Shown here one piece after another: positions 1-64,000 of a stretch of 64,000 bases of DNA. Source of the stretch: Carnobacterium pleistocenium FTR1 (GTDB lineage Bacteria; Bacillota; Bacilli; Lactobacillales; Carnobacteriaceae). Below the pieces are notes generated by a model. That model was not told where the DNA came from. It searched no databases and was given only the letters and a program-made list of their open reading frames with translations. The DNA lies in assembly GCF_000744285.1 (NCBI RefSeq), contig NZ_JQLQ01000002.1, forward strand, positions 1,116,001 through 1,180,000, written 5' to 3'. Both the position numbers and the translations under genes were made by a program. The stretch's first letter is position 1; every line of letters starts with the position of its first letter.

Positions 1-736
1 ACTTCGTCCGCAAGCTAATCCTGATTCTGTTAAACAAGAAGCTACTGATCGTGGAATGTCTCCACATATGTTAACGTCATTTGCAGATGGTACTAAAACA
101 ATGGCCGAAATGAATTTATTATCAAATGCGATTGGCTTTTTACCAGATACTGTCGGAATGCATGGTATTGCAGCTGATTTAAATGGGACCGTTGAAAAAT
201 TAAGAACAAAAGAAGACGGTGGCATATTAAATCATTATGGAGTTGTAGAGTACGTAGATGGAATTGCACCTGGTGTTTTTGTAATCGTAAAAGGTCAAAA
301 TGAAGGTGTGGTAGATGAACTAAATTATATGATGAAGAAAGTCGATGATCATCATATTTTATACAGACCTTATCATTTAGCAAGTCTGGAAACCCCTCTA
401 ACAATTGCTAAAGCAGTGTTGAATCAAGATCATGCAATTGTTCCATTAGGAGCTCCAATTTCTGAGACTGTTGCTGTTGCAAAAAAAGATATTAAAGCAG
501 GAGAAAAAGTTGATGGAATAGGTGGCTATTGTGTTCGTGGAGTACTAGAAACGCATGCAGACATGTCGGGAAATGGGCATATACCAGTTGGATTATTTAC
601 GGGAAATATTATCGCAAGAAAAGATATCAAAAATGGAGCATTTGTCACGGAAGATGACGTTGAACTAGACAAAAATACAACAGTATGGAAATTAAGACAA
701 TTACAAAATGAAACATTTGCTATAAAAGTATCATAA
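1..736 (+). CDS. SAF-domain NAD(P)-dependent oxidoreductase (homoserine dehydrogenase-like), 5' end cut
   Basis: The reading frame is open from base 2 without a start codon, so the gene begins outside the window; only about 244 C-terminal residues are visible. The visible part resembles the catalytic and C-terminal region of the homoserine-dehydrogenase-like oxidoreductases that end in an SAF domain; the SAF-like stretch (paired AVAKKDIKAGEKV and IIARKDIKNGAFV segments) covers roughly the last 90 residues. The glucitol-type PTS IIA gene and SorC-type regulator directly downstream suggest a role in catabolism of a sugar alcohol or its phosphate. The substrate is not deducible from sequence. 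Internal ATG codons near base 56 are not real starts because homology continues upstream. Confidence 0.7.
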   Translation, partial: LRPQANPDSVKQEATDRGMSPHMLTSFADGTKTMAEMNLLSNAIGFLPDTVGMHGIAADLNGTVEKLRTKEDGGILNHYGVVEYVDGIAPGVFVIVKGQNEGVVDELNYMMKKVDDHHILYRPYHLASLETPLTIAKAVLNQDHAIVPLGAPISETVAVAKKDIKAGEKVDGIGGYCVRGVLETHADMSGNGHIPVGLFTGNIIARKDIKNGAFVTEDDVELDKNTTVWKLRQLQNETFAIKVS

Positions 737-819
737 GAAAACTCTATTATGGTAGTTGAAGAAGGAGATGAACAAACGCTATGTTTAAAAACTATTTTTC
801 AAAAGCTAAGGAGGTAACC

Positions 820-1179
820 ATGGTTAAATCAAAGGTAATTGAAATTGGAGAATTGTCTACTTTCGAGGATGAGCCGGTAATTATTTTATTCAATAATACT
901 GCTCCAATAGGGTTAAGAGAAGTTTGTATTATTCATGAATTTGAAGAAACTCCTCCAAAAGATTTCTTGAAAAAAGGCAGCAAGATGATCTTTGCTGGGG
1001 AAGAATACACTATTGAACAAATTGGACATGTTGCCAATGACACTTTTCACGAATTAGGCCATATATCATTGTATTTTGATTATGATGAAGAGTCTGAAGT
1101 TTTACCGGGTTCTGCCTTTCTATCGCCTAAAAACAAACCAATCCTAAAAGAAGGCGATAGTATAGAATTTATAGCCTAA
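820..1179 (+). CDS. PTS glucitol/sorbitol-type IIA component
   Basis: About 119 residues, the usual length of SrlB/GutB-type IIA proteins, which pass phosphate from HPr to a glucitol-family IIB/IIC permease at the membrane. Family-like features are the N-terminal VIEIGELSTFEDEPVIILFN strand region and the conserved segment GHVANDTFHELGHISLYFD. I chose ATG 820 because it follows a perfect AAGGAGG ribosome site at 809-815; an upstream in-frame ATG at 781 has no comparable site. The gene lies 83 bases after the SAF oxidoreductase and 32 before the regulator, as expected for one operon. IIB and IIC must lie upstream of the window or elsewhere. Confidence 0.82.
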   Translation: MVKSKVIEIGELSTFEDEPVIILFNNTAPIGLREVCIIHEFEETPPKDFLKKGSKMIFAGEEYTIEQIGHVANDTFHELGHISLYFDYDEESEVLPGSAFLSPKNKPILKEGDSIEFIA

Positions 1180-1211
1180 TAAACTTTTTTTGACCAAGAG
1201 GGTGAGCTGAA

Positions 1212-2159
1212 ATGAACAATAATAAGGATCTAAGTCTTTTAGCGGAGATCGCACATATGTATTATGAAGAAGGAGCAAAGCAATCAGAGGTTGCAGAAGC
1301 GTTTAATATCAGTCGTTCTCTCGTTTCAAAATATTTATCAAGAGCTCGGGAATCGGGAATTGTAGAAATTATCATACATGATGATTTTCTTCATCCTCAT
1401 AGAAATCTTGAGAAAAAATTAAAGGTGAAATTCGATTTGACTAATGCTATCGTCGTTCCAGCGCAAGAGGATAAACAAGTCCAGAAAAAGCGAGTAGCTA
1501 ACGCAGCAGTTAAATTTTTGTTGAGAAAGATGGAAGATAAAGCTATTGTAGCAGTTGCTCCAGGTACGACTATTTATTCAATGATATCTTCTATTCCTTC
1601 AACTGCAAAAAATCATGATGCTTTATTTGTTTCTATTACAGGTGGACTTGGAAACAAGCAAATGGATATTCAATCAAACGTTCTATGTGACCTTTTTGCA
1701 CAAAAATTAGAAGCAAAAAAATTAGAATTGCACGCCCCCGTAACGCTAGACTCTGAAGAAGCTAAAAATATCATGATGAGTCAAACATCGATAAAAAAAG
1801 TATTGAATAAAGCCAAAACAGCTGACATTGCAATAGTTGGTATAGGAGGGAATCCGGTTTATAGTACAATGGCTAATTCCTATATGGGGCAAATGAATGC
1901 TGAGGATGAGTTGAACCATCCTGAAATTGTTGGAGATATTTGTTACAATTTTATCGATAAAAATGGAAAATTAGTTGATTGTGAATGGAATAAAAGAGTC
2001 ATTTCAATTGAATTAGATAGTATTAAAAAGATTCCACTTGTGATTGCAGTTGCTGAAGGTAAAGAAAAGGTTGAAAGTATCTATGCCTCAATCAAAGGAA
2101 ACTTGATAGATGTGCTGGTAACAGACTCAGCTACTGCCTCTGCTCTATTAGAAAAATAA
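1212..2159 (+). CDS. SorC/DeoR-type sugar-binding transcriptional regulator
   Basis: A 315-residue protein with an N-terminal helix-turn-helix (residues about 8-45, segment QSEVAEAFNISRSLVSKYLS) followed by a sugar-phosphate-binding domain of the SorC/CggR type (VAVAPGTTIYSMI near residue 112, GLGNKQMDIQ, DIAIVGIGG). These regulators respond to phosphorylated sugar effectors and control the adjoining catabolic operon. It is the last gene of the visible sugar-alcohol locus, with an AGAGGGTGAG ribosome site before ATG 1212. Its placement suggests it controls the SAF oxidoreductase/PTS genes; the effector is unknown. A terminator follows at 2332. Confidence 0.85.
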   Translation: MNNNKDLSLLAEIAHMYYEEGAKQSEVAEAFNISRSLVSKYLSRARESGIVEIIIHDDFLHPHRNLEKKLKVKFDLTNAIVVPAQEDKQVQKKRVANAAVKFLLRKMEDKAIVAVAPGTTIYSMISSIPSTAKNHDALFVSITGGLGNKQMDIQSNVLCDLFAQKLEAKKLELHAPVTLDSEEAKNIMMSQTSIKKVLNKAKTADIAIVGIGGNPVYSTMANSYMGQMNAEDELNHPEIVGDICYNFIDKNGKLVDCEWNKRVISIELDSIKKIPLVIAVAEGKEKVESIYASIKGNLIDVLVTDSATASALLEK

Positions 2160-2180
2160 TTTAAAGAGCTTTAAGTCAAA

Positions 2181-2315
2181 TAGAGTGGATGATTCAAAAT
2201 GGAATTTCTTCTGGAATGTTCGGGTTTGCTTGAGGCTTGAATACTTTATATTGCTACAAGCATCCTTGTTACGCTAGAAATTTCAAGTAAGTGATTCAAC
2301 TAGCCTAGATTTATC
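2181..2315. repeat. Dispersed hairpin repeat, copy R1 (shortened)
   Basis: Shares GTGGATGATTCAAAAT, AATTTCTTCTGGAATG and CGGGTTTGCTTG with the copies at 21245 and 53042, and carries the partner arm GCTACAAGCA. The middle is much shorter than in the other copies and the right arm is degenerate. It sits just downstream of an operon and before a terminator, like the other copies. Confidence 0.6.
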
Positions 2316-2331
2316 TATCGGTAAAAAATCT

Positions 2332-2374
2332 GAAAAAGAGCCACTGAAGATTATTCTTCAAAGGGCTCTTTTTT
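2332..2374 (+). terminator. Rho-independent terminator after the sugar-alcohol operon
   Basis: Stem AAAAGAGCC...GGGCTCTTTT with an inner TGAAGA/TCTTCA pairing, ending in a run of T residues. It ends the SorC-regulator transcription unit. Confidence 0.75.
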
Positions 2375-2476
2375 CAGGTTCAATATAATAAAATTGAGGA
2401 AGTTTTTAGCAGTGTTGCACAATCAATTCTTTAGTAGCTTCATAAATAGGCACAATTCTAAAAGCCTGCAAATAAA

Positions 2477-2923
2477 AGCTTTGTGATAGATTTGTTCACA
2501 TTTTCGTCACAAAGTAATAACTAAAGTTTTTTTAAAAATAATATTTGTAGCCCACTTAAATATTAATTGTTATACTCTGAGTATCAATTAGTATAGCAGA
2601 ATTTAGTGATTGATCTGCTTTTAATTTGTACTTATTTTCCTCTTTAAAGCAATACCCTCAGTTTTATTCTTGGTCATTCAGACCGTCTTACACACTATTC
2701 GTTTAGATTTTTCAAGTAGTAGCTTCAGAGACTCTTATTTAATTTACCCATTTATACCCCCATTCACCACCAGTTTCACTCCATATTTTTTACCTCACCA
2801 TAATTATCCTTATTTATTTTTTACCTTAAGCAGTAAATATTTTTCGAAAAAAATACAGTACTACAGTTTTATTTAAGTTGTCATTTTTTAGAAATCTATT
2901 AAAAATATGAAGGAGAATGTTAG
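2477..2923 (+). promoter_or_regulatory. Conserved promoter/leader A of acyltransferase gene 1
   Basis: Clearly homologous to the region at 4006-4455. An extended -10 box (TGTTATACT, 2568-2576) predicts a start near 2583 and a 5' UTR of about 340 nt. Upstream lie TGTGA/TCACA half sites (TTGTGA 2481, TTCACA 2495, GTCACAA 2506) with the same spacing as in the second copy. Within the UTR a GGTC-ATTCA-GACC mini-hairpin (about 2672) and the adjoining CTTACACAC are conserved. The last 200 nt are pyrimidine rich and less conserved. No T-box or known riboswitch motif was seen. Confidence 0.6.
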
Positions 2924-3892
2924 ATGAAAATTAATTTTACGGAACCTTATGGAAGGTTATACGAAACAGTAGAAGAAGGAGATTTAGTTATTTTTAACTT
3001 TGAAAATGAGTATGGAAAAATAAAGAATATGTTTATTAAACGAAAAATCCCATTTCATTTAGAAAATAAAGAGTTGTTTGATATCGTAACCCCTTATGGT
3101 TACGGTGGACCGGTTATTCAAGAAACGACAGATGAGGAAAAATTATTGGCTGGCTACTTTGAAGATTTTTCAAAATATTGCCAAACAAATGATATCATTA
3201 CTGAATTTATTCGTTTTGATATTTTTGAAAATACTCAAGTACGGGATTGTTATTATGGAGATGTCTCACTTGTTGGCAATTGTATCGTAAAGAATTTAGA
3301 ACTGCCTATAAAAGAAGATGTTCGAAAAAAGATTTTTCGAGATGCAAGAGTAGCTAAAGAAAAAGGTGTAAAAATTAGTATGGATCAAACTGGAGAGCAC
3401 ATTGATGATTTTCTAGAAATGTATTATTCAACAATGGATCGTAACGGAGCAGATGAATACTATTATTTTAAAAAGTCATTTTTTGAACAGATCCATGAAA
3501 CAATGAAAAATCAATTCTTATATGTATTTGCTAGTCTTGATGGAAAAGTTATTGCGGCAACCTTGGTTTTATTTGATGAAGAAAGAGCATTTGGTTTCTT
3601 AGCAGGAACCCTAAAAGAGTTTTTCAATCACCATCCGGAAGTTATGATTCAATTAACGGCTATGGAGTGGTTAAAAGATAAAGGTATTGAAAAATATATT
3701 TTAGGTGGCGGTCACAATGGGGAAGATGGAATATACATGCACAAAAAAGCCTATGCAAGACATGGAGAACATCCATTTTTTGTAGGAAAAAAAGTGCATG
3801 ATCCATTTATTTATGAGAAATTGATAGAACTTCGTAAAACTTTAGGTGATTTCGATATGGAAACTTCTTTTTTTCCAAAGTACAGAACTTGA
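2924..3892 (+). CDS. FemAB/BioF2-like acyltransferase, paralogue 1
   Basis: A 322-residue soluble protein without signal peptide or membrane segment. Its fold signature is that of the GNAT-superfamily BioF2-like/FemABX group: a central acceptor-binding region followed by FASLDGKVIAATLVLFD and an ILGGGHNGEDGIYMHKKAYA segment near the C terminus. FemABX proteins add amino acids to lipid II; BioF2-like relatives transfer acyl groups during surface-glycan or amino-acid metabolism. The exact reaction here cannot be assigned. It is closely similar along its whole length to the next gene, and both have the same leader arrangement and the ribosome site GAAGGAGAATG. Proximity to a surface polysaccharide cluster hints at an envelope role, which is inference. 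Confidence 0.65.
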   Translation: MKINFTEPYGRLYETVEEGDLVIFNFENEYGKIKNMFIKRKIPFHLENKELFDIVTPYGYGGPVIQETTDEEKLLAGYFEDFSKYCQTNDIITEFIRFDIFENTQVRDCYYGDVSLVGNCIVKNLELPIKEDVRKKIFRDARVAKEKGVKISMDQTGEHIDDFLEMYYSTMDRNGADEYYYFKKSFFEQIHETMKNQFLYVFASLDGKVIAATLVLFDEERAFGFLAGTLKEFFNHHPEVMIQLTAMEWLKDKGIEKYILGGGHNGEDGIYMHKKAYARHGEHPFFVGKKVHDPFIYEKLIELRKTLGDFDMETSFFPKYRT

Positions 3893-4005
3893 GAATAGGA
3901 GAATTGTACTTTATAAGTTTGCTTGAGGTTTAGTTAGTTGGTTTATCTTAAACTGTACTTTTTAGTATTTTACAAATACAGATAATTTGAAACGTCTATG
4001 GGAAC

Positions 4006-4455
4006 GTATTTGTGATAAAAATGTTCACAAAGTTGTCACAAACTAATAATGAAAGTTCTTTTTAAAAAGGAAATTGTTAGCCCTTGCAAATATTAATTGC
4101 TATACTCGTAGTATCCGTTAGGGTAACAGTACTTATTAATCAATCTGCTTTCACCTAATAGTTGTTTTTCCTCTTTGAAGCAAGACCCTCAGTTTTATCC
4201 TAGGTCATTCCGACCACCTTACACACTTTTAGTTTAGATTTACTTTTCAAGCAATGCATTCCGACCCTCTTGTTTAGTTTACCCATTTTTTTCCCACCGA
4301 TTATAAGCATCATCCCATAATTTCTTATCCACCTACTTTTCTTTATCCATTTTTTACAGATAGTTGCAAAAATTTTCAGAAAAAATAATTTGTCATAGGT
4401 TTATTTGAGTTACCTTTTTATAGAAATTCATTAAAAATATGAAGGAGAATGCTGC
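4006..4455 (+). promoter_or_regulatory. Conserved promoter/leader B of acyltransferase gene 2
   Basis: Second copy of the leader. TTGTGA (4010), TTCACA (4024) and GTCACAA (4035) keep the 14- and 11-base spacing seen in copy A; the extended -10 box is TGCTATACT (4098-4106), giving a predicted UTR of about 343 nt. The GGTC-ATTCC-GACC hairpin is at about 4203. Bases 3893-4005 between gene 1 and this leader hold a GTTTGCTTGAGG fragment resembling the dispersed repeat and no gene or clear terminator. Confidence 0.6.
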
Positions 4456-5424
4456 ATGGAAATTAATTTCACCGAACCTTACGGAAGGTTATATGAAACA
4501 ATCGAAGATGGAGAATTAAAAATCTTTAATTTTGAAAATGATTATGGAAAAGTAAAAAATATGTTTATTAAACGAAAAATACCATTAGATTTAGAAAATA
4601 AAGTATTTTTTGATATCGTGACACCCTATGGATATGGTGGACCAGTCATTCAGGAAACGAGTGACGAGAAAAAATTGTTGGAAGGATATTTCAAGGCATT
4701 TTCCAATTATTGTCAAAAAAATGATATCATCACTGAATTTATTCGATTTGATCTTTTCGAGAATACACAGGTAAGGGATTATTTTTATGGTGATGTAACG
4801 TTAGTTGGAAAAAATATAGTAAGAGATTTAAATTTACCAACTACTAAAGATATTCGTAAAAATATTTTACGAAATGCGGAATCGGCTAGAAAAAGCGGTA
4901 TAAAAATTATTCTTGATGAAACGGGGGAGTACATTGATGATTTCCTAGAAGTTTATTATTCAACAATGAAGCGTACTGGAGCCGAAGATTATTATTACTT
5001 TGATAAGGCATTTTTTGAACAGATCCACGATACAATGAAAGATCAATTTATCTATCTTCACGCTGTTTTAGATGGAAAAGTCATTTCAACAGCCCTAGTA
5101 TTGCTGGGAAAAGAAAGATCATTTGGTTTTCTAGCAGGAACGATTGGAGACTATTACAGTTATCATCCAGAAGCTTTAGTTGAATTGACGACTATCCAAT
5201 GGTTGAAAGACAAAGGATTAACAAAATACATTATCGGTGGGGGACATAAAGGAGAAGATGGTATCTATCTTCATAAAAAAGGTTATGCAAGAAATGGTGA
5301 CCATTTATTTTATGTTGGTAAAAAAATACATGATCCGATTATTAACGAAAAATTAATTAACCTCCGCAAATCATTTGGTAATTTTGATACGGAAAACTCT
5401 TTTTTTCCAAAGTATAGAATTTAA
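4456..5424 (+). CDS. FemAB/BioF2-like acyltransferase, paralogue 2
   Basis: A 322-residue paralogue of the preceding gene, colinear with no insertions. It shares the N-terminal INFTEPYGRLYET, the TPYGYGGPVIQET loop, the FGFLAGT strand and the C-terminal IIGGGHKGEDGIYLHKKGYA segment, and ends in the same SFFPKYR tail. Differences are spread over the protein, so the duplication is not recent but both copies appear under constraint. The duplicated unit includes the leader and promoter, so each gene is probably transcribed separately. Function as for paralogue 1: an acyl- or aminoacyl-transferase of the FemABX/BioF2 group, acceptor unknown. Confidence 0.65.
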   Translation: MEINFTEPYGRLYETIEDGELKIFNFENDYGKVKNMFIKRKIPLDLENKVFFDIVTPYGYGGPVIQETSDEKKLLEGYFKAFSNYCQKNDIITEFIRFDLFENTQVRDYFYGDVTLVGKNIVRDLNLPTTKDIRKNILRNAESARKSGIKIILDETGEYIDDFLEVYYSTMKRTGAEDYYYFDKAFFEQIHDTMKDQFIYLHAVLDGKVISTALVLLGKERSFGFLAGTIGDYYSYHPEALVELTTIQWLKDKGLTKYIIGGGHKGEDGIYLHKKGYARNGDHLFYVGKKIHDPIINEKLINLRKSFGNFDTENSFFPKYRI

Positions 5425-5483
5425 TAAATAAAATAGATTTAGTGGGTCTAATAGAATTGGTTCATTTAAGAGGAGAGATGAAT

Positions 5484-6290
5484 ATGATAATGTTCAATGA
5501 AACTTATCATGAATATTTTTTAGCAGAAGAAACTGATTTTTATAAATATTATCATAACCCAGAAATTCCTTTTTTCTATCCATGTAATGTATTAAAATTC
5601 AAAAAATCTCCAACACTTGAGGAATACATGGAAATTGAAAGAAAGCTAATGAAATTTCAACAAGAAATGAATCAAGATTATATCTACCTTTATGCAGTTG
5701 AAAATACACCTTTCTCAAAAGAAATAGAGCAGTATTTGTTATCAGAAAACTATAGTATTGCAGGTGAAGAATTACTAAGTATTAACCCCGAAGATTTTTA
5801 TTATAGCCATTCAAATGAAGACGTTAGGGTTGAGTTAGTCGAAAATAACCAACAATTAAAAAATTATATCGACTTTATGTACCAGTTAAATTTAAAAAAT
5901 GGCAGTTCGTTTGCTCAGAAAAAGCAAGTCTTTTATGTGAATCGTTTTCATTCACCAAAGGTCCAACAAATCAATGCGTATTTAAATGGAAAGGTTGTAG
6001 GAACAGCTAGCATTATTCTATCTACAGAATTTGTTGAAATCGATCACTTTGAAGTAGTCCCCACAGCGCAACACAATGGAGTAGGAACCGAAATTCAAAA
6101 ATTTATTATGTTGTTAGCAAATGATAGGAAAGTAATATTAGTAGTAGATAAAGGAACAGATGCTAACAAAATGTATTATCATCAACATTACCAATTCAGC
6201 GGTTACCAAATTTCAGCATTTAAGCGCTTCTTTCCCTTTGTAATATTAGATATTCCTCAGTCTCACCCTTCCAGTACTTTAATCTCGTAA
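5484..6290 (+). CDS. GNAT family N-acetyltransferase
   Basis: About 268 residues. The C-terminal half is a GNAT domain: the strand VVGTASIILS, then FVEIDHFEVVPTAQHNGVGTEIQ corresponding to the acetyl-CoA-binding region (QHNGVG for the usual Q/RxxGxG/A), and the final YYHQHYQFSGY strand-turn. The N-terminal half is a divergent region of about 130 residues, perhaps a second degenerate GNAT fold. ATG 5484 is chosen because it lies eight bases after AGGAG (5471-5475); a GTG at 5442 and an ATG at 5478 are poorly placed. It follows acyltransferase 2 by 59 bases and may be cotranscribed. The acceptor substrate is unknown. Confidence 0.7.
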   Translation: MIMFNETYHEYFLAEETDFYKYYHNPEIPFFYPCNVLKFKKSPTLEEYMEIERKLMKFQQEMNQDYIYLYAVENTPFSKEIEQYLLSENYSIAGEELLSINPEDFYYSHSNEDVRVELVENNQQLKNYIDFMYQLNLKNGSSFAQKKQVFYVNRFHSPKVQQINAYLNGKVVGTASIILSTEFVEIDHFEVVPTAQHNGVGTEIQKFIMLLANDRKVILVVDKGTDANKMYYHQHYQFSGYQISAFKRFFPFVILDIPQSHPSSTLIS

Positions 6291-6347
6291 GTATACCCTC
6301 TTTCTTTATTTATTTCCTCATGAAAATGATCCTCTGGCTAATATTCG

Positions 6348-6373
6348 CAGTACACCTCAGCAGTACACCTCAG
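6348..6373. repeat. Perfect tandem 13-bp duplication
   Basis: CAGTACACCTCAG occurs twice back to back (6348-6360, 6361-6373) in the gap between the GNAT gene and the polysaccharide cluster. Most likely a slippage duplication, though it doubles any site within it. Confidence 0.85.
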
Positions 6374-6470
6374 TAATAAACCTTCAATTAATAACTTTTC
6401 ATTTCTGACCCCTCTCTTTCTGATATTTAGATAACAGAAATGTAAAAATACAAAACGAGGAGAGAATTCT

Positions 6471-7214
6471 ATGACATTTTATTATCCCGTTAAGTCAGTT
6501 ATCGAGTGGATTTTTGCTGGCATGTTATTTTTAATGGTTTTCCCTATTTTAATCGTTCTAGGAATCTTAATAAAAATAGAAGATCCCACGGGTTCTGTGT
6601 TGTTTATTCAAGAACGAGTAGGAAAAAACAACGAAATATTTAAGATGTACAAATTAAGGAGTATGAAAAATCCAACCATTATCAATGGCAAAGAACTATC
6701 TTATGACGATCGGATGTTAAAAATCGGACAATTTATTCGAAAATTAAGTTTAGATGAATTGCCGCAACTTATTAATATTCTAAAAGGAAACATGAGCTTC
6801 ATTGGTCCTAGACCGTTACTCGTTTGCTATTTGCCTTTTTACAATGAGGCAGAATTGCGTCGTCATAATGTGAAGCCAGGTATTAGTGGCTGGGCACAAG
6901 TGAATGGTCGCAACAATGTAAGCTGGGAAGAACGGTTTGCTCTAGATGTAGAATATGTTGGCGGATGCTCATTTTTATTTGATATGAAGATCATCTTTAT
7001 GACGATTCAAAAAGTAGTAATGAGAGCCGATATTGTTGAAAAAGAAGATGAGTATATTCTAGCTTTTGATGAATACCGTAAAAAACAATGGGAACAGGGG
7101 CAGATCTTAGATAATATCACTCCTTTATTTTCTAAAACGATTCCTTTAAAAGCAACACCAATAATGAGAAATAAAGAAATTAAAACGACTGAGTTAAAAA
7201 ATAGTCATCGCTGA
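6471..7214 (+). CDS. Undecaprenyl-phosphate sugar phosphotransferase (priming transferase)
   Basis: A 247-residue PglC/short-WbaP-type protein that starts repeat-unit assembly by transferring a sugar-1-phosphate to undecaprenyl phosphate at the cytoplasmic face. It has one N-terminal hydrophobic helix (about residues 10-35) and the family motifs: VLFIQERVGKNNEIFKMYKL, the catalytic Asp-Glu in SLDELPQLINILKGNMS, IGPRPLL, and KPGISGWAQVNGRN. The C-terminal 40 residues are an extra tail. It is the first gene of the polysaccharide cluster, after a GAGGAGAG ribosome site. With the PglE- and PglF-like genes nearby, the donor may be a UDP-amino-dideoxy sugar. Confidence 0.88.
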   Translation: MTFYYPVKSVIEWIFAGMLFLMVFPILIVLGILIKIEDPTGSVLFIQERVGKNNEIFKMYKLRSMKNPTIINGKELSYDDRMLKIGQFIRKLSLDELPQLINILKGNMSFIGPRPLLVCYLPFYNEAELRRHNVKPGISGWAQVNGRNNVSWEERFALDVEYVGGCSFLFDMKIIFMTIQKVVMRADIVEKEDEYILAFDEYRKKQWEQGQILDNITPLFSKTIPLKATPIMRNKEIKTTELKNSHR

Positions 7215-7261
7215 TTTGAACAAAATCTGATGGAAATCAGCGATAGAAAGAGGGGAAGTCA

Positions 7262-8461
7262 ATGAAAGACAATGAGCGGATCTTACTATCTTCACCACAT
7301 ATGTCTGGAAAAGAACAAAAATACATTAGAGAGGCATTTGATTCCAATTGGATTGCTCCTTTAGGTCCGAATGTTACTAATTTTGAATTAGAACTTGCCC
7401 AGTACACCAATAAAAAAGGGGCTTCAGTGACAAGTTCTGGAACTGCCGCTATTCATTTGTCGCTTGCTTGTTTAGGGGTAGAAAAAGGAGACAGCGTATT
7501 CTGTTCCAGTTTTACTTTTATTGCAAGTGCCAATCCAGCATTGTATTTAGGAGCTGAATTGACCTTTATCGATTCTGAACCTAGCAGTTGGAATATGTCG
7601 CCGCAAGCATTAGAAAGAGCCTTGTTTGCTGCAAGCAAAGAAAATAAGCTGCCAAAAGCGATTATTGTGGTAGATCTTTATGGGCAAAGTGCAGATATGG
7701 ATCCGTTATTGGACATTGCAGATTTGTTTGGCGTTCCTATTATTGAAGATGCTGCAGAATCTTTAGGAGCAGAATATAAAAATAAAAAGAGTGGAACATT
7801 AGGAAAAATAGGTATTTTTTCCTTTAATGGCAACAAAATCATTACAACTTCTGGCGGAGGAGCCATTATTAGTGATGATGAAGAAATATTGGATAAAGCT
7901 TTTTTCTTAGCTACTCAAGCAAAAGATGCAGCACCTTATTACCAACATTCACTTGTTGGCTACAATTACCGCATGAGCAATGTACTCGCAGGAATTGGAA
8001 GAGCTCAATTACAGGTTTTAGATGATAGAGTTGAAAAAAGAAGAGAGATCTTTCAAAATTACCATAAAGAATTAAACACAATTGAAGAACTTCATTTCAT
8101 GCCTGAACTCAAGCAAAGCAAATCCAATCGTTGGCTGACAACATTGGTGATTGATCCATTTATGACAACAATCACTCCTTTTGAGTTTATGGATCGAATG
8201 AATCAAGTAAACATAGAGACGCGGCTTTTATGGAAGCCACTTCATATGCAACCGTTATTTAAAAACAACAAATTTTATAAACATAGTGAAAAAACGACTG
8301 CCGTATCTGAATTGCTTTTTACCATGGGGATCTGTATTCCTTCTGGTTCTAATTTGACTGAAGAAAATCAATACAGAGTTATTGAAGAGGCAAAGAAAAT
8401 TTTTGCACCTAATGATAAAGTACAAAGCTTATTGAATAAGGTTCAAACTGGTCAAATTTAA
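7262..8461 (+). CDS. DegT/DnrJ/EryC1/StrS-family sugar aminotransferase (PglE-like)
   Basis: A 399-residue PLP enzyme of the nucleotide-sugar aminotransferase family. The PLP-binding lysine is K192 in FSFNGNKIITTSGGG; the phosphate-binding TSSGTAAIHLSL (near residue 57) and the aspartate in IIEDAAESLGA (near 163) are present. Such enzymes add an amino group at C4 of a UDP-4-keto-6-deoxy sugar made by a PglF-type dehydratase, and such a dehydratase is encoded at 16142 in the same cluster. The expected product is a UDP-4-amino-4,6-dideoxy-HexNAc. No left-handed beta-helix N-acetyltransferase (PglD-like) is seen in the cluster. Confidence 0.88.
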   Translation: MKDNERILLSSPHMSGKEQKYIREAFDSNWIAPLGPNVTNFELELAQYTNKKGASVTSSGTAAIHLSLACLGVEKGDSVFCSSFTFIASANPALYLGAELTFIDSEPSSWNMSPQALERALFAASKENKLPKAIIVVDLYGQSADMDPLLDIADLFGVPIIEDAAESLGAEYKNKKSGTLGKIGIFSFNGNKIITTSGGGAIISDDEEILDKAFFLATQAKDAAPYYQHSLVGYNYRMSNVLAGIGRAQLQVLDDRVEKRREIFQNYHKELNTIEELHFMPELKQSKSNRWLTTLVIDPFMTTITPFEFMDRMNQVNIETRLLWKPLHMQPLFKNNKFYKHSEKTTAVSELLFTMGICIPSGSNLTEENQYRVIEEAKKIFAPNDKVQSLLNKVQTGQI

Positions 8462-8514
8462 AGCTAGTTAAAAGGTGCCAAATGTAGTAAATAAAAGGTT
8501 TGGAGGCTTCAATT

Positions 8515-9732
8515 ATGGATAAAGTATTGATTTTAGCATCAATTGCTCCAATGATAGAAGGATTTAATATACCAAATATTGACCTGCTGCAAAAGGAAAA
8601 ATATGAAGTCCATGTTTTGGCAAATTTTAAAGATGAAAATACTGAAGCGAATGAACGAAATAATCGTTTTAGAAACCAATTAGAACTTAAAGGTGTAATC
8701 GTATTCGATGTTCCAATTAATCGGGACCCTTTCAAAATGACGAATTATAAAGCTTACAAAAAAATCAAACAAATTATCGATCACGAAGGCTATTCATTTA
8801 TTCATTGTCATTCACCAATTGGAGGGGTATTATCCAGACTTGCGGCAAGAGAAGCGCGTGGAAAAAATACGAAAGTTGTGTATACAGCACATGGATTTCA
8901 TTTCTTCAAAGGTGCACCTATGAAAAATTGGCTGATGTATTATTCAGTTGAAAAGTGGCTAGCTAGGTATACCGATTGTTTGATCACAATCAATGAAGAA
9001 GATTACCACGCAGCTCATAATAAACATTTCAAGACTAAAAAAATTGAAAAAATCAATGGAGTAGGCATCGATAAAACTAAATATAAGCCAATTTATATGG
9101 GAGAAAAAAATCAGCGAAGAAGCTTACTTGGTTATAAGAAAGATGATTTTTTATTGATTTATGTTGGAGAACTGAGTAAAAGAAAAAATCAACAGTTAGC
9201 TATTAGTATGATGAAAAAAGTCGTCCAAAAAATCCCACAGGCTAAATTATTATTAGTCGGAGATGGTGAATCAAGAGAAAAGTGTACTCAACAAATCAAT
9301 GATTTACAGCTAGAAAAAAATGTGTTTTTACTTGGATTTAGAACCGATGTAGATCAGTTAATGAGTATTTCTGATATTGTCCTTTCTACTTCAAAACAAG
9401 AAGGATTGCCTGTTAATGTATTGGAGGCGATGGGAACTGGATTGCCAATTATAGCTACGGATTGCAGAGGTAATCGTGATTTGATCCATCATGGGAAAAA
9501 TGGCTATCTAGTTGGGTTAGAAGAAGGAGAGCGTTTGGCCGGTTATGTAGATACTCTTTATCATTCTAGTAGTTTGAGAGAAGCTTTTGGACTGAAAAGT
9601 TTAGAATATATTGGGAAATATTCTGTTCAATCTGTGATGAAACAGATGACTCAGATTTATCAGAGTGTCAATTATCCTTCAGATCCGTCTCTTATTAGTA
9701 GTGAAAAAACAGTAAAGGTTTTGACTAAATGA
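8515..9732 (+). CDS. Glycosyltransferase family 4
   Basis: A 405-residue GT-B enzyme. The N-terminal domain includes the HCHSPIGGVLSRLAA segment typical of EpsD/Cap-type GT4 proteins; the C-terminal donor domain has LLIYVGELSKRKNQQ, AKLLLVGDGE, and the nucleotide-sugar motif with the EX7E pattern around SKQEGLPVNVLEAMGTGLPI. It acts at the cytoplasmic face on the lipid-linked repeat unit. ATG 8515 is chosen because GGAGG (8502-8506) is eight bases upstream; an in-frame TTG at 8500 overlaps that site. Donor and linkage are unknown. Confidence 0.88.
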   Translation: MDKVLILASIAPMIEGFNIPNIDLLQKEKYEVHVLANFKDENTEANERNNRFRNQLELKGVIVFDVPINRDPFKMTNYKAYKKIKQIIDHEGYSFIHCHSPIGGVLSRLAAREARGKNTKVVYTAHGFHFFKGAPMKNWLMYYSVEKWLARYTDCLITINEEDYHAAHNKHFKTKKIEKINGVGIDKTKYKPIYMGEKNQRRSLLGYKKDDFLLIYVGELSKRKNQQLAISMMKKVVQKIPQAKLLLVGDGESREKCTQQINDLQLEKNVFLLGFRTDVDQLMSISDIVLSTSKQEGLPVNVLEAMGTGLPIIATDCRGNRDLIHHGKNGYLVGLEEGERLAGYVDTLYHSSSLREAFGLKSLEYIGKYSVQSVMKQMTQIYQSVNYPSDPSLISSEKTVKVLTK

Positions 9733-9769
9733 GCTTCCTATAAAAGGGAACTTATTGGAGGTGAAAAAG

Positions 9770-11092
9770 GTGGCTGCAAATTCTTTACTGTTAGAAAAAA
9801 AACGAGATACACCTTTCTTGATTGTGAGTGTATTCTTGTTGTCTGTTTTTTTAAATCAATCAAATGTTCTATTTGGGATCAACTTATCGTTTTCTGATAT
9901 TTTTATTGTCGGGGTAATGGCTAGTTTGATCCTGAAGCAGGAGCTAAAACTTCCGCTTTCTCATATTTTAGTATTTAGTGCTTTTTCAATTCTAATCTTG
10001 GTTCATTCCTTGTATATCATTCCTAATCAATACATGATCGCAGCTGATCCATTAGCCACTCTAATCGATTACACAAAGCTGCTGGTTGTCTTCCTTTATT
10101 ACATCTTAGGCTTTAACCTCACTCGATTAAAATTAACAGCTGCTTTTCTAAAAGGGTTCGTAGTAGGTTCTGTTGGCATTGGATTTCTCGGTATTTTGAT
10201 TTCATTTGTGCAGATTCCTTATTTATCTTCAATCATGTTATTTGGCGAAAGTCGCTTGATTGGCTTAATGAATGATCCTAATTTTTTCGCAGTGATCCAG
10301 TGTTGTGCGTTAAGTATTCTGTTACGAATGAAGCCAATAAAGATGGTCGTTCGAATCGGAGCGATTGGGATCATTTTGTTATCAATCATTAGCTCGGGTT
10401 CAAAATCAGGCATTATTTTAGTCGTTCTTTATAGCGTATACTTTCTGATTGAAAAAGTAGTCAAGATGGAAAAAGCAACTTCTTTAAAAGTAGTTGGTGC
10501 ACTCCTCTCGATTTTGGGTCTGTCAGCTATTGTCCCCAACCTTTTGCGTTATTCAGAAGAGTTGATGGACGTAATTGTCGAACGATTCCCAATTTTTTCA
10601 AGAGTAGAATTATTATTCACTGACTTCTCTTCGGCCGTTTCTGATGGTGGCTCCGGGAGAGCAGAAGTTTGGGAGACCGCTCTTCATATGATTGATTCTG
10701 CTCCATTATTAGGTGTTGGATTAGGAAACTATATTCCGGTAGCTAACCAATTTATTCATAATCCTAATGTTGCTCATAATACGTACCTTCAGTTGGCTGC
10801 TGAGTGGGGGATTGTATTAACGGTTTTATTTTTATTATATGTCGGATCGACTCTGATTGATAATAAGAGAAGTATTTCTAAAAATGAACAGGAGAATCAA
10901 AATAGACAAATGATTCGCGATATTTTAATCATATTTTTAATAGCCTCGGTCTCGATATCATTAAACAATGCCCGAATATTTTGGTTAGTACTAGGAATGA
11001 GTGTTTTTCAAACAAGGTACAACCAACCAGCAAATCAGCTTTTGAAAGGAGAAAAAAAGCATGAAAGTTTCCGTGATAATGGGCATTTATAA
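9770..11092 (+). CDS. O-antigen ligase/polymerase family membrane protein (Wzy-like)
   Basis: About 440 residues with roughly ten hydrophobic helices and a periplasm-type loop after residue 270. The Wzy_C-type region contains GSGRAEVWETALHMI, PLLGVGLGNY and HNTYLQLAAEWGI, diagnostic of the O-antigen ligase/polymerase family. In a Gram-positive Wzx/Wzy cluster it is the likely repeat-unit polymerase. GTG 9770 is chosen since GGAGGTG (9757-9763) is correctly spaced. Its last 32 bases overlap the next gene, whose ribosome site is inside this gene, suggesting translational coupling. Confidence 0.85.
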   Translation: MAANSLLLEKKRDTPFLIVSVFLLSVFLNQSNVLFGINLSFSDIFIVGVMASLILKQELKLPLSHILVFSAFSILILVHSLYIIPNQYMIAADPLATLIDYTKLLVVFLYYILGFNLTRLKLTAAFLKGFVVGSVGIGFLGILISFVQIPYLSSIMLFGESRLIGLMNDPNFFAVIQCCALSILLRMKPIKMVVRIGAIGIILLSIISSGSKSGIILVVLYSVYFLIEKVVKMEKATSLKVVGALLSILGLSAIVPNLLRYSEELMDVIVERFPIFSRVELLFTDFSSAVSDGGSGRAEVWETALHMIDSAPLLGVGLGNYIPVANQFIHNPNVAHNTYLQLAAEWGIVLTVLFLLYVGSTLIDNKRSISKNEQENQNRQMIRDILIIFLIASVSISLNNARIFWLVLGMSVFQTRYNQPANQLLKGEKKHESFRDNGHL

Positions 11093-11894
11093 TTGCGAAA
11101 AAACATTAAAAGAAAGTATCGATTCGCTTCTAAACCAATCCTATCAATCGTTTGAAATCATATTGTGTGAGGATGGTTCAACAGATCATACTTTGCAGAT
11201 TGCAAAAGAATATGTAGAAAATTATCCTCAAAAAATACATTTGATCCAAAATGAAACAAATATGGGCTTAGCGTATTCGTTAAATAGATGTATTGACAGC
11301 TCAAAAGGTGAATACATTGCACGAATGGATGGAGATGATATCGCTTATGAAAACAGGCTGGAAAAACAAATGAGCTATTTAGAAGCTCATCATGAATGTG
11401 CATTAGTTGGAAGTCAAGTTTATCTATTTAATAATACCGGTATTTGGGGAGTTAGAAAACCAAAAATAGATCCTTTAAAAAAAGATTTTTTGTTCAGTTC
11501 TCAATTTGTTCATCCAACGATCATTATAAAAAAAGCTATTCTAAATCAGATTGGAAATTATACTGTTTCGAAAGCTACATTAAGAGCAGAAGACTATGAA
11601 TTGTTTATGCGATTATATGCTGCTGGGTTTACAGGGCACAATCTACCAGACATTTTACTCTACTACCGAGAAGACGAAACAACTTTTAAGAGAAGAGCCT
11701 ATAAATACAGATTGGATGAAGCTAAGGTGCGATATAACGGTTTTAATAAAATGAAACTTATGCCATTAGGTTTAATTTATGTACTCAAACCTTTAATTGT
11801 AGGGTTAATTCCTCAAAAAGTACTGACAGTGTTACGTCGTCAAGGTTTAGGAAACGAAACAGTTGATGAAAACCCTACTCGCCTATACAAATAA
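11061..11894 (+). CDS. Glycosyltransferase family 2
   Basis: A 277-residue GT-A enzyme: N-terminal VSVIMGIYNCEKTLKESIDS, nucleotide-binding EIILCEDGSTDHT, the DXD-like ARMDGDDIA (near residue 91) and a C-terminal AEDYELFMRLYAAG acceptor-site segment. It adds one sugar to the lipid-linked repeat unit; donor and acceptor are unknown. The start is set by GAAAGGAG within the preceding gene. A 26-base gap leads to the next glycosyltransferase, consistent with one transcript. Confidence 0.88.
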   Translation: MKVSVIMGIYNCEKTLKESIDSLLNQSYQSFEIILCEDGSTDHTLQIAKEYVENYPQKIHLIQNETNMGLAYSLNRCIDSSKGEYIARMDGDDIAYENRLEKQMSYLEAHHECALVGSQVYLFNNTGIWGVRKPKIDPLKKDFLFSSQFVHPTIIIKKAILNQIGNYTVSKATLRAEDYELFMRLYAAGFTGHNLPDILLYYREDETTFKRRAYKYRLDEAKVRYNGFNKMKLMPLGLIYVLKPLIVGLIPQKVLTVLRRQGLGNETVDENPTRLYK

Positions 11895-11920
11895 CTATCA
11901 TTTTAAGAAGGGAGCTCGCT

Positions 11921-12982
11921 ATGGTTACAGTGTCTATCATTATGCCAATCTACAATGTTGCGGAAACATTAAGAAAGTCCGTTCAAAGTTTATTGGACCA
12001 AACGTATCAAGATTTTGAATTAATTCTGGTTAATGATGGATCAACAGATTATTCGGGTAGTATTTGTGATGAATTTCAAAAAGAAGATAACCGAATACTA
12101 GTCATCCATCAAGAAAATACTGGATCTGGATTTGCTCGAAATGCTGGTCTAGATCAAGCAACTGGAGAATATATTTATTTTTCTGATCCTGATGATTATG
12201 TAGAACATACACTACTAGAAGAAAATTTAGTCATTGCGTTAGAAAATCAAGCGAATATGGTTGTTTTTGGATATTATATTGAAGAAATAAGTTCAAGAGG
12301 GAAGATTAAGGAATCCAGAAGGCTTCCTATTTTATCCGTATTAACTACAAAAGAAGATTTCAGAAAAAGTTTTAGAGCGTTTCAAACGTTAGATTCCAAT
12401 GTATTATGGAATAAGCTTTATAAACATCGTTACTTACTTGAAAATAACTGCCGCTTTACTGATCAAAGGGTTGGGCAGGATGCTTTATTCAATCACTTAG
12501 TTTATCGTGATTTAGAGTGTGTATATTTTAATCAAACGCCTTATTATTATTACGTTCAGCGGGTTGGGTCGGCCATAAATCGGTACCATTCAGATCGCTT
12601 TCTTTTGGAATACACTATTGCAGAACAATTTGAAAAATTATTGGTGTATTGGGAATATGAACACTTATATTATGATTTAATTAATTTAGCTTACTGGAGA
12701 ACGTTATATGTAGAGCTAAGTAATTTAGTTTTAGAAGATTGCCCCCTTGATGACCACCAGAAGGAACAACGCATCGCCACAATTTTAAGCCACCCCAAAA
12801 TTCAAGAAATAATATTTTCACTAGATTCAGGATTGGAAGGAAAACGTCATATCCAATTATTGATCCTTTTATTAAAAAATGCTAGGTATCGACTAGTGTT
12901 AAGCGTTATGAGAGCTAAGATCCAATTCAGCAAAAACTATCAGCATGCATTCAATGCGTTCAAAAAGATAGCAGGAACGTAA
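11921..12982 (+). CDS. Glycosyltransferase family 2
   Basis: A 353-residue GT-A enzyme similar in organisation to its neighbours but longer at the C terminus. Motifs: VSIIMPIYNVAETLRKSVQS, LILVNDGSTDYSG, NAGLDQATGEYIYFSDPDDY (DPDD as metal-binding motif) and NKLYKHRYL. The C-terminal 120 residues are helical and have no recognised domain. It is preceded by GAAGGGAG and is part of the polysaccharide transcription unit. Confidence 0.88.
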   Translation: MVTVSIIMPIYNVAETLRKSVQSLLDQTYQDFELILVNDGSTDYSGSICDEFQKEDNRILVIHQENTGSGFARNAGLDQATGEYIYFSDPDDYVEHTLLEENLVIALENQANMVVFGYYIEEISSRGKIKESRRLPILSVLTTKEDFRKSFRAFQTLDSNVLWNKLYKHRYLLENNCRFTDQRVGQDALFNHLVYRDLECVYFNQTPYYYYVQRVGSAINRYHSDRFLLEYTIAEQFEKLLVYWEYEHLYYDLINLAYWRTLYVELSNLVLEDCPLDDHQKEQRIATILSHPKIQEIIFSLDSGLEGKRHIQLLILLLKNARYRLVLSVMRAKIQFSKNYQHAFNAFKKIAGT

Positions 12983-13063
12983 TAGACTGAATAAGTTGCC
13001 TTGACGTAGTGAAAGAGGTCCTTATTCTACAAGCTGAGTTAATAAGATTGAGGTGCTAAAAAT

Positions 13064-14524
13064 ATGACATCAAGTGTCGCGAAAAATTTATTTTATCAGT
13101 CACTATTTCAAGGCATTAGAATCCTCATGCCAGTGGTCACTATTCCAATTATCTCTAAGGCATTAGGTGCACAGGGTGTTGGGATCTATTCCTTCACTAA
13201 TTCGATAGCTGAGTACTTTATACTATTATCCGGTTTAGGGATCACACTTTATGGAAATCGTGAGATTGCAATGGTTAGAGATGATAAAGAGAAATTGAAC
13301 GAAACTTTTTCTGAATTGATCAGTTTAAAATTATTGACGACGATTGTTTCTTTTATTCTTTATTCAGTGGTTGTCCTTGTTTTTTTTCAAAGAGACTGGC
13401 TTTTTTATCTCATTCAATCGCTGCACATTATAGCCGTTTTGTTTGATATTTCTTGGTTTTTTATGGGGATAGAAGATTTTAAAAAAGTAAGTTTAAGCAA
13501 TTTAGCTGTTCAAACAGTTGTGTTCTTCGGAATCGTGTTTTTTATAAAAGACTACAGTGACCTACCGTTTTATCTGTTGTTACAAGCTTTGGGAAATCTT
13601 TTTTCACAACTAATCATGTGGGGCTTTATCTATAAAAAAATTTCCATCCAGTTGGTACCAATCAAAAAAATGACGAGGCATTTGCTTCCAATGGTAGCGT
13701 ATTTCTTCCCTCAAATTGCGGTTATTTTTTATACAACTTTAAGTAAAACGATTTTAGGAATCTTGGAGAATCCAACAGCTGTTGGGATCTATACAAACAC
13801 TCTTAATTTGAGCACGATCATCATTACTATGATCTCAACCGTTAATTTAGTGATGCTCCCAAAGATGAGTAATTTGTTTGCGAAAAATAGAATCGATGAA
13901 ATAAATAAAACACTTCATAGTTTGATTCATGCTCAATTATTTATTTCTATACCCGCAGCGTTTGGCGCAAGTGCTTTAGCTGCAACAATGGTTCCTTGGT
14001 TTTTTGGTAGCGATTTTGAGATATTAAAGGTTTTTATCCCGATAGTCGCTCCAGTCATTGTCCTCATGCCAATTGGAATAGCGATTAGTAATCAATACTT
14101 ATTGCCTAGAGGAGATATAAAAATATATTCTTATTCTGCCTTTGGTGGCGCAGCAATCAGTATCTTGTTGAATTTTTCCTTGATTCCTATTTTAGGCGTC
14201 TTAGGGTCGGTTATAACCAGTCTAATAGTCGAAACATTTGTTACTGTTTTTCGATTGATTTATTTGAAAAAACAAACTGATTTCACGTTTAATAAGGGAT
14301 TGATTTTAAAAATGGTTACTTCAGCAGCAATCATGGCAATCACGATTAAAGTGATGACTAATGGAATGGACGATAATTTTGTAACGACACTCATCCAAAT
14401 TGTCATTGGATCAATAACTTATGCCAGTTGCTCTATTATTTTGAAAGTCCCCTATTTGAAAGATTTGTTTGTACTACTAAAAAGAAGGATTTATCACTCA
14501 AAAAGGTATAAGGTCAAAAATTGA
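13064..14524 (+). CDS. Polysaccharide repeat-unit flippase (Wzx-like, MOP superfamily)
   Basis: A 486-residue, highly hydrophobic protein with about 12-14 predicted membrane helices. The start SSVAKNLFYQSLFQGIRILMPVVTIPIISKALGAQGVG is typical of RfbX/Wzx flippases (shown here as two parts: SSVAKNLFYQSLFQG and PIISKALGAQGVG). It would move the undecaprenyl-linked repeat unit across the membrane for polymerisation by the Wzy-like protein. The 81-base gap before it and the gap after it (which holds a possible promoter) separate it slightly from the glycosyltransferases. Confidence 0.9.
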   Translation: MTSSVAKNLFYQSLFQGIRILMPVVTIPIISKALGAQGVGIYSFTNSIAEYFILLSGLGITLYGNREIAMVRDDKEKLNETFSELISLKLLTTIVSFILYSVVVLVFFQRDWLFYLIQSLHIIAVLFDISWFFMGIEDFKKVSLSNLAVQTVVFFGIVFFIKDYSDLPFYLLLQALGNLFSQLIMWGFIYKKISIQLVPIKKMTRHLLPMVAYFFPQIAVIFYTTLSKTILGILENPTAVGIYTNTLNLSTIIITMISTVNLVMLPKMSNLFAKNRIDEINKTLHSLIHAQLFISIPAAFGASALAATMVPWFFGSDFEILKVFIPIVAPVIVLMPIGIAISNQYLLPRGDIKIYSYSAFGGAAISILLNFSLIPILGVLGSVITSLIVETFVTVFRLIYLKKQTDFTFNKGLILKMVTSAAIMAITIKVMTNGMDDNFVTTLIQIVIGSITYASCSIILKVPYLKDLFVLLKRRIYHSKRYKVKN

Positions 14525-14535
14525 GATGACTGATC

Positions 14536-14563
14536 TTTGCGGGTGGAAAAAGTATCATATAAT
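14536..14563 (+). promoter_or_regulatory. Possible internal promoter before the Wzz/Wze genes
   Basis: TTTGCG, 16-base spacer, perfect TATAAT (14558-14563), located 40 bases before the Wzz-like gene. The -35 box is poor, so this is tentative. Confidence 0.4.
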
Positions 14564-14604
14564 TTAGTGCTTTTAGAAAACGACAGTTATGAGGAGGATA
14601 TAAG

Positions 14605-15354
14605 ATGATGAATATGATTGGAATGGTAGACCTATTTAAAATGATAAAGAAACGCTGGTGGGTAATTTTACTGCTAAGTTTAATGGGCATTGCATTAACA
14701 ACGGTTTTAACAAATTATTTACTTATCCCTCAATATGCTACTACAACTCAGCTTTTAGTAAGTAGAAAAAATACGAACACACAGACAATTGAGTTGGGAG
14801 AAATTGAAACGAACATTCAAATGATCAATACTTACCGAGATATTATAGAAGATCCGGTCGTTATTGATAAAGTCTTAACTGAACTAGGGAGTACATTGTC
14901 TGAAGTTGATTTGCAACAAAAAGTTGAAATTATGACTCAAGACGATTCCCAAATTTTTGGGATAAAAGTGACTGATACAGATCCACAACGTGCTGCTGAG
15001 ATTGCCAATCTGATGGCTGCTACATTCCAAGAAAACATCGGTGGCATCATAAATGTTGAAAATGTGGCGATTCTTTCAAAAGCTAAAGCAAATATTGTTC
15101 CTGTTTCACCTAATCTAATGTTAAATCAGGTTGTGGGTGTATTGGTTGGTTTTCTATTAGGAATGATTTTATCCATTATTTTAGAAACGAGTGATAAGAA
15201 AGTGCATGATGAAAAAATCATCACTGAAAAATTAGGATGGGTCCATTTAGGAAATATTACTGAGATGACACTTGCTGAAGTAGCTGAAGAAGAGAAAAAA
15301 CCGGTTGTTACTGTAGCAACGAATCAAACTAAAAAAGTTTTAGGAGGAGATTAA
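14605..15354 (+). CDS. Chain-length/kinase modulator (Wzz/CpsC/YveK-like)
   Basis: A 249-residue membrane protein with two membrane helices (residues about 17-37 and 172-192) enclosing an extracellular Wzz-type domain (YATTTQLLVSRKN, INTYRDIIEDPVVIDKV, VSPNLMLNQVVG proline-rich segment before helix 2). Such proteins activate the partner tyrosine kinase and set polymer length. The start follows GAGGAGG. It ends two bases before the kinase gene, so the pair is translationally linked. Its position late in the cluster is unlike the more common 5' placement. Confidence 0.9.
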   Translation: MMNMIGMVDLFKMIKKRWWVILLLSLMGIALTTVLTNYLLIPQYATTTQLLVSRKNTNTQTIELGEIETNIQMINTYRDIIEDPVVIDKVLTELGSTLSEVDLQQKVEIMTQDDSQIFGIKVTDTDPQRAAEIANLMAATFQENIGGIINVENVAILSKAKANIVPVSPNLMLNQVVGVLVGFLLGMILSIILETSDKKVHDEKIITEKLGWVHLGNITEMTLAEVAEEEKKPVVTVATNQTKKVLGGD

Positions 15355-15356
15355 CT

Positions 15357-16079
15357 ATGTTGAAGAAAAAATCAACGGACAACCGATATGAAGGAAAAAG
15401 TCTGATTACGTTAAAAGATCCTTCCTCATTTATCTCAGAAGAGTTTCGGACACTTAGAACAAATATCCAGTTTTCTATGATCGATAAAGAATTGAAAACC
15501 TTAATGATCACTTCTTCAAAACAAGGGGAAGGGAAATCTACTATTTCAGCTAATCTAGCGATTGTCTTTGCTTCGCAAGGAAACAAAGTACTTCTTGTGG
15601 ATGCGGATATGCGTAATCCTTCACTTCATAGATTGTTTAAAGTGCGTAATCAACAAGGGTTGACCAGTATTCTAACAACTAAAAACAGAGAAATAAGTGA
15701 CCTTGTGCACAAAACGGGTCAAGATAATTTAGCGTTATTGACTAGCGGGATCATACCACCAAATCCATCAGAATTGCTGGCCTCTCAACGGATGAACCAA
15801 TTCATTGAAACAGCAAAAACGGATTATGATTTGATTATCTTTGATTTACCGCCTATTAATATCGTAACGGATGCACAAGTTATGGGTAACAAAACAGATG
15901 GAACAGTATTCGTTATTCGCAAAGACATTGCCGATTTAAGCGATGTTCTAAAAGCTAAAGAGCTATTAAACTTGGTACAAGCAAATGTCATCGGTGCCAT
16001 ATTCAATAGTAAGGAGCGGATAAGAGGCTTAAATGCTGGTTATTATGGTAAAGATACTAACCTTGACAGCATTAAATAA
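15357..16079 (+). CDS. Polysaccharide tyrosine-protein kinase (CpsD/Wze/YveL-like)
   Basis: A 240-residue cytoplasmic BY-kinase. Walker A is SSKQGEGKST (Lys about 60), Walker A' LLVDADMRNPS (about 79-89), Walker B LIIFDLPPIN. The N-terminal EEFRTLRTNIQFS segment contacts the modulator. The C-terminal tail has only a GYYGKD pair rather than a long tyrosine cluster, so autophosphorylation may be limited to few sites. It works with the preceding Wzz-like protein to control export and chain length. Confidence 0.92.
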   Translation: MLKKKSTDNRYEGKSLITLKDPSSFISEEFRTLRTNIQFSMIDKELKTLMITSSKQGEGKSTISANLAIVFASQGNKVLLVDADMRNPSLHRLFKVRNQQGLTSILTTKNREISDLVHKTGQDNLALLTSGIIPPNPSELLASQRMNQFIETAKTDYDLIIFDLPPINIVTDAQVMGNKTDGTVFVIRKDIADLSDVLKAKELLNLVQANVIGAIFNSKERIRGLNAGYYGKDTNLDSIK

Positions 16080-16141
16080 AGTGGTAGCAGAAATTAAAGC
16101 AACACTTTTATAAATCTAAAAAAATATAAGGAGTGATTGGA

Positions 16142-17962
16142 ATGGTTCAAGCAATGTTAAACAAAAAAGGTCTTTATATGCTCTTAGATGGTTCAGTAAT
16201 TCTTTTATCAGGTGTGATAGCGTATTTCTTTTTAAATCCTTACGTAGCACTTCCTGCATCTTCGTACTTATTTATGGTTGCGCTTGGGATAGCCGGTTAT
16301 AGCGTTTTAGCCGGTTATTCAGGAATTTGTGCAACTCTCTATCGCTACACAAGTATCAAGGATATGATGATTATTTTTATATCCATTACAATATCGTTTG
16401 GAGTAACAACGACTCTTGCCATCTTGTTAATAGATGAAATGAGTTTTAGGTACATTTTGTTGGTCTATCTTATTTCTTTGTTACTGGTAAGTAGTGGACA
16501 TGTCTTGTTCAGAATTTTCCATGAATATAATACAACTATTCCCCCACAAAAACAAATGGCAAAGAAAATTCGGACATTAGTCGTTGGTGCCGGAGATGGA
16601 GGGAATTTGTTTATAAAAAATATCCAGAAAAATTCAACAGAGATAAAAATTGTGGGTATTGTAGATGATGATAAAAATAAGCATGGTAAGAGGCTCTACA
16701 GTATTCCCATTCTAGGTAATATTAATGATATCCCACTTTTTACAAAAAAAATGAATGTCGAACAAATTACGATTGCTATCCCTTCTTTAAAACCCAAACA
16801 ACTTGAAAAGATTTTGGAGATCTGTAATGAGATCAATCTTCCAGTTAATTTGATGCCATCGATTGAAGACGTGATGAACGGTAAGCTTATGGTCAGTCGT
16901 TTTAGAGAAATCGATGTTGTCGATTTGTTGGGTAGAGACGAGGTAACTTTAGATACCAAAAAAATTTCAGAGGATCTCATTGGCAAAACGATTTTAGTCA
17001 GTGGTGCCGGTGGATCTATCGGATCAGAAATTTGTCGAATCATTGCTAATTTTTCACCTAAAAAGATTATTTTATTAGGCCATGGTGAAAATTCAATTTA
17101 TCAAATTCACCGCGAATTGAACAAAAAATTTGTTGGGAAAATTGAAATTACACCGGTTATAGCAGATGTGCAAAATAGACAAAGGATGTTTGATATCATG
17201 GAAATATATAAACCCGATATCGTCTATCATGCAGCAGCTCATAAACATGTTCCAATGATGGAATTGAATACATTTGAAGCTGTGAGAAACAATTGTTTTG
17301 GCACAAAAAATATCGCTGAAGCAGCTAAAGCAGCTAACGTGGGTACGTTTATCATGATTTCAACTGATAAAGCGGTTAATCCACCAAATGTCATGGGTGC
17401 AACAAAACGAATTGCTGAAATGATCGTGACCAGTTTGAATGAAGTCGGCAAAACAAACTTTGCAGCTGTTCGCTTCGGAAATGTTCTTGGCAGTCGTGGC
17501 AGCGTGGTTCCACTATTTAAAGAGCAAATCAAGGCTGGGGGACCGGTTACAGTAACCGACTTTAGGATGACCCGTTATTTTATGACTATTCCAGAAGCTA
17601 GCCGTTTAGTGATTCAAGCCGGAACCTTAGCAAAAGGTGGCGAAATCTTTGTTTTAGATATGGGCAAACCGGTTAAGATTTTAGAATTAGCTAAGAAAGT
17701 AATCAAATTAAGCGGCTTTAGTAATGAAGAAATTTCAGTAATTGAAACAGGTATTCGCCCAGGAGAAAAGTTGTATGAAGAATTGCTGATTGCAAGTGAA
17801 AATACTGGAGAAAAAGTATACGATAAAATATTTGTCGGAAAAGCTGCAAGACGTTCATTAGAAGAAGTCATGGCCTTTTTAAAAACAGTTGAAGGATGTA
17901 CAGATGCTTCATTAAAAGAGCAATTGATTTCATTTGCTAGAGTACATCAACAAGCGGCGTAA
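16142..17962 (+). CDS. Membrane UDP-HexNAc 4,6-dehydratase/epimerase (PglF/CapD-like)
   Basis: About 606 residues: four N-terminal membrane helices (residues 10-120), a first Rossmann-like domain (VVGAGDGGNLFIKNI) and a C-terminal SDR domain with GAGGSIGSEICR for NAD binding and the STDKAVNPPNVMGATKR active-site segment of long dehydratases that use Thr/Asp/Lys instead of the Tyr-x3-Lys pair. It converts UDP-GlcNAc to a UDP-4-keto-6-deoxy sugar for the aminotransferase at 7262. ATG 16142 is eight bases after AAGGAG; the GTG at 16133 overlaps that site. Confidence 0.9.
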   Translation: MVQAMLNKKGLYMLLDGSVILLSGVIAYFFLNPYVALPASSYLFMVALGIAGYSVLAGYSGICATLYRYTSIKDMMIIFISITISFGVTTTLAILLIDEMSFRYILLVYLISLLLVSSGHVLFRIFHEYNTTIPPQKQMAKKIRTLVVGAGDGGNLFIKNIQKNSTEIKIVGIVDDDKNKHGKRLYSIPILGNINDIPLFTKKMNVEQITIAIPSLKPKQLEKILEICNEINLPVNLMPSIEDVMNGKLMVSRFREIDVVDLLGRDEVTLDTKKISEDLIGKTILVSGAGGSIGSEICRIIANFSPKKIILLGHGENSIYQIHRELNKKFVGKIEITPVIADVQNRQRMFDIMEIYKPDIVYHAAAHKHVPMMELNTFEAVRNNCFGTKNIAEAAKAANVGTFIMISTDKAVNPPNVMGATKRIAEMIVTSLNEVGKTNFAAVRFGNVLGSRGSVVPLFKEQIKAGGPVTVTDFRMTRYFMTIPEASRLVIQAGTLAKGGEIFVLDMGKPVKILELAKKVIKLSGFSNEEISVIETGIRPGEKLYEELLIASENTGEKVYDKIFVGKAARRSLEEVMAFLKTVEGCTDASLKEQLISFARVHQQAA

Positions 17963-18056
17963 AGCGAGGATTGGCAGATGAAATAGTTGAATCAGAAAGG
18001 GAAGAACATGGAATAGGTTGATAATCCATGATGCTGTATAGGAAGGAGGAGCAGTA

Positions 18057-19007
18057 ATGTTATCGATTATCGTTCCTATTTACAATGTTGAAAATGTATT
18101 AAGCCACTGTTTGAATAGTTTGAGATTTCAATCTTATCGGAATATAGAAATTATTTTAATCAATGAAGGATCTTCGGATATGAGTGGTGCAATATGTGAT
18201 CGCTTTGTGCGAGTGGATTCCCGCTTTAAAGTACTTCATAAAGATGTCAAAAATATTTCTGAAGCTTTAAATTTTGGGCTAGAAATGGCTAAAGGAGAAT
18301 TCATCAGTTTTATTGATCCTGTTGATCGAATAGATGGCTTGATGTTTGAAAAATTGATATTAACGATTATTAAGCATAAAGCAGATATGGTTATAGCAAA
18401 TTATGGGGAAGAACAGATTATAAATAATAAAGAACCCATTGAATCCTCTGAGACAGTCATCTGGACAAAAAAAATGGCTTTAAATAAAATTATTGATCAA
18501 TTTCAAATCAAAAGTTTTCTATGCAACAAACTTTATACTAGTGAGTTGTTTCGTTCAGAACCTATACATGAATTTGATGTAACGCTGGATATTTTCGGAG
18601 ATTTAGTCATGTCAGTTCAATGTATATTAAAGAGCAAAAAAATTATTTATGATCCTAATTTACATTATCACTATATTGCTTATAGGCATGTGTCTTTTTT
18701 TAATGAGCTCACGAAGGAAAAACTTTCTGGTGCTAAGGGATTGTTGAAAGTCATTGATTTAGCAGAGAATTTAGACAATTTTGATGTTTGTATAATAAAG
18801 GAACATTATATCAATTATTCAATTCAATTATTGATGCACCTTTTAAATGAAGAAGATCAAAATCGGCAATTGATCAAAGAAGCTAGAAAGAATCTATATT
18901 ACTTTCCATTAAATGAGGTAAGAAGCCAACGAGTTAAAACGTCTTGTGTGATGGCTAGAAAAATGACGTATGTTTATTTTAATATTTGGAAAATACGGAG
19001 TGGCTGA
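18057..19007 (+). CDS. Glycosyltransferase family 2
   Basis: A 316-residue GT-A-type protein: MLSIIVPIYNVENVLSHCLN, IEIILINEGSSDMSG (Glu replaces the common Asp of NDGS), NFGLEMAKGEFISFIDPVDR (DPVD in place of DXD). The altered metal-binding and nucleotide-binding positions suggest altered donor use or reduced activity. It follows GGAAGGAGG and is the last gene of the polysaccharide cluster, 94 bases after the dehydratase. Confidence 0.85.
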   Translation: MLSIIVPIYNVENVLSHCLNSLRFQSYRNIEIILINEGSSDMSGAICDRFVRVDSRFKVLHKDVKNISEALNFGLEMAKGEFISFIDPVDRIDGLMFEKLILTIIKHKADMVIANYGEEQIINNKEPIESSETVIWTKKMALNKIIDQFQIKSFLCNKLYTSELFRSEPIHEFDVTLDIFGDLVMSVQCILKSKKIIYDPNLHYHYIAYRHVSFFNELTKEKLSGAKGLLKVIDLAENLDNFDVCIIKEHYINYSIQLLMHLLNEEDQNRQLIKEARKNLYYFPLNEVRSQRVKTSCVMARKMTYVYFNIWKIRSG

Positions 19008-19008
19008 T

Positions 19009-19037
19009 TGGACCAAATAAAAAAAAAGGGTTACAAT
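19009..19037 (+). promoter_or_regulatory. Possible promoter of the dihydrolipoyl dehydrogenase gene
   Basis: TTGGAC, 17-base spacer, TACAAT, about 90 bases before the start codon. It overlaps the end of the preceding gene. Other AT-rich -10-like boxes nearby make this uncertain. Confidence 0.35.
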
Positions 19038-19126
19038 CTTTATAATAAAATCCATTCAAAATGGTAGTATACTTATTTTTTAGATTAGAAATATTGAAAC
19101 TAAACTTAAAAAGGAGCTGAATTGTT

Positions 19127-20518
19127 TTGGCAACGAATCAAAGAGAAACAGTTATAATTGGATCTGGTCCTGGAGGTTATGTTGCAGCCATTAGAGCAGC
19201 ACAATTAGGGCAAAAAGTAGCTATTATTGAAAAAGAATTTATCGGTGGGGTATGCCTGAATGTTGGTTGCATTCCGTCTAAAGCATTGATCACTGCTGGA
19301 CATCACTTTCATGATGCTCAACATTCTGAGATCTTTGGCGTGACCGCCTCAAATGTCACGTTGGATGTTGCAAAAATGCAAAATTGGAAAGATACTCAAG
19401 TTGTTAATAAGTTAACTAGCGGTGTGGAAAGCCTTTTAAAAAAAAATAAAGTTGAAATCATTCGTGGGACAGCCATCTTTACGGATAAAAATCATTTGTC
19501 TGTTGAAACGAAAGAAGGTTCTCAAGAGATTGAATTTAAAAATGTCGTGATTGCTACAGGTAGTTTACCACTTGAAGTTGCTGAAGTTCCAATGGGCGGA
19601 CGGATTTTAGATACGTCTGGTGGATTAAATGTAAAAGAACTTCCTAAACGTTTAGTGATCGTCGGTGGTGGATATGTCGGTAGTCAATTAGCCTTTGCTT
19701 TTAACAATTTTGGTTCTAAAGTTACGATTCTTGAAAAGGAAGACAGCATAATCAATTTTTTTGATAAGGATATGGTGAAACTCGCTAAAAAAAGTTATCA
19801 AAAGAAAGGTATTAACGTTGTAGAAGGCGTTAATGTAACGAAATCTATCCAAACAGATGAAATGGTAACGATTACCTATGAAAAAGATGGGAAAGAAGCA
19901 ACGATTGAATCTGATTATGTATTGGTTTCAGCAGGTCGAGTACCTAATACAGCTAAGTTGAATTTAGCAGCGATTGGCATTGAATTATTGGAAAATGGCA
20001 GAATTGATGTGGATGATTCATTGAGGACTACTGTAGAAAATGTTTATGCCATCGGAGATATTGTTCCTGGGCCGGCATTAGCGAATAAAGCAAGTCATGA
20101 TGCTAAAATCGTTGCAGAGCTTATTTCTGGTAAAGAGGCAGTCGTAGATTATAGAACGCTACCGATCTCTATTTACACGGAACCTGAAATGGCAAAAGTT
20201 GGATTAGCAGCAGATGAAGTGAAGGGCAATCAAGACTATAAAGCCAGTAAATTTTCATTAGCCGGTAATGGTCGTGCGTTATCCTTAGATGCTGATGAAG
20301 GCTTTGTCCGTATGATTACTGAAGAAAAAACGGGTAAAGTTGTTGGAGCACAAGTTGTTGGAGTAAGCGCTGGAGACGTTATTTCAGAATTAGCATTAGC
20401 CATTGAGTTGGAAATGGTGGCTGAAGATATTTCATTAACGATCCATGCTCATCCCTCTATTGCAGAAGCAATAATGGATACAGCTGAATTAGCTATTGGG
20501 CTACCTATTCATATGTAA
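19127..20518 (+). CDS. lpdA: Dihydrolipoyl dehydrogenase
   Basis: A 463-residue flavoprotein disulphide reductase. FAD-binding GSGPGGYVAAIRAAQLG, redox-active disulphide GGVCLNVGCIPSKAL, NAD-binding VIVGGGYVGSQLAFAF, second FAD motif VYAIGDIVPG and the C-terminal catalytic HAHPSIAEA are present. It regenerates lipoamide in 2-oxoacid dehydrogenase or glycine cleavage complexes. No E1/E2 genes are adjacent, so this is a stand-alone copy and the partner complex is not identified. The TTG start at 19127 is set by AAGGAG (19111-19116). A terminator follows directly. Confidence 0.92.
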   Translation: MATNQRETVIIGSGPGGYVAAIRAAQLGQKVAIIEKEFIGGVCLNVGCIPSKALITAGHHFHDAQHSEIFGVTASNVTLDVAKMQNWKDTQVVNKLTSGVESLLKKNKVEIIRGTAIFTDKNHLSVETKEGSQEIEFKNVVIATGSLPLEVAEVPMGGRILDTSGGLNVKELPKRLVIVGGGYVGSQLAFAFNNFGSKVTILEKEDSIINFFDKDMVKLAKKSYQKKGINVVEGVNVTKSIQTDEMVTITYEKDGKEATIESDYVLVSAGRVPNTAKLNLAAIGIELLENGRIDVDDSLRTTVENVYAIGDIVPGPALANKASHDAKIVAELISGKEAVVDYRTLPISIYTEPEMAKVGLAADEVKGNQDYKASKFSLAGNGRALSLDADEGFVRMITEEKTGKVVGAQVVGVSAGDVISELALAIELEMVAEDISLTIHAHPSIAEAIMDTAELAIGLPIHM

Positions 20519-20534
20519 ATTGTTTTGCTAAGGG

Positions 20535-20580
20535 CTTGTAAGCAGAGAAAACTCATTGCTTACAAGAACTTTTTTTATTT
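20535..20580 (+). terminator. Terminator after the dihydrolipoyl dehydrogenase gene
   Basis: Perfect 10-bp stem CTTGTAAGCA/TGCTTACAAG with a 12-base loop, followed by AACTTTTTTT. Confidence 0.85.
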
Positions 20581-20626
20581 AGCAAACCTTAAAAAGAAAA
20601 ACGGCGGATATACGAAAGGTGATCAA

Positions 20627-21172
20627 ATGATTAAACAAATAAAAGATGCTTATCCTATTAATTGGATTGGGCTGAAACCGGAGCGTTTTCGAAAATATAA
20701 AACTTGGGTCAACAATGTTAAACCAGGTATATGTGGCACTTATGTAGGTGCGGTGATCCTACATGATGCCTTTAATCAAAAGTACGGAATCAATTTGTCT
20801 AAAGAGAAGCTGATTACTGGGTTAAAAACAATGATTGAGGATACCTTCGTTTATAAAGGTACGTTTCCTTGGGATGTCTGGTATGGGTTGAATTGGGTAT
20901 TAAAAGAGAACCAAGATTTCACAGTTAAAATGCATTTTGTCTCTGAGCGAAAAGTAGTCGCTTTATTAAACAGAGAGAAACCTATTCCAGTTGCGGTCGG
21001 TACAGCAACTTTATTTGGCAGTCCGTATAAAAATCATTGGGTGGTTGTTTATGCATATGGATACGATCAAGATGGGAAATTATTTTTTAAGGCTTATGAT
21101 AATCATGGAAGATATACAGCGGTTTTACCAGCATCACAAACAATTGGCTGTGTATGGATAGAATCAGTTTGA
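20627..21172 (+). CDS. C39-like papain-fold cysteine peptidase domain protein
   Basis: About 181 residues resembling the peptidase C39-like group. Candidate catalytic residues are Cys36 in KPGICGTYVGAV, the His in YKNHWVVVYAYG and the Asp in FKAYDNHGRY. No signal peptide, transporter domain or bacteriocin precursor is present, so it is not an ABC bacteriocin processor; it may be a cytoplasmic peptidase or a transamidase-like enzyme. ATG 20627 follows AAAGGTGA; upstream in-frame codons belong to the lpd terminator. It appears monocistronic and is followed by a dispersed repeat. Confidence 0.65.
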   Translation: MIKQIKDAYPINWIGLKPERFRKYKTWVNNVKPGICGTYVGAVILHDAFNQKYGINLSKEKLITGLKTMIEDTFVYKGTFPWDVWYGLNWVLKENQDFTVKMHFVSERKVVALLNREKPIPVAVGTATLFGSPYKNHWVVVYAYGYDQDGKLFFKAYDNHGRYTAVLPASQTIGCVWIESV

Positions 21173-21244
21173 AAAAGGTCTTTGGCATGGGGAGAGTAGT
21201 TAAATAAATTACATAAACTAAAAGGTTCTAGGTCAAATTAAAAT

Positions 21245-21481
21245 GGTGTGGATGATTCAAAATAAAATTTCTTCTGGAATAGACGGGTTTGCTTGTGGAG
21301 AGCCATGGGAACGTGTGAAGCCTAAAAAGAAGTCTTACAGACTTTCAAGCTTCAAACAAACCGCAATCGCGCTAAAGCGCCAACGTTTTGTAATTCTCAT
21401 TGAATCCAATACATGGCTACAAGCAACCCTATTCCGCCAGAATTTTTGAATGAGTCTTTTATTTCATTTATTTATCCACAC
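21245..21481. repeat. Dispersed hairpin repeat, copy R2 (most complete)
   Basis: About 237 bp bounded by inverted repeats GGTGTGGAT and ATCCACACC. Inside, the left arm (AATTTCTTCTGGAATA, GGGTTTGCTTGTGG, AGCCATG) pairs with the right arm (CATGGCTACAAGCAACCC, TATTCCGCCAGAATT). Smaller hairpins such as GCGC-TAAA-GCGC lie in the middle. Related copies are at 2181, 53042 and, degenerate, 41009. A short open frame inside it is not a gene. Confidence 0.75.
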
Positions 21482-21550
21482 CAAAAATTGTGCAGCATAA
21501 AGATTATAGGTAGGTAATTTAATTTGTTTATATCAATACTAAAAATTATA

Positions 21551-21600
21551 AAAAAAGCCTACGATTTATGAAGTATTTCTTCATAAATCGCAGGCTTTTT
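21551..21600. terminator. Bidirectional terminator between the repeat and glmS
   Basis: Long stem AAAAAGCCTACGATTTATGAAG paired with its near-perfect complement (one mismatch) around a TATTT loop, with A/T runs on both sides; it ends glmS transcription on the minus strand. (Stem read as AAAAAGCCT plus CGATTTATGAAG.). Confidence 0.85.
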
Positions 21601-21628
21601 GTCTGACTAAGAATAAACAGGGATAGGT

Positions 21629-23437
21629 TTATTCAACTGTTACACTTTTAGCTAAGTTTCTTGGTTTATCAACGTCGTTTCCACGGTGTAAACTTGTGTA
21701 ATACGCAATTAGTTGAGTTGGGATCACACTAACCAATGGAGTTAATAAGTGGTGTACTTTTGGCAATACATACGCATCTCCTGGTTGGTCTAAACCTTCT
21801 AGAGAAATAATCATGCTGTGTGCTCCACGAGAAATAACTTCTTGTGCATTTCCACGAGTATGTCCAGCTGTTATTTCATCAGTAATGATTGAGATAACGG
21901 GAGTACCTTCTTCAATTAAAGCGATTGTTCCATGTTTCAACTCACCAGCTGCAAAGCCTTCAGTTTGAACATATGAAACTTCTTTCAATTTAAGTGCAGC
22001 TTCCATTACAACGTAGTAATCAATACTGCGTCCAATGTAAAATGCGTTACGGCTAGTGCTTAAATGGGTAACAGAGAGTTGTTCAAAAACTTCTTTTTCA
22101 TCAATAATTGATTCGATTGCAGTAGCGGCAATTCCTAACTCATGTGCAATGTCTAACTCTAAAGCAAGACCTTTTTTGCGGCCTGCAAGTTCACCAAGAA
22201 TAGCAAGAACAGCGATTTGTGCTGTGTAAGCTTTTGTTGAAGCGACAGCAATTTCAGGACCAGCATGTAATAACAAGGTATATTTTGCTTCTCTAGAAAG
22301 AGTAGACCCATGTACGTTTGTTAAAGTTAGTGAAGGGTGGTTCCAATCATTAATTTTTACTAGTACTTGACGGCTGTCAGCTGTTTCACCACTTTGAGAC
22401 AAGAAAATGAAGAAAGGTTTTTCAGTTAATAAAGGCGTGTTGTAACCAAATTCGCTAGATAGATGAACTTCTGTTGGGATATTTGTTAAGTTCTCAAGGA
22501 TTTGTTTGCCGACCCAACCAGCATTGTAACTTGTACCACAAGCAATAATGTAAATACGATCGCTGGCAGTCATTTCTTCAAGAATAGCAGGGTCAATTTC
22601 TAGTTCGCCAGCATCATTTTGATAATTTTGCACGATTTTACGCATAACAGCAGGCTGCTCATCAATTTCTTTGATCATATAGTGAGGGTAAGTACCTTTG
22701 CTTAAATCATTTGCATCTAATAATGCAGTGTATGAAGCACGAGTGATTACATCACCGGCTAATGTTTCAATTTTGATATCGTCCACTGTTAAAGTAGCGA
22801 TTTCGCCATCCATTAGTTCGACAAATTGATTCGTTTCTTTGATCATTGCCATAGCATCGCTACAGATGACGTTGAAGCCGTCTCCTCTACCTAATAACAA
22901 TGGGCTTTTATTTTTTGCTGCAAAAACAACATCAGGTTTTTCGCTGTCAATCAAAGCTAAAGCATAAGACCCTTTTAAAGCAACGATGGCTTTTTTGAAA
23001 GCATCGATTGTGTCTAATCCTTCTTCTTCAACATACCAAGCAATTAATTGTACGATAATTTCAGTATCTGTATCACTGTGTAATAATGTGTCTGTAAGAA
23101 AAGCGTCTCTTACTGCTTTGTAGTTTTCAATCACGCCATTATGCACAATTGTAAAGCGGCCACTATTTGATTGATGAGGGTGAGCATTTTCAACACTTGG
23201 TACGCCGTGAGTTGCCCAACGAGTATGTCCAATACCTGTTTTTGCAGGAACGTTATGGTCTACTTTTTCTCTTAAAGCAGCAATACGTCCTTTTTCTTTA
23301 AATAAATGGCCTGCATCTTGATCATCCATTACATAAATACCAGCAGAGTCATATCCACGGTATTCTAACAGTTCAAGTCCATGTAATAAAATATCTTTTG
23401 CATCTTGTCTTCCTATATAACCTACGATTCCGCACAT
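21629..23437 (-). CDS. glmS: Glutamine-fructose-6-phosphate aminotransferase (isomerising)
   Basis: A 602-residue enzyme making glucosamine-6-phosphate for peptidoglycan and UDP-GlcNAc. The start is fixed by the N-terminal nucleophile cysteine ([16 protein letters not shown]); an upstream in-frame ATG at 23476 would bury that residue. The glutaminase domain (residues 1-240, [17 protein letters not shown]) is followed by two SIS domains ([29 protein letters not shown]) and the C-terminal LAKSVTVE. It is monocistronic, transcribed from a promoter at 23599-23627. No glmS ribozyme core was seen in the leader of about 155 nt. It supplies precursors for the adjoining glycan cluster. Confidence 0.97.
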
Positions 23438-23598
23438 TTTTAAATTCCTACTTTCTTTTTTTTTATAATGTTCCATAGTGAAGTCAACTTTTTTAGTTTT
23501 ATTATCTGGTAATTAAAGCAATTCTTAGGTTGATTTTATTGGTTATAATTAAAATTGGTATATACACTAAAAAAGTTATGAATCGGTCTGACAGGTTA

Positions 23599-23627
23599 AT
23601 AATAAGGGAACGATAAAAAAATGTCAA
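23599..23627 (-). promoter_or_regulatory. glmS promoter
   Basis: On the minus strand TTGACA (23627-23622), 17-base spacer, TATTAT (23604-23599). A direct repeat GTCAACTTTTTTA (plus strand 23483-23495 and 23623-23635) overlaps the -35 box and recurs in the leader 140 bases downstream. Confidence 0.6.
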
Positions 23628-23772
23628 CTTTTTTATACAAAGTGGTCTAATGGTCTATATCAGTTTGGTCGGACCTCTTTTAAGAACAAGTTCAACGGAT
23701 TTGACTAAACAGTGGAGTGTTAGCGGTACCTTTGACAAATAAAACGATGCCAAACTCAACACTACACTTCGT

Positions 23773-23786
23773 TGTAATCGGATACA
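23773..23786. promoter_or_regulatory. cre-like CcpA site before mtlA
   Basis: TGTAATCGGATACA matches the cre pattern TGWAANCGNTNWCA with one mismatch. It lies 49 bases before the mtlA start, a position suited to repression of the mannitol operon when preferred sugars are present. Confidence 0.55.
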
Positions 23787-23834
23787 AAGGGCGGTAAACT
23801 AAATTTATCAAAAAGAGTTGAAGGAGGAATTATC

Positions 23835-25304
23835 GTGGAACATGTAGAAAAAACAGAACAAACAGAAAAAAAAGGTACAAAAGCAGCCATTCAACGTATG
23901 GGAAGTTATTTGAGTGGTATGGTCATGCCGAATATTGGTGCATTCATCGCATGGGGGATCATTACAGCGTTATTCATTGAAACAGGTTGGTGGCCCAATG
24001 AACAGCTAGCTACAATGGTTGATCCAATGCTGAAATACTTATTGCCACTCTTAATCGGATATACTGGAGGAAACATGGTATACGGTCAACGTGGAGCAGT
24101 TGTAGGAGCAATCGCAACGATCGGTGTTATTGTAGGATCTAGTGTGCCAATGTTTATTGGAGCGATGGCCTTAGGACCTTTAGGCGGATACTTGGTTAAG
24201 AAATTTGATGACCTTTTTAAAGATAAAATTAGAGCTGGTTTTGAAATGCTCGTCAATAATTTCTCAAGTGGAATTATCGGATTTATATTAGCTATTATTG
24301 CTTTTTACGCTGTTGGACCTTTTGTAACAGCCTTAACAAATGCACTTGCAAGTGGCGTTGACTGGATCGTGAATGCAGGACTATTGCCTCTAGCAAATAT
24401 CTTTATCGAACCTGCAAAAATTTTGTTTTTGAATAACGCTATCAATCATGGTATATTGACACCATTAGGTACCGAACAAGCGGCAGAAGCAGGAAAATCT
24501 ATTTTGTTCTTACTTGAAGCTAATCCAGGACCTGGTTTAGGATTATTATTAGCTTTCTCACTCTTTGGAAAAGGTGCTGCTAGAGCTTCTGCACCAGGTG
24601 CAGTTTTAATTCACTTTATTGGTGGGATCCACGAAATTTATTTCCCATATGTATTGATGAAACCCGCATTATTTCTTGCTGTAATTTCAGGTGGGATTGC
24701 TGGTACGTTTACAAATACAATCTTTAGTTCAGGTTTAGTAGCTGCAGCTTCTCCAGGGTCAATTATCGCTATAATGGCAATGACACCAAGAGGAAGCTAC
24801 CTCGGCGTTGTTATGGGAGTACTTGTTGCAACAATCGTTTCATTCTTAGTTGCTATGTTGATTCTTAAATCAGACAAATCTGAAGTAAGTATTGAAGAAG
24901 ATAATTTTTCATCAAAAGTAAATGAAAGTCAATCACGTAAAGCAGAATCAAAAGGAGTTAACCAAACTTCAACAACTCAAACAATGGTAGCAGATGATGC
25001 TTCACTTGTTGGACAACAAGATGTCAAAAGAATTATCTTTGCTTGTGATGCTGGTATGGGATCAAGCGCAATGGGAGCTTCTATTATGCGTAAAAAAGTA
25101 AAAGATGCTGGCTTAGATATTTCTGTAACCAATGCATCAATCGGTAATTTAAAAGATGAAGACGGCTTATTGGTAATCACACAAAAAGAATTAACAGCAC
25201 GTGCCAAACAAAAAACACCAAGTGCTACACAAGTCTCAGTAGACAATTTCTTGAACAGTCCTAAATATGAAGAAATTGTTGAGAATTTGAAAAATCAATT
25301 ATAA
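23835..25304 (+). CDS. mtlA: PTS mannitol-specific transporter, IICB
   Basis: A 489-residue membrane protein that imports and phosphorylates mannitol. Residues 15-345 form the multi-helix IIC domain (MGSYLSGMVMPNIGAFIAWG, NNAINHGILTPLG, GGIHEIYFPYVLMKP); a hydrophilic linker rich in Ser, Glu and Lys leads to the IIB domain with the phosphorylated cysteine in IIFACDAGMGSSAMGASIM. IIA is encoded separately at 27518, the usual arrangement in Firmicutes. The GTG start follows AAGGAGGAATT. Hairpins at 25305-25377 follow the gene. Confidence 0.96.
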   Translation: MEHVEKTEQTEKKGTKAAIQRMGSYLSGMVMPNIGAFIAWGIITALFIETGWWPNEQLATMVDPMLKYLLPLLIGYTGGNMVYGQRGAVVGAIATIGVIVGSSVPMFIGAMALGPLGGYLVKKFDDLFKDKIRAGFEMLVNNFSSGIIGFILAIIAFYAVGPFVTALTNALASGVDWIVNAGLLPLANIFIEPAKILFLNNAINHGILTPLGTEQAAEAGKSILFLLEANPGPGLGLLLAFSLFGKGAARASAPGAVLIHFIGGIHEIYFPYVLMKPALFLAVISGGIAGTFTNTIFSSGLVAAASPGSIIAIMAMTPRGSYLGVVMGVLVATIVSFLVAMLILKSDKSEVSIEEDNFSSKVNESQSRKAESKGVNQTSTTQTMVADDASLVGQQDVKRIIFACDAGMGSSAMGASIMRKKVKDAGLDISVTNASIGNLKDEDGLLVITQKELTARAKQKTPSATQVSVDNFLNSPKYEEIVENLKNQL

Positions 25305-25377
25305 GCATCTTATCTAGACAATAAGATGCAAATAAGTTAGGGATAAAAGCGGTGAGCTTTGATTCACTGCTTTTATC
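25305..25377 (+). terminator. Two hairpins between mtlA and mtlR
   Basis: GCATCTTAT/ATAAGATGC (25305-25329) and ATAAAAGCGGTGA paired with TCACTGCTTTTAT (25343-25376). Neither has a long U run outside the stem, so partial termination or mRNA processing is more likely than complete termination; this would lower mtlR expression relative to mtlA. Confidence 0.5.
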
Positions 25378-25402
25378 TGTTTAAATCTTGTCTAGGAATG
25401 AG

Positions 25403-27496
25403 ATGAAAAATTTGTACATTTCCAAACGAGAAAAAAATATTATTGAAATTTTACTCGAACAACGGAATGGCATCACCTTAGATTATTTGAGGGATGAATT
25501 AAAGGTAAGCAGTCGAACGATTTATCGAGAAATAGCGAGTCTTGAAAGTACATTAGCTAAGTATCAAATCAAATTGATTCGTGAACTAGATACCGGTTAC
25601 CGGCTTATTGGAAAGCCAGCTTTATTTAGCGAATTGCAGAAACAATTGAATGCTTCACCAGAAGAGTTAACGGCTCAACAACGCCAAAGTACTCTAGTGA
25701 TTAAGTTGTTGATGCAAGAACATGAAGTGAAAATGGAATCCCTTGCTCTAGATCTTCAAGTCAGTATTAGTACGATCCAAGCTGATTTAATTTCAATCGA
25801 AGAAGTGTTTAAGGCGTATAAAATTGACATTGAACGTAAAAAGGCTAAAGGCATTCAAGCCGTTGCTTCAGAAAGCAGTCGGCGTTTGATTATCAGTGGA
25901 TTGATTCATAGTGAGATCAATGAATATGACTTTTTTCAATTAATGGAAAATGAGTCGAAAACCGAAGTCCCAGACTGGGTCGGAGAACAAAATCCTTTTT
26001 TGAAGCAACTAAGTAAAGAAGATCTTTACCATGTATACGCTGTTGTTAAACAGTTTGGGCAACATTATTTTGAAGAAGTGACAGACAGTCAATTGCAGCG
26101 ATTAGTTATTTTATTGTGTGTTTCTATTATGAGATTGCGTGAGGGACATCAAATTCATTCCTTTGCCCCTACGATATCATTAACTGATAATGATCAATCA
26201 AAGAGTATAGAAACAGCTACGGCTATTTATGATTTTTTGCAGAAATTATATGGCTTAACAGTAACTATAGAAGAAATCCAATTTTTAGGTCTTCAAATCC
26301 AAGGGTTGAATGTGCCGTTACGCAATGATTTTTTTTCAGAAGAGTACGATGCTGACTTAGGGTATAAGGTGAGAGAGTTGATTCGTCTAGTCTCGATTGA
26401 AATGAAATGGAATTTCAATCAGGATGAGACTCTTTTTCAAGATCTTCAGGCACATATTTCAGCGGCTATCAAACGAGCGATTGCACCGATGCCTGAGAGC
26501 AATAACCCGTTGTTAGAAAAAATCAGCACTCAATATGGTCAGTTGAGTTTCGCGGTCAAAGGAAATCTGACACAAGTTTTTCCAACGGTTCATTTTTTAC
26601 CAAATGAGATCGTCTATATTGTGATCCATTTTGCTTCAGCTTTTGAAAGGCAACCTAAAATTCAAGAATTGAAAGCTTTGGTTATTTGTTCAAGTGGAGT
26701 CGGAACTGCAAAAATATTAGAAAGTCGCATACGTAAATACATTCCTGAAATAACGGTCATCGAAATTTCTAGGATCTCAAAACTGCATCGAATTGACTTT
26801 AATGAATACGATTTGATTTTATCGACCATTTTTTTACAGGGATTTGAAACGGAATACAAAGTTGTGACCCCCTTGTTAATGGATAATGAGATAAAAAGTA
26901 TTCAATTGTATATTCGTCAAATCATAGCTGAAAAGAAAAAAGGAAGAGCAGTCATAGAAAAAGTATTTCTTGCCAATCAAACAGATGAAGTGAGATTTAA
27001 AGAATTTTACCAAAAACTGTCGATTGCGAATAGCGTGTTAGAAAATTTCGATGTGCATCAAACAGTTGGAATAAAAGAATTGCAGCCAGCTATTTTAGCT
27101 ATTTGTGATAGTTTAACTGGGGAGATTTTAACCGATAGCGAGCACGTAGCTGGTAAACTGATGCAGCGAATAGATCTAGCTCCTATTGGACTTCCTAATA
27201 CAAATATGGCATTGTTTCATTGTATTGATCCGGCAATCAAAAAAGCCTTTTTTTCAATATATGATTTGGCAACGCCAATCGAAGTACTCGGAATCGATCG
27301 ACAGCCTATGCAGATGCACAGGGTGCTAATGATGCTGGGTCCGGATCCGTTAAGTGAGAATGCACAAGAAATATTGGGTTCTATCAGTTCGGCTATTGTT
27401 GACAGTCAATTGACAATGGAGATTTTCAATTCAGGTTCTAAGCAGTTATTAAACAATTATTTAAGCAGTTTATTTTTAGATAAATTAAAAAAATGA
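25403..27496 (+). CDS. mtlR: PRD-containing mannitol operon regulator MtlR
   Basis: About 697 residues: two N-terminal helix-turn-helix domains (about 10-70 and 95-150), two PRD domains (about 180-400), a GatB-type EIIB-like domain with the cysteine in LVICSSGVGTAKILESRI, and a C-terminal EIIA-like domain. PTS phosphorylation of these modules sets activator activity for the mtl promoter. In the EIIA-like domain the usual Ile-Pro-His is replaced by GLPNTN, so that phosphorylation site may be lost. ATG 25403 follows AGGA at proper spacing; a TTG at 25388 is the alternative. Confidence 0.9.
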   Translation: MKNLYISKREKNIIEILLEQRNGITLDYLRDELKVSSRTIYREIASLESTLAKYQIKLIRELDTGYRLIGKPALFSELQKQLNASPEELTAQQRQSTLVIKLLMQEHEVKMESLALDLQVSISTIQADLISIEEVFKAYKIDIERKKAKGIQAVASESSRRLIISGLIHSEINEYDFFQLMENESKTEVPDWVGEQNPFLKQLSKEDLYHVYAVVKQFGQHYFEEVTDSQLQRLVILLCVSIMRLREGHQIHSFAPTISLTDNDQSKSIETATAIYDFLQKLYGLTVTIEEIQFLGLQIQGLNVPLRNDFFSEEYDADLGYKVRELIRLVSIEMKWNFNQDETLFQDLQAHISAAIKRAIAPMPESNNPLLEKISTQYGQLSFAVKGNLTQVFPTVHFLPNEIVYIVIHFASAFERQPKIQELKALVICSSGVGTAKILESRIRKYIPEITVIEISRISKLHRIDFNEYDLILSTIFLQGFETEYKVVTPLLMDNEIKSIQLYIRQIIAEKKKGRAVIEKVFLANQTDEVRFKEFYQKLSIANSVLENFDVHQTVGIKELQPAILAICDSLTGEILTDSEHVAGKLMQRIDLAPIGLPNTNMALFHCIDPAIKKAFFSIYDLATPIEVLGIDRQPMQMHRVLMMLGPDPLSENAQEILGSISSAIVDSQLTMEIFNSGSKQLLNNYLSSLFLDKLKK

Positions 27497-27517
27497 AAAA
27501 ATAAGGAGCAAAAAACT

Positions 27518-27958
27518 ATGAATATTTTAGAAGAAAGCAGTATTAAATTAAACCAATCTTTCAACACAAAAGAGGAAGCCATTCGTGCAGCAGGAGAAAT
27601 TTTGGTAAAAGGTCAATACGTAAAAGAAGGTTACATCGATGAAATGATCAAGCGTGATAAAAATGTATCCACTTATATGGGGAATTTTATTGCCATCCCA
27701 CATGGTACTGAAAATTCAAAAGACTTGATCAATAATTCAGGTATCTCTATTGTTCAAATTCCGGGTGGAATAGATTTTGGTACCCCTGAAGAAGAAAAGT
27801 TGGTAACAATTGTTTTTGGAATTGCAGGTGTAGGTGATGAACACTTAGATATCCTTTCAAAAATTGCTATTTACTGTTCAGATGTCGAAAATGTTGTCAA
27901 ATTAGCTGACGCTTCATCTGAACATGAAATCAAAGAATTACTAGAAGGGATTGAATAA
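27518..27958 (+). CDS. mtlF: PTS mannitol-specific IIA component
   Basis: A 146-residue cytoplasmic IIA protein. The phospho-accepting histidine is in FIAIPHGTENSKD; the segment YVKEGYIDEMIKRD and the VTIVFGIAGVGDEHLDILS strand-helix match the mannitol/fructose IIA family. It receives phosphate from HPr and passes it to the IIB cysteine of MtlA. It lies 21 bases after mtlR with an AAGGAG ribosome site and one base before mtlD. Confidence 0.95.
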   Translation: MNILEESSIKLNQSFNTKEEAIRAAGEILVKGQYVKEGYIDEMIKRDKNVSTYMGNFIAIPHGTENSKDLINNSGISIVQIPGGIDFGTPEEEKLVTIVFGIAGVGDEHLDILSKIAIYCSDVENVVKLADASSEHEIKELLEGIE

Positions 27959-27959
27959 T

Positions 27960-29111
27960 ATGCTAGCTATTCATTTTGGCGGAGGAAACATTGGCCGAGG
28001 ATTCATTGGGGAAGTCTTGAATAAAAATGGATTTAAGATTGCTTTTGTTGATGTAAACAAAGAAATAATTGATGCTTTAAATGATAAAAAAGAATACACG
28101 ATTGAATTAGCTCAAGAGGGTACTCCTCAAATTAAAGTAGACAATGTCTATGGAATAAACAATGGGACTCATCCAGAAGAGGTGATCGCATCCTTTGAGC
28201 AGGCAGAGATTATAACGACGGCTATCGGTCCAAAAATTTTACCATACATTGCACCTTTGATTGCTAAAGGCATTCAAAAAAGAAGAACTAACCAAGTAAC
28301 TCAACCAATCGACATTATTGCGTGTGAAAATATGATTGGCGGCAGTACATTCCTTAAAGAAGAAGTGTTAAAGCATTTAGACAAAGAAGATATAGACTAT
28401 GTTGATCAATATATCGGGTTTCCTGATGCGGCGGTTGATCGAATCGTTCCGTTACAATCTCATGAAGACAAATTGTTTGTGTCAGTAGAAGGCTATAAAG
28501 AATGGGTCATAGACGAATCTAAACTTAAAAACACAGCTTTGCATTTAGACGGTGTTCATTATGCAGCTGCATTAGAACCATTTATTGAAAGAAAATTATT
28601 CACAGTAAATACTGGGCATGCAACGACAGCTTATGTTGGGAAATATGAAGGATACAAGACTATTGATGAAGCTTTAAAAGATGAAGCAGTCAAAAAACAA
28701 GTTGAAAATGTTTTAGCTGAAACGGGAGGCTTAATGGTCAACAAATGGCAGTTTGATGCTAAAGAACACAAAGCGTACATTGCTAAAATTCTTTCTCGTT
28801 TTGCTAATCCATATATCTCGGATGATATAACACGTGTAGCTAGAACGCCAATGCGTAAGCTAGGCTATGACGAACGATTTATCCGTCCGATTCGAGAAGC
28901 GAATGAAAGAGGCCTTGAAACGGATCACTTGATTCAAACAGTAGCTAAAGCACTTGTGTATCGTGATGCTAATGATGAGGAAAGCCAACAGTTAGAAAAA
29001 TTGTTGAAAAATGAGTCTGTTGAAGCAGTCATTCGTAAAGTGACACAATTAAAAGATGAAGTGTTGATTGAAAAAATCGTTAAAGAATATACGCAATTAA
29101 ACAAAAAATAA
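27960..29111 (+). CDS. mtlD: Mannitol-1-phosphate 5-dehydrogenase
   Basis: A 383-residue NAD-dependent enzyme converting mannitol-1-phosphate to fructose-6-phosphate. The N terminus MLAIHFGGGNIGRGFIGEVL is the family's nucleotide-binding motif; further signatures are IIACENMIGGS, GFPDAAVDRIVP and the NTGHATTAYVGKYEG catalytic region. ATG 27960 aligns with the family start and follows AAGGGA; a TTG at 27951 overlapping mtlF is less likely. It ends the mtl operon, with a terminator right after. Confidence 0.96.
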   Translation: MLAIHFGGGNIGRGFIGEVLNKNGFKIAFVDVNKEIIDALNDKKEYTIELAQEGTPQIKVDNVYGINNGTHPEEVIASFEQAEIITTAIGPKILPYIAPLIAKGIQKRRTNQVTQPIDIIACENMIGGSTFLKEEVLKHLDKEDIDYVDQYIGFPDAAVDRIVPLQSHEDKLFVSVEGYKEWVIDESKLKNTALHLDGVHYAAALEPFIERKLFTVNTGHATTAYVGKYEGYKTIDEALKDEAVKKQVENVLAETGGLMVNKWQFDAKEHKAYIAKILSRFANPYISDDITRVARTPMRKLGYDERFIRPIREANERGLETDHLIQTVAKALVYRDANDEESQQLEKLLKNESVEAVIRKVTQLKDEVLIEKIVKEYTQLNKK

Positions 29112-29117
29112 ATAAAT

Positions 29118-29166
29118 AAAGGCAGTCTAGAAACCAGCATAATGGAATCTAGGCTGTCTTTATTTT
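29118..29166 (+). terminator. Terminator of the mannitol operon
   Basis: AAAGGCAGTCTAGA pairs with TCTAGGCTGTCTTT around a 16-base loop and is followed by ATTTTG. Confidence 0.75.
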
Positions 29167-29301
29167 GTAAAGAGTAACGCCAAATTAACGCTCAACCTTT
29201 TCGTTGCAGATCAATTTCAACTCTTTTTAAATAAGGCAGGCACTGAGTCTGTAATGTGGGCATATTTTAGGCTAACTATCGGATTGGGTATCAAAAGAAA
29301 A

Positions 29302-29323
29302 GGTCGAGACAAAAGTCTCGACC
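29302..29323 (-). terminator. Terminator of the deoxynucleoside kinase gene
   Basis: Perfect 9-bp stem GGTCGAGAC/GTCTCGACC with a 4-base loop. On the minus strand it is followed by TTTTCTTTT, and it lies 21 bases past the kinase stop codon. Confidence 0.85.
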
Positions 29324-29343
29324 CTTTCTTCTATATTAATTAT

Positions 29344-30012
29344 CTAACGGATAGACTCTTTATTTCGAACTTCTGCCAATTTTTCTGTAACCATATTGAT
29401 TACTTTTGCAGCGTCTTCTGATTTCTCTAAGTCATACTGATTGATGTCAATCACTAATGTTTCGCTTTTATCGTAATCGTTAAACCAACCATCGTATTGA
29501 CCATGAAGATGAGTATAATAGTCTAATAAACTATCATTTCCATCAATTTGTTCAAAGGTACGGCCACGTTTTTCAATTCTGTTTAAAACAGTATCTAATG
29601 AACCTCGTAAATAGATCAAAAGATCTGGAGATTTTTTAGGCATGTTATCAAGTTCTTCCATCATATTGTCCAATAAATCTAAATAAGTATCCATCTCAGC
29701 GTCACTCATATTGCCTTCTTCATAATTGATACGAGTAAATAATGCATCTTCATAAATAGAGCGATCCAATACATTGTTTTCGTGTTTAAAAGCTGCCTTG
29801 ATACTTCTAAAACGAGTATTCAAAAAATAGATTTGCAGGGAAAAAGCCCAACGTTCAGGATTTTCATAAAAATTCTCCAAAATCCGATTATCATCCACAC
29901 TTTCGTAGAAAGGGTCACTTCCTAATGCGTCAGAAATAAATTTTGTATAGGTACTTTTACCAGCACCAATCATACCAGCTAAAACAATCACAGCTTTATT
30001 TTCCCCTTCCAT
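29344..30012 (-). CDS. Deoxynucleoside kinase (deoxyadenosine/deoxyguanosine kinase family)
   Basis: A 222-residue cytosolic salvage kinase that phosphorylates deoxynucleosides. P-loop GMIGAGKST at residues 13-21, the DRS motif in VLDRSIYEDALF, and the arginine-rich lid RIEKRGRTFEQ are visible. Lactobacillales commonly carry one or two such kinases; which base is preferred cannot be read from the sequence. It appears monocistronic, with a ribosome site TAGGAGTG on the minus strand and its own terminator. Confidence 0.9.
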   Translation of the reverse strand: MEGENKAVIVLAGMIGAGKSTYTKFISDALGSDPFYESVDDNRILENFYENPERWAFSLQIYFLNTRFRSIKAAFKHENNVLDRSIYEDALFTRINYEEGNMSDAEMDTYLDLLDNMMEELDNMPKKSPDLLIYLRGSLDTVLNRIEKRGRTFEQIDGNDSLLDYYTHLHGQYDGWFNDYDKSETLVIDINQYDLEKSEDAAKVINMVTEKLAEVRNKESIR

Positions 30013-30131
30013 ATAGCGGCCACACTCCTATCAAAGACCGATGTCCTCTTTTTGTTTCTTTTTCGAATGCTAGTATACCATATTTTAAAGAATCAGTTCT
30101 GTGAATTTCGAAACATATAGGGATCAAAATA

Positions 30132-31235
30132 TTAAGAAAATAGTTTTTGACATGCTTTTGGACCAACAATACCGTCAGATAGAAGGCCACAAGTCGTTTG
30201 GAATTTTTTAACTGCTTGAGTTGTGTTAAGTCCAAAATAAGAATCTGGCATACCAATTAGAGGATATCTCTTTCCTAGTAAAAAAGCTTGAACTGCATAC
30301 ACATCCTGCCCAGTCGATCTGTTTTTTAAGATTCTCATTTTTGAAGCTGTTTTAGGACCCCAATAGCCATCTATAGTAGAACCATTGTTTTGCTGGATGA
30401 GTTTTATTAGTGCTTGTTTTGTTAACGGTCCAAAAAGACCGTCTTGTTCGATTTTAAGTTTTTTCTGGACTAGTTTGATCAAATCATTTTGAGATAAGGT
30501 AGTTGCTTTAGGTTGTTCCATTGAAATAATCAGGTTTTGACCAATCAAGATAGTTTCAGAAGATAAATTGTTGATCATTTTTAGCCAAGTAAGGGTCGTG
30601 TGGTATGTTTTAGCGATACTCCACAACGAATCGCCTTTCACAACAAGATGATACAATTGATTCAGTTTAGAAACGGTGGGTATGGGTGTAGGGGCAGTTT
30701 GATTAGTCTTAGCCAAATCTTTGGAAAATTGTGCGAGTGAAATATTCTGCTGCAAAAGGTAAGTGTCAGGATCTGTATGAGTAGTGCCTCCTAAATGACG
30801 GGAAATCCAATGGTGCGTTTTAATGCCTTTAGAGGAGAGCGTTGTACCAGAATTTAATGTGTGTGGGATACCAGCTTCAGCTGCAAGTTTTTGTAAAAGC
30901 CATATATAAGCCTGATAGTCTCTTTGAAACCAAGTTAAGTTTGTTGTGCGAGCTAATTCAACTTGGGCATAAGCATGCGGATTTGCCAGTTTCCCCGCAC
31001 CAAATTGTATTTTTCCTGTTTGAGCAATTTGGATGATTCTTCCGCCACCACCGACCCAATGACTGGTGAAAGCACCATTTGCTAAAGCTTGTTTTTTCAT
31101 ATAAGCAATTTCATTTTCTAAAGAAAATGGACCACTATTTTTGGTATTGCCAGATTCATGAGCAATAACAAAACTGTTACTGAGCAATTTTTTTTGAATG
31201 ATTGGCAAGAGTTGTTTTTCAATCGTATGCGTCAT
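30132..31235 (-). CDS. N-acetylmuramoyl-L-alanine amidase with LysM and peptidoglycan-binding domains
   Basis: A 367-residue cell-wall hydrolase. An amidase_2 domain covers residues 15-165 with likely zinc ligands His26 (FVIAHESGN), the His of GIKTHHWISRH and the Asp of THTDPDTY. A LysM domain follows (YHLVVKGDSLWSIAKTYHTT) and then two PG_binding_1-type repeats (EQDGLFGPLTKQAL; SYFGLNTTQAVKKFQ). There is no signal peptide, as in phage endolysins or lysis-released autolysins. ATG 31235 follows a perfect AAGGAGG; a terminator-like hairpin lies just 24 bases upstream. The DUF2922/DUF1659 genes precede it on the same strand. Confidence 0.88.
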   Translation of the reverse strand: MTHTIEKQLLPIIQKKLLSNSFVIAHESGNTKNSGPFSLENEIAYMKKQALANGAFTSHWVGGGGRIIQIAQTGKIQFGAGKLANPHAYAQVELARTTNLTWFQRDYQAYIWLLQKLAAEAGIPHTLNSGTTLSSKGIKTHHWISRHLGGTTHTDPDTYLLQQNISLAQFSKDLAKTNQTAPTPIPTVSKLNQLYHLVVKGDSLWSIAKTYHTTLTWLKMINNLSSETILIGQNLIISMEQPKATTLSQNDLIKLVQKKLKIEQDGLFGPLTKQALIKLIQQNNGSTIDGYWGPKTASKMRILKNRSTGQDVYAVQAFLLGKRYPLIGMPDSYFGLNTTQAVKKFQTTCGLLSDGIVGPKACQKLFS

Positions 31236-31260
31236 TTTTAATTCCTCCTTGGAAAATAAA

Positions 31261-31288
31261 ATAGGATGAGACTTTTGTCTCATCCTAT
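31261..31288 (-). terminator. Terminator-like hairpin directly upstream of the amidase start
   Basis: Perfect 12-bp stem ATAGGATGAGAC/GTCTCATCCTAT with a 4-base loop, followed on the minus strand by TTTTATTTT and then the amidase ribosome site. It would end the DUF1659-DUF2922 transcript or act as an attenuator for the amidase gene. Confidence 0.75.
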
Positions 31289-31329
31289 TTTTAAGCTGGA
31301 TAGCTAGTCTAATTGTATTTCATTAACCG

Positions 31330-31554
31330 TTATTCTGCTTCAAAGATGTCGTTTACGACCCGTTCAACGTAGCGTGCGCCTACTACAGTGGCATAGGGAT
31401 TGGCACCTTCAATTTGAAACATATTTAATGAAATGATGGAATTCATTGCTTCCTGAGCTTTTTCTGCTGTTAAGTTAAGGATTGGATCTTTTACGCTCAT
31501 TGCCTTTGTCTTTCCTAAACTTGTACCGAATCTTAATTCCAATGATTTTGCCAT
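31330..31554 (-). CDS. DUF2922 family small protein
   Basis: A 74-residue protein starting AKSLELRFGTSLGKTKAMSV, recognisable as the DUF2922 family of Firmicutes, which has no established function. ATG 31554 is chosen because AGGAGGAAAAAAA precedes it; an upstream in-frame ATG at 31590 lacks this. It lies 56 bases after the DUF1659 gene on the same strand, a pairing often seen in Firmicutes, suggesting the two act together. Confidence 0.75.
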   Translation of the reverse strand: MAKSLELRFGTSLGKTKAMSVKDPILNLTAEKAQEAMNSIISLNMFQIEGANPYATVVGARYVERVVNDIFEAE

Positions 31555-31610
31555 ACTTTTTTTTCCTCCTCTTATAGTTAAATTGATCAAAGATGATGTG
31601 CTTTTAGTGC

Positions 31611-31814
31611 TTAACGAGTGTAGGTATATTCTTCAACCATGACTGTTTCTAAATATGGGAAGCTAGTTAGAGATTCTAAAGCAGCCGTAAAACCTTCAAC
31701 TTGTTCCGGTGTAACCGCAGCAATTGCATTAGGGTAGTTGCGTGATACTGTTTTTTCATTTGCTGCATCTTCAAAATGTACTTCGATTGACCCTTTTGTC
31801 CATTCTTTTTGCAT
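31611..31814 (-). CDS. DUF1659 family small protein
   Basis: A 67-residue protein (EVHFEDAANEKTVSRNYPNA, then AAVTPEQVEGFTAALESLTS) of the DUF1659 family, function unknown. The strong ribosome site AAGGAGG sits before its ATG on the minus strand. With the DUF2922 protein it forms a two-gene unit that ends at the hairpin before the amidase. The upstream region carries a palindromic site at 31846-31872. Confidence 0.75.
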   Translation of the reverse strand: MQKEWTKGSIEVHFEDAANEKTVSRNYPNAIAAVTPEQVEGFTAALESLTSFPYLETVMVEEYTYTR

Positions 31815-31845
31815 AATTAATTCCTCCTTATATAGTTAGGTGCTG

Positions 31846-31872
31846 TGTAAGTTTTTGTCATGACATCTTACA
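31846..31872. promoter_or_regulatory. Palindromic site upstream of the DUF1659-DUF2922 unit
   Basis: Outer arms TGTAAG (31846) and CTTACA (31867) enclose a perfect TGTCATGACA (31856-31865). It lies about 35-60 bases before the DUF1659 start, fitting an operator; the regulator is unknown. Confidence 0.4.
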
Positions 31873-31977
31873 CTTTTAATAACGTTTAGAAAGAATAGAG
31901 TGTTACCTTATGTTTGAAAGAATGAAAAAAAGTACACAGATTTATTGGGTTTTCTGTTTAGTTAAATTTGCTAAAAA

Positions 31978-31990
31978 AAAACGTGCTTTT
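31978..31990 (+). promoter_or_regulatory. ComK-box-like AAAA-N5-TTTT motif
   Basis: AAAACGTGCTTTT matches the AT-box half of a ComK site exactly. It lies 63 bases upstream of the ComK-like gene. A second exact AT-box at the classic 8, 18 or 31 bp distance was not found; A- and T-runs nearby may be degenerate partners. Confidence 0.4.
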
Positions 31991-32052
31991 TAGTTTGATA
32001 ACGATTACAATTGTTATATATTAAATAGGGTGATGGAAATGAGGATACAAGC

Positions 32053-32985
32053 TTGAAAGATTACACTATTCAAGATGACTATTTTTTCAATAAAAAGACT
32101 TGGAACAGCGAATTAGAGAGTCTTGTTTGTAATTTTTTAGAAGAATGTCTGTGTCAACAAGAAAATCATATAGAAACAGACTATTTTGATGAAGAAGAAA
32201 TAACTAGTCTTAATAAAACTGACCTTTTAGAAATAATATATGAGAAAACGAACACAGTAGAGGAGTGGTTGAAAAGAAGCATTGAGCAAAATCAAATTTC
32301 ACTTGATTACCAGACGTTCTATGTGATGGATATTAGTCATTACTCGTTATCGTCGTTCAATACAATCGTTTTTCAATCTAATCTTTATCCACTTAAAACC
32401 AAAGAAACATCAAAAGATCTAATAAAACGTTTTATTGATCATACAGGGGTCCCCTATGAAAAAGTACGGTCAGTAGGTCATTTGTTAGGCTTTTATTATA
32501 AAATCCCTTATGTGATAGGTGAAGCAGTTTTTATACCGGAAAAAAGTTCAATGAGAGGAACTAGTAGTTGGTTTGCTCTACATCATGTTAGTCAATACGA
32601 AGTGGTTGAGCAATCAAACGACATCCGTTTATATTTTAAAAATCAAACTAATATTAGCGTGGTAACTGAACGAACGCATTTTTTGAATCAAGCAGGAAAA
32701 GGAACAGCATTAAGTTGTTGTCAACAGCTGTTTGCAAAAGAAATGTTGCTGAATAAATATTCCATGCAAGATTTATTCTATTTTAAAGAAACCGATTTAA
32801 ATGTAGGCTCATTTTCTAACCAGGTAGATCAGATAACCCTAGAACGATATGCGTTATCCATCCAAAGTCAATCCAACAATCTTAAAAAAGTCATAAAAGA
32901 ACAGCTGTTAACGTCAATTCTAGGAGACGATCATCCTAATTTAAATGATATCCTGGTTACATTAACATTTAAATCAAATGAATAA
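32053..32985 (+). CDS. ComK-like protein with N- and C-terminal extensions
   Basis: A 310-residue protein of uncertain family. Residues about 105-230 follow the pattern of the competence transcription factor ComK: YYKIPYVIGEAVFIPEKSS matches KPPI-V...FLFPT-SS, then a conserved Trp (SSWFALHHVSQYEV), IRLYFKNQ matching VTFSNG, and FLNQAGKGTA matching FENQ...TA. B. subtilis ComK has about 192 residues, so this protein has roughly 95 extra N-terminal residues (acidic, Cys-containing) and about 75 extra C-terminal residues. TTG 32053 is the only start with a ribosome site (GAGGA, seven bases upstream). A ComK-box-like motif lies upstream, hinting at autoregulation. Assignment is by eye. Confidence 0.5.
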   Translation: MKDYTIQDDYFFNKKTWNSELESLVCNFLEECLCQQENHIETDYFDEEEITSLNKTDLLEIIYEKTNTVEEWLKRSIEQNQISLDYQTFYVMDISHYSLSSFNTIVFQSNLYPLKTKETSKDLIKRFIDHTGVPYEKVRSVGHLLGFYYKIPYVIGEAVFIPEKSSMRGTSSWFALHHVSQYEVVEQSNDIRLYFKNQTNISVVTERTHFLNQAGKGTALSCCQQLFAKEMLLNKYSMQDLFYFKETDLNVGSFSNQVDQITLERYALSIQSQSNNLKKVIKEQLLTSILGDDHPNLNDILVTLTFKSNE

Positions 32986-33031
32986 AAACTAGTTTATCTT
33001 GCAGAATGCATTTTATTTTTGTAAAATCAAA

Positions 33032-33055
33032 ATTGTTCTTTAAATTGTTCTTTAA
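33032..33055. repeat. Tandem 12-bp repeat before the AbiEi-like gene
   Basis: ATTGTTCTTTAA occurs twice in tandem (33032-33043, 33044-33055), about 60 bases before the start of the AbiEi-like gene. It could be an operator for autoregulation. Confidence 0.5.
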
Positions 33056-33116
33056 TAAGAATTTTAAATCCAGTATCATTTTTTAAATCAGAAAATGAAC
33101 AAGGAGGTAGGTCCCT

Positions 33117-33872
33117 ATGAATTTAACGAAACTTGTACAACTGTATATTGTTAATCAAAATATTGGCAGTCCAATTTTCATTTCCGATATTATGCATTAC
33201 ATAGAACAGTATGCTGATAATGATAAAGAGCACAAACAAGTAAGAAAAAATGTGAATGTTATTTTAATGAGAATGGTAAAAGACGATAAAGGATTAAAGC
33301 GTTTTGGAACGGGTGTCTATTATCGTGATGGAATAGAACAGACAGAAGAATCAGGTATTGATTGCGTTGAGTTGATCGAAAGAACTTATGTAGAGGATAA
33401 GACGGGAAATATTTATGGCTATCTAACAGGTGAGGCATACTTGCATAAGTTAGGGTTGATTGAAAACATTCCAAACGAAATCGTCATTGCAACAAATGAA
33501 AAGCGAAATGGAAATGTTGAATCGGCTGATATGAACTTTAAGTTGATCAATCCTCCAACAACGGTAACGAATGAAAATTGCTGTTATCTCCAAATATTAG
33601 ATTTAATAAAAAATGATTTGATCAAGGGAGACAATATTCAATACAATTACAGGCTGACTCATCATATGAATGAATACCATTTAGAGGCGGATAAATTGGT
33701 TGCATTTGCTGTTGATTTTTATAGTCAGAAAGTTATCCTTAAAGTTGCTGAATTTATTAATAATAAGGTGTATCTGGAAGAACAAAAGGATGGAATTTTG
33801 ATTACAATAGAGTCTACCAGACAAAATAAAACAGATGAGGTAATCATAGATAAAATGGGTGAAGATGATTAG
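33117..33872 (+). CDS. AbiEi/DUF6088-like antitoxin-type protein (orphan)
   Basis: A 251-residue protein. The N-terminal 70 residues look like a winged helix (FISDIMHYIEQY, then LKRFGTGVYYRDG), followed by the AbiEi/DUF6088-type core IYGYLTGEAYLHKLGLIENI and NEIVIATNEKR. AbiEi proteins are autorepressing antitoxins of type IV toxin-antitoxin and abortive-infection systems whose toxin is a nucleotidyltransferase. No nucleotidyltransferase gene is adjacent: downstream is a terminator and a metal-resistance operon. It may therefore be a solitary antitoxin or a domesticated regulator. The start follows a strong AAGGAGGTAGG site. Confidence 0.55.
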   Translation: MNLTKLVQLYIVNQNIGSPIFISDIMHYIEQYADNDKEHKQVRKNVNVILMRMVKDDKGLKRFGTGVYYRDGIEQTEESGIDCVELIERTYVEDKTGNIYGYLTGEAYLHKLGLIENIPNEIVIATNEKRNGNVESADMNFKLINPPTTVTNENCCYLQILDLIKNDLIKGDNIQYNYRLTHHMNEYHLEADKLVAFAVDFYSQKVILKVAEFINNKVYLEEQKDGILITIESTRQNKTDEVIIDKMGEDD

Positions 33873-33891
33873 CCCTTTATAAAATGAAGTT

Positions 33892-33924
33892 AAGCCGTCG
33901 GAAGAAAGATTCCGGCTTTTTTTA
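33892..33924 (+). terminator. Terminator after the AbiEi-like gene
   Basis: AAGCCGTCGGAA/TTCCGGCTT hairpin (two-base bulge) followed by seven T residues. Confidence 0.85.
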
Positions 33925-33932
33925 TCGCCCAA

Positions 33933-33971
33933 CATATGATATAATATTCATATGAATACATTTACATATGA
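33933..33971 (+). promoter_or_regulatory. ArsR-operon promoter with three phased CATATGA boxes
   Basis: CATATGA occurs at 33933, 33949 and 33965, each 16 bases apart; the middle one is part of the perfect palindrome TTCATATGAA (33947-33956). A TATAAT -10 box (33940-33945) sits between boxes 1 and 2, so binding would block transcription. Likely the operator of the ArsR-family regulator encoded next. Confidence 0.6.
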
Positions 33972-33987
33972 AAGGAGCATGCAGTCT

Positions 33988-34314
33988 ATGTTTAGTAAAG
34001 AAGAAGAGTTGTTGCTAGATGGTGAAACAGTTTCGAAAGTTAGTAAAACATTCAAAGTGTTAAGCGATCCAACGCGCCTTTCAATCCTATATTTGTTGGA
34101 AAATAAAGAAATAAATGTAGGGACGTTAGCCTCAATTTTAGCTATCGAGCAATCAGCTGTTTCGCATCAATTAAAACTTTTGAAGTCGGCTCGTTTGGTG
34201 AAATCCAGAAGAGTAGGAAAAACGATAGCCTATAGCCAAACAGATGATCATGTTTACAGCGTTCTAAAGCAAGTAATTTTGCACTCACGGGAAAAAATTG
34301 ATAGTCATTTATAA
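33988..34314 (+). CDS. ArsR-family metal-responsive repressor
   Basis: About 108 residues with a winged helix: FKVLSDPTRLSILYLLENKE, then VGTLASILAIEQSAVSHQLKLLKSARLVKSR (recognition helix around QSAVSHQLKLL). The C-terminal segment VYSVLKQVILHSREKIDSH has His and Asp residues placed as in CzrA/SmtB-type alpha-5 zinc sites. It probably represses itself and the transporter and is released by Zn or Co. ATG 33988 is chosen: AAAGGAG (33971-33977) is ten bases upstream, while ATG 33952 sits at the predicted transcript start. It lies 15 bases before the transporter gene. Confidence 0.85.
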   Translation: MFSKEEELLLDGETVSKVSKTFKVLSDPTRLSILYLLENKEINVGTLASILAIEQSAVSHQLKLLKSARLVKSRRVGKTIAYSQTDDHVYSVLKQVILHSREKIDSHL

Positions 34315-34329
34315 TGAGGAGGAATAAAG

Positions 34330-35487
34330 ATGAACCAGTATACTGTTCGGGGTTTACACTGCGCCAATTGTGCTAAAAATATGGAAGCACGATTACAGCA
34401 ATTGAAAAATGGGGAAACGATCCGTTTAAATTATTCCACGAGTCACTTATATCTTCCTGAAGAAATAGATATGCAAGCTGTAAAAAGAATTTTATTATCT
34501 GATGAGGTACAAATTGTAGAAGTAACTCAAAATGATGGAGAATCAGTTTTTAAATCGGAACACGCCCATGATCATCTAGAGAAGGGAATCACCAAAAAGA
34601 AGCACCATCATGCTCAGGAGCATGATTTTACAGGCAGCAGTAAGGCCGTTAAAAATATAAAAATTGTCTTTATACTAAATCTGACATTTTCGATAGCTGA
34701 ATTTATTCTGGGTGCTTTATTTAATAGTGCAGCTATCCTATCTGATGCAGTACATGATTTAGGGGATTCTTTATCAATCGGATTAGCCTTATTTTTCCAA
34801 AAAATCTCTACGAAAGAAGCGAATGAACGATATAGTTTTGGACATAGACGTTTTTCACTTTTGGGTGCATTGATCACTTCTGTTATCTTAATAGCAGGGT
34901 CTATATTAGTTATAATGAATAGTATCCCGTTGTTAGTTGATCCGCAACCGGTAAATGCAAATGGGATGTTTTGGCTTTCAATTGTGGCAATTGGGATCAA
35001 TGGTTACGCTGCCTGGTTGATCAGTAGAGGTACATCAAAAAATGAAAAAGTACTCAATTTGCATATGTTGGAAGATGTTTTAGGTTGGATAGGTATTTTA
35101 ATTGTCAGTATTGTATTGAATTTTACTGATTGGTTTATCTTGGATCCTATTTTATCACTAGTGATTGCTAGTTATATTTTATCAAAAGCTATTCCAGGTC
35201 TTCTAGAAAATGCAGCAATTTTTCTTGAAGCTGTGCCAAAAGGGGTGGACATCAAAGCACTAGAAAACAATGTGAAGCTCATTGATTCCGTGCACGCTGT
35301 TTCGCATTTTCACATGTGGTCAATTGATGGCGAAGAAAATGCTGTTGCTATAACTATCTATGTCAACACGGAAGATACTAAACAACAGGAGCAAGTTAAA
35401 GAAGAAATTCGTTATTTGATCAAAGATGCAAATGTGACTCACTCTACTATTGAAATCGTAGTTGATAAAGAATTTTTTATTCAATAA
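34330..35487 (+). CDS. Cation diffusion facilitator with N-terminal HMA-like domain
   Basis: A 385-residue metal exporter. Residues 1-65 resemble a heavy-metal-associated domain with Cys11-x2-Cys14 (GLHCANCAKNME). A His-rich linker follows (HAHDHLEKG, KKKHHHAQEHD), then six membrane helices of the CDF family with site-A residues in LSDAVHDLGDS and the TM5 residues in LHMLEDVLGW, and a C-terminal cytosolic domain (VSHFHMWSIDGEENAV). It should export Zn2+ or a related divalent cation by proton antiport. The HMA-CDF fusion is uncommon. Regulation is by the cotranscribed ArsR-type repressor. Confidence 0.88.
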   Translation: MNQYTVRGLHCANCAKNMEARLQQLKNGETIRLNYSTSHLYLPEEIDMQAVKRILLSDEVQIVEVTQNDGESVFKSEHAHDHLEKGITKKKHHHAQEHDFTGSSKAVKNIKIVFILNLTFSIAEFILGALFNSAAILSDAVHDLGDSLSIGLALFFQKISTKEANERYSFGHRRFSLLGALITSVILIAGSILVIMNSIPLLVDPQPVNANGMFWLSIVAIGINGYAAWLISRGTSKNEKVLNLHMLEDVLGWIGILIVSIVLNFTDWFILDPILSLVIASYILSKAIPGLLENAAIFLEAVPKGVDIKALENNVKLIDSVHAVSHFHMWSIDGEENAVAITIYVNTEDTKQQEQVKEEIRYLIKDANVTHSTIEIVVDKEFFIQ

Positions 35488-35501
35488 AAAAGGTAAGCTT
35501 A

Positions 35502-35550
35502 TTTCATAGCACAAGCAAAGGCTTCTTCTTTGCTTGTGCTATGAAATTTT
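35502..35550 (+). terminator. Terminator after the metal-export operon
   Basis: A perfect 19-bp stem (TTTCATAGCACAAGCAAAG and complement) with a 7-base loop, followed by TTTT. Unusually long and perfect for a terminator. Confidence 0.85.
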
Positions 35551-35661
35551 GCTATCATGAAGATAAGTGGATAAGGTATTAAAAAACTTATTTGAACAAG
35601 AATAGCGTAGTGAAAATTCAAAAATTTTAACACTATTAATATGAAATGGAGTGTGAATTTA

Positions 35662-36537
35662 ATGGATAGAAAAGTAGAAGGAACCTATACGTCAAAAGAA
35701 GAAACGGTAAGTGCAGTAGAACGATTGATCAACGAAGGATATGTAGCTGATGAAATCATTATCGTAACCGATGAAAAGAATGAGAGTGAATTAGAAGACT
35801 TAACAATAGTTGAAGTGGATGCAGTAGACCCTTCTGAAGGTCTGTCCTTATGGGAAAAACTGAAGCAGACTTTTAGTTTTGGTCGATACAATTCCGATGA
35901 ACTATCTAACCCGTTAGAAGAGTATGGTGTTGAAGAAGACCCAGGGAAACATTATGCAGAAGCCTTAGAAAATGGCGAAATCGTCATCCTCGTTAATAGT
36001 GCAGGTCCGTCCAACAATCAACGGTTATCTAGTGTGACTGAAGAGGTATTAAATGGAACGGAAGATGGCAACAGCGAGGATGTAGCAATCATCGCAGCAA
36101 AAGAACCTGCAAAAGTTCCTACTAAAGAAAAAATGGAACCAGCTCCTGGTGAGGAAGAACAATTTGATCCCACTAAAGCTCAATCTGCTAGTGAAGATAT
36201 TGAAGGGGCCTCTATTACGGCTCCCGACAGACAATCTTCATCTGTAAATAAAGAACTAAAAGATTCTTCTCTTGAAAATGACCCTGAATTAACAGGTGAT
36301 GAAGCGACTGTAGTAGCTGAAAATGAAGGACATGTTTACCCGGATAATGTCAGTAAAGGAGTAGTAGATGGCGGAAATTCTGCTACTGGAACTGCTCATG
36401 TAAATGGAACTGGGAAAACAGAAGAAGTAAGGCCAGAGCAAAATTCAGAACAACCAGAAAGTGACGCCTACTATAGCGATCAATTTGAAGAAGCTGGCGG
36501 GAAATCGATTAAACAAGATGAAGAAGAAACTAAATAA
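35662..36537 (+). CDS. GSP17M/YflT-like general stress protein 1, with acidic tail
   Basis: About 291 residues. Residues 1-115 form the YflT/GSP17M-type stress domain (VEGTYTSKEETVSAVERLIN, EIIIVTDEKNES, HYAEALENGEIVILV). The rest is a low-complexity, acidic, Gly/Glu/Ser/Thr-rich tail ending EEETK, probably disordered. No signal peptide. ATG 35662 lies ten bases after GGAG; an ATG at 35641 has no site. Family members are stress induced in Bacillus; biochemical role unknown. A paralogue is at 37764, and an SDR gene lies between them. Confidence 0.75.
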   Translation: MDRKVEGTYTSKEETVSAVERLINEGYVADEIIIVTDEKNESELEDLTIVEVDAVDPSEGLSLWEKLKQTFSFGRYNSDELSNPLEEYGVEEDPGKHYAEALENGEIVILVNSAGPSNNQRLSSVTEEVLNGTEDGNSEDVAIIAAKEPAKVPTKEKMEPAPGEEEQFDPTKAQSASEDIEGASITAPDRQSSSVNKELKDSSLENDPELTGDEATVVAENEGHVYPDNVSKGVVDGGNSATGTAHVNGTGKTEEVRPEQNSEQPESDAYYSDQFEEAGGKSIKQDEEETK

Positions 36538-36549
36538 TTACAAAAGTAA

Positions 36550-36585
36550 AAAGAGGTTGAGTTATTTTTCTCAACCTCTTTTTTT
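36550..36585 (+). terminator. Terminator after stress protein 1
   Basis: AAGAGGTTGAG/CTCAACCTCTT stem with a 9-base loop followed by a T run. Confidence 0.88.
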
Positions 36586-36696
36586 GCGTTAGTGCACTAT
36601 CGGATAACTTATTTTCTTTAGGTAAGGCACTTTATTTGTATTCAGTTTCTTGAGTTGCTATGCTAGTCGTGAAAATAAATCAAGGAGGGAAAAGCT

Positions 36697-37566
36697 ATGA
36701 CAATGAACGAAAAAGCTATCCAAAAACCTAAAGACGATTATTTAATAGATGATGAAAGTAAAAATATTGATCCTGAACCGCAAACAGAAGATCCTAATTA
36801 TAAAGCAGCCGGAAAATTGAAAGGAAAAACAGCTATCATTACTGGCGGAGATAGTGGTATTGGTCAAGCTGTAGCAATTGCTTTTGCCAAAGAAGGCGCA
36901 GATGTTGCAATAGGTTATTTGGAATCAGAAGAAGACGCAACTTATACAAAAAATCGCATTGAAAAAATTGGACAAAAAGCTTTAGTATTTAAAGGCGATG
37001 TAGGCCAAGAGTCTTATGCTGAGAAAGTTGTAGCCACAGTAATTGAAAAATGGGGTCATTTAGATATCTTGGTCAATAATGCTGGTGAGCAGCATGTCCA
37101 AGAAAAAATTGGCGATATTACAGCAGATCAATTAGAACGAACATTCAGAACCAATATTTTCAGTCAATTTTATTTTGTGAAAGCAGCAATGCCCCATTTG
37201 CCGCAAGGAGCATCCATAATTAACACGACTTCAATCACCGCATATCGTGGAAGTGCCCATCTGCTAGATTATTCAGCTACTAAAGGTGCAATTACTTCAT
37301 TTACTAGATCACTTTCGCAAAATAGTGAAGTGATTGAGAAAAAAATTCGCGTTAATGGTGTTGCACCAGGTCCAATATGGACTCCTCTTATTCCTGCTAC
37401 CTTTACTGAAGAGCAATTGAAAAGCTGGGGTAAAGGTGGAGCAATCGAGCGTGCTGGACAAGCTTTTGAATTAGCACCAACTTATGTCTATTTAGCTAGT
37501 ACAGATTCTAGCTATGTTACTGGTCAAGTGCTACATGTTAATGGCGGAGTAGTTATCAATGGCTAA
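36697..37566 (+). CDS. SDR family oxidoreductase (YhdF/YghA-like)
   Basis: A 289-residue short-chain dehydrogenase with a roughly 45-residue hydrophilic N-terminal extension. Cofactor motif TGGDSGIGQAVA, the structural NNAGEQ, catalytic Ser-Tyr-Lys (TTSITAYRGS; DYSATKGAI) and the C-terminal GQVLHVNGG are visible. Members of this subgroup (B. subtilis YhdF, E. coli YghA) are stress-linked reductases with poorly known substrates. It starts after CAAGGAGGG. Position between two GSP17M-like stress genes suggests shared stress induction. Confidence 0.85.
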   Translation: MTMNEKAIQKPKDDYLIDDESKNIDPEPQTEDPNYKAAGKLKGKTAIITGGDSGIGQAVAIAFAKEGADVAIGYLESEEDATYTKNRIEKIGQKALVFKGDVGQESYAEKVVATVIEKWGHLDILVNNAGEQHVQEKIGDITADQLERTFRTNIFSQFYFVKAAMPHLPQGASIINTTSITAYRGSAHLLDYSATKGAITSFTRSLSQNSEVIEKKIRVNGVAPGPIWTPLIPATFTEEQLKSWGKGGAIERAGQAFELAPTYVYLASTDSSYVTGQVLHVNGGVVING

Positions 37567-37763
37567 AAAACAGTTCTAAACTAGTATTAATTTGCAACTA
37601 AATGCACTTTAAAACCTAAGTTAAGTCGTTTATTTTGAAAACTCTTTTTTCATTTGTTACAGTTTATATACAGCAATAAAGTTAGCCTTTTTTACTCTTT
37701 ATTTAACTATTCATGGAGGAAATGGCTAAGGAAAAAGATGCTAATAAAAGGAGAGTGTTAGGT

Positions 37764-38687
37764 ATGAGTAAAGTCGTTATCGGATCATTTTCAACTATAC
37801 AAGAAACAACATCTTGTGTAGAGCAATTGATTGCAGAGAATCATCCTACTAGCAGTATAAAAATTGTTACGACCAATCAAGATCCTTCAGTAATCCACGA
37901 ACAGACTGGTGTAGAAGTCGCTAAAGTTTCTAAAGAACAAGAGGATGAAAAAGCAAATTGGAAAAAATTCAAAGAATTATTTGTTGATACAGATAACAAT
38001 TTAGCATTAGAAAATCATGGTATCGATCATTCCAGTGCTGCACAATACAATGAGTCATTGAAAAATGGAGCATACATTGTTCTTGCTGATGAAACTAATG
38101 AAGCCAATGAAACCAACAATCATTCAACTGCACCTGAAGGAGTTGTGGGTCAAGCTGGACAAGGTGTCCGTGAAATAAGAAATGCTTCTGAACCGACAGA
38201 CAGTGAGACCTTTGCGAATGATGGTAGTGACCAATTAAACAATGCAGAAGTGCCAGTAGAAACTTATTTTTCTGAGCAAGAAAACTCAAATGAGAGTCTT
38301 AACGTTAAATCTGATCTAACGGATACGACTGTTCCTGAAACAATTGAGGAGGATAACGCCATGGAAGAATCTATTAGAGATGGAGAAAAGCCTAGATTGC
38401 AAGACAATCAAGATGACAACTCATCAAGTGGCCCGTTCAGCAAAGAACAAGATCGAAGAGATGACACTAGAGACGTGGTTAGTCCTCCAATCGATCCATT
38501 AAAACATCAAGAGTACAACCCTAATGACAATCCATTACAAGGTACACCTCCTAGCGGACCAGTATCAAATAATGAACCAAGTGGCCCTAGTTCACCTAAC
38601 CAGGAAGAACTAGATTTACCAAATTTTGATGGCAGTACACTGTCAGGTCAACCAAGAAATGATCCAAAAAGAGACTTCCCGAATTAA
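37764..38687 (+). CDS. GSP17M/YflT-like general stress protein 2, with disordered tail
   Basis: About 307 residues. The N-terminal 110 residues are the YflT-like domain (VVIGSFSTIQETTSCVEQLI, SIKIVTTNQD, AAQYNESLKNGAYIVLAD), paralogous to stress protein 1. The remaining 190 residues are Asn/Asp/Glu/Ser/Pro-rich, ending with proline-rich stretches (GTPPSGPVSNNEPSGPSSP), so probably disordered. ATG 37764 follows AAAGGAGAG with eight bases; an ATG at 37713 has only a weak context. Function beyond a likely stress role is unknown. Confidence 0.72.
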   Translation: MSKVVIGSFSTIQETTSCVEQLIAENHPTSSIKIVTTNQDPSVIHEQTGVEVAKVSKEQEDEKANWKKFKELFVDTDNNLALENHGIDHSSAAQYNESLKNGAYIVLADETNEANETNNHSTAPEGVVGQAGQGVREIRNASEPTDSETFANDGSDQLNNAEVPVETYFSEQENSNESLNVKSDLTDTTVPETIEEDNAMEESIRDGEKPRLQDNQDDNSSSGPFSKEQDRRDDTRDVVSPPIDPLKHQEYNPNDNPLQGTPPSGPVSNNEPSGPSSPNQEELDLPNFDGSTLSGQPRNDPKRDFPN

Positions 38688-38699
38688 TAAAGAACTGTA

Positions 38700-38737
38700 A
38701 AAAGCGACACAGACTTAGGTCTATGTCGCTTTTTTTA
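38700..38737 (+). terminator. Terminator after stress protein 2
   Basis: AAAGCGACACAGAC pairs with GTCTATGTCGCTTT (one mismatch) around TTAG, followed by T residues. Confidence 0.88.
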
Positions 38738-38784
38738 GATTTCGCTAAATTCTATTTCCTGAACATATGTTTGTCTCTGGTTTA

Positions 38785-38793
38785 TGTTATAAT
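38785..38793 (+). promoter_or_regulatory. Extended -10 promoter of recX-mutY
   Basis: TGTTATAAT, an extended -10 box 28 bases before the recX start; no good -35 at standard spacing. Confidence 0.5.
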
Positions 38794-38821
38794 AGTGGAA
38801 CTGAAGTAGGAGTGTGAGGCT

Positions 38822-39673
38822 ATGATATATGAACCAAATAGTAAAAAAAACTCTTCAACATCAGCGTTGCCTAAAATCACAAAAATTGAAGCGCAAAAAA
38901 GAAAAGGACGCTACAATATTTATTTAGATGAAGAGTATGCTTTTCCTGTTGATGAAACTATTTTAATTAAACATATTTTGCATAAAGGAATGGAAATTTC
39001 AAACACCTATCGCCAAGAATTAGAAATTGAAGATGGGTACCGTAAAGCTTATGTAAGATCACTCGTTTATTTAAATTATTCGATGCGCTCAATAAAAGAA
39101 ATCAAAGATGATTTGGTCGCCCATGAATTTACTCGTGAGACAGCTGATCAAGTTGTTGAACAATTAAAAGAACAAGGCTATTTAAATGATTTGATGTACG
39201 CTGAAAGTTATACAAGAACCGCTGCAAATGTTAGCGGAAAGGGGCCTTACGTGATAAAAAGAGAATTGAAAAAACGTGGAGTTAATGAAGAAATAATTGA
39301 AGAAGCCATGGAGCAATACCCATTTGATCAAATGGTTGAAAATGGTGTGGCGCTAGCTGAAAAAGTGATGCGACGTTCTACACGACAATCATCTAGAGAA
39401 ACGAGCAATAAAATCCGCCAAAATTTGATGCAAAAGGGCTTTCAATCTGATGTAATCACTCAAGTACTTGAACAAATCACCACAGAAAAAGAAGACGATG
39501 ATGAATACAGTGCACTAAAAGTGCAAGGCGATAAAATTTGGCGTAAGCAATCCAAATTAAAAGGCGCTAAAAAGATTCAAAAGGTTAAAAGTGGGCTATT
39601 CCAAAAAGGTTTTGCGGGTGAGTTGATCACGCAATTCATTAATGAAAAAGAAATGGAAGACGAAGAAGAATGA
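38822..39673 (+). CDS. recX: Regulatory protein RecX
   Basis: A 283-residue modulator of RecA filaments. It has the family's tandem three-helix repeats: YRKAYVRSLVYLNYSMRSIK, EIKDDLVAHEFTRETADQVV, VIKRELKKRGVNEEIIEEAM and a C-terminal repeat ending KKIQKVKSGLFQKGFAGELI. The N-terminal KITKIEAQKRKGRYNIYLDE segment is typical of Firmicutes RecX, which is longer than the E. coli protein. It overlaps mutY by four bases (ATGA), so the pair is translationally coupled. Confidence 0.92.
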   Translation: MIYEPNSKKNSSTSALPKITKIEAQKRKGRYNIYLDEEYAFPVDETILIKHILHKGMEISNTYRQELEIEDGYRKAYVRSLVYLNYSMRSIKEIKDDLVAHEFTRETADQVVEQLKEQGYLNDLMYAESYTRTAANVSGKGPYVIKRELKKRGVNEEIIEEAMEQYPFDQMVENGVALAEKVMRRSTRQSSRETSNKIRQNLMQKGFQSDVITQVLEQITTEKEDDDEYSALKVQGDKIWRKQSKLKGAKKIQKVKSGLFQKGFAGELITQFINEKEMEDEEE

Positions 39674-40878
39674 CACAGATAGAATCAAATTTAGACGAAC
39701 AAAAGCAGCCGTTGGTTTTTAGTATACCTATGTGGCCCCAAGAAAAAATTGAACGATTTAGAGAAACACTTTTAAGCTGGTATGATCTAGAAAAACGAGA
39801 ATTGCCTTGGCGAAAAAATAATGATCCGTATCGTATTTGGGTATCTGAGATTATGTTGCAACAAACAAGGGTAGACACGGTCATTCCATTTTACTTGAAT
39901 TTCATGAGAAGTTTTCCAACAATCGAAGCTTTGGCACAGGCAAATGAAGATTTATTGCTAAAGGCTTGGGAGGGTTTAGGGTATTATTCGCGCGTGCGCA
40001 ATATGCAAACGGCAGCGCAGCAAATCATGGAGAATTATGATGGGAAAATGCCAACTGATCCTAAAGAAATCAGCAAATTAAAAGGCATCGGTCCTTATAC
40101 AACCGGAGCAATCGCTAGTATGGCGTTTGGTCTGCCAGAACCAGCTGTTGATGGAAATGTGATGCGAGTCTTAAGCCGTTTATTTGAAATTGATGCCGAT
40201 ATTGCAAAACCCGGAAATCGTAAGATTTTTGAGGGTATCATGAGAGAACTGATCGATCCATATAAACCAGGAGATTTTAACCAAGCTTTTATGGATTTAG
40301 GCTCAAGCCTCTGTACGCCTAAAAATTACCATCCAGAGTTAAGCCCTATTAAAGAATTTAATCAATCGTATCAAAATGGCACCTGGGAGAAATATCCGGT
40401 AAAAAGTAAAAAGAAGAAGGCTAAACCGGTTTATTATGTTGGTACTATTATCAAAAATGCTAATGGCGCTTTCTTGCTAGAAAAGCGTCCAACTAATGGT
40501 TTACTTGCTAATATGTGGACTTTTCCGTTGATTGAAAAAGAATTAGTGATTCAAGAAAAAGATAGTGCAAAAGAGGCCTTGATTCAGTCAGAGGATGAAG
40601 ACCACGATGAGAAAGTTCTGACGAGAGTTATGGATGAACTTGAAAATAAGTATGGGATCAAACCTACTCTAATGGAAGCCCCATTTGATGAGGTCCAACA
40701 TATTTTTAGTCATTTGAAATGGTATGTCGCTGTCTATTATGGCCAAATGGGATTAGAAGAACCAATAGCTATTCCTGAAAACTGTTACTGGGTACAACCA
40801 TCAGACTTTGATCAATATGTATTTCCTGGTCCTCAAACTAAAATGTGGCAAAGTTATTTATCTAAATTTAAAAAATAG
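39670..40878 (+). CDS. mutY: A/G-specific adenine glycosylase MutY, lacking the 4Fe-4S ligands
   Basis: A 402-residue DNA repair enzyme that removes adenine opposite 8-oxoguanine. The HhH-GPD core contains the catalytic Glu in SEIMLQQTRVDTV, the LKGIGPYTTGAIAS hairpin and the catalytic Asp in PAVDGNVMRVLSR. The C-terminal NUDIX-like domain (GTIIKNANGAFLLEKRP to HIFSHLKWYV) recognises oxoguanine. In the place of the usual C-x6-C-x2-C-x5-C cluster only the first Cys remains (LCTPKNYHPELSPIKEFN), so this MutY has no iron-sulphur cluster; clusterless MutY is known in lactic acid bacteria. A strong terminator follows. Confidence 0.93.
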   Translation: MTQIESNLDEQKQPLVFSIPMWPQEKIERFRETLLSWYDLEKRELPWRKNNDPYRIWVSEIMLQQTRVDTVIPFYLNFMRSFPTIEALAQANEDLLLKAWEGLGYYSRVRNMQTAAQQIMENYDGKMPTDPKEISKLKGIGPYTTGAIASMAFGLPEPAVDGNVMRVLSRLFEIDADIAKPGNRKIFEGIMRELIDPYKPGDFNQAFMDLGSSLCTPKNYHPELSPIKEFNQSYQNGTWEKYPVKSKKKKAKPVYYVGTIIKNANGAFLLEKRPTNGLLANMWTFPLIEKELVIQEKDSAKEALIQSEDEDHDEKVLTRVMDELENKYGIKPTLMEAPFDEVQHIFSHLKWYVAVYYGQMGLEEPIAIPENCYWVQPSDFDQYVFPGPQTKMWQSYLSKFKK

Positions 40879-40904
40879 CCAAATGGCTAAGCAAAGTAAA
40901 AGTA

Positions 40905-40948
40905 AAAGCTCTTTTTTCAGATTCTACTGAAAAAAGAGCTTTTTTTTA
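40905..40948. terminator. Terminator after mutY
   Basis: Perfect 16-bp stem AAAGCTCTTTTTTCAG/CTGAAAAAAGAGCTTT with a 6-base loop, followed by T residues. Confidence 0.9.
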
Positions 40949-41008
40949 TTAATTTTGATTCGTCAAATCAATTCGGGTAAATTGCGTAGTTAATAAAAAG
41001 CATGTATT

Positions 41009-41125
41009 TCAAGAAATTTTTGAATAAGCGGGTTTGCTTGTGCAAATTAAAGATAGTACATGAAGTATGGAAATCATAATCTTCCAGAAATTTAAAATAA
41101 TCAATTCGCCTAACTTATCAGTACT
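41009..41125. repeat. Dispersed hairpin repeat, degenerate copy R4
   Basis: Contains CGGGTTTGCTTGTG (41029-41042) preceded by AAATTTTTGAATAAG and, on the right, CTTCCAGAAATTT, matching the arms of copies R2 and R3. The closing ACAAGCAACCC arm is lost. It lies downstream of the mutY terminator; the rest of the 450-base gap up to 41328 is AT-rich without a gene. Confidence 0.45.
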
Positions 41126-41230
41126 GGGTAGTATAGATAAGATAAATCAAAATATAGATTGAAAAAATAGTTTTTTTAACTTGTTTTTTTTATTATTTAT
41201 TTGGTTTTATACTCTAAAGATTAAGAGTTG

Positions 41231-41239
41231 TGATATAAT
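41231..41239 (+). promoter_or_regulatory. Extended -10 promoter of the DUF402 gene
   Basis: TGATATAAT (TGn plus TATAAT), about 90 bases before the start codon. A small GAGTG-TTCATT-CACTC hairpin lies in the leader. Confidence 0.5.
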
Positions 41240-41328
41240 AAATACGAGTCGAGTGTTCATTCACTCTCTGGTTTATTATTTGCTGATTTCTTGCAATTTC
41301 TATGCGAGAAAAGAAAGTTGGGTTAGAG

Positions 41329-41862
41329 ATGCATATTCCAAAAGAAGGAGAATACATCACGATCCAAAGCTATAAACATGATGGCAGCTTGCATCGTACT
41401 TGGAGAGATACAATGGTACTTAAGACAAGTGATCAATCGTTAATAGGAGTAAATGATCATACTCTTGTAACGGAATCGGATGGTCGAAGATGGCTAACTC
41501 GAGAACCAGCGATCGTTTACTTTCATAAGCATTATTGGTTCAATATCATTGCAATGATAAGAGATAATGGTGTTTCTTACTATTGTAATCTCGCTTCACC
41601 TTTTGCACTAGATGAAGAAGGTTTGAAGTATATAGATTACGACCTAGATATCAAAGTCTTTCCAGATGGCGAAAAGCGTTTATTGGATGTAGATGAGTAT
41701 GAAGATCATAGCAAAAAGTGGAATTATCCTGATGATATTGACCATATTTTAAAAGAAAATGTGAAAATTCTAGTGGATTGGATCAATGAAGAAAAAGGTC
41801 CCTTTTCACAAGATTATGTTGACTTATGGTATAAACGCTATCAACAGTTATCACATAAGTAA
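41329..41862 (+). CDS. DUF402 family nucleoside di/triphosphatase-like protein (YgaC homologue)
   Basis: About 177 residues. The start [20 protein letters not shown], the [20 protein letters not shown] segment with acidic metal-binding residues, and the C-terminal [14 protein letters not shown] match the UPF0374/DUF402 family, of which a staphylococcal member is a nucleoside di/triphosphate phosphatase. ATG 41329 is the conserved family start; an ATG at 41302 adds nine residues. In B. subtilis the homologue ygaC lies near mutY, gsaB and perR, and the same set is clustered here. Confidence 0.85.
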
Positions 41863-41911
41863 TGAGCTTCTGCTGGATAGGATGAAAGTCAGTTCTCCAG
41901 GATAGATATAA

Positions 41912-41955
41912 CAATAGTAAAGAGGTTCCAAAATATTGGGACCTCTTTACTATTG
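41912..41955. terminator. Terminator after the DUF402 gene
   Basis: Perfect 15-bp stem CAATAGTAAAGAGGT/ACCTCTTTACTATTG plus inner pairs; the T-rich part is inside the stem, so it could work in both directions but with moderate strength. Confidence 0.65.
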
Positions 41956-42067
41956 TCATGAAAAAAACTGGTGAGTTTTAGCGAATGTATGGTAAAATAA
42001 TTAAGGATTGAATAACAAACGAAATCATTTGAGTGAAAAATGATTATTAGTCTGAGGAGTGAGAAAG

Positions 42068-42907
42068 TTGTCGAAAAAAAGCGGATTTGCTGTTTTTCTG
42101 CTAGTTATTTTAGCTGTAGGAGTTGTCTTTTTTGGTATGAGTTACTCGAAAAAACAGCAACAAGAGTTAGTAACAGTTGCAGAACAAACGGATCAAAATG
42201 ATGAAGTAGAAACCAAAGAAGATGCTTCTCAAAAAATTGCTAGTTATGAAGAAAGTCGTGGAGACTTATCAGTACTAGACTATCTAAAGTACGTCAGTTC
42301 TCTGAAAGAAGAAATTTCCATTAGTTTTTATGGGGATATAGCACCAAAAGAATCATGGATCTCTACAACAGAACAATACATAAATAAACAAGTAGCCGGT
42401 TCAATGAAGAGCAATCATTTAGCTTACCCGGACTATAATTCTTATCAATTGATAAGTGAAAATAAAGTAATAGAATTAGCAGCAACGGATCCAGATGTTG
42501 TGTTTTTTCAATTAACGCCTTATGCTGATCAAGAACTGGATATTAGTTTAGAGGATTCAGGTAAGTATATAGCTCAGAATTACGCTGCAATCAAAGATGT
42601 TTTGCCTGAAGTGTTGGTTGTCTTTGTAACACCTAATCCTAGTAGTAGTGAAAAGGGTAATAATAACTCGAGAACACTTGATTACACGTCTTATTTAAAT
42701 GAAATGGTATCGACAGTTGAAAAGAATGAATGGCTTGTTTTTGATCTTCATAAAAGCTACCTAGAAAAACTGGAAACAGATGGTTTAGAATTAGTAAATA
42801 CCTTAACTGAAAATGGTAAATCGTTGAATGGGGAAGGAACAGCAATTTACAGTACCTCATTTGAAGAAGCCTTAAATCAAAAAGTTGATACAACGAGTGG
42901 ACTTTAA
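42068..42907 (+). CDS. Membrane-anchored SGNH/GDSL hydrolase-like protein
   Basis: About 279 residues: a basic N terminus and one membrane helix (GFAVFLLVILAVGVVFFGMS) as uncleaved signal anchor, an acidic linker (residues 35-65), then an extracellular SGNH-like domain. The first strand ISISFYGDIAPKESW occupies the place of the GDSL block, and LAATDPDVVFFQLTPYAD resembles block III; the classic catalytic Ser and C-terminal DxxH are not clearly conserved. Role probably in envelope modification. The TTG at 42068 lies eight bases after GAGGAG; the GTG at 42059 overlaps that site. Confidence 0.6.
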   Translation: MSKKSGFAVFLLVILAVGVVFFGMSYSKKQQQELVTVAEQTDQNDEVETKEDASQKIASYEESRGDLSVLDYLKYVSSLKEEISISFYGDIAPKESWISTTEQYINKQVAGSMKSNHLAYPDYNSYQLISENKVIELAATDPDVVFFQLTPYADQELDISLEDSGKYIAQNYAAIKDVLPEVLVVFVTPNPSSSEKGNNNSRTLDYTSYLNEMVSTVEKNEWLVFDLHKSYLEKLETDGLELVNTLTENGKSLNGEGTAIYSTSFEEALNQKVDTTSGL

Positions 42908-42917
42908 GAATGAAAAA

Positions 42918-42952
42918 AAACAGTTGAGCAAAAATTGCTCAACTGTTTTTTT
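42918..42952 (+). terminator. Terminator after the SGNH-like gene
   Basis: Perfect 14-bp stem AAACAGTTGAGCAA/TTGCTCAACTGTTT with a short loop, then T residues. Confidence 0.9.
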
Positions 42953-43011
42953 GTTTATATAATTTTTAGTATTGATAAATTCCATTCAATTACTGATCTG
43001 AATTTTTTTCT

Positions 43012-44109
43012 TTATTGTTCGATGTGCTCAATATTCGAAATTTCAGTATCCTGATTCCAATCATTTCCTTTGAAACTGCTAACTAAAATATTCAAATGCT
43101 CCAAGTGTTCTTCATATTTCAAAATACTAGACATAATATGGATGACTGCATTGCTTTGTCCATAATCATCATGCATATATTCTTCTAAACTAGCTTCATC
43201 AAAGAACGACTGCATAAATTCTTTTCTAAGCGGGGCTTTATAAGCAATGAAGTTTACACTATCTGGTGAAACACGCCCATTGAACTTCAACAAAATTTGT
43301 TCATGAGCTGTAAGTAAAGTCTCAAGACGTTCACGGATCAAAATGCGCAGTTCTTTCGGGAAATGGTTAAATGAATTTTCATATTTATGAAAAGTATAAG
43401 ATAAATCATAAGCTTCTTTTGCAGTTTCAATAATTTTCCGATAAACAACCACTTTCCGCATTTTTTGAACGCGATCTTTTTTCTTGGTGACCATTCCTTC
43501 ATCTCTAAATAATGACAAGTAGACATCCATTCGATTTAGTTCAGATTTGATCCATTTTAAGTCTTTTTTTAGAACAGGATATTGGCTATTTTTCCGAACG
43601 CTGGCACGTAGAAATTTCATGATTTCAGTAGTTGAATAGTCTGTCACATGATACAATTTTTCTTCATACTTCGGTGGGAATAAAGTTGTGTTTACTAGGA
43701 AAGCAATGACAACTCCCATAATAGTAGCTATGACCCTTATCGTTGCATAGAGAATAAAATCGTCTCCGGTAGTTTGCATGATAACAATCAACGTTACCGT
43801 TGCCAAACCAATCACACTACTAAGATTTAACTGATTTAAGATAGCAATCAAGAAGGCAGCTGCGACCCCTATTACGATAAAATGATTTCCTAAAGTCAAA
43901 GTAATAACAACTGCGACAAAGGCACCAATCAAATTGGCAATAATACGATCTTTGAGAGTATTGATCGATCTTTTGACAGAAGGCTGTAACGCAAAAATTG
44001 CCGATATAGCAGCCAAAACACTGCCCGATGGGAAGTTTAATAGCGCAGGTATCGCTAAAGAAAGAGCCACAGCAATTCCTGTTTTGAGCGTTCTTGCTCC
44101 AATTTTCAT
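43012..44109 (-). CDS. Aromatic acid exporter/FUSC family membrane protein
   Basis: A 365-residue protein. Residues 5-145 contain about six membrane helices of the ArAE_1/FUSC type (ALSLAIPALLNFPSGSVLAA, ALQPSVKRSINTLKDRIIAN, VIGLATVTLIVIMQTTGDDF); the remaining 210 residues are a helical cytosolic domain. Relatives are called aromatic acid exporters, but the substrate in Firmicutes is unproved. It stands alone on the minus strand, downstream of hemL with a 125-base gap. Confidence 0.82.
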   Translation of the reverse strand: MKIGARTLKTGIAVALSLAIPALLNFPSGSVLAAISAIFALQPSVKRSINTLKDRIIANLIGAFVAVVITLTLGNHFIVIGVAAAFLIAILNQLNLSSVIGLATVTLIVIMQTTGDDFILYATIRVIATIMGVVIAFLVNTTLFPPKYEEKLYHVTDYSTTEIMKFLRASVRKNSQYPVLKKDLKWIKSELNRMDVYLSLFRDEGMVTKKKDRVQKMRKVVVYRKIIETAKEAYDLSYTFHKYENSFNHFPKELRILIRERLETLLTAHEQILLKFNGRVSPDSVNFIAYKAPLRKEFMQSFFDEASLEEYMHDDYGQSNAVIHIMSSILKYEEHLEHLNILVSSFKGNDWNQDTEISNIEHIEQ

Positions 44110-44234
44110 AAAATAAATTCACTCCATTTGATTGATAGTTGTACCTTTATGATAAGCTACTTAGAATGATTAAGCAAAGATTTTATAGTCAATAGTTTGA
44201 AAATTAAGACAATAGTACCCAAATATTTAAATTC

Positions 44235-45527
44235 TTAAACTAATTTAGCAAAAGCTTTATCAATAGCTTGTTTTGTTTCATCAATATCTTTTTGAGTATG
44301 CATAATGGTTAAAAACCAAGCTTCGTACTTACTTGGAGCTAAATTGATTCCCTCATCTAGCATAGCTTTGAAAAAATATCCAAAACGTTCGGTATTCGTA
44401 TTTTTTGCATCTGCGTAATCCTCAATTGGATGATCAGAGAAGTAGACCGTTAAGGAACCACCAATTTGATTCACAACTGTTGGAATGGCATATTTTTTTC
44501 CTGCACCAAGTAACGCTTCTTTTAATTGAACAGCGAAATCAGCCATTCTTTCATATATGCCAGGTTCTTGCAAAACTTCTAAACAAGCAATTCCGGCTTG
44601 CATGGAAAGTGGGTTACCTGACATTGTACCAGCTTGATAGGCAGGTCCAAGAGGGGCAACCGTATCCATAATTTGGGATGGTCCACCATATGCACCAATA
44701 GGTAAGCCGCCACCGATTGATTTACCAAAGGCCGTTAAATCAGGAATCACACCTAACATATCTTGTGCAGCTCCATATCGGAAACGGAAATTGGTAATCA
44801 CTTCGTCATAGATGACTAATGCGCCATAGTTATGTGTAATTTCGTTAACAGCCTCTAAAAAGCCAGGTTTTGGAGCTACCATGCCAAAGTTTCCAACAAT
44901 GGGTTCAACTAAAACGCCCGCTACTTGGTCTCCCCATTTTTCCATAACGGCTCTGTAAGATTCGACGTCGTTATAAGGTACGGTGATCACTTCTTTAGAG
45001 GTTCCTTTTGTTACACCACCAGAATCTGTGGTTCCTAAAGTAGCAGGGCCGCTACCTGCTTCAACCAAAACCAAATCAAAATGGCCGTGGTATTGACCAG
45101 TAAATTTAACAATCAATTCGCGTTTTGTATACGCGCGTGCGACTCGAACAGTGGTCATAACGGCTTCAGTTCCTGAATTGGTGAAACGAACTTTGTCCAT
45201 TGAAGGAATAGCGTCCGTTAACATTTTAGCAAAAGTTATTTCATGCTCTGATGGTGTGCCAAACAAAACACCTGTATCTGCAGCTCTTTTGATAGCTTCT
45301 ACAACATGTGGATGATTAAATCCAGTGATAATTGGTCCAAAAGCTGCTAAATAATCGATATAGCGATTGTCGTCAACATCATATAAATAAGCTCCATCTC
45401 CACGAGCCATAGTAACAGGATTTCCTCCACCGACTCCTTTAAAAGAGCGACTTGGACTATTGACCCCTCCTACAATAACTTTGTTTGCTTCATTAGCTAA
45501 TCGGTCACTTTGACTATGGTTTAACAT
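44235..45527 (-). CDS. hemL: Glutamate-1-semialdehyde 2,1-aminomutase
   Basis: A 430-residue class-III aminotransferase-fold PLP enzyme that makes 5-aminolevulinate. [20 protein letters not shown] at the N terminus, [30 protein letters not shown], and the PLP lysine in [18 protein letters not shown] are the HemL signatures. No other tetrapyrrole gene is in the window, so it corresponds to the stand-alone GsaB type found next to perR in Bacilli. Its role in an organism that may lack the rest of the haem pathway is unclear. The minus-strand ribosome site is GAGGAGG. Confidence 0.9.
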
Positions 45528-45640
45528 AAAATAATTTCCTCCTCAAAAAGTAAAATCATTCCTATTGTAAGTCTCTTAAGTTATAAGTGCAATCTTTCTA
45601 TCAAGTAAGCAGTATTACTTGCAAAATCGGTCCGTAAAAG

Positions 45641-45657
45641 TTATTATAAGATAATAA
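45641..45657. promoter_or_regulatory. AT-rich dyad between hemL and perR
   Basis: TTATTAT-AAG-ATAATAA, an inverted repeat similar in composition to a PerR box (consensus TTATAATNATTATAA) but with a 3-base centre. It lies between divergent hemL and perR, so it may serve autoregulation or shared control. Confidence 0.35.
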
Positions 45658-45732
45658 TCACTATCAAATGACAATTATAATTTAATAGTACAACTTTTTT
45701 ATTATTGCCTTTGATTTGAAAGGAGGAATAGT

Positions 45733-46191
45733 ATGTCTTCGAATCATTTAGTCATCCAATCGATTGAAAAATTAAAGCGAGCTCATATTCGTATTACACC
45801 ACAACGTCAGGGAATCTTAGAATATTTAATTGAAAATCATAACCACCCTACTGCTGATGAAATTTATCAAGCGCTTGAAGAACAATTTCCTAGCATGAGT
45901 GCTGCAACCGTGTATAATAATTTGCGGCTATTTACTAAAATTGGCTTTGTAGTTGAAATGAATTATGGAGATGCTTCAAGTCGATTTGATTTCACTTCCA
46001 CCCAACATTACCACGCTATTTGTGAATTTTGTGGGAGAATTGAAGACTTGTATTATCCAGGCTTAGAAGATATTGGTGTAGTAACAACTAATTTAACAGG
46101 GTTTAAAGTCAAACGACATCGATTGGAGATTTATGGGATTTGTCCTGAATGCCAATTGAAACAAGAGGAAGCAGCACAAACTGAAGCGTAA
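45733..46191 (+). CDS. perR: Peroxide-responsive Fur-family repressor PerR
   Basis: A 152-residue Fur-family protein. The winged helix is in residues 20-80 (RITPQRQGILEYL; SAATVYNNLRLF). Regulatory metal ligands His38, Asp86, His92, His94 and Asp105 and structural-zinc cysteines 97, 100, 137 and 140 line up one residue off B. subtilis PerR; the aspartate (RFDFTSTQHYHAICEFCG) is the PerR-specific residue that supports peroxide sensing by histidine oxidation. It starts after AAAGGAGG and is followed by its own terminator. Confidence 0.92.
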   Translation: MSSNHLVIQSIEKLKRAHIRITPQRQGILEYLIENHNHPTADEIYQALEEQFPSMSAATVYNNLRLFTKIGFVVEMNYGDASSRFDFTSTQHYHAICEFCGRIEDLYYPGLEDIGVVTTNLTGFKVKRHRLEIYGICPECQLKQEEAAQTEA

Positions 46192-46209
46192 AAATTAAGT
46201 GACAAACTT

Positions 46210-46261
46210 AAATAAGCAAGTGCAACTGAGGCGAATGTCCTAGTTACACTTGCTTATTTTA
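46210..46261 (+). terminator. Terminator after perR
   Basis: AAATAAGCAAGTG pairs with CACTTGCTTATTT, with an inner AACT/AGTT pairing, followed by T residues. Confidence 0.85.
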
Positions 46262-46336
46262 ACTGGTGACTTTAAATCAAAGATGTTTTAAAAAAGATCT
46301 AAATGATAACGCCTTTTTATTTGGAATCAAAGAAGA

Positions 46337-46365
46337 TTGACACAAAAAAAGATTCTGTATACTAT
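46337..46365 (+). promoter_or_regulatory. malR promoter
   Basis: Consensus TTGACA (46337-46342), 17-base spacer, TACTAT (46360-46365), 64 bases before the malR start. Confidence 0.6.
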
Positions 46366-46428
46366 AAAGAAGAAAGAGTGTATTTATAAAAGGGTTAGAA
46401 AATCGAAATAAAAGAGAGGTGACCTTAC

Positions 46429-47382
46429 ATGGCAACGCTCAATGATGTCGCAAAAAAAGCAAACGTATCAAAAATGACGGTATCTAGGGTAATCAATCAT
46501 CCTGAACAAGTGACAGATGAATTGAAAGAACTAGTATTTGAAGCAATGGAAGAATTGAGTTACCGACCAAATGTTGCAGCAAAGGCACTTGTCAGTAACC
46601 GTACTCAAATCATCAAATTATTTATCCTTGAAGAAATGGATACAACTGAACCTTATTACATGAATTTATTGATGGGCATCGCACAAGAATTAGACAATCG
46701 GCATTATTCCTTGCAGCTAGTAACTAAAAACAACTTTGATATCGGGGCATGTGATGGGTACATTATTTGTGGAATGCGCGAAAGCGATTATGAATGGATA
46801 AGTGGTGCTACAAAACCAGTCGTATTATTTGGAGAAAATCGACATGGATATGATTTTGTGGATTCAAATAATAAGGAAGGTGTAGCGAACGCGACACAAT
46901 TTGGGATCGATTTAGGCTATGAGCAGATTATTTTTATTGGAATCGATATCAAAGAACCTTTCGAATGTTCAAGAGAGGATGGATACATAGCAACACTCCA
47001 AATAAATAAACGAGAACCAGAAATCCACCGTTTTGAAAATCGTTCGCGGTATGCTGCAAATTTTATTAAAGAAAATTGGGCTACCTTTAAAACGAATACG
47101 CTCTTTATTTGCAGTTCTGATCGATTAGCAATTGGGATTCAAAGAGGGGTTATCAACATGGGAGGAACGGTTCCGTCTGATTTTGGAATTATCGGCTATG
47201 ACGGTGTTTTTTTAGATCAAATTGCTTTTCCGCAACTAACAACCGTAAAGCAACCGGTTGTCCAAATGGGTGAAGCTTGCGCGAAGATGGTATTGAATAA
47301 AATTGAACAAAAGAATGCCCCACAAGGAGAACTATTGTTCACTCCTGAACTAATTGCTAGGGGAACAACAACGCAGCGGTAA
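46429..47382 (+). CDS. malR: LacI-family repressor of the maltose locus (MalR)
   Basis: A 317-residue LacI/GalR protein: N-terminal helix-turn-helix TLNDVAKKANVSKMTVSRVI and hinge NVAAKALVSNRT, then a periplasmic-binding-type effector domain (LFICSSDRLAIGIQRG, GIIGYDGVFLDQIAFPQLTT). The effector domain has the short form typical of MalR, and the large maltose locus follows directly. It likely binds the TGTTACCGnTAACA-type sites at 49388 and 54878. It has its own promoter and terminator, so it is not cotranscribed with its targets. Confidence 0.85.
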   Translation: MATLNDVAKKANVSKMTVSRVINHPEQVTDELKELVFEAMEELSYRPNVAAKALVSNRTQIIKLFILEEMDTTEPYYMNLLMGIAQELDNRHYSLQLVTKNNFDIGACDGYIICGMRESDYEWISGATKPVVLFGENRHGYDFVDSNNKEGVANATQFGIDLGYEQIIFIGIDIKEPFECSREDGYIATLQINKREPEIHRFENRSRYAANFIKENWATFKTNTLFICSSDRLAIGIQRGVINMGGTVPSDFGIIGYDGVFLDQIAFPQLTTVKQPVVQMGEACAKMVLNKIEQKNAPQGELLFTPELIARGTTTQR

Positions 47383-47416
47383 AAATTCGTGCACAAGCAT
47401 CAATTTGATGGTTACA

Positions 47417-47459
47417 AAAATACTTCCTCTTATGAAAATAAGCGGGAGTATTTTTTTTG
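47417..47459 (+). terminator. Terminator after malR
   Basis: AAAATACTTCC pairs with GGGAGTATTTT (one mismatch), with an inner CTTAT/ATAAG pairing, followed by T residues. Confidence 0.75.
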
Positions 47460-47608
47460 AAAGCTAATTTTAAAAAAAATTAGTTTCTTTCGGACTTCAA
47501 GGATGTAGATTTTAATTAACAAAAAATGAATTCGGCTGTTGGTTAAGGCGTTCTATGTAAAAAAAATAAATTGCAATCGTAAAAGTAGCAATCTGTTCAT
47601 AGTTTACA

Positions 47609-47626
47609 TACAATAACGGTAACTAG
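47609..47626 (+). promoter_or_regulatory. Half operator and -10 before the first alpha-glucosidase gene
   Basis: A TACAAT -10-like box (47609-47614) is followed by ACGGTAACT, which matches one arm (GGTAACA) of the palindromes at 49388 and 54878. The other arm is poorly conserved. Confidence 0.35.
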
Positions 47627-47655
47627 CGTTTAAAAATGATGAAGGAGCGATACTC

Positions 47656-49356
47656 ATGGAAGAACAAGATTGGTGGAAAAAAGCAATCGTTTACCAAGTT
47701 TATCCAAGAAGTTTTAAAGATACTAATGGAGATGGCATTGGGGATCTTAAAGGCATTATTTCTCGCTTAGATTATATTCAGCAATTAGGTGCTACAGCTA
47801 TCTGGCTCAACCCAATTTTCACTTCACCGCAAGTAGATAATGGATATGATGTATCCGATTATTATACGATCGATCCAATTTTTGGAACCATTGAAGATGT
47901 CGAGGAATTGATTGCAGCAGCTCATAAACGCGATTTGAAAGTTATTTTTGATTTTGTTGTGAATCATACGTCTGATAAGCATCCTTGGTTCCAAGAAGCG
48001 CTAAAAGGACCAGAAAATCCATATCGTGATTTCTATATTTGGGAAGATCCTAAAAAAGGTGGTCATTTACCCAATAACTGGGTCGCCGTTTTTGGTGGTT
48101 CTGTTTGGGAAAAAGAACCTGTTGGAGACCAATATTATTTTCATTTGTTCAAAAAAGAAATGCCTGATTTAAATTGGGACAATCCAGAAGTTGAAAAAGC
48201 GATGTTGGATATTGGAAAATTTTGGTTGCATCACGGGGTTGATGGATTTCGCTTAGATGCGTTTATTCATATGGATAAATTAGATGACTTTCAGACGATT
48301 GAAATGGAAGAAGGTCGAGAACTGGTTTCTGCTCAAAAAATCAATGCTTTTTTACCTAATATTAAAAACTATGTTCAAAAATTGACCATGGATTTACGAA
48401 AAGTTAAAAAAGACGTTTTTATTTTAGGTGAAGCTGCTTCAGCTGATGTGGATCTTGCTTTTGAGTATGCTGATCCTGAAAGCAATATGTGCGATGCGAT
48501 TGTTTCCTTTTTGATTTTTCCAGAAGACGAGCAGATGAAAGATCCACGACTGCCATTCAACATGCAATCGAGTCGATTAGATCGAAAAGCATTTAAAAAA
48601 GTTATGACTGACTGGCAAACGAAAATGAACCCAACCGGTGGACCTGTTTTGTATTGGAGCAATCATGACATGCCCCGAGCCGTTTCACGTTTTGGAAATG
48701 TGGAAAAATATAGAGACAACAGCAGCAAAATGTTAGCGACTTTAATGTACCTACAACATGGCATCCCATTTATTTTTAATGGCGAAGAAATTGGTATGCG
48801 TAATTTACAATGTGCAGACCATCATATATTTGACACACCAGGGGCTATCCCTTTTTATGAAAAAGCCAAGCAACTAGGGTATTCTGAAGAACACATCTTG
48901 AAAGAATTAAACCACACAGGACGAGATGTGAGCCGAGGAGCTATGCAGTGGGACGCTTCAAAATTTGCTGGTTTTTCAACAGTCGAACCATGGAGTGTTT
49001 TAAACGTAGAAGAAAAATACAATGTAGCGGATCAACAAAGAGACCCAAACAGTATTTTGGCGTATTACCAAGAGGTTTTAAAATTGAAAAAATCTTCCCT
49101 ATTTAGAGAAGGCTCTTTTAAATTGACTGAGACTAAAGAAGCGTTATACATCTATGAAAGAGATTTTGAAGGTCAGCGTGCAATCATCTGTTGTAATTTG
49201 TCCGATACCGAAGAGCACATTCAAGAGGATGGCATTTCAAAAGCTGGTTGGAAGATTCTGTTACAAAATGAGGGCAATACAATTGATCAAGATGCAGTTA
49301 CTTTGGCCCCATATGGAGCCGTCGTTTTTTTACATGATACCAAAGTTTCTAAGTAA
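47656..49356 (+). CDS. GH13_31 alpha-glucosidase, paralogue 1
   Basis: A 566-residue intracellular glycoside hydrolase that splits glucose from malto-oligosaccharides. (beta/alpha)8 signatures: VYQVYPRSFKDTNGDGIGDL, DFVVNHTSDKHPWF, nucleophile Asp201 in DGFRLDAFIH, acid/base Glu in FILGEAAS and the transition-state Asp in YWSNHDMPRA. The residue after the nucleophile is Ala rather than the Val of alpha-1,6-specific oligo-1,6-glucosidases, which argues for alpha-1,4 activity. No signal peptide. It has a close tandem paralogue at 49484, separated by an operator hairpin. Confidence 0.88.
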   Translation: MEEQDWWKKAIVYQVYPRSFKDTNGDGIGDLKGIISRLDYIQQLGATAIWLNPIFTSPQVDNGYDVSDYYTIDPIFGTIEDVEELIAAAHKRDLKVIFDFVVNHTSDKHPWFQEALKGPENPYRDFYIWEDPKKGGHLPNNWVAVFGGSVWEKEPVGDQYYFHLFKKEMPDLNWDNPEVEKAMLDIGKFWLHHGVDGFRLDAFIHMDKLDDFQTIEMEEGRELVSAQKINAFLPNIKNYVQKLTMDLRKVKKDVFILGEAASADVDLAFEYADPESNMCDAIVSFLIFPEDEQMKDPRLPFNMQSSRLDRKAFKKVMTDWQTKMNPTGGPVLYWSNHDMPRAVSRFGNVEKYRDNSSKMLATLMYLQHGIPFIFNGEEIGMRNLQCADHHIFDTPGAIPFYEKAKQLGYSEEHILKELNHTGRDVSRGAMQWDASKFAGFSTVEPWSVLNVEEKYNVADQQRDPNSILAYYQEVLKLKKSSLFREGSFKLTETKEALYIYERDFEGQRAIICCNLSDTEEHIQEDGISKAGWKILLQNEGNTIDQDAVTLAPYGAVVFLHDTKVSK

Positions 49357-49380
49357 GGATAAAAAATAAGCCACTGATTA

Positions 49381-49408
49381 AATAAGCTGTTACCGCTAAC
49401 AGCTTATT
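49381..49408. promoter_or_regulatory. Operator-like perfect palindrome between alpha-glucosidase genes
   Basis: AATAAGCTGTTA-CCGC-TAACAGCTTATT, a perfect 12-bp inverted repeat. Its core TGTTACCGCTAACA (49388-49401) matches the palindrome before the second binding-protein gene in all but one base, so it is a likely MalR operator. It could also form an RNA hairpin ending the first gene. Confidence 0.6.
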
Positions 49409-49413
49409 TCTGA

Positions 49414-49442
49414 TTGTAAGTGTTTTCATAATTCGGTAAACT
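49414..49442 (+). promoter_or_regulatory. Promoter with cre-like site for the second alpha-glucosidase gene
   Basis: TTGTAA (49414-49419), 17-base spacer, TAAACT (49437-49442). TGTAAGTGTTTTCA (49415-49428) matches cre with one mismatch and overlaps the -35 region, so CcpA could repress here. Confidence 0.45.
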
Positions 49443-49483
49443 AATAGTTGAAATGGAATTTAGTGAAGTCGAGGTGGCATAGT

Positions 49484-51172
49484 ATGAGTACCATTCATGA
49501 CAAGTGGTTTGAAAAAGCAGTTGTGTATCAAGTCTACCCTAAAAGTTTTCAGGATACAGATGATGATGGTATTGGTGATTTGAAAGGCATTCTTAAACGG
49601 ATGGACTATATCCAATCCCTTGGAGTAAATATGATTTGGTTGAATCCTGTTTTCGTTTCTCCGCAGGTCGATAATGGCTACGATGTGGCTAATTATTATG
49701 CTATTGATGATTTGTTTGGCACGATGGCGGATATGGAGAAACTAATTGAAGAAGCGCATAAACGGGGCATCAAAGTCATGTTGGATTTTGTATTGAATCA
49801 TACGTCTGATCAGCATCCTTGGTTCCAAGAAGCTTTGAAAGGTCCAGAGAATAGGTATCGGGATTACTATATCTGGCATGAAGCCGTTCACGGACAATCA
49901 ATACCAAATAATTGGGGCTCATTTTTTGGCGGTTCTGTTTGGGAAAAAGAATCTAGGAGTGATTCTTTCTATTTTCATTTATTTGCCAAGGAAATGCCGG
50001 ATTTGAATTGGGAGAACCCTGAAGTACGCTTGGCAATGGCTGATAGTGCTGAGTTTTGGTTAGATAAAGGAATTGATGCTTTAAGATTAGATGCATTTAT
50101 TCATGTTGCCAAAGAAGGTGGTTTTCCTGACGTCAGCCCAGCAAACAAAGGTGAAATCGTTTTGGCAGAGAACTATTATGCTAATTTACCAAAAGTGATC
50201 GATTACATGAACGAGTTCAATCAGCGTGTTCGTAAAAATCATCCAACTGTTTTTTTGGTTGGAGAAGCCGCGTCTGCAAGTGTTGAATTAGCAAAAAAAT
50301 ATACAGACCCGATAAATAAGGTATGTGATAGTGTGATAACGTTTCGGTACTTTCCCGAAACGGAAGAGTTAAAAGACAAACGACTGCCCTTAAATAGGCA
50401 GCATGGTAAGCTAGATTTAAAAAAATTCAAACTGACAATGGCAGAATGGCAAAAAGAATTAGCTGAAGTTGGCGGACCGGTATTGTATTGGAATAATCAT
50501 GATATGGCCCGAGCGGTTTCACGTTTTGGCGATGATGAACACCACCGTGATAACAGCAGTAAGATGCTGGCGACGTTAATGTATTTGCAAAAAGGCATTC
50601 CCTTTTTATTGAATGGCGAAGAAATAGGCATGAAAAATTTAACGATCAAAGCGATTGAAAATTTTTCTTTGCCAGGAGCGGATCTTTTTTATCAAATGGC
50701 ACTCGATTTAGGTCATTCAAAAGAATTTGCTTTGGAGCACTTAAATGCACGAAGCAAAGACGTTAGTAGAGGTGTTATGCAATGGGATGACACAAAATAT
50801 GCGGGATTTTCAGCTCATCTGCCATGGAGTGGCGTAAATCGCGAAGAAAAGTATAATGTGCTAGATCAAGAGACAGATGTAACCAGTGTATTGCATTACT
50901 ATCGAGCAGTATTAAAATTGAAAAAGGAACCTTTATTTATAAAAGGTGCGTTACAACTAATGGCAACAAGTTTGGAAACCTATTGTTATGAGCGTCATTG
51001 GGAAGCAGCTAAAGCTTTAGTGTGTTGCAATCTATCGGAAAAAACGCAAGTGGTTTCAATAAAAGGCTGGATCAATCAACCTTATACCGTTGCATTGACG
51101 AATCAAGGAAACACTTTGCAAAAGGAAACCGTGACCTTGAGTCCATATGGAGCAATGGTTATTCTAATGTGA
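49484..51172 (+). CDS. GH13_31 alpha-glucosidase, paralogue 2
   Basis: About 562 residues, clearly paralogous to the preceding gene: VYQVYPKSFQDTDDDGIGDL, LDFVLNHTSDQHPWF, nucleophile Asp in IDALRLDAFIHVA, Glu in FLVGEAAS, Asp in YWNNHDMARA. Ala again follows the nucleophile, favouring alpha-1,4 linkages. ATG 49484 is preceded by GAGGTGG; the TTG at 49448 has no site. It lies 56 bases upstream of the neopullulanase gene, probably on one transcript. Division of labour between the two paralogues is unknown. Confidence 0.88.
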   Translation: MSTIHDKWFEKAVVYQVYPKSFQDTDDDGIGDLKGILKRMDYIQSLGVNMIWLNPVFVSPQVDNGYDVANYYAIDDLFGTMADMEKLIEEAHKRGIKVMLDFVLNHTSDQHPWFQEALKGPENRYRDYYIWHEAVHGQSIPNNWGSFFGGSVWEKESRSDSFYFHLFAKEMPDLNWENPEVRLAMADSAEFWLDKGIDALRLDAFIHVAKEGGFPDVSPANKGEIVLAENYYANLPKVIDYMNEFNQRVRKNHPTVFLVGEAASASVELAKKYTDPINKVCDSVITFRYFPETEELKDKRLPLNRQHGKLDLKKFKLTMAEWQKELAEVGGPVLYWNNHDMARAVSRFGDDEHHRDNSSKMLATLMYLQKGIPFLLNGEEIGMKNLTIKAIENFSLPGADLFYQMALDLGHSKEFALEHLNARSKDVSRGVMQWDDTKYAGFSAHLPWSGVNREEKYNVLDQETDVTSVLHYYRAVLKLKKEPLFIKGALQLMATSLETYCYERHWEAAKALVCCNLSEKTQVVSIKGWINQPYTVALTNQGNTLQKETVTLSPYGAMVILM

Positions 51173-51228
51173 AAACCACTTATGAACAAGTAGACCTAAA
51201 ATAAACTTAAGAGATGAGGAATTTTATA

Positions 51229-53010
51229 ATGGAAGTAGCTGCTATTTACCACAGACCAGATAGCGAATACGCTTATTTATATGAGACAAATCAATTTCAC
51301 GTTCGTCTAAGAACAAAAAAAGGAGATGCTAAGAAAGTTAGTTTGATTAGCGGTGATCCTTATGCTCATGGTTCGCAAAAATGGTATAAGGAAGACAAAC
51401 CCATGAAATTGGCTGCCAGTACAGATATCCATGATTATTGGTTGGTTGAAACAACTGAAAAAACAAAGCGGATCGCTTATTGTTTTCATGTTGAAGGAAC
51501 GGACGATAGTGAGGTCCTCTATGGAGATCGTGGCGTTTTTCCCTTTACAGATAATTATTTAGAAGATGCGAATACCTTTTTCAGAATGCCTTATTTACAT
51601 GAAATCGATCGAGTAAAGACGCCTGAATGGGTCAAAAAAACCGTTTGGTATCAAATTTTCCCAGAACGGTTTGCTAATGGAGATAAGACGAATGATCCAG
51701 CGGGAACATTGGCATGGGGAAGTAAGGAACATCCAGGACGGGATGATTTTTATGGTGGCGATCTACAAGGTGTGCTTGATCATTTGGATTATCTAGTGGA
51801 TCTAGGAATCAATGGCATCTACTTTTGTCCATTGTTTAAAGCTAAATCGAATCATAAATATGATACGATCGATTATTCCACTATCGACCCTGATTTTGGT
51901 GACAAAGAACTTTTTAAAACAGTTGTCCAAGAAGCGCATAAACGAGGGATTCGTGTAATGTTGGATGCCGTATTTAATCATTTAGGGATGGATTCGATGC
52001 AATGGCAGGATGTACTTGAACACCAAGAAAAATCGCGTTACAAGGATTGGTTCCATATCAATCAATTTCCGGTTCAATCACTCGCTGACTTATCGATCGA
52101 AGAATTGGAAAATGTGAGCGAATTAAACTATGATACATTTGCTTTTACAGGTCATATGCCAAAATTAAAGACTAGCAATCCTGAGGTTCAAGAATTCTTA
52201 TTAGGTATTACGGCCTATTGGATCAAGGAATTTGACATTGATGCTTGGCGTTTAGATGTCGCAAATGAAGTGGATCATCATTTTTGGAAAAAATTCTATC
52301 AAACTTCTGTCGCTTTAAAAGAAGATTTTTATATTCTAGGGGAGATTTGGCATTCTTCGCAAAGTTGGCTACAAGGAGATGAATTCCACGCTGTTATGAA
52401 TTATGCGTATACGGAAACGATTCAAAATTTCTTTATGAAGGAAACTATTTCAGCAAATAAAATGGTTGCTGGGCTAAATGAACAATTGATGCTCTACCGC
52501 AAACAGACAAATGAGGTCATGTTCAATATGCTAGATTCTCACGATACTGCTCGTTTGCTAACAATCAGTAAAAATAATAAACAATTGGCAAAAGCAGGAT
52601 TAGCCTTTATGTTTACTCAACATGGTTCGCCGTGCATTTTTTATGGAACTGAGATTGGGATAGATGGATCTAATGATCCTGACTGCCGTAAATGTATGAT
52701 TTGGGATGAAGAAAAACAAGATAGCGATATGCTTGCTTTTACAAAAAAATTGATCACCTTCAGAAAAAATAATCAAGCGTTATTGAGCCATGGAGAGATG
52801 GAATGGTTTGATGTTCGAGATGACGAACAAGTTATCGGATTTAAAATAAAATTTAATAATGAAGAACTCATCTGTTATTTCAATCAAGGAGAAAAAGATT
52901 TAGAATTAAGTTTAGAACAAAAACCAGAAATTTTGCTTTCTAATTCAGTTTTTTCAGACAATAAAGCACTGTCTGTTAAACAACATGGGTTTGTTATTTA
53001 TCAAGCATAA
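51229..53010 (+). CDS. Neopullulanase/cyclomaltodextrinase-type amylase (GH13_20)
   Basis: About 593 residues. The N-terminal 125 residues are the CBM34-like domain (AAIYHRPDSEYAYLYETNQF, VRLRTKKGDAKKVSLISGDP) that marks maltogenic amylase/neopullulanase enzymes. The barrel has WYQIFPERFANGDKTNDP, DAVFNHLG, nucleophile Asp in DAWRLDVANE, Glu in ILGEIWH and Asp in MLDSHDTARL. No signal peptide, so it acts on imported maltodextrins or cyclodextrins in the cytoplasm. ATG 51229 is eight bases after GAGGA; ATG 51214 overlaps that site. Confidence 0.9.
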   Translation: MEVAAIYHRPDSEYAYLYETNQFHVRLRTKKGDAKKVSLISGDPYAHGSQKWYKEDKPMKLAASTDIHDYWLVETTEKTKRIAYCFHVEGTDDSEVLYGDRGVFPFTDNYLEDANTFFRMPYLHEIDRVKTPEWVKKTVWYQIFPERFANGDKTNDPAGTLAWGSKEHPGRDDFYGGDLQGVLDHLDYLVDLGINGIYFCPLFKAKSNHKYDTIDYSTIDPDFGDKELFKTVVQEAHKRGIRVMLDAVFNHLGMDSMQWQDVLEHQEKSRYKDWFHINQFPVQSLADLSIEELENVSELNYDTFAFTGHMPKLKTSNPEVQEFLLGITAYWIKEFDIDAWRLDVANEVDHHFWKKFYQTSVALKEDFYILGEIWHSSQSWLQGDEFHAVMNYAYTETIQNFFMKETISANKMVAGLNEQLMLYRKQTNEVMFNMLDSHDTARLLTISKNNKQLAKAGLAFMFTQHGSPCIFYGTEIGIDGSNDPDCRKCMIWDEEKQDSDMLAFTKKLITFRKNNQALLSHGEMEWFDVRDDEQVIGFKIKFNNEELICYFNQGEKDLELSLEQKPEILLSNSVFSDNKALSVKQHGFVIYQA

Positions 53011-53041
53011 ATAGGAAATAGAATGGTTCTGCATCAAATGT

Positions 53042-53270
53042 TGTGGATGCTTCAAAAATTTTTTTCTGGAATGTACGGGTTTGCTTGTGGAGCCAAGGAA
53101 GCGCCTGAAGCCTAAGAGGAAGTTGTCATGGTTGTTGCTGCTTTAGCAGCTTACAAACATGATACACTTGGGCGTTCTTTGCCCATATTGCTTCATTTTG
53201 AGCTACAAGTAACCCTATTCCTCCATCAATTTTGGATAAGTAATGCCATTTGATTAAATCTATCAACATT
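53042..53270. repeat. Dispersed hairpin repeat, copy R3
   Basis: About 230 bp sharing GTGGATGCTTCAAAAA, TTCTGGAATGTACGGGTTTG, CTTGTGGAG and GAAGCCTAA with copy R2, and the closing arm GCTACAAGTAACCCTATTCC. The loop region holds its own hairpins, GCTGC-TTTA-GCAGC and GGGC-GTTCTTT-GCCC. It lies right after the neopullulanase gene and before a terminator. Confidence 0.7.
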
Positions 53271-53286
53271 AAAAATTATAGATCCA

Positions 53287-53322
53287 ATAGAACTGGGATT
53301 TTTATCCAGTTCTATTTTTTTG
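53287..53322 (+). terminator. Terminator downstream of the neopullulanase gene and repeat R3
   Basis: ATAGAACTGG/CCAGTTCTAT stem with a 9-base loop followed by seven T residues. Confidence 0.85.
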
Positions 53323-53432
53323 TATCATTGAAAGCTAATCCTAGAATGTGCCCAAGAAGTAGCTTAAGTGATTAGCGAGTATGATTTCCTTAGGTAGATG
53401 CTAATCTAGTTTTTTTTCCTACTTCAACTGAG

Positions 53433-53470
53433 TGGTAGCGATTGCAAAAAAATAACAAATGTTAGATAAT
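53433..53470 (+). promoter_or_regulatory. Promoter and operator of binding-protein gene 1
   Basis: TTGCAA (53442-53447), 17-base spacer, GATAAT (53465-53470). The dyad TGGTAGCGATTGCA (53433-53446) overlaps the -35 box; it fits a loose cre/LacI-type pattern (TG...A.CG.T...CA) and differs from the TGTTACCGGTAACA site of gene 2. Confidence 0.5.
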
Positions 53471-53500
53471 GAAATTAGATAACAGGAGGGGGAAAATATA

Positions 53501-54775
53501 GTGGGGAATAAAAAGTGGCGAAAACTAGTTTTAGGTTTGGTATCGGTCAGTACCGTATTAGTAGCAGCTTGTGGAAACGGAGAGGAGGCAACAGAAACAG
53601 ATACACCTGCTGAGAACGGAGATTCTGCAACATTAAAAATCGATGTAGACCCTCGCTATAGCGAGTATGTTGATGAAATCATCCCAGCGTTTGAAGAAGA
53701 ACATAACGTAACGATTGAAATTTCTGAGCGAGATATGTTTGAAGCTATTGAAGCTTTGCCATTAGATGGACCTGCCGAAATCGGTTCGGATATATTGATC
53801 GCCCCTTATGATAGAATTGGTGTATTAGGTCAGCAAGGACATTTAGCCGAGGTAACCTTGCCTAATGATGGACGTTACGACGAATTGGATCAAAGACAAG
53901 TTACACTTGAAAATAAAATCTATGGCGCACCTTTCGTGATTGAATCATTGGTATTATATTATAATAAAGATTTAATTGCACAAGCACCTGAAACATTTGC
54001 AGATTTAGAAGCGTTAGCTGAGGATGATCAATATGCATTTGAAAATGAAGAAAGAAAAAATACAGCTTTCTTAGCCAATTGGACAACGGCTTACCAGTAC
54101 ATCGGTCTGCTTTCAGGCTACGGCGGATATGTCTTTGGGGAAGAAGGAACTGATTCAACGGATATTGGTTTAAATTCACCTGAAGCGGTTGAAGGAATCA
54201 ATTATATAACAGATTGGTACCAAAATGTTTGGCCGCAAGGTATGTTGGATGCAACAAGTTCAGAAAACTTTATGAACGAGTTGTTTACTAGCGGAAAAAC
54301 AGCTGCTGTAATAAATGGTCCATGGGGAGCAAGCGGTTACGATGAAGCTGGTGTGAATTATGGTGTTTCAACCATCCCGACACTGGCAAATGGAGCAGAG
54401 TATGAACCCTTTGCTGGCGGAGTTGCATGGGCTGTGAGTCAATATTCAAAGAATCCTGAATTGGCTCAAGAATGGCTAGATTATGTAACAAATGCCGAAA
54501 ATAGTGAAACTTTGTACGAGTTGACTTCAGAGATTCCTGCGAATCAAGAAGCTAGAACTGTTGTTAGCAAATCTGGCAATGAACTAACCAAAGCGGTCAT
54601 TGAACAATTTGATTCAGCTGTTCCAATGCCAAATATTCCTGAAATGAGTGAAGTATGGACGGGAGCGGAAACGTTGATTTTTGATGCTGCTTCAGGCAAT
54701 AAAACACCACAACAAGCTGCAGATGATGCTGTCCAACTGGTCGAAGAAAATATTGCACAAAAATATCAAAATTAA
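53501..54775 (+). CDS. Maltose/maltodextrin-binding lipoprotein, paralogue 1
   Basis: A 424-residue solute-binding protein. The signal peptide ends in a lipobox (LVAACGNG), so the mature protein is lipid anchored outside the membrane. Family features: LDGPAEIGSDILIAPYDRIG, YGAPFVIESLVLYYNKDLI, AAVINGPWGASGY, and the C-terminal VWTGAETLIFDAASGNKTPQ. It delivers maltodextrins to MalF/MalG. GTG start after GGAGGGGG. It is followed by a weak terminator and a second, closely related binding-protein gene with a separate promoter. Confidence 0.9.
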   Translation: MGNKKWRKLVLGLVSVSTVLVAACGNGEEATETDTPAENGDSATLKIDVDPRYSEYVDEIIPAFEEEHNVTIEISERDMFEAIEALPLDGPAEIGSDILIAPYDRIGVLGQQGHLAEVTLPNDGRYDELDQRQVTLENKIYGAPFVIESLVLYYNKDLIAQAPETFADLEALAEDDQYAFENEERKNTAFLANWTTAYQYIGLLSGYGGYVFGEEGTDSTDIGLNSPEAVEGINYITDWYQNVWPQGMLDATSSENFMNELFTSGKTAAVINGPWGASGYDEAGVNYGVSTIPTLANGAEYEPFAGGVAWAVSQYSKNPELAQEWLDYVTNAENSETLYELTSEIPANQEARTVVSKSGNELTKAVIEQFDSAVPMPNIPEMSEVWTGAETLIFDAASGNKTPQQAADDAVQLVEENIAQKYQN

Positions 54776-54788
54776 TTGATGATGGAAA

Positions 54789-54823
54789 TGGGGGCTGAGA
54801 TCTAAATTTCAACTCCCTTTTGT
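54789..54823 (+). terminator. Weak terminator after binding-protein gene 1
   Basis: Imperfect stem around GGGGGCTGAGAT and ATTTCAACTCCC followed by TTTTG. Confidence 0.4.
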
Positions 54824-54877
54824 ATGACTAAAAGATTAGCTCAGAAGCTAGAGTGAAAGCTAATTTAAAAAAAATCC

Positions 54878-54932
54878 TGTTACCGGTAACACTAAGAAAA
54901 CGGTTGCAGAAAAATATTTAATAACTGATAAT
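54878..54932 (+). promoter_or_regulatory. Operator and promoter of binding-protein gene 2
   Basis: Perfect 14-bp palindrome TGTTACCGGTAACA (54878-54891), then TTGCAG (54904-54909), 17-base spacer and GATAAT (54927-54932). The operator lies just upstream of the -35 box. Best candidate site for MalR. Confidence 0.6.
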
Positions 54933-54976
54933 AAGAATGTAAGCAAAGAGATTTTATATAAGGGGGAAATACAAAG

Positions 54977-56254
54977 ATGAAAAAAACAAGTTGGAAAAAA
55001 TATGTTTTGGGTTTGGTGTCGACTAGTGCATTAGTTCTTGCAGCATGTGGAGGCGGGGAAGAAGCTACAGAAACAAATTCAACATCTGGAGAAGCAGCAG
55101 CAGATACAACATTACAAATTTCTGTTGACCAAGGTTACGTAGAATATGTTGAAGATATCAAAGGTGCATTTGAAGAAGAAAATGGAGTCACGATCGAAGT
55201 AACTGAACGAGATATGTTTGAACAATTAGAAGCACTACCTCTTGATGGTCCATCTGGAAATGCACCAGATATTATGATGTCTGCTTATGACCGTATGGGA
55301 TCTTTAGGACAACAAGGACATATTGCTGAGGTAACGTTAGCAAATGATGATCAATACGATGATACCGACAGAGCTCAAGTAACATTAGATGAAAAAATTT
55401 ATGGAGCACCTTCAGTAATTGAAACATTGGTATTGTATTACAATACCGATCTATTGGATGAAGCACCAACAACATTTGTAGATCTAGAAGCATTAGCAAA
55501 AGATGATCAATTTGCATTTGAAAACGAAGAAGGAAAAAATACAGGATTTTTAGCTAAATGGACTGATTTTTACTTCACTTACGGTTTAGTTTCGGGATAC
55601 GGTGGATATGTTTTTGGTGAAGATGGAACAGATCCAACAGACATCGGATTAAACAATGAAGGTGCTGTTGAAGCTATTGAATATGCTACTGATTGGTTCA
55701 AAAATACATGGCCACAAGGAATGCAAGATGTAACAAGTGCTGATGCCTTCATCACAGATCAATACTTAAATGGTAAAGTCGGCGCATTTATCGGCGGACC
55801 TTGGCAAGCAGCCAGCTTGAAAGATGCTGGTGTAAATTATGGTGTTTCAACGATTCCAACTTTGAACAATGGGGAAGCTTATGAAGCATTTGGTGGCGGA
55901 AAAGGATGGGTCGTCAGCAACTATTCTGAAAATAAAGATGTTGGTCAAGCTTGGTTAGACTATGTAACCAATACTGAAAACCAAAATAAATTCTATGATG
56001 CAACAAATGAAGTTCCAGCAAATCAAGAATCACGTGTTTATGCTACTGAAAAAGAAGATGAATTAACAACTGCTGTAATCAACCAATACAAAGATGCTCA
56101 ACCAATGCCAAACATCCCTGAAATGGCTGAAGTTTGGACTGGCGCTGAAAACATGTTGTTTGACGCAGCATCTGGCAACAAAACACCTCAAGAATCAGCT
56201 GATGACTCTGCTAAATTAATTAAAGAATCAATCGAACAAAAATACACAAATTAA
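54977..56254 (+). CDS. malE: Maltose/maltodextrin-binding lipoprotein, paralogue 2
   Basis: A 425-residue lipoprotein (lipobox LVLAACGGG) very similar to paralogue 1 along its length: LDGPSGNAPDIMMSAYDRMG, YGAPSVIETLVLYYNTDLL, VGAFIGGPWQAASLKDAGV, VWTGAENMLFDAASGNKTPQ. As it directly precedes malF and malG, it is the best candidate for the main binding protein of this importer. It starts after AAGGGGG. A strong hairpin separates it from malF, which should give more binding protein than permease. Confidence 0.9.
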   Translation: MKKTSWKKYVLGLVSTSALVLAACGGGEEATETNSTSGEAAADTTLQISVDQGYVEYVEDIKGAFEEENGVTIEVTERDMFEQLEALPLDGPSGNAPDIMMSAYDRMGSLGQQGHIAEVTLANDDQYDDTDRAQVTLDEKIYGAPSVIETLVLYYNTDLLDEAPTTFVDLEALAKDDQFAFENEEGKNTGFLAKWTDFYFTYGLVSGYGGYVFGEDGTDPTDIGLNNEGAVEAIEYATDWFKNTWPQGMQDVTSADAFITDQYLNGKVGAFIGGPWQAASLKDAGVNYGVSTIPTLNNGEAYEAFGGGKGWVVSNYSENKDVGQAWLDYVTNTENQNKFYDATNEVPANQESRVYATEKEDELTTAVINQYKDAQPMPNIPEMAEVWTGAENMLFDAASGNKTPQESADDSAKLIKESIEQKYTN

Positions 56255-56276
56255 ATCTTTAAAAAAGATGAACAGA

Positions 56277-56310
56277 TTTCGGCAGAGAATACATACATTC
56301 TCTGCCGAAA
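56277..56310 (+). terminator. Attenuator/processing hairpin between malE and malF
   Basis: Perfect 14-bp stem TTTCGGCAGAGAAT/ATTCTCTGCCGAAA with a 6-base loop, with AAATG rather than a U run afterwards. It probably stabilises the upstream mRNA or lowers read-through instead of ending transcription fully. Confidence 0.65.
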
Positions 56311-56338
56311 AATGTTAATAGAAAAGGGAGGAATAAAA

Positions 56339-57649
56339 ATGTCTTCTCAGACAGAACCTCATAATGTCAAAAACGAAAAAAAAGCGATGTGGTATTCAAG
56401 CATACCGGGTTTAGGCCAGCTCTATAACGGTCAATTATTTAAAGGGATTGTATTTTTAGCTATTTTTATCGCATTTATTGTCGAGATGATTGTTTTTGGT
56501 TTTGATGCATTTAATGGACTGATTACACTAGGCAGCACACCAATAGAAGATCATTCATTATTTATTATGATCGAAGGAACCCTTCAATTGATCATAACGG
56601 TCATTTTCTTAGCTTTTTATGCGTTAAATATCTATGATGCCAAACGTGTAGCGTCCATTTGGAATAGAGGACAAAAAGTTAATGTAACAGTAAAAGACGT
56701 GATGTGGAATGTATACAATGCAGGATTTCCTTATCTGTTAATCGTACCGGCGTACTTAATGATGGCTTTTACAATTATTTTCCCCGTCTTAGTCACCTTA
56801 TTTATGGCTTTTACAAATTACGATTTTTATCATATTCCTCCAGCAAATTTAATTGACTGGATCGGATTAAAAAACTTTATGAATATCTTTTTCTTAAGTT
56901 CATATCGAGATGCTTTCACGTCTGTTTTTAGTTGGACAATCATTTGGACATTCAGTGCGACAACGTTACAAATCGTCATCGGGATTTTCACAGCGGTTAT
57001 TGCCAATCAGTCTTTCATTAAAGGCAAACGTTTCTTTGGTGTTATTTTCTTGTTGCCTTGGGCTGTACCAGCTTTTATCACCATTCTATCTTTTTCAAAT
57101 ATTTTTAATGATAGTATCGGAGCCATCAATACCCAAGTGATTCCGCTAATAAATGAGCTCCCATTTGTAGAGATTGGTCGAATCGCTTGGAAAACAAATG
57201 CTTTTTGGTCTAAAATAGCCATCATCATGATACAAGGATGGTTAGGCTTCCCTTATATTTACGTCATGACAACGAGTATATTGCAATCTATCCCAGAAGA
57301 TTTATATGAAGCTGCAAAAATTGATGGAGCTAGTGCTTTTCAGCGGTTCAGAGAAATCACGATGCCAATGGTCTTCTTAGTAGCTGCGCCAACGTTTATT
57401 ACGCAATACACACAAAACTTTAATAATTTTTCGATGATTTATCTCTTCAATAATGGTGGACCAGGTAGTGTCGGGGGAGGCGCAGGAGCCACGGATATCC
57501 TGATTTCTTGGATATACAAATTAACGACAGGAACCTCGCCTCAATATTCTATGGCAGCTGCCATTACCTTGATCATTTCGGCTCTGGTAATCATTGTTTC
57601 CTTGACAGTCTTCAAGAAAACAAATGCATTTAATATGGAGGATGCATAA
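56339..57649 (+). CDS. malF: Maltodextrin ABC transporter permease MalF
   Basis: A 436-residue membrane protein with about eight helices. The N-terminal part contains the [20 protein letters not shown] segment found in Gram-positive MalF proteins; the transporter-type EAA loop is in [20 protein letters not shown] (EAA---G pattern for ATPase docking). Long hydrophobic stretches and [16 protein letters not shown] are typical. ATG 56339 follows AGGGAGG. It ends one base before malG. No ATPase gene is nearby, so a shared MsmX-type ATPase is expected. Confidence 0.92.
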
Positions 57650-57650
57650 T

Positions 57651-58502
57651 ATGAAAAAAATAATGGGTTCACAAAAGTTAAGTCGCTTCTTTAGTCGATT
57701 TTTTACGTATCTGTATCTGATTGTGCTAGCCATCATCATCATCTATCCACTGTTGATCACAGCTAGCTCAGCGTTTAAGTCAGGCAATATAACGGCTTTT
57801 TCGCTAGATCTAAGTTCAGAGTGGACATTGGCTAACTTCACACGTTTATTCCAAGAAACGCTTTATGGAACATGGTATAAAAATACGTTGCTTGTGGCTG
57901 TATCTACTATGATCATCCAAGTAGGATTGGTTACGATCGCAGGATATGCGTATAGCCGCTATAATTTTTTGGGACGGAAAAAAAGCTTGATGTTTTTCTT
58001 AGTTATTCAAATGGTCCCAACGATGGCTGCATTGACGGCCTTTTACGTTATGGCATTGTTATTAGGAGCCTTAGATCAATTTTGGTTCTTGACGATGTTA
58101 TATATTGGTGGAGGAATACCTATGAATACATGGTTAATGAAAGGGTACTTTGATACGGTTCCAAAGGACTTAGATGAATCGGCTAAATTAGACGGAGCTG
58201 GACATTTTAGGATTTTTTGGCAAATTGTTCTTCCCTTAGTTCGACCAATGATTGCTGTACAAGCATTATGGGCATTTATGACTCCATTTGGCGACTTTAT
58301 GTTAGCAAGATTCTTATTGAGAAGTCCAGAAAAAATCACTGTAGCAGTAGGGTTGCAAACGTTTATCAGCAATCCACAAGATCAAAAAGTTGCCTTATTC
58401 GCGGCTGGTGCGATTTTGATTGCTGTTCCAATTTCCGTATTATTCTTCTTGCTACAAAAGAACTTTGTTTCTGGGTTAACAACTGGTGGAACAAAAGGAT
58501 AA
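57651..58502 (+). CDS. malG: Maltodextrin ABC transporter permease MalG
   Basis: A 283-residue permease with six predicted helices and the EAA-type loop [20 protein letters not shown] (here ESA---G). The segment [20 protein letters not shown] and the C-terminal [17 protein letters not shown] are MalG-like. ATG 57651 follows GGAGG (57637-57641) by nine bases; the earlier in-frame ATG at 57624 lies within malF. It pairs with MalF to form the membrane channel. Confidence 0.92.
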
Positions 58503-58537
58503 TCGAACAAGAAATTTGAAAGAAAAGAAGTGAAATC

Positions 58538-59398
58538 ATGAAAACTGATGTATTCCCGTTAAATTTCTTTAAAAGTATTTGGTCTCCAAGACAAATTTTT
58601 AAAAATCGTCATCAATTAAACTGGTTTCAAATTTTTGTTGTCTTGCTATTTGTTAACAGTTTATTGATGATACCGGTAGCGTTAAATTATATGAAAATGG
58701 ATACTTTTCCAATGGAAGATACTTTACCTGATTCATTTGGTTTAATAGATGAATCGGTTGTTTTAAAATTAAAAGAAGGCAAATATGAGAACGGTACTTT
58801 AGCGATGTCGGAATCATTTATTCTGATATCTGGCACTGGCACTGTTAGCGGGATGTTGACAGAAAGTGAGGTAGAAGAAGTTTTAACAGCTGAAAATGCA
58901 CTGATATTTCAAGAAAATGAGTTCATGATCAAAGAAGGCAGTCAGTCGTTGTCGACCATTCCTTATACAAAAGATTTTGATTTATCAAAAGTTACGAACG
59001 CTGCTGAATTAAAAGAAGCTCTTTCACGCCAATGGTTTATCAAAAATAGAGGATACACGATAGCGACGTTAATGTTTGTAGTTTTTAGTATCACATTGGT
59101 CAGCACTCTTTTTCTAACATTTGGGTCGGCTATTTTCTTATATTTGACTAGAAAAAGTCAATTTTCTTCTATTAGTAGCTATAAAGAATCGGTCAACTTA
59201 TTAACGAATTGCATTGGTTTGCCATCATTGATTGCGTTAGTGATTGGATTGATCCAATTTGATATCGTCATCATGTTGATGATTCAATCAGTGGGACTAG
59301 TAGTCATGCTGCTGTTTGTTTTTTACCAAACACGATTTAACGATAAACTAAATAAGAATGAAGTGAAAAAGCATTTGGGGGTAAGAGCTCATGATTAA
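58538..59398 (+). CDS. DUF1189 membrane protein of the maltodextrin locus (YvdJ-like)
   Basis: A 286-residue protein of the DUF1189 family. Helices lie near residues 33-50, 175-200, 228-245 and 248-265, with an extracellular domain of about 120 residues between the first two. The start [20 protein letters not shown] is typical. In B. subtilis the homologue yvdJ lies in the maltodextrin operon too; no function is established, though a role with the permease is a fair guess. The last eight bases overlap the maltose phosphorylase gene. Confidence 0.82.
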
Positions 59399-61670
59399 AC
59401 GTTTATTTGATATTGATCCATGGAGAGTCAGTTCAACAAAATTAGATAAAGTAGATAAAAGGTTGCAAGAAAGTTTAACGGCTATCGGAAATGGGTACAT
59501 GGGTATGCGGGGAAACTTTGAAGAAGGGTATTCTGGGGATTCTCATTTAGGAACTTATCTAGCAGGAGTCTGGTATCCTGATAAAACGAGAGTTGGTTGG
59601 TGGAAAAATGGTTATCCAGAGTATTTTGGAAAAGTGATCAACACCACAAATTTTATACCTATCGAATTAACGGTAAATGACCATAAAGTCGATTTAGCAA
59701 TAGATAAAGTGAAAGAGTATAAAATCGATTTAGATATGAAAAAAGGTATTTTAAATCGTTCATATATTTGGGACAATGAAGAAATCGAGATTCGATTTAC
59801 CTTTAAACGCTTTGTGAGTGTAGCCGTAAAAGAATTAGCAGTCATTGAAGTGACAGCTGAGGTGTTAAAAGGCACAGCAACAATCGTATTCAGTCCTAAA
59901 ATGGACGGAAATGTGGTAAATGAAGACAGCAACTATGAAGAAAACTTTTGGTTGGAAATGAATCGTGTTTCGGGTGAGAAAAGCAGTTTGACTACCCAAA
60001 CGATTGAAAATCCTTTTGGGGTAGAGCAATTTACAGTAACGACGATGATGGAAAATGTGAAAGATCATTATGAAAAGAGAACGTTCTCTGAAAAGTTTAT
60101 GCAAGTTGAAGAACAAATCACATACGCATTATCTGCTGGTGAAAAAGCCAAAGTAATTAAATTTGTCAGTGTGATTACAAGCCGTGATGTGCAACCTGAA
60201 GATCAATTGACGAAAGCCACTGAAATTTTAGAACAAGCGATTGCCTTGGGTGCAGAAAAAGTAGAAGCGCAACACATTGCTATTTGGCAAGAACGCTGGC
60301 ACAAAGCTGATGTGGCGATTGAAGGAGATGCAAAAAGCCAACAGGGAATCCGCTTCAATATATTCCAGTTATTCTCCACTTACTATGGAGAAGATAATCG
60401 TTTGAATGTTGGACCAAAAGGCTTTACCGGCGAAAAATATGGAGGAGCAACTTACTGGGATACAGAGGCTTTCATTTTGCCGATGTATTTGGCCGTAGCA
60501 GATGAAACGGTCTCAGAACAATTATTGACTTACCGTCACAATCAACTCTCTGGCGCCTTTCATAATGCTAAACAACAAGGGTTGCAAGGTGCTTTGTATC
60601 CCATGGTGACTTTTAATGGAATCGAAAGCCATAATGAATGGGAAATCACATTTGAAGAGATCCACCGCAATAGCACGATTGCATATGCTATTTACAATTA
60701 CACGAATTATACGGGCGATGACTCTTTTTTGAAAACAAAAGGCATCGAGATGTTAGTGGCTATTTCGCGCTTTTGGGCCGATCGTGTGCACTACTCTAAA
60801 CGCAATGATTGCTATATGATTCATGGCGTTACTGGTCCAAATGAATATGAAAATAATGTCAATAATAACTGGTATACGAATACGATGGCTGCTTGGACAT
60901 TACAATATACGTTGGAAAGTTTGGATAAAGTTTCTTCTATAGCAATGAATAAATTAGATATAAACGCTAGTGAAAAGACAAAGTGGGAAGACATTATTAA
61001 AAAAATGTATTATCCTCATGATGACGAATTAAATATCTTTGTCCAACATGACACCTTTTTAGATAAAGAGTTGTTGACCGCAAATGACCTTGATCCATCT
61101 GAAAGGCCGATCAATCAACATTGGTCATGGGATAAAATTTTGCGTTCTTGTTTTATTAAACAAGCGGATGTCTTGCAAGGTATTTATTATTTGAATGATA
61201 AATATACTATAGAAGAAAAAGAAGCGAACTTTAATTTTTATGAACCAATGACGCTGCATGAATCATCGCTTTCAGCTTCTGTCCATGCTATTTTAGCAGC
61301 GGAACTTGGTAAGAAAGAGAAAGCCGTTGAGTTGTATGCGCGTACTGCTCGTTTAGATTTAGACAATTACAACAATGATACCGAAGATGGATTGCACATC
61401 ACTTCTATGAGCGGTGGTTGGTTAGCTATTGTTCAAGGATTTGCAGGTATGCGTACGGTCGATAGCAAGTTATCTTTTAAACCATTTTGTCCAAATAATT
61501 GGACAGGATACAGCTTTATGATCAAATACCGTAAACGTTTGTTGCACATCTCGGTGACGCAAGAATCCGTGAGCGTTCATTTAGAAGAAGGCGAACCGAT
61601 CAAACTGGCTTTGTTTGATCAAGAAATGCTGTTGACGGATGTAGTTGAAAGCCCACTTGACTTTTTATAA
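59391..61670 (+). CDS. Maltose phosphorylase (GH65)
   Basis: A 759-residue cytosolic enzyme that splits maltose with phosphate to glucose and beta-glucose-1-phosphate. GH65 features: N-terminal beta-sandwich with [36 protein letters not shown], the catalytic Glu in [24 protein letters not shown]-like [12 protein letters not shown], and the [21 protein letters not shown]-terminal cap. The adjoining beta-phosphoglucomutase gene supports beta-glucose-1-phosphate as product. Trehalose or kojibiose phosphorylase is less likely in this context. The start overlaps the DUF1189 gene, consistent with coupling. Confidence 0.9.
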
Positions 61671-61713
61671 ACAATTGAATGACAAGGAAAGAATTTAAAA
61701 AACTATCAATCGG

Positions 61714-61747
61714 AAGCTATCAAATCGATAAATTCATTTGATAGCTT
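61714..61747 (+). terminator. Hairpin between maltose phosphorylase and pgmB
   Basis: Perfect 12-bp stem AAGCTATCAAAT/ATTTGATAGCTT with a 10-base loop, followed by TTCC. The weak U run suggests attenuation or RNA processing, since pgmB belongs to the same pathway. Confidence 0.55.
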
Positions 61748-61776
61748 TTCCTATTGAAAAAAAGGAGTAGATAGAC

Positions 61777-62436
61777 ATGATCAAAGGGTTTATTTTTGAT
61801 TTGGATGGTGTACTAACAGATACGGCTGAATACCATTATCAAGCATGGAAAAGACTTGCGGATAAATTAGCGATTCCGCTGGACCGTGAAATGAATGAAC
61901 AGCTAAAAGGGATCAGTCGAATGGATTCTCTTGATCGGATTTTAGCTCTAGGAGATCCTACAAAAAGTTACACGACTGAAGAAAAAGAGCGGTTAGCAGA
62001 TGAAAAGAATGAAGACTATAAAAAGTTGATCTTAAATGTAACGCCAGCTGACTTGCTACCAGGAATTGCTGATTTATTAGCTGATTTAAAAACAGCAGGG
62101 ATTCGCTTAGCGTTGGCTTCCGCTAGCAAAAACGGGCCGGTAATAATGGAGAAGCTTGGAATTGCTGACTTATTTGATACGGTTGTCGATCCGGCTGGAT
62201 TAAAAAATGGGAAACCTGATCCAGAAATATTTAGTAAAGGAGCCCAACAGTTACAATTAAAACCAACCGAATGTGTTGGAGTCGAGGATGCTCAAGCGGG
62301 TATAGCAGCCATCAACGCCGCTGGAATTTTTTCAGTCGGTGTAGGGACAAAAGAAGCAATGGAAAAAGCTGATTATGCAGTAGCAGATACGAGTAAATTG
62401 AAATTAGCTGACATTTTAGAAAGAGCAAACAGTTGA
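61777..62436 (+). CDS. pgmB: Beta-phosphoglucomutase
   Basis: A 219-residue HAD-family enzyme converting beta-glucose-1-phosphate to glucose-6-phosphate. Nucleophile Asp8 and acid/base Asp10 are in FIFDLDGVLTDTAEYHYQAW; LKGISRMDSL is the family's substrate-specificity cap segment; LASASKNGP supplies the motif II serine and VGVEDAQAGI the motif IV acidic pair. It completes the maltose phosphorylase route. It starts after AAAAGGAG and is followed by a glucosidase gene 12 bases on. Confidence 0.95.
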   Translation: MIKGFIFDLDGVLTDTAEYHYQAWKRLADKLAIPLDREMNEQLKGISRMDSLDRILALGDPTKSYTTEEKERLADEKNEDYKKLILNVTPADLLPGIADLLADLKTAGIRLALASASKNGPVIMEKLGIADLFDTVVDPAGLKNGKPDPEIFSKGAQQLQLKPTECVGVEDAQAGIAAINAAGIFSVGVGTKEAMEKADYAVADTSKLKLADILERANS

Positions 62437-62448
62437 GGAGTGATTCGA

Positions 62449-64000
62449 TTGGAAAAAAGATGGTGGCACAGTTCGGTTATTTATCAAATTTATCCTAAAA
62501 GTTTTCAAGATAGCAATGGAGATGGCATAGGAGATATTCAAGGTATTATTCAGCGATTGAGTTACTTAGCAGAGTTAGGTATTGATACCATTTGGCTGAG
62601 TCCAGTTTATCAAACGCCTAATGATGATAACGGATATGACATTAGCGATTATCAAGCGATCTCACCAGAATTTGGAACGATGGACGATATGGCTAGCTTG
62701 ATCCAAAAAGCTAAGGAATTAGGCATCCGTATCCTTATGGATCTAGTCGTGAATCATACATCTGATGAACACGCTTGGTTTATTGAGTCACAAAAGGCCA
62801 AAGATAACGAGTACCGGGACTACTATATTTGGCGAGATGGACAAGATAATAGCGTACCTAATGAGTTGGTATCTATTTTTAGCGGATCGGCTTGGGAATT
62901 AGATGAACAAACCAAGCAATATTACCTACACTTATACAGTAAAAAACAACCTGATTTAAATTGGGGAAATCCAAAAGTCCGCAATGAGATTTGGCAAATG
63001 ATGAATTTTTGGCTGGATAAAGGGATTGGTGGTTTTCGAATGGATGTTATCGACTTGATTGGAAAGGTACCAGATGAATTGATTACCGGAAATGGCCCAA
63101 TGCTGCATACCTATCTCCAAGAAATGTATCAAGAAACGTTTGGTAAGCGAGATGTTCTAACGGTAGGTGAGACCTGGGGAGTAACCACCGATGATGCCAA
63201 ATTATATTCTGCACCAGAGCGTAATGAACTATCGATGGTCTTCCAATTTGAACACATTGGTCTTGATGAACAACCTGGAAAGCCTAAATGGGATACAACG
63301 CCCTTAAACTTTATCGCTTTAAAACAAGTATTTACTAAATGGCAGGTAGCATTGGATGGAGATGGCTGGAACAGTTTATTTTGGAATAATCATGATATTC
63401 CCCGTATTGTGTCTAATTGGGGAAACGATAGTCCGCAGTACCGTAAAGTATCTGCTAAGATGTTCGCGACGTTTTTGCATTTTTTAAAAGGAACGCCTTA
63501 TATCTATCAAGGCGAAGAAATCGGTTTGACAAATACACCTGTTTCTTCAATTGAAGAAGTCAATGATATAGAAAGTATCAATATGTATAATGAACGACTT
63601 CAGCAAGGATACAGTAAAACAGAAATCATTCAAGCCATCAATAAAAAAGGCCGCGATAATGCTAGACGTCCTATCCCTTGGGATGAGTCTTCAAATGGAG
63701 GATTTACAACTGGTGAACCTTGGTTAGCTCTCAATCCTTATTATAAAGAATTGAATGTAAAAAAAGATCAAGATGCTGATGAATCTATCTTTGACTATTA
63801 CAAAGCAGTGATCCGTTTAAGAAAAGAACACGAGTTGATCATATGGGGCGAGTATAAAGAACTACTGCCAAATGATCCGCAATTATTTGTTTATGAACGC
63901 AGTTATAAAGGTGAAACCTGGTTAGTCATTATTAATTTCTACGAAAAAACAACTTTTTATAAAGATCAGGATAGAAAAGTAGACACGATCATTATCAGTA
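62449..64000 (+). CDS. GH13_31 alpha-1,6-type glucosidase (DexB/oligo-1,6-glucosidase-like), 3' end cut
   Basis: At least 517 residues, open at the window end. TTG 62449 lies eight bases after GAGGAG, just past the pgmB stop. Barrel motifs: IYQIYPKSFQDSNGDGIGDI, MDLVVNHTSDEHAWF, nucleophile Asp in GGFRMDVIDLIGK, Glu in TVGETWG and Asp in FWNNHDIPRIV. Val follows the nucleophile, as in alpha-1,6-specific oligo-1,6-glucosidase and DexB, unlike the two Ala-containing paralogues at 47656 and 49484. It probably removes isomaltose-type branches from imported dextrins. Confidence 0.88.
   Translation, partial: MEKRWWHSSVIYQIYPKSFQDSNGDGIGDIQGIIQRLSYLAELGIDTIWLSPVYQTPNDDNGYDISDYQAISPEFGTMDDMASLIQKAKELGIRILMDLVVNHTSDEHAWFIESQKAKDNEYRDYYIWRDGQDNSVPNELVSIFSGSAWELDEQTKQYYLHLYSKKQPDLNWGNPKVRNEIWQMMNFWLDKGIGGFRMDVIDLIGKVPDELITGNGPMLHTYLQEMYQETFGKRDVLTVGETWGVTTDDAKLYSAPERNELSMVFQFEHIGLDEQPGKPKWDTTPLNFIALKQVFTKWQVALDGDGWNSLFWNNHDIPRIVSNWGNDSPQYRKVSAKMFATFLHFLKGTPYIYQGEEIGLTNTPVSSIEEVNDIESINMYNERLQQGYSKTEIIQAINKKGRDNARRPIPWDESSNGGFTTGEPWLALNPYYKELNVKKDQDADESIFDYYKAVIRLRKEHELIIWGEYKELLPNDPQLFVYERSYKGETWLVIINFYEKTTFYKDQDRKVDTIIIS

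Follow-up and report, generated by a model that had tools for sequence, protein, structure and literature searches.

An extended ComK paralogue in Carnobacterium pleistocenium and its probable partnership with a SigX-like sigma factor

The DNA analysed here, referred to as the window, is a 64,000 nt stretch of Carnobacterium pleistocenium FTR1 (NZ_JQLQ01000002.1, positions 1,116,001-1,180,000, forward strand). It carries a comK-like gene, comK2, whose product is best read as a paralogue from a branch of the ComK family with enlarged proteins, and which probably works together with a SigX-like sigma factor, as ComK1 does with SigH in Staphylococcus aureus. A probability of roughly 0.57 is assigned to this reading.

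The comK2 gene lies at 32053-32985 (+ strand) and encodes a protein of 310 residues from a TTG start. This open reading frame, which was proposed in a sequence-only reading of the window, is borne out both by its limits and by comparison: the frame opens just 8 codons 5' of the TTG, the next candidate start is 72 codons further inward, and the same TTG starts the gene in both sister species that carry it. The likely ribosome-binding site, as read from the sequence, is a GAGG at 32041-32044 (+ strand), and GAGGAT is kept in all three genomes that have comK2. The orthologues are intact in two sister genomes of the genus (303 and 313 aa, with 69 and 62% identity, respectively). Pairwise dN/dS values among the three Carnobacterium genomes with the gene are approximately 0.14-0.27, which argues that comK2 encodes a protein under selection.

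Several comparisons place the product in the ComK family. PF06338 (ComK) matches the window protein with an E-value of 1.2e-8 and 35.3 bits, above the Pfam cut-off of 22.3, and residues 100-219 align with positions 21-142 of the 152-position model. Each of the 18 proteins in a broad alignment matches the same model (E up to 10; best 5.8e-10). Additionally, an extended-family profile was built from 60 open reading frames of 59 loci (among them a doubtful 167-aa second frame of locus L111) and nine Carnobacterium proteins, and was compared using hhalign with the short ComK proteins of family f7, by inference the Listeriaceae or Listeria-type family. In this single comparison the probability was 97.8 and the E-value 6.9e-13 over 153 columns, with residues 81-237 of a 310-aa relative pairing with residues 14-170 of a 203-aa short ComK. 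The ComK-like core claimed by the sequence-only reading is thus upheld, including by profile comparison. Its claim of extensions at both ends also stands, although the sizes of about 95 N-terminal and 75 C-terminal residues do not: relative to short ComKs, hhalign gives 65-70 and approximately 40 residues, respectively. In the window protein, the core corresponds to about residues 80-225, and the flanking extensions are poorly conserved. The full length of 310 aa compares with about 195-230 aa for the f7 short ComKs, and lies outside the usual ComK length near 190-220 aa, which is a trait of known members and not a curated requirement. An NCBIfam search with the window protein returned no match, and PDB sequence searches returned no relative, the one row (E 1.6) being at chance level. 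Judged by these comparisons, the window protein is an enlarged ComK-family member. The family assignment itself is not new, as many such proteins already lie above the Pfam ComK cut-off. What is shared with the ComK of Bacillus and of f7 is the homologous core and a Pfam match above cut-off. The differences are the length (about 200 residues there, 310 here), the absence of conserved K-boxes at com promoters, and the presence of a sigma gene beside the paralogue.

Within the GTDB order of the window, PF06338 matched in 107 of 395 genomes. Counted from the result rows, these comprise 33 genomes of f7 (with short ComK), six of the window's own genus, and 68 others in families f1, f2, f4, f6, f8, and f9. 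Family f1 corresponds to the Carnobacteriaceae. The extended-family profile matched in 151 of the 395 genomes, representing 43 of 80 genera; both the 107 and the 151 include f7 genomes with short ComK. No f3 genome was matched by either profile. Among 14 control genomes searched at E 1e-3, Bacillus subtilis alone gave a match, and Lactococcus lactis gave none.

The extended comK-like genes are frequently found beside a sigma gene. For this comparison, 59 extended comK-like loci were taken from 56 of the 68 genomes (12 being left out), and the open reading frames of each locus were searched with a profile of the six Carnobacterium sigma genes. A SigX-like sigma gene lies within 2.5 kb of the comK-like gene in 42 of the 59 loci. 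Counted from the rows, these 42 represent 18 of 23 genera, and each of the six families is included. Thirty-four of these pairs are divergent, with 158-487 bp between the two genes, seven are convergent, and one is tandem. By a rough estimate, such proximity to one given gene would be seen for well under 1% of random genes; the link between comK and the sigma gene is therefore real, although the loci are related by descent. The remaining 17 loci have no sigma gene nearby. Six of them are from two-copy genomes (L080, L084, L085, L086, L089, and L090), and the sequence of L086 ends 0.8 kb from the gene. Desemzia sp. RIT 804 and the f6 genomes G100 and G167 also have second comK-like copies (loci L080/L081, L089/L090, and L092/L093), and further two-copy f6 genomes are seen with the extended profile. 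The copy pairs of Desemzia and G167 may be separate, later duplications.

In C. pleistocenium, the sigma gene adjoins the other comK copy. This second gene, comK1 (L003:5453-6385, - strand), is approximately 75 kb from comK2 and encodes a 310-aa protein with 28% identity to the window protein. The SigX-like sigma-70 family gene (L003:4830-5384, + strand; TIGR02937 7.2e-20, Sigma70_r2 2.2e-7) is tail to tail with it, and only 68 bases separate the two. This convergent pair is present in all six Carnobacterium genomes. An Rgg-type regulator gene (L003:1193-2113, - strand) is located near the sigma gene and has orthologues in several Carnobacterium genomes (L036, L040); it is a candidate input to the sigma/ComK switch. 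In all six Carnobacterium genomes, the SigX-like gene is preceded, at a distance of about 33 bases, by a gapless perfect palindrome, TACAAGGCCTTGTA, which recurs ahead of the sigma gene in several further genera of f1 and f6. Genus-specific variants, at more variable distances, are CTGAGGCCTCAG, CCTTGGCCAAGG, GCAAGCTTGC, and TGGCTAGCCA. Palindromes of at least 10 bp occur in 32 of 42 regions upstream of the sigma gene (a few of them look unrelated); the figures are 8 of 42 for regions upstream of comK and 22% for shuffled sequences. The palindrome is a candidate operator or RNA element.

The genes for DNA uptake are also present across the genus: comGA, comEC, dprA, coiA, comC, and comFA were found in all six genomes. 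A comF search with PF18912 gave only two weak matches in the six genomes, one of them to a different gene, and comFA was located with the G005 protein as query. In C. jeotgali (G003), comGA is split on contig 5 into pieces at 48997-49569 and 89243-89680, with approximately 39.7 kb of inserted DNA between them, and a 449-aa open reading frame directly after the break (L027:2796-4145, - strand) is read as a serine-recombinase-type protein. Similarly, comK is in two pieces, approximately 40 and 48 kb apart, in the f7 genomes G020 and G147; a split comK is known for Listeria comK prophages.

The predicted fold of the core bears on how the protein might act. AlphaFold models of the window protein and of a Desemzia relative were each made from a five-sequence alignment, and their confidence is limited to the core (block pLDDT 53-79 over residues 81-220 in the former, and 68-90 over residues 61-220 in the latter). 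The six best VIA rows for the window-protein model are all LytTR DNA-binding domains (AgrA, ComE), at Z 8.0-6.3 with the next row at 4.6, and the six best for the Desemzia model are likewise all LytTR domains, at Z 7.1-5.5 with the next row at 3.0. These rows align 90-107 residues at 6-13% identity. Foldseek gave no E-value below 0.001 for either model, its E-ranked lists being headed by unrelated folds, and a profile-profile comparison using hhalign against a shallow set of seven LytTR domains gave a probability under 1. No solved ComK was among the structural rows listed for the two models. The likeness of the predicted ComK core (approximately residues 75-223) to LytTR DNA-binding domains is thus a lead without sequence support, and it is one in which the ComK core has extra helices.

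A protein lying so often beside a sigma gene could conceivably be a partner of the sigma factor itself, as a stabiliser or an anti-sigma factor, and not a DNA-binding activator. Its role would then be comparable to that of pneumococcal ComW. The frequency of the pairing (42/59) is in keeping with such a function, as are the N- and C-terminal extensions that short ComK does not have. However, what is conserved is the ComK core, whose predicted fold has LytTR DNA-binding domains as its nearest matches among the rows compared, so that a purely sigma-directed role is considered very improbable.

The sequence-only reading had linked comK2 to autoactivation through an AT-box of the kind bound by ComK in Bacillus. 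The exact AAAA-N5-TTTT sequence that it placed 63 bases before the TTG is present (AAAACGTGCTTTT, 31978-31990, + strand), yet it is judged to be a chance match and was rejected as a signal: shuffled sequence would give 19.7 such matches in the window, where 36 are found, and neither sister genome with comK2 (G001 and G003) keeps the A half. Eight com/comK promoter sets from the six Carnobacterium genomes were then examined for exact and loose boxes, for spaced pairs, and for conservation. In none of the eight sets is an AAAA-N5-TTTT box common to all genomes, and no conserved pair with 8/18/31 spacing is present at comK2, comG, comEA, comFA, dprA, coiA, or comC. Across the 45 promoter sequences tested, pairs with B. 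subtilis spacings are at about the shuffled level, save in two single-genome promoters. These are the comK1 promoter of G000, with 5 loose pairs (0.91 expected, p 0.01) where the other five genomes have 0-1, and the comEA promoter of G003, with 5 loose pairs (0.34 expected, p 0.00) that are not shared by sister genomes. One further AAAA-N5-TTTT sequence, AAAAGCACCTTTT, is found approximately 180 bases upstream of comC in five of the six genomes; the stretch around it is strongly conserved and looks like a neighbouring gene.

These results bear on a Bacillus-type circuit, in which ComK alone would activate the com operons and itself via pairs of AT-boxes. The homology to ComK (PF06338) and the pair counts in the two promoters above are compatible with it. 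Excerpts of PMC3536758 also indicate that outside B. subtilis the recognition of K-boxes can be difficult, and that most com promoters of B. coagulans have none that is recognisable; for this reason the K-box reading is weakened here, while binding by ComK could still occur. Nevertheless, the lack of any AT-box common to all genomes, the lack of conserved pairs at seven promoters, the absence of the G000 comK1 pairs from sister genomes, and the conserved SigX-like box that stands at the promoters instead make this circuit quite improbable, and its use by the com promoters is not supported. From the original proposal of a ComK-driven circuit in the Lactobacillales, the ComK protein and the host order stand, and the autoactivation through K-boxes, which relied on a single unconserved AT-box, does not. 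The com operons come close to the arrangement that the same proposal had named as evidence against itself, namely no AT-boxes and a SigX/ComX box only. Yet a similar box is also present upstream of both comK genes, and ComK may therefore still belong to the circuit.

This box was identified by aligning the upstream regions of comG, comEA, dprA, coiA, comC, comFA, comK1, comK2, and the DUF1659 operon divergent from comK2 across the six Carnobacterium genomes. One conserved CG-centred box per promoter is found in eight of the nine sets, and the upstream alignment of the comC set has none. The boxes are ATAACG[CA]AAT for comG, [TA]ACG[TC]ATA for comEA, TGCGTA[CT] for comFA, TGCG[GT]A for dprA, TTTGCGGATA for coiA, AACG[TA]TTAC for comK1, ATAACGATTAC for comK2 (three genomes), and CGTTATT for the DUF1659 operon. 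The dprA set holds five of the six genomes; C. pleistocenium is outside the set, and its own dprA box is TTTGCGGAAG. At comK2, the block GATAACGATTACA (31997-32009, + strand) is identical in the three genomes with the gene, and it is a candidate SigX-type promoter element or ComK site. The comK1 promoter has it too, and looser forms of it occur at comG and other com promoters. Upstream of comK2, TTGATAACGATTACAATTGTTATATAT is conserved in the same three genomes, with slight variation in its first bases, and RATAACGNWTACA has a single copy in the window (0.01 expected). The block in the comK promoters could also hold sigma-A-like hexamers, such as TTGATA and TATATT in comK2.

Fourteen control upstream sets were prepared, of which one (with one sequence found) was dropped and 13, of three to six genomes each, were used. 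Any conserved CG is present in 8/9 com/comK sets versus 5/13 control sets (Fisher p 0.025). Two of the CG-bearing controls, an rgg gene (three genomes) and a VOC gene (five genomes), are near the sigma gene or comK1 and thus not neutral, and the rgg set has a ATAACGAGTAT-like sequence upstream in the three genomes aligned. A stricter pattern, [AG]CGN[AT] in every genome, is found in 7/9 sets versus 1/13 controls (p 0.0015, for a pattern picked post hoc and counted by eye), the control exception being a glycerol-dehydrogenase-like gene (three genomes). The DUF1659 operon misses the strict pattern because of G003. Two sub-types can be distinguished, one T-rich with [TA][AG]CGNA (comFA, comEA, coiA, and dprA) and the other ATAACG-like (comG, comK1, and comK2), and hence one factor may not read all of the boxes.

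The CG-centred box resembles the streptococcal SigX-box TACGAATA, as quoted in an excerpt of PMC6328492; the exact TACGAATA is not among the boxes listed above for the Carnobacterium com and comK promoters. The ComX/SigX regulon of streptococci shares with Carnobacterium com promoters that have a CG-centred box of similar shape, whereas here the comK genes carry the box too. ComK is not known to take part in streptococcal competence. At the 59 other loci, the comK upstream regions were also searched with the box pattern. Look-alikes are present near Carnobacterium, in genera g4, g5, and (weakly) g2, and scattered single matches are found elsewhere. In genus g3, a related block, TCGGTTACAAT, is kept upstream of comK in 5/5 cases. 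The comK upstream regions of the f4 genera g33 and g56 and of the f8 genus g18 show no evident box of this kind.

The neighbourhood of comK2 is relevant to whether the gene takes part in DNA uptake. Divergent from it is an operon that begins with a small gene at 31611-31814 (- strand), read from its open reading frame, present in all six genomes, and presumably of the DUF1659 type. This is followed by a DUF2922 gene (31330-31554, - strand; PF11148 6.5e-22), which is also present in all six genomes and whose ATG was chosen by comparison with sister genomes, and then, in the same direction, by a gene for a LysM/peptidoglycan-binding N-acetylmuramoyl-L-alanine amidase (30132-31283, - strand; PG_binding_1, LysM, and Amidase_2). 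The amidase is a possible competence-linked murein hydrolase. The box of the operon, CTAAACGTTATT (31878-31889, - strand), keeps its CG core in 6/6 genomes, and the leader holds a dyad, GTGTAAG...TGTCATGACA...CTTACAC (31845-31873), that is found with small changes in 6/6 genomes and is a possible operator. On the other side, downstream of comK2, is a DUF6088-like gene (33117-33872, + strand), with a match to PF19570 below cut-off. The comK2 gene itself is present in three of the six Carnobacterium genomes. In the three without it (G002, G004, and G005), the DUF6088-like gene still lies next to the DUF1659-DUF2922-amidase genes, which indicates that comK2 was gained or lost at this locus.

Competence, if there is any, might run on the sigma factor and comK1, with comK2 being a diverged paralogue that has a job outside DNA uptake, for instance in control of the divergent DUF1659-DUF2922-amidase operon or in stress. 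The stem to the comK2 clade is long (1.93, versus 0.49 to the comK1/Desemzia clade), and the gene occurs in just three of six species, between the same two neighbours. ComK2 of S. aureus, according to an excerpt of PMC10182052, has an overlapping regulon and is not needed for the transformation genes. Such a separate role is nonetheless thought rather unlikely. The comK2 promoter bears nearly the same box as that of comK1, and the DUF1659 operon seems to be independent of comK2, because its own box and leader dyad are kept in genomes without the gene.

For the preferred reading, in which the extended ComK proteins work with the SigX-like sigma factor, the following mechanism is proposed. The sigma factor would recognise the CG-centred, SigX-type box at the com operons and at both comK genes. 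A ComK-like protein would bind DNA near these promoters and aid the sigma-RNA polymerase, both factors would be needed, and competence would be the output. The product of comK1, which adjoins the sigma gene in 6/6 genomes, would be the main partner, and that of comK2, with its 3/6 distribution, would have a tuning role that might extend to the divergent DUF1659-DUF2922-amidase operon. It could also be ComK that binds the CG box at comK1, comK2, and comG, in which case autoactivation would use a motif other than the K-box. Against the sigma-plus-ComK reading stand the 17/59 loci with no sigma gene nearby, the lack of a box at comC, and the absence of comK2 from half of the genomes.

The S. aureus system likewise combines, in one genome, an alternative sigma factor with a pair of ComK paralogues. 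Those paralogues are ordinary short ComK proteins, whereas the family described here is extended and its genes are commonly divergent from the sigma gene. Excerpts of PMC10182052 describe SigH and ComK1 of S. aureus as both essential for comG, and ComK1 without SigH as needed for ssb and comC.

A broader interpretation can be offered tentatively, and is possible without being the expected one: an old two-part switch, made of a SigX-like sigma factor and an adjoining extended ComK, may run competence in the non-streptococcal Lactobacillales, with streptococci having lost ComK, and with a ComK core that would be a DNA-binding domain of LytTR type, its fold shared with the pneumococcal competence regulator ComE. 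The length and divergence of these ComKs would explain why such a switch was missed. In excerpts of a 2012 report (PMC3364868), Lactobacillus sakei and the Lactobacillales generally are described as apparently having no ComK homologue, and forced SigH is described as raising com transcripts in L. sakei, with no transformants reported there. Our literature search found no paper on ComK in the Lactobacillales, and no earlier report was found of the extended ComK form, its spread, its pairing with a sigma gene, or the shared box. If the proposed partnership is true, a widespread ComK partner beside the sigma gene would offer a testable reason why, in some species, forcing only the sigma factor may not be enough, and a way to make food bacteria transformable. 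The sigma-ComK pairing of S. aureus would then also look like a common rule in the Bacilli and not an exception.
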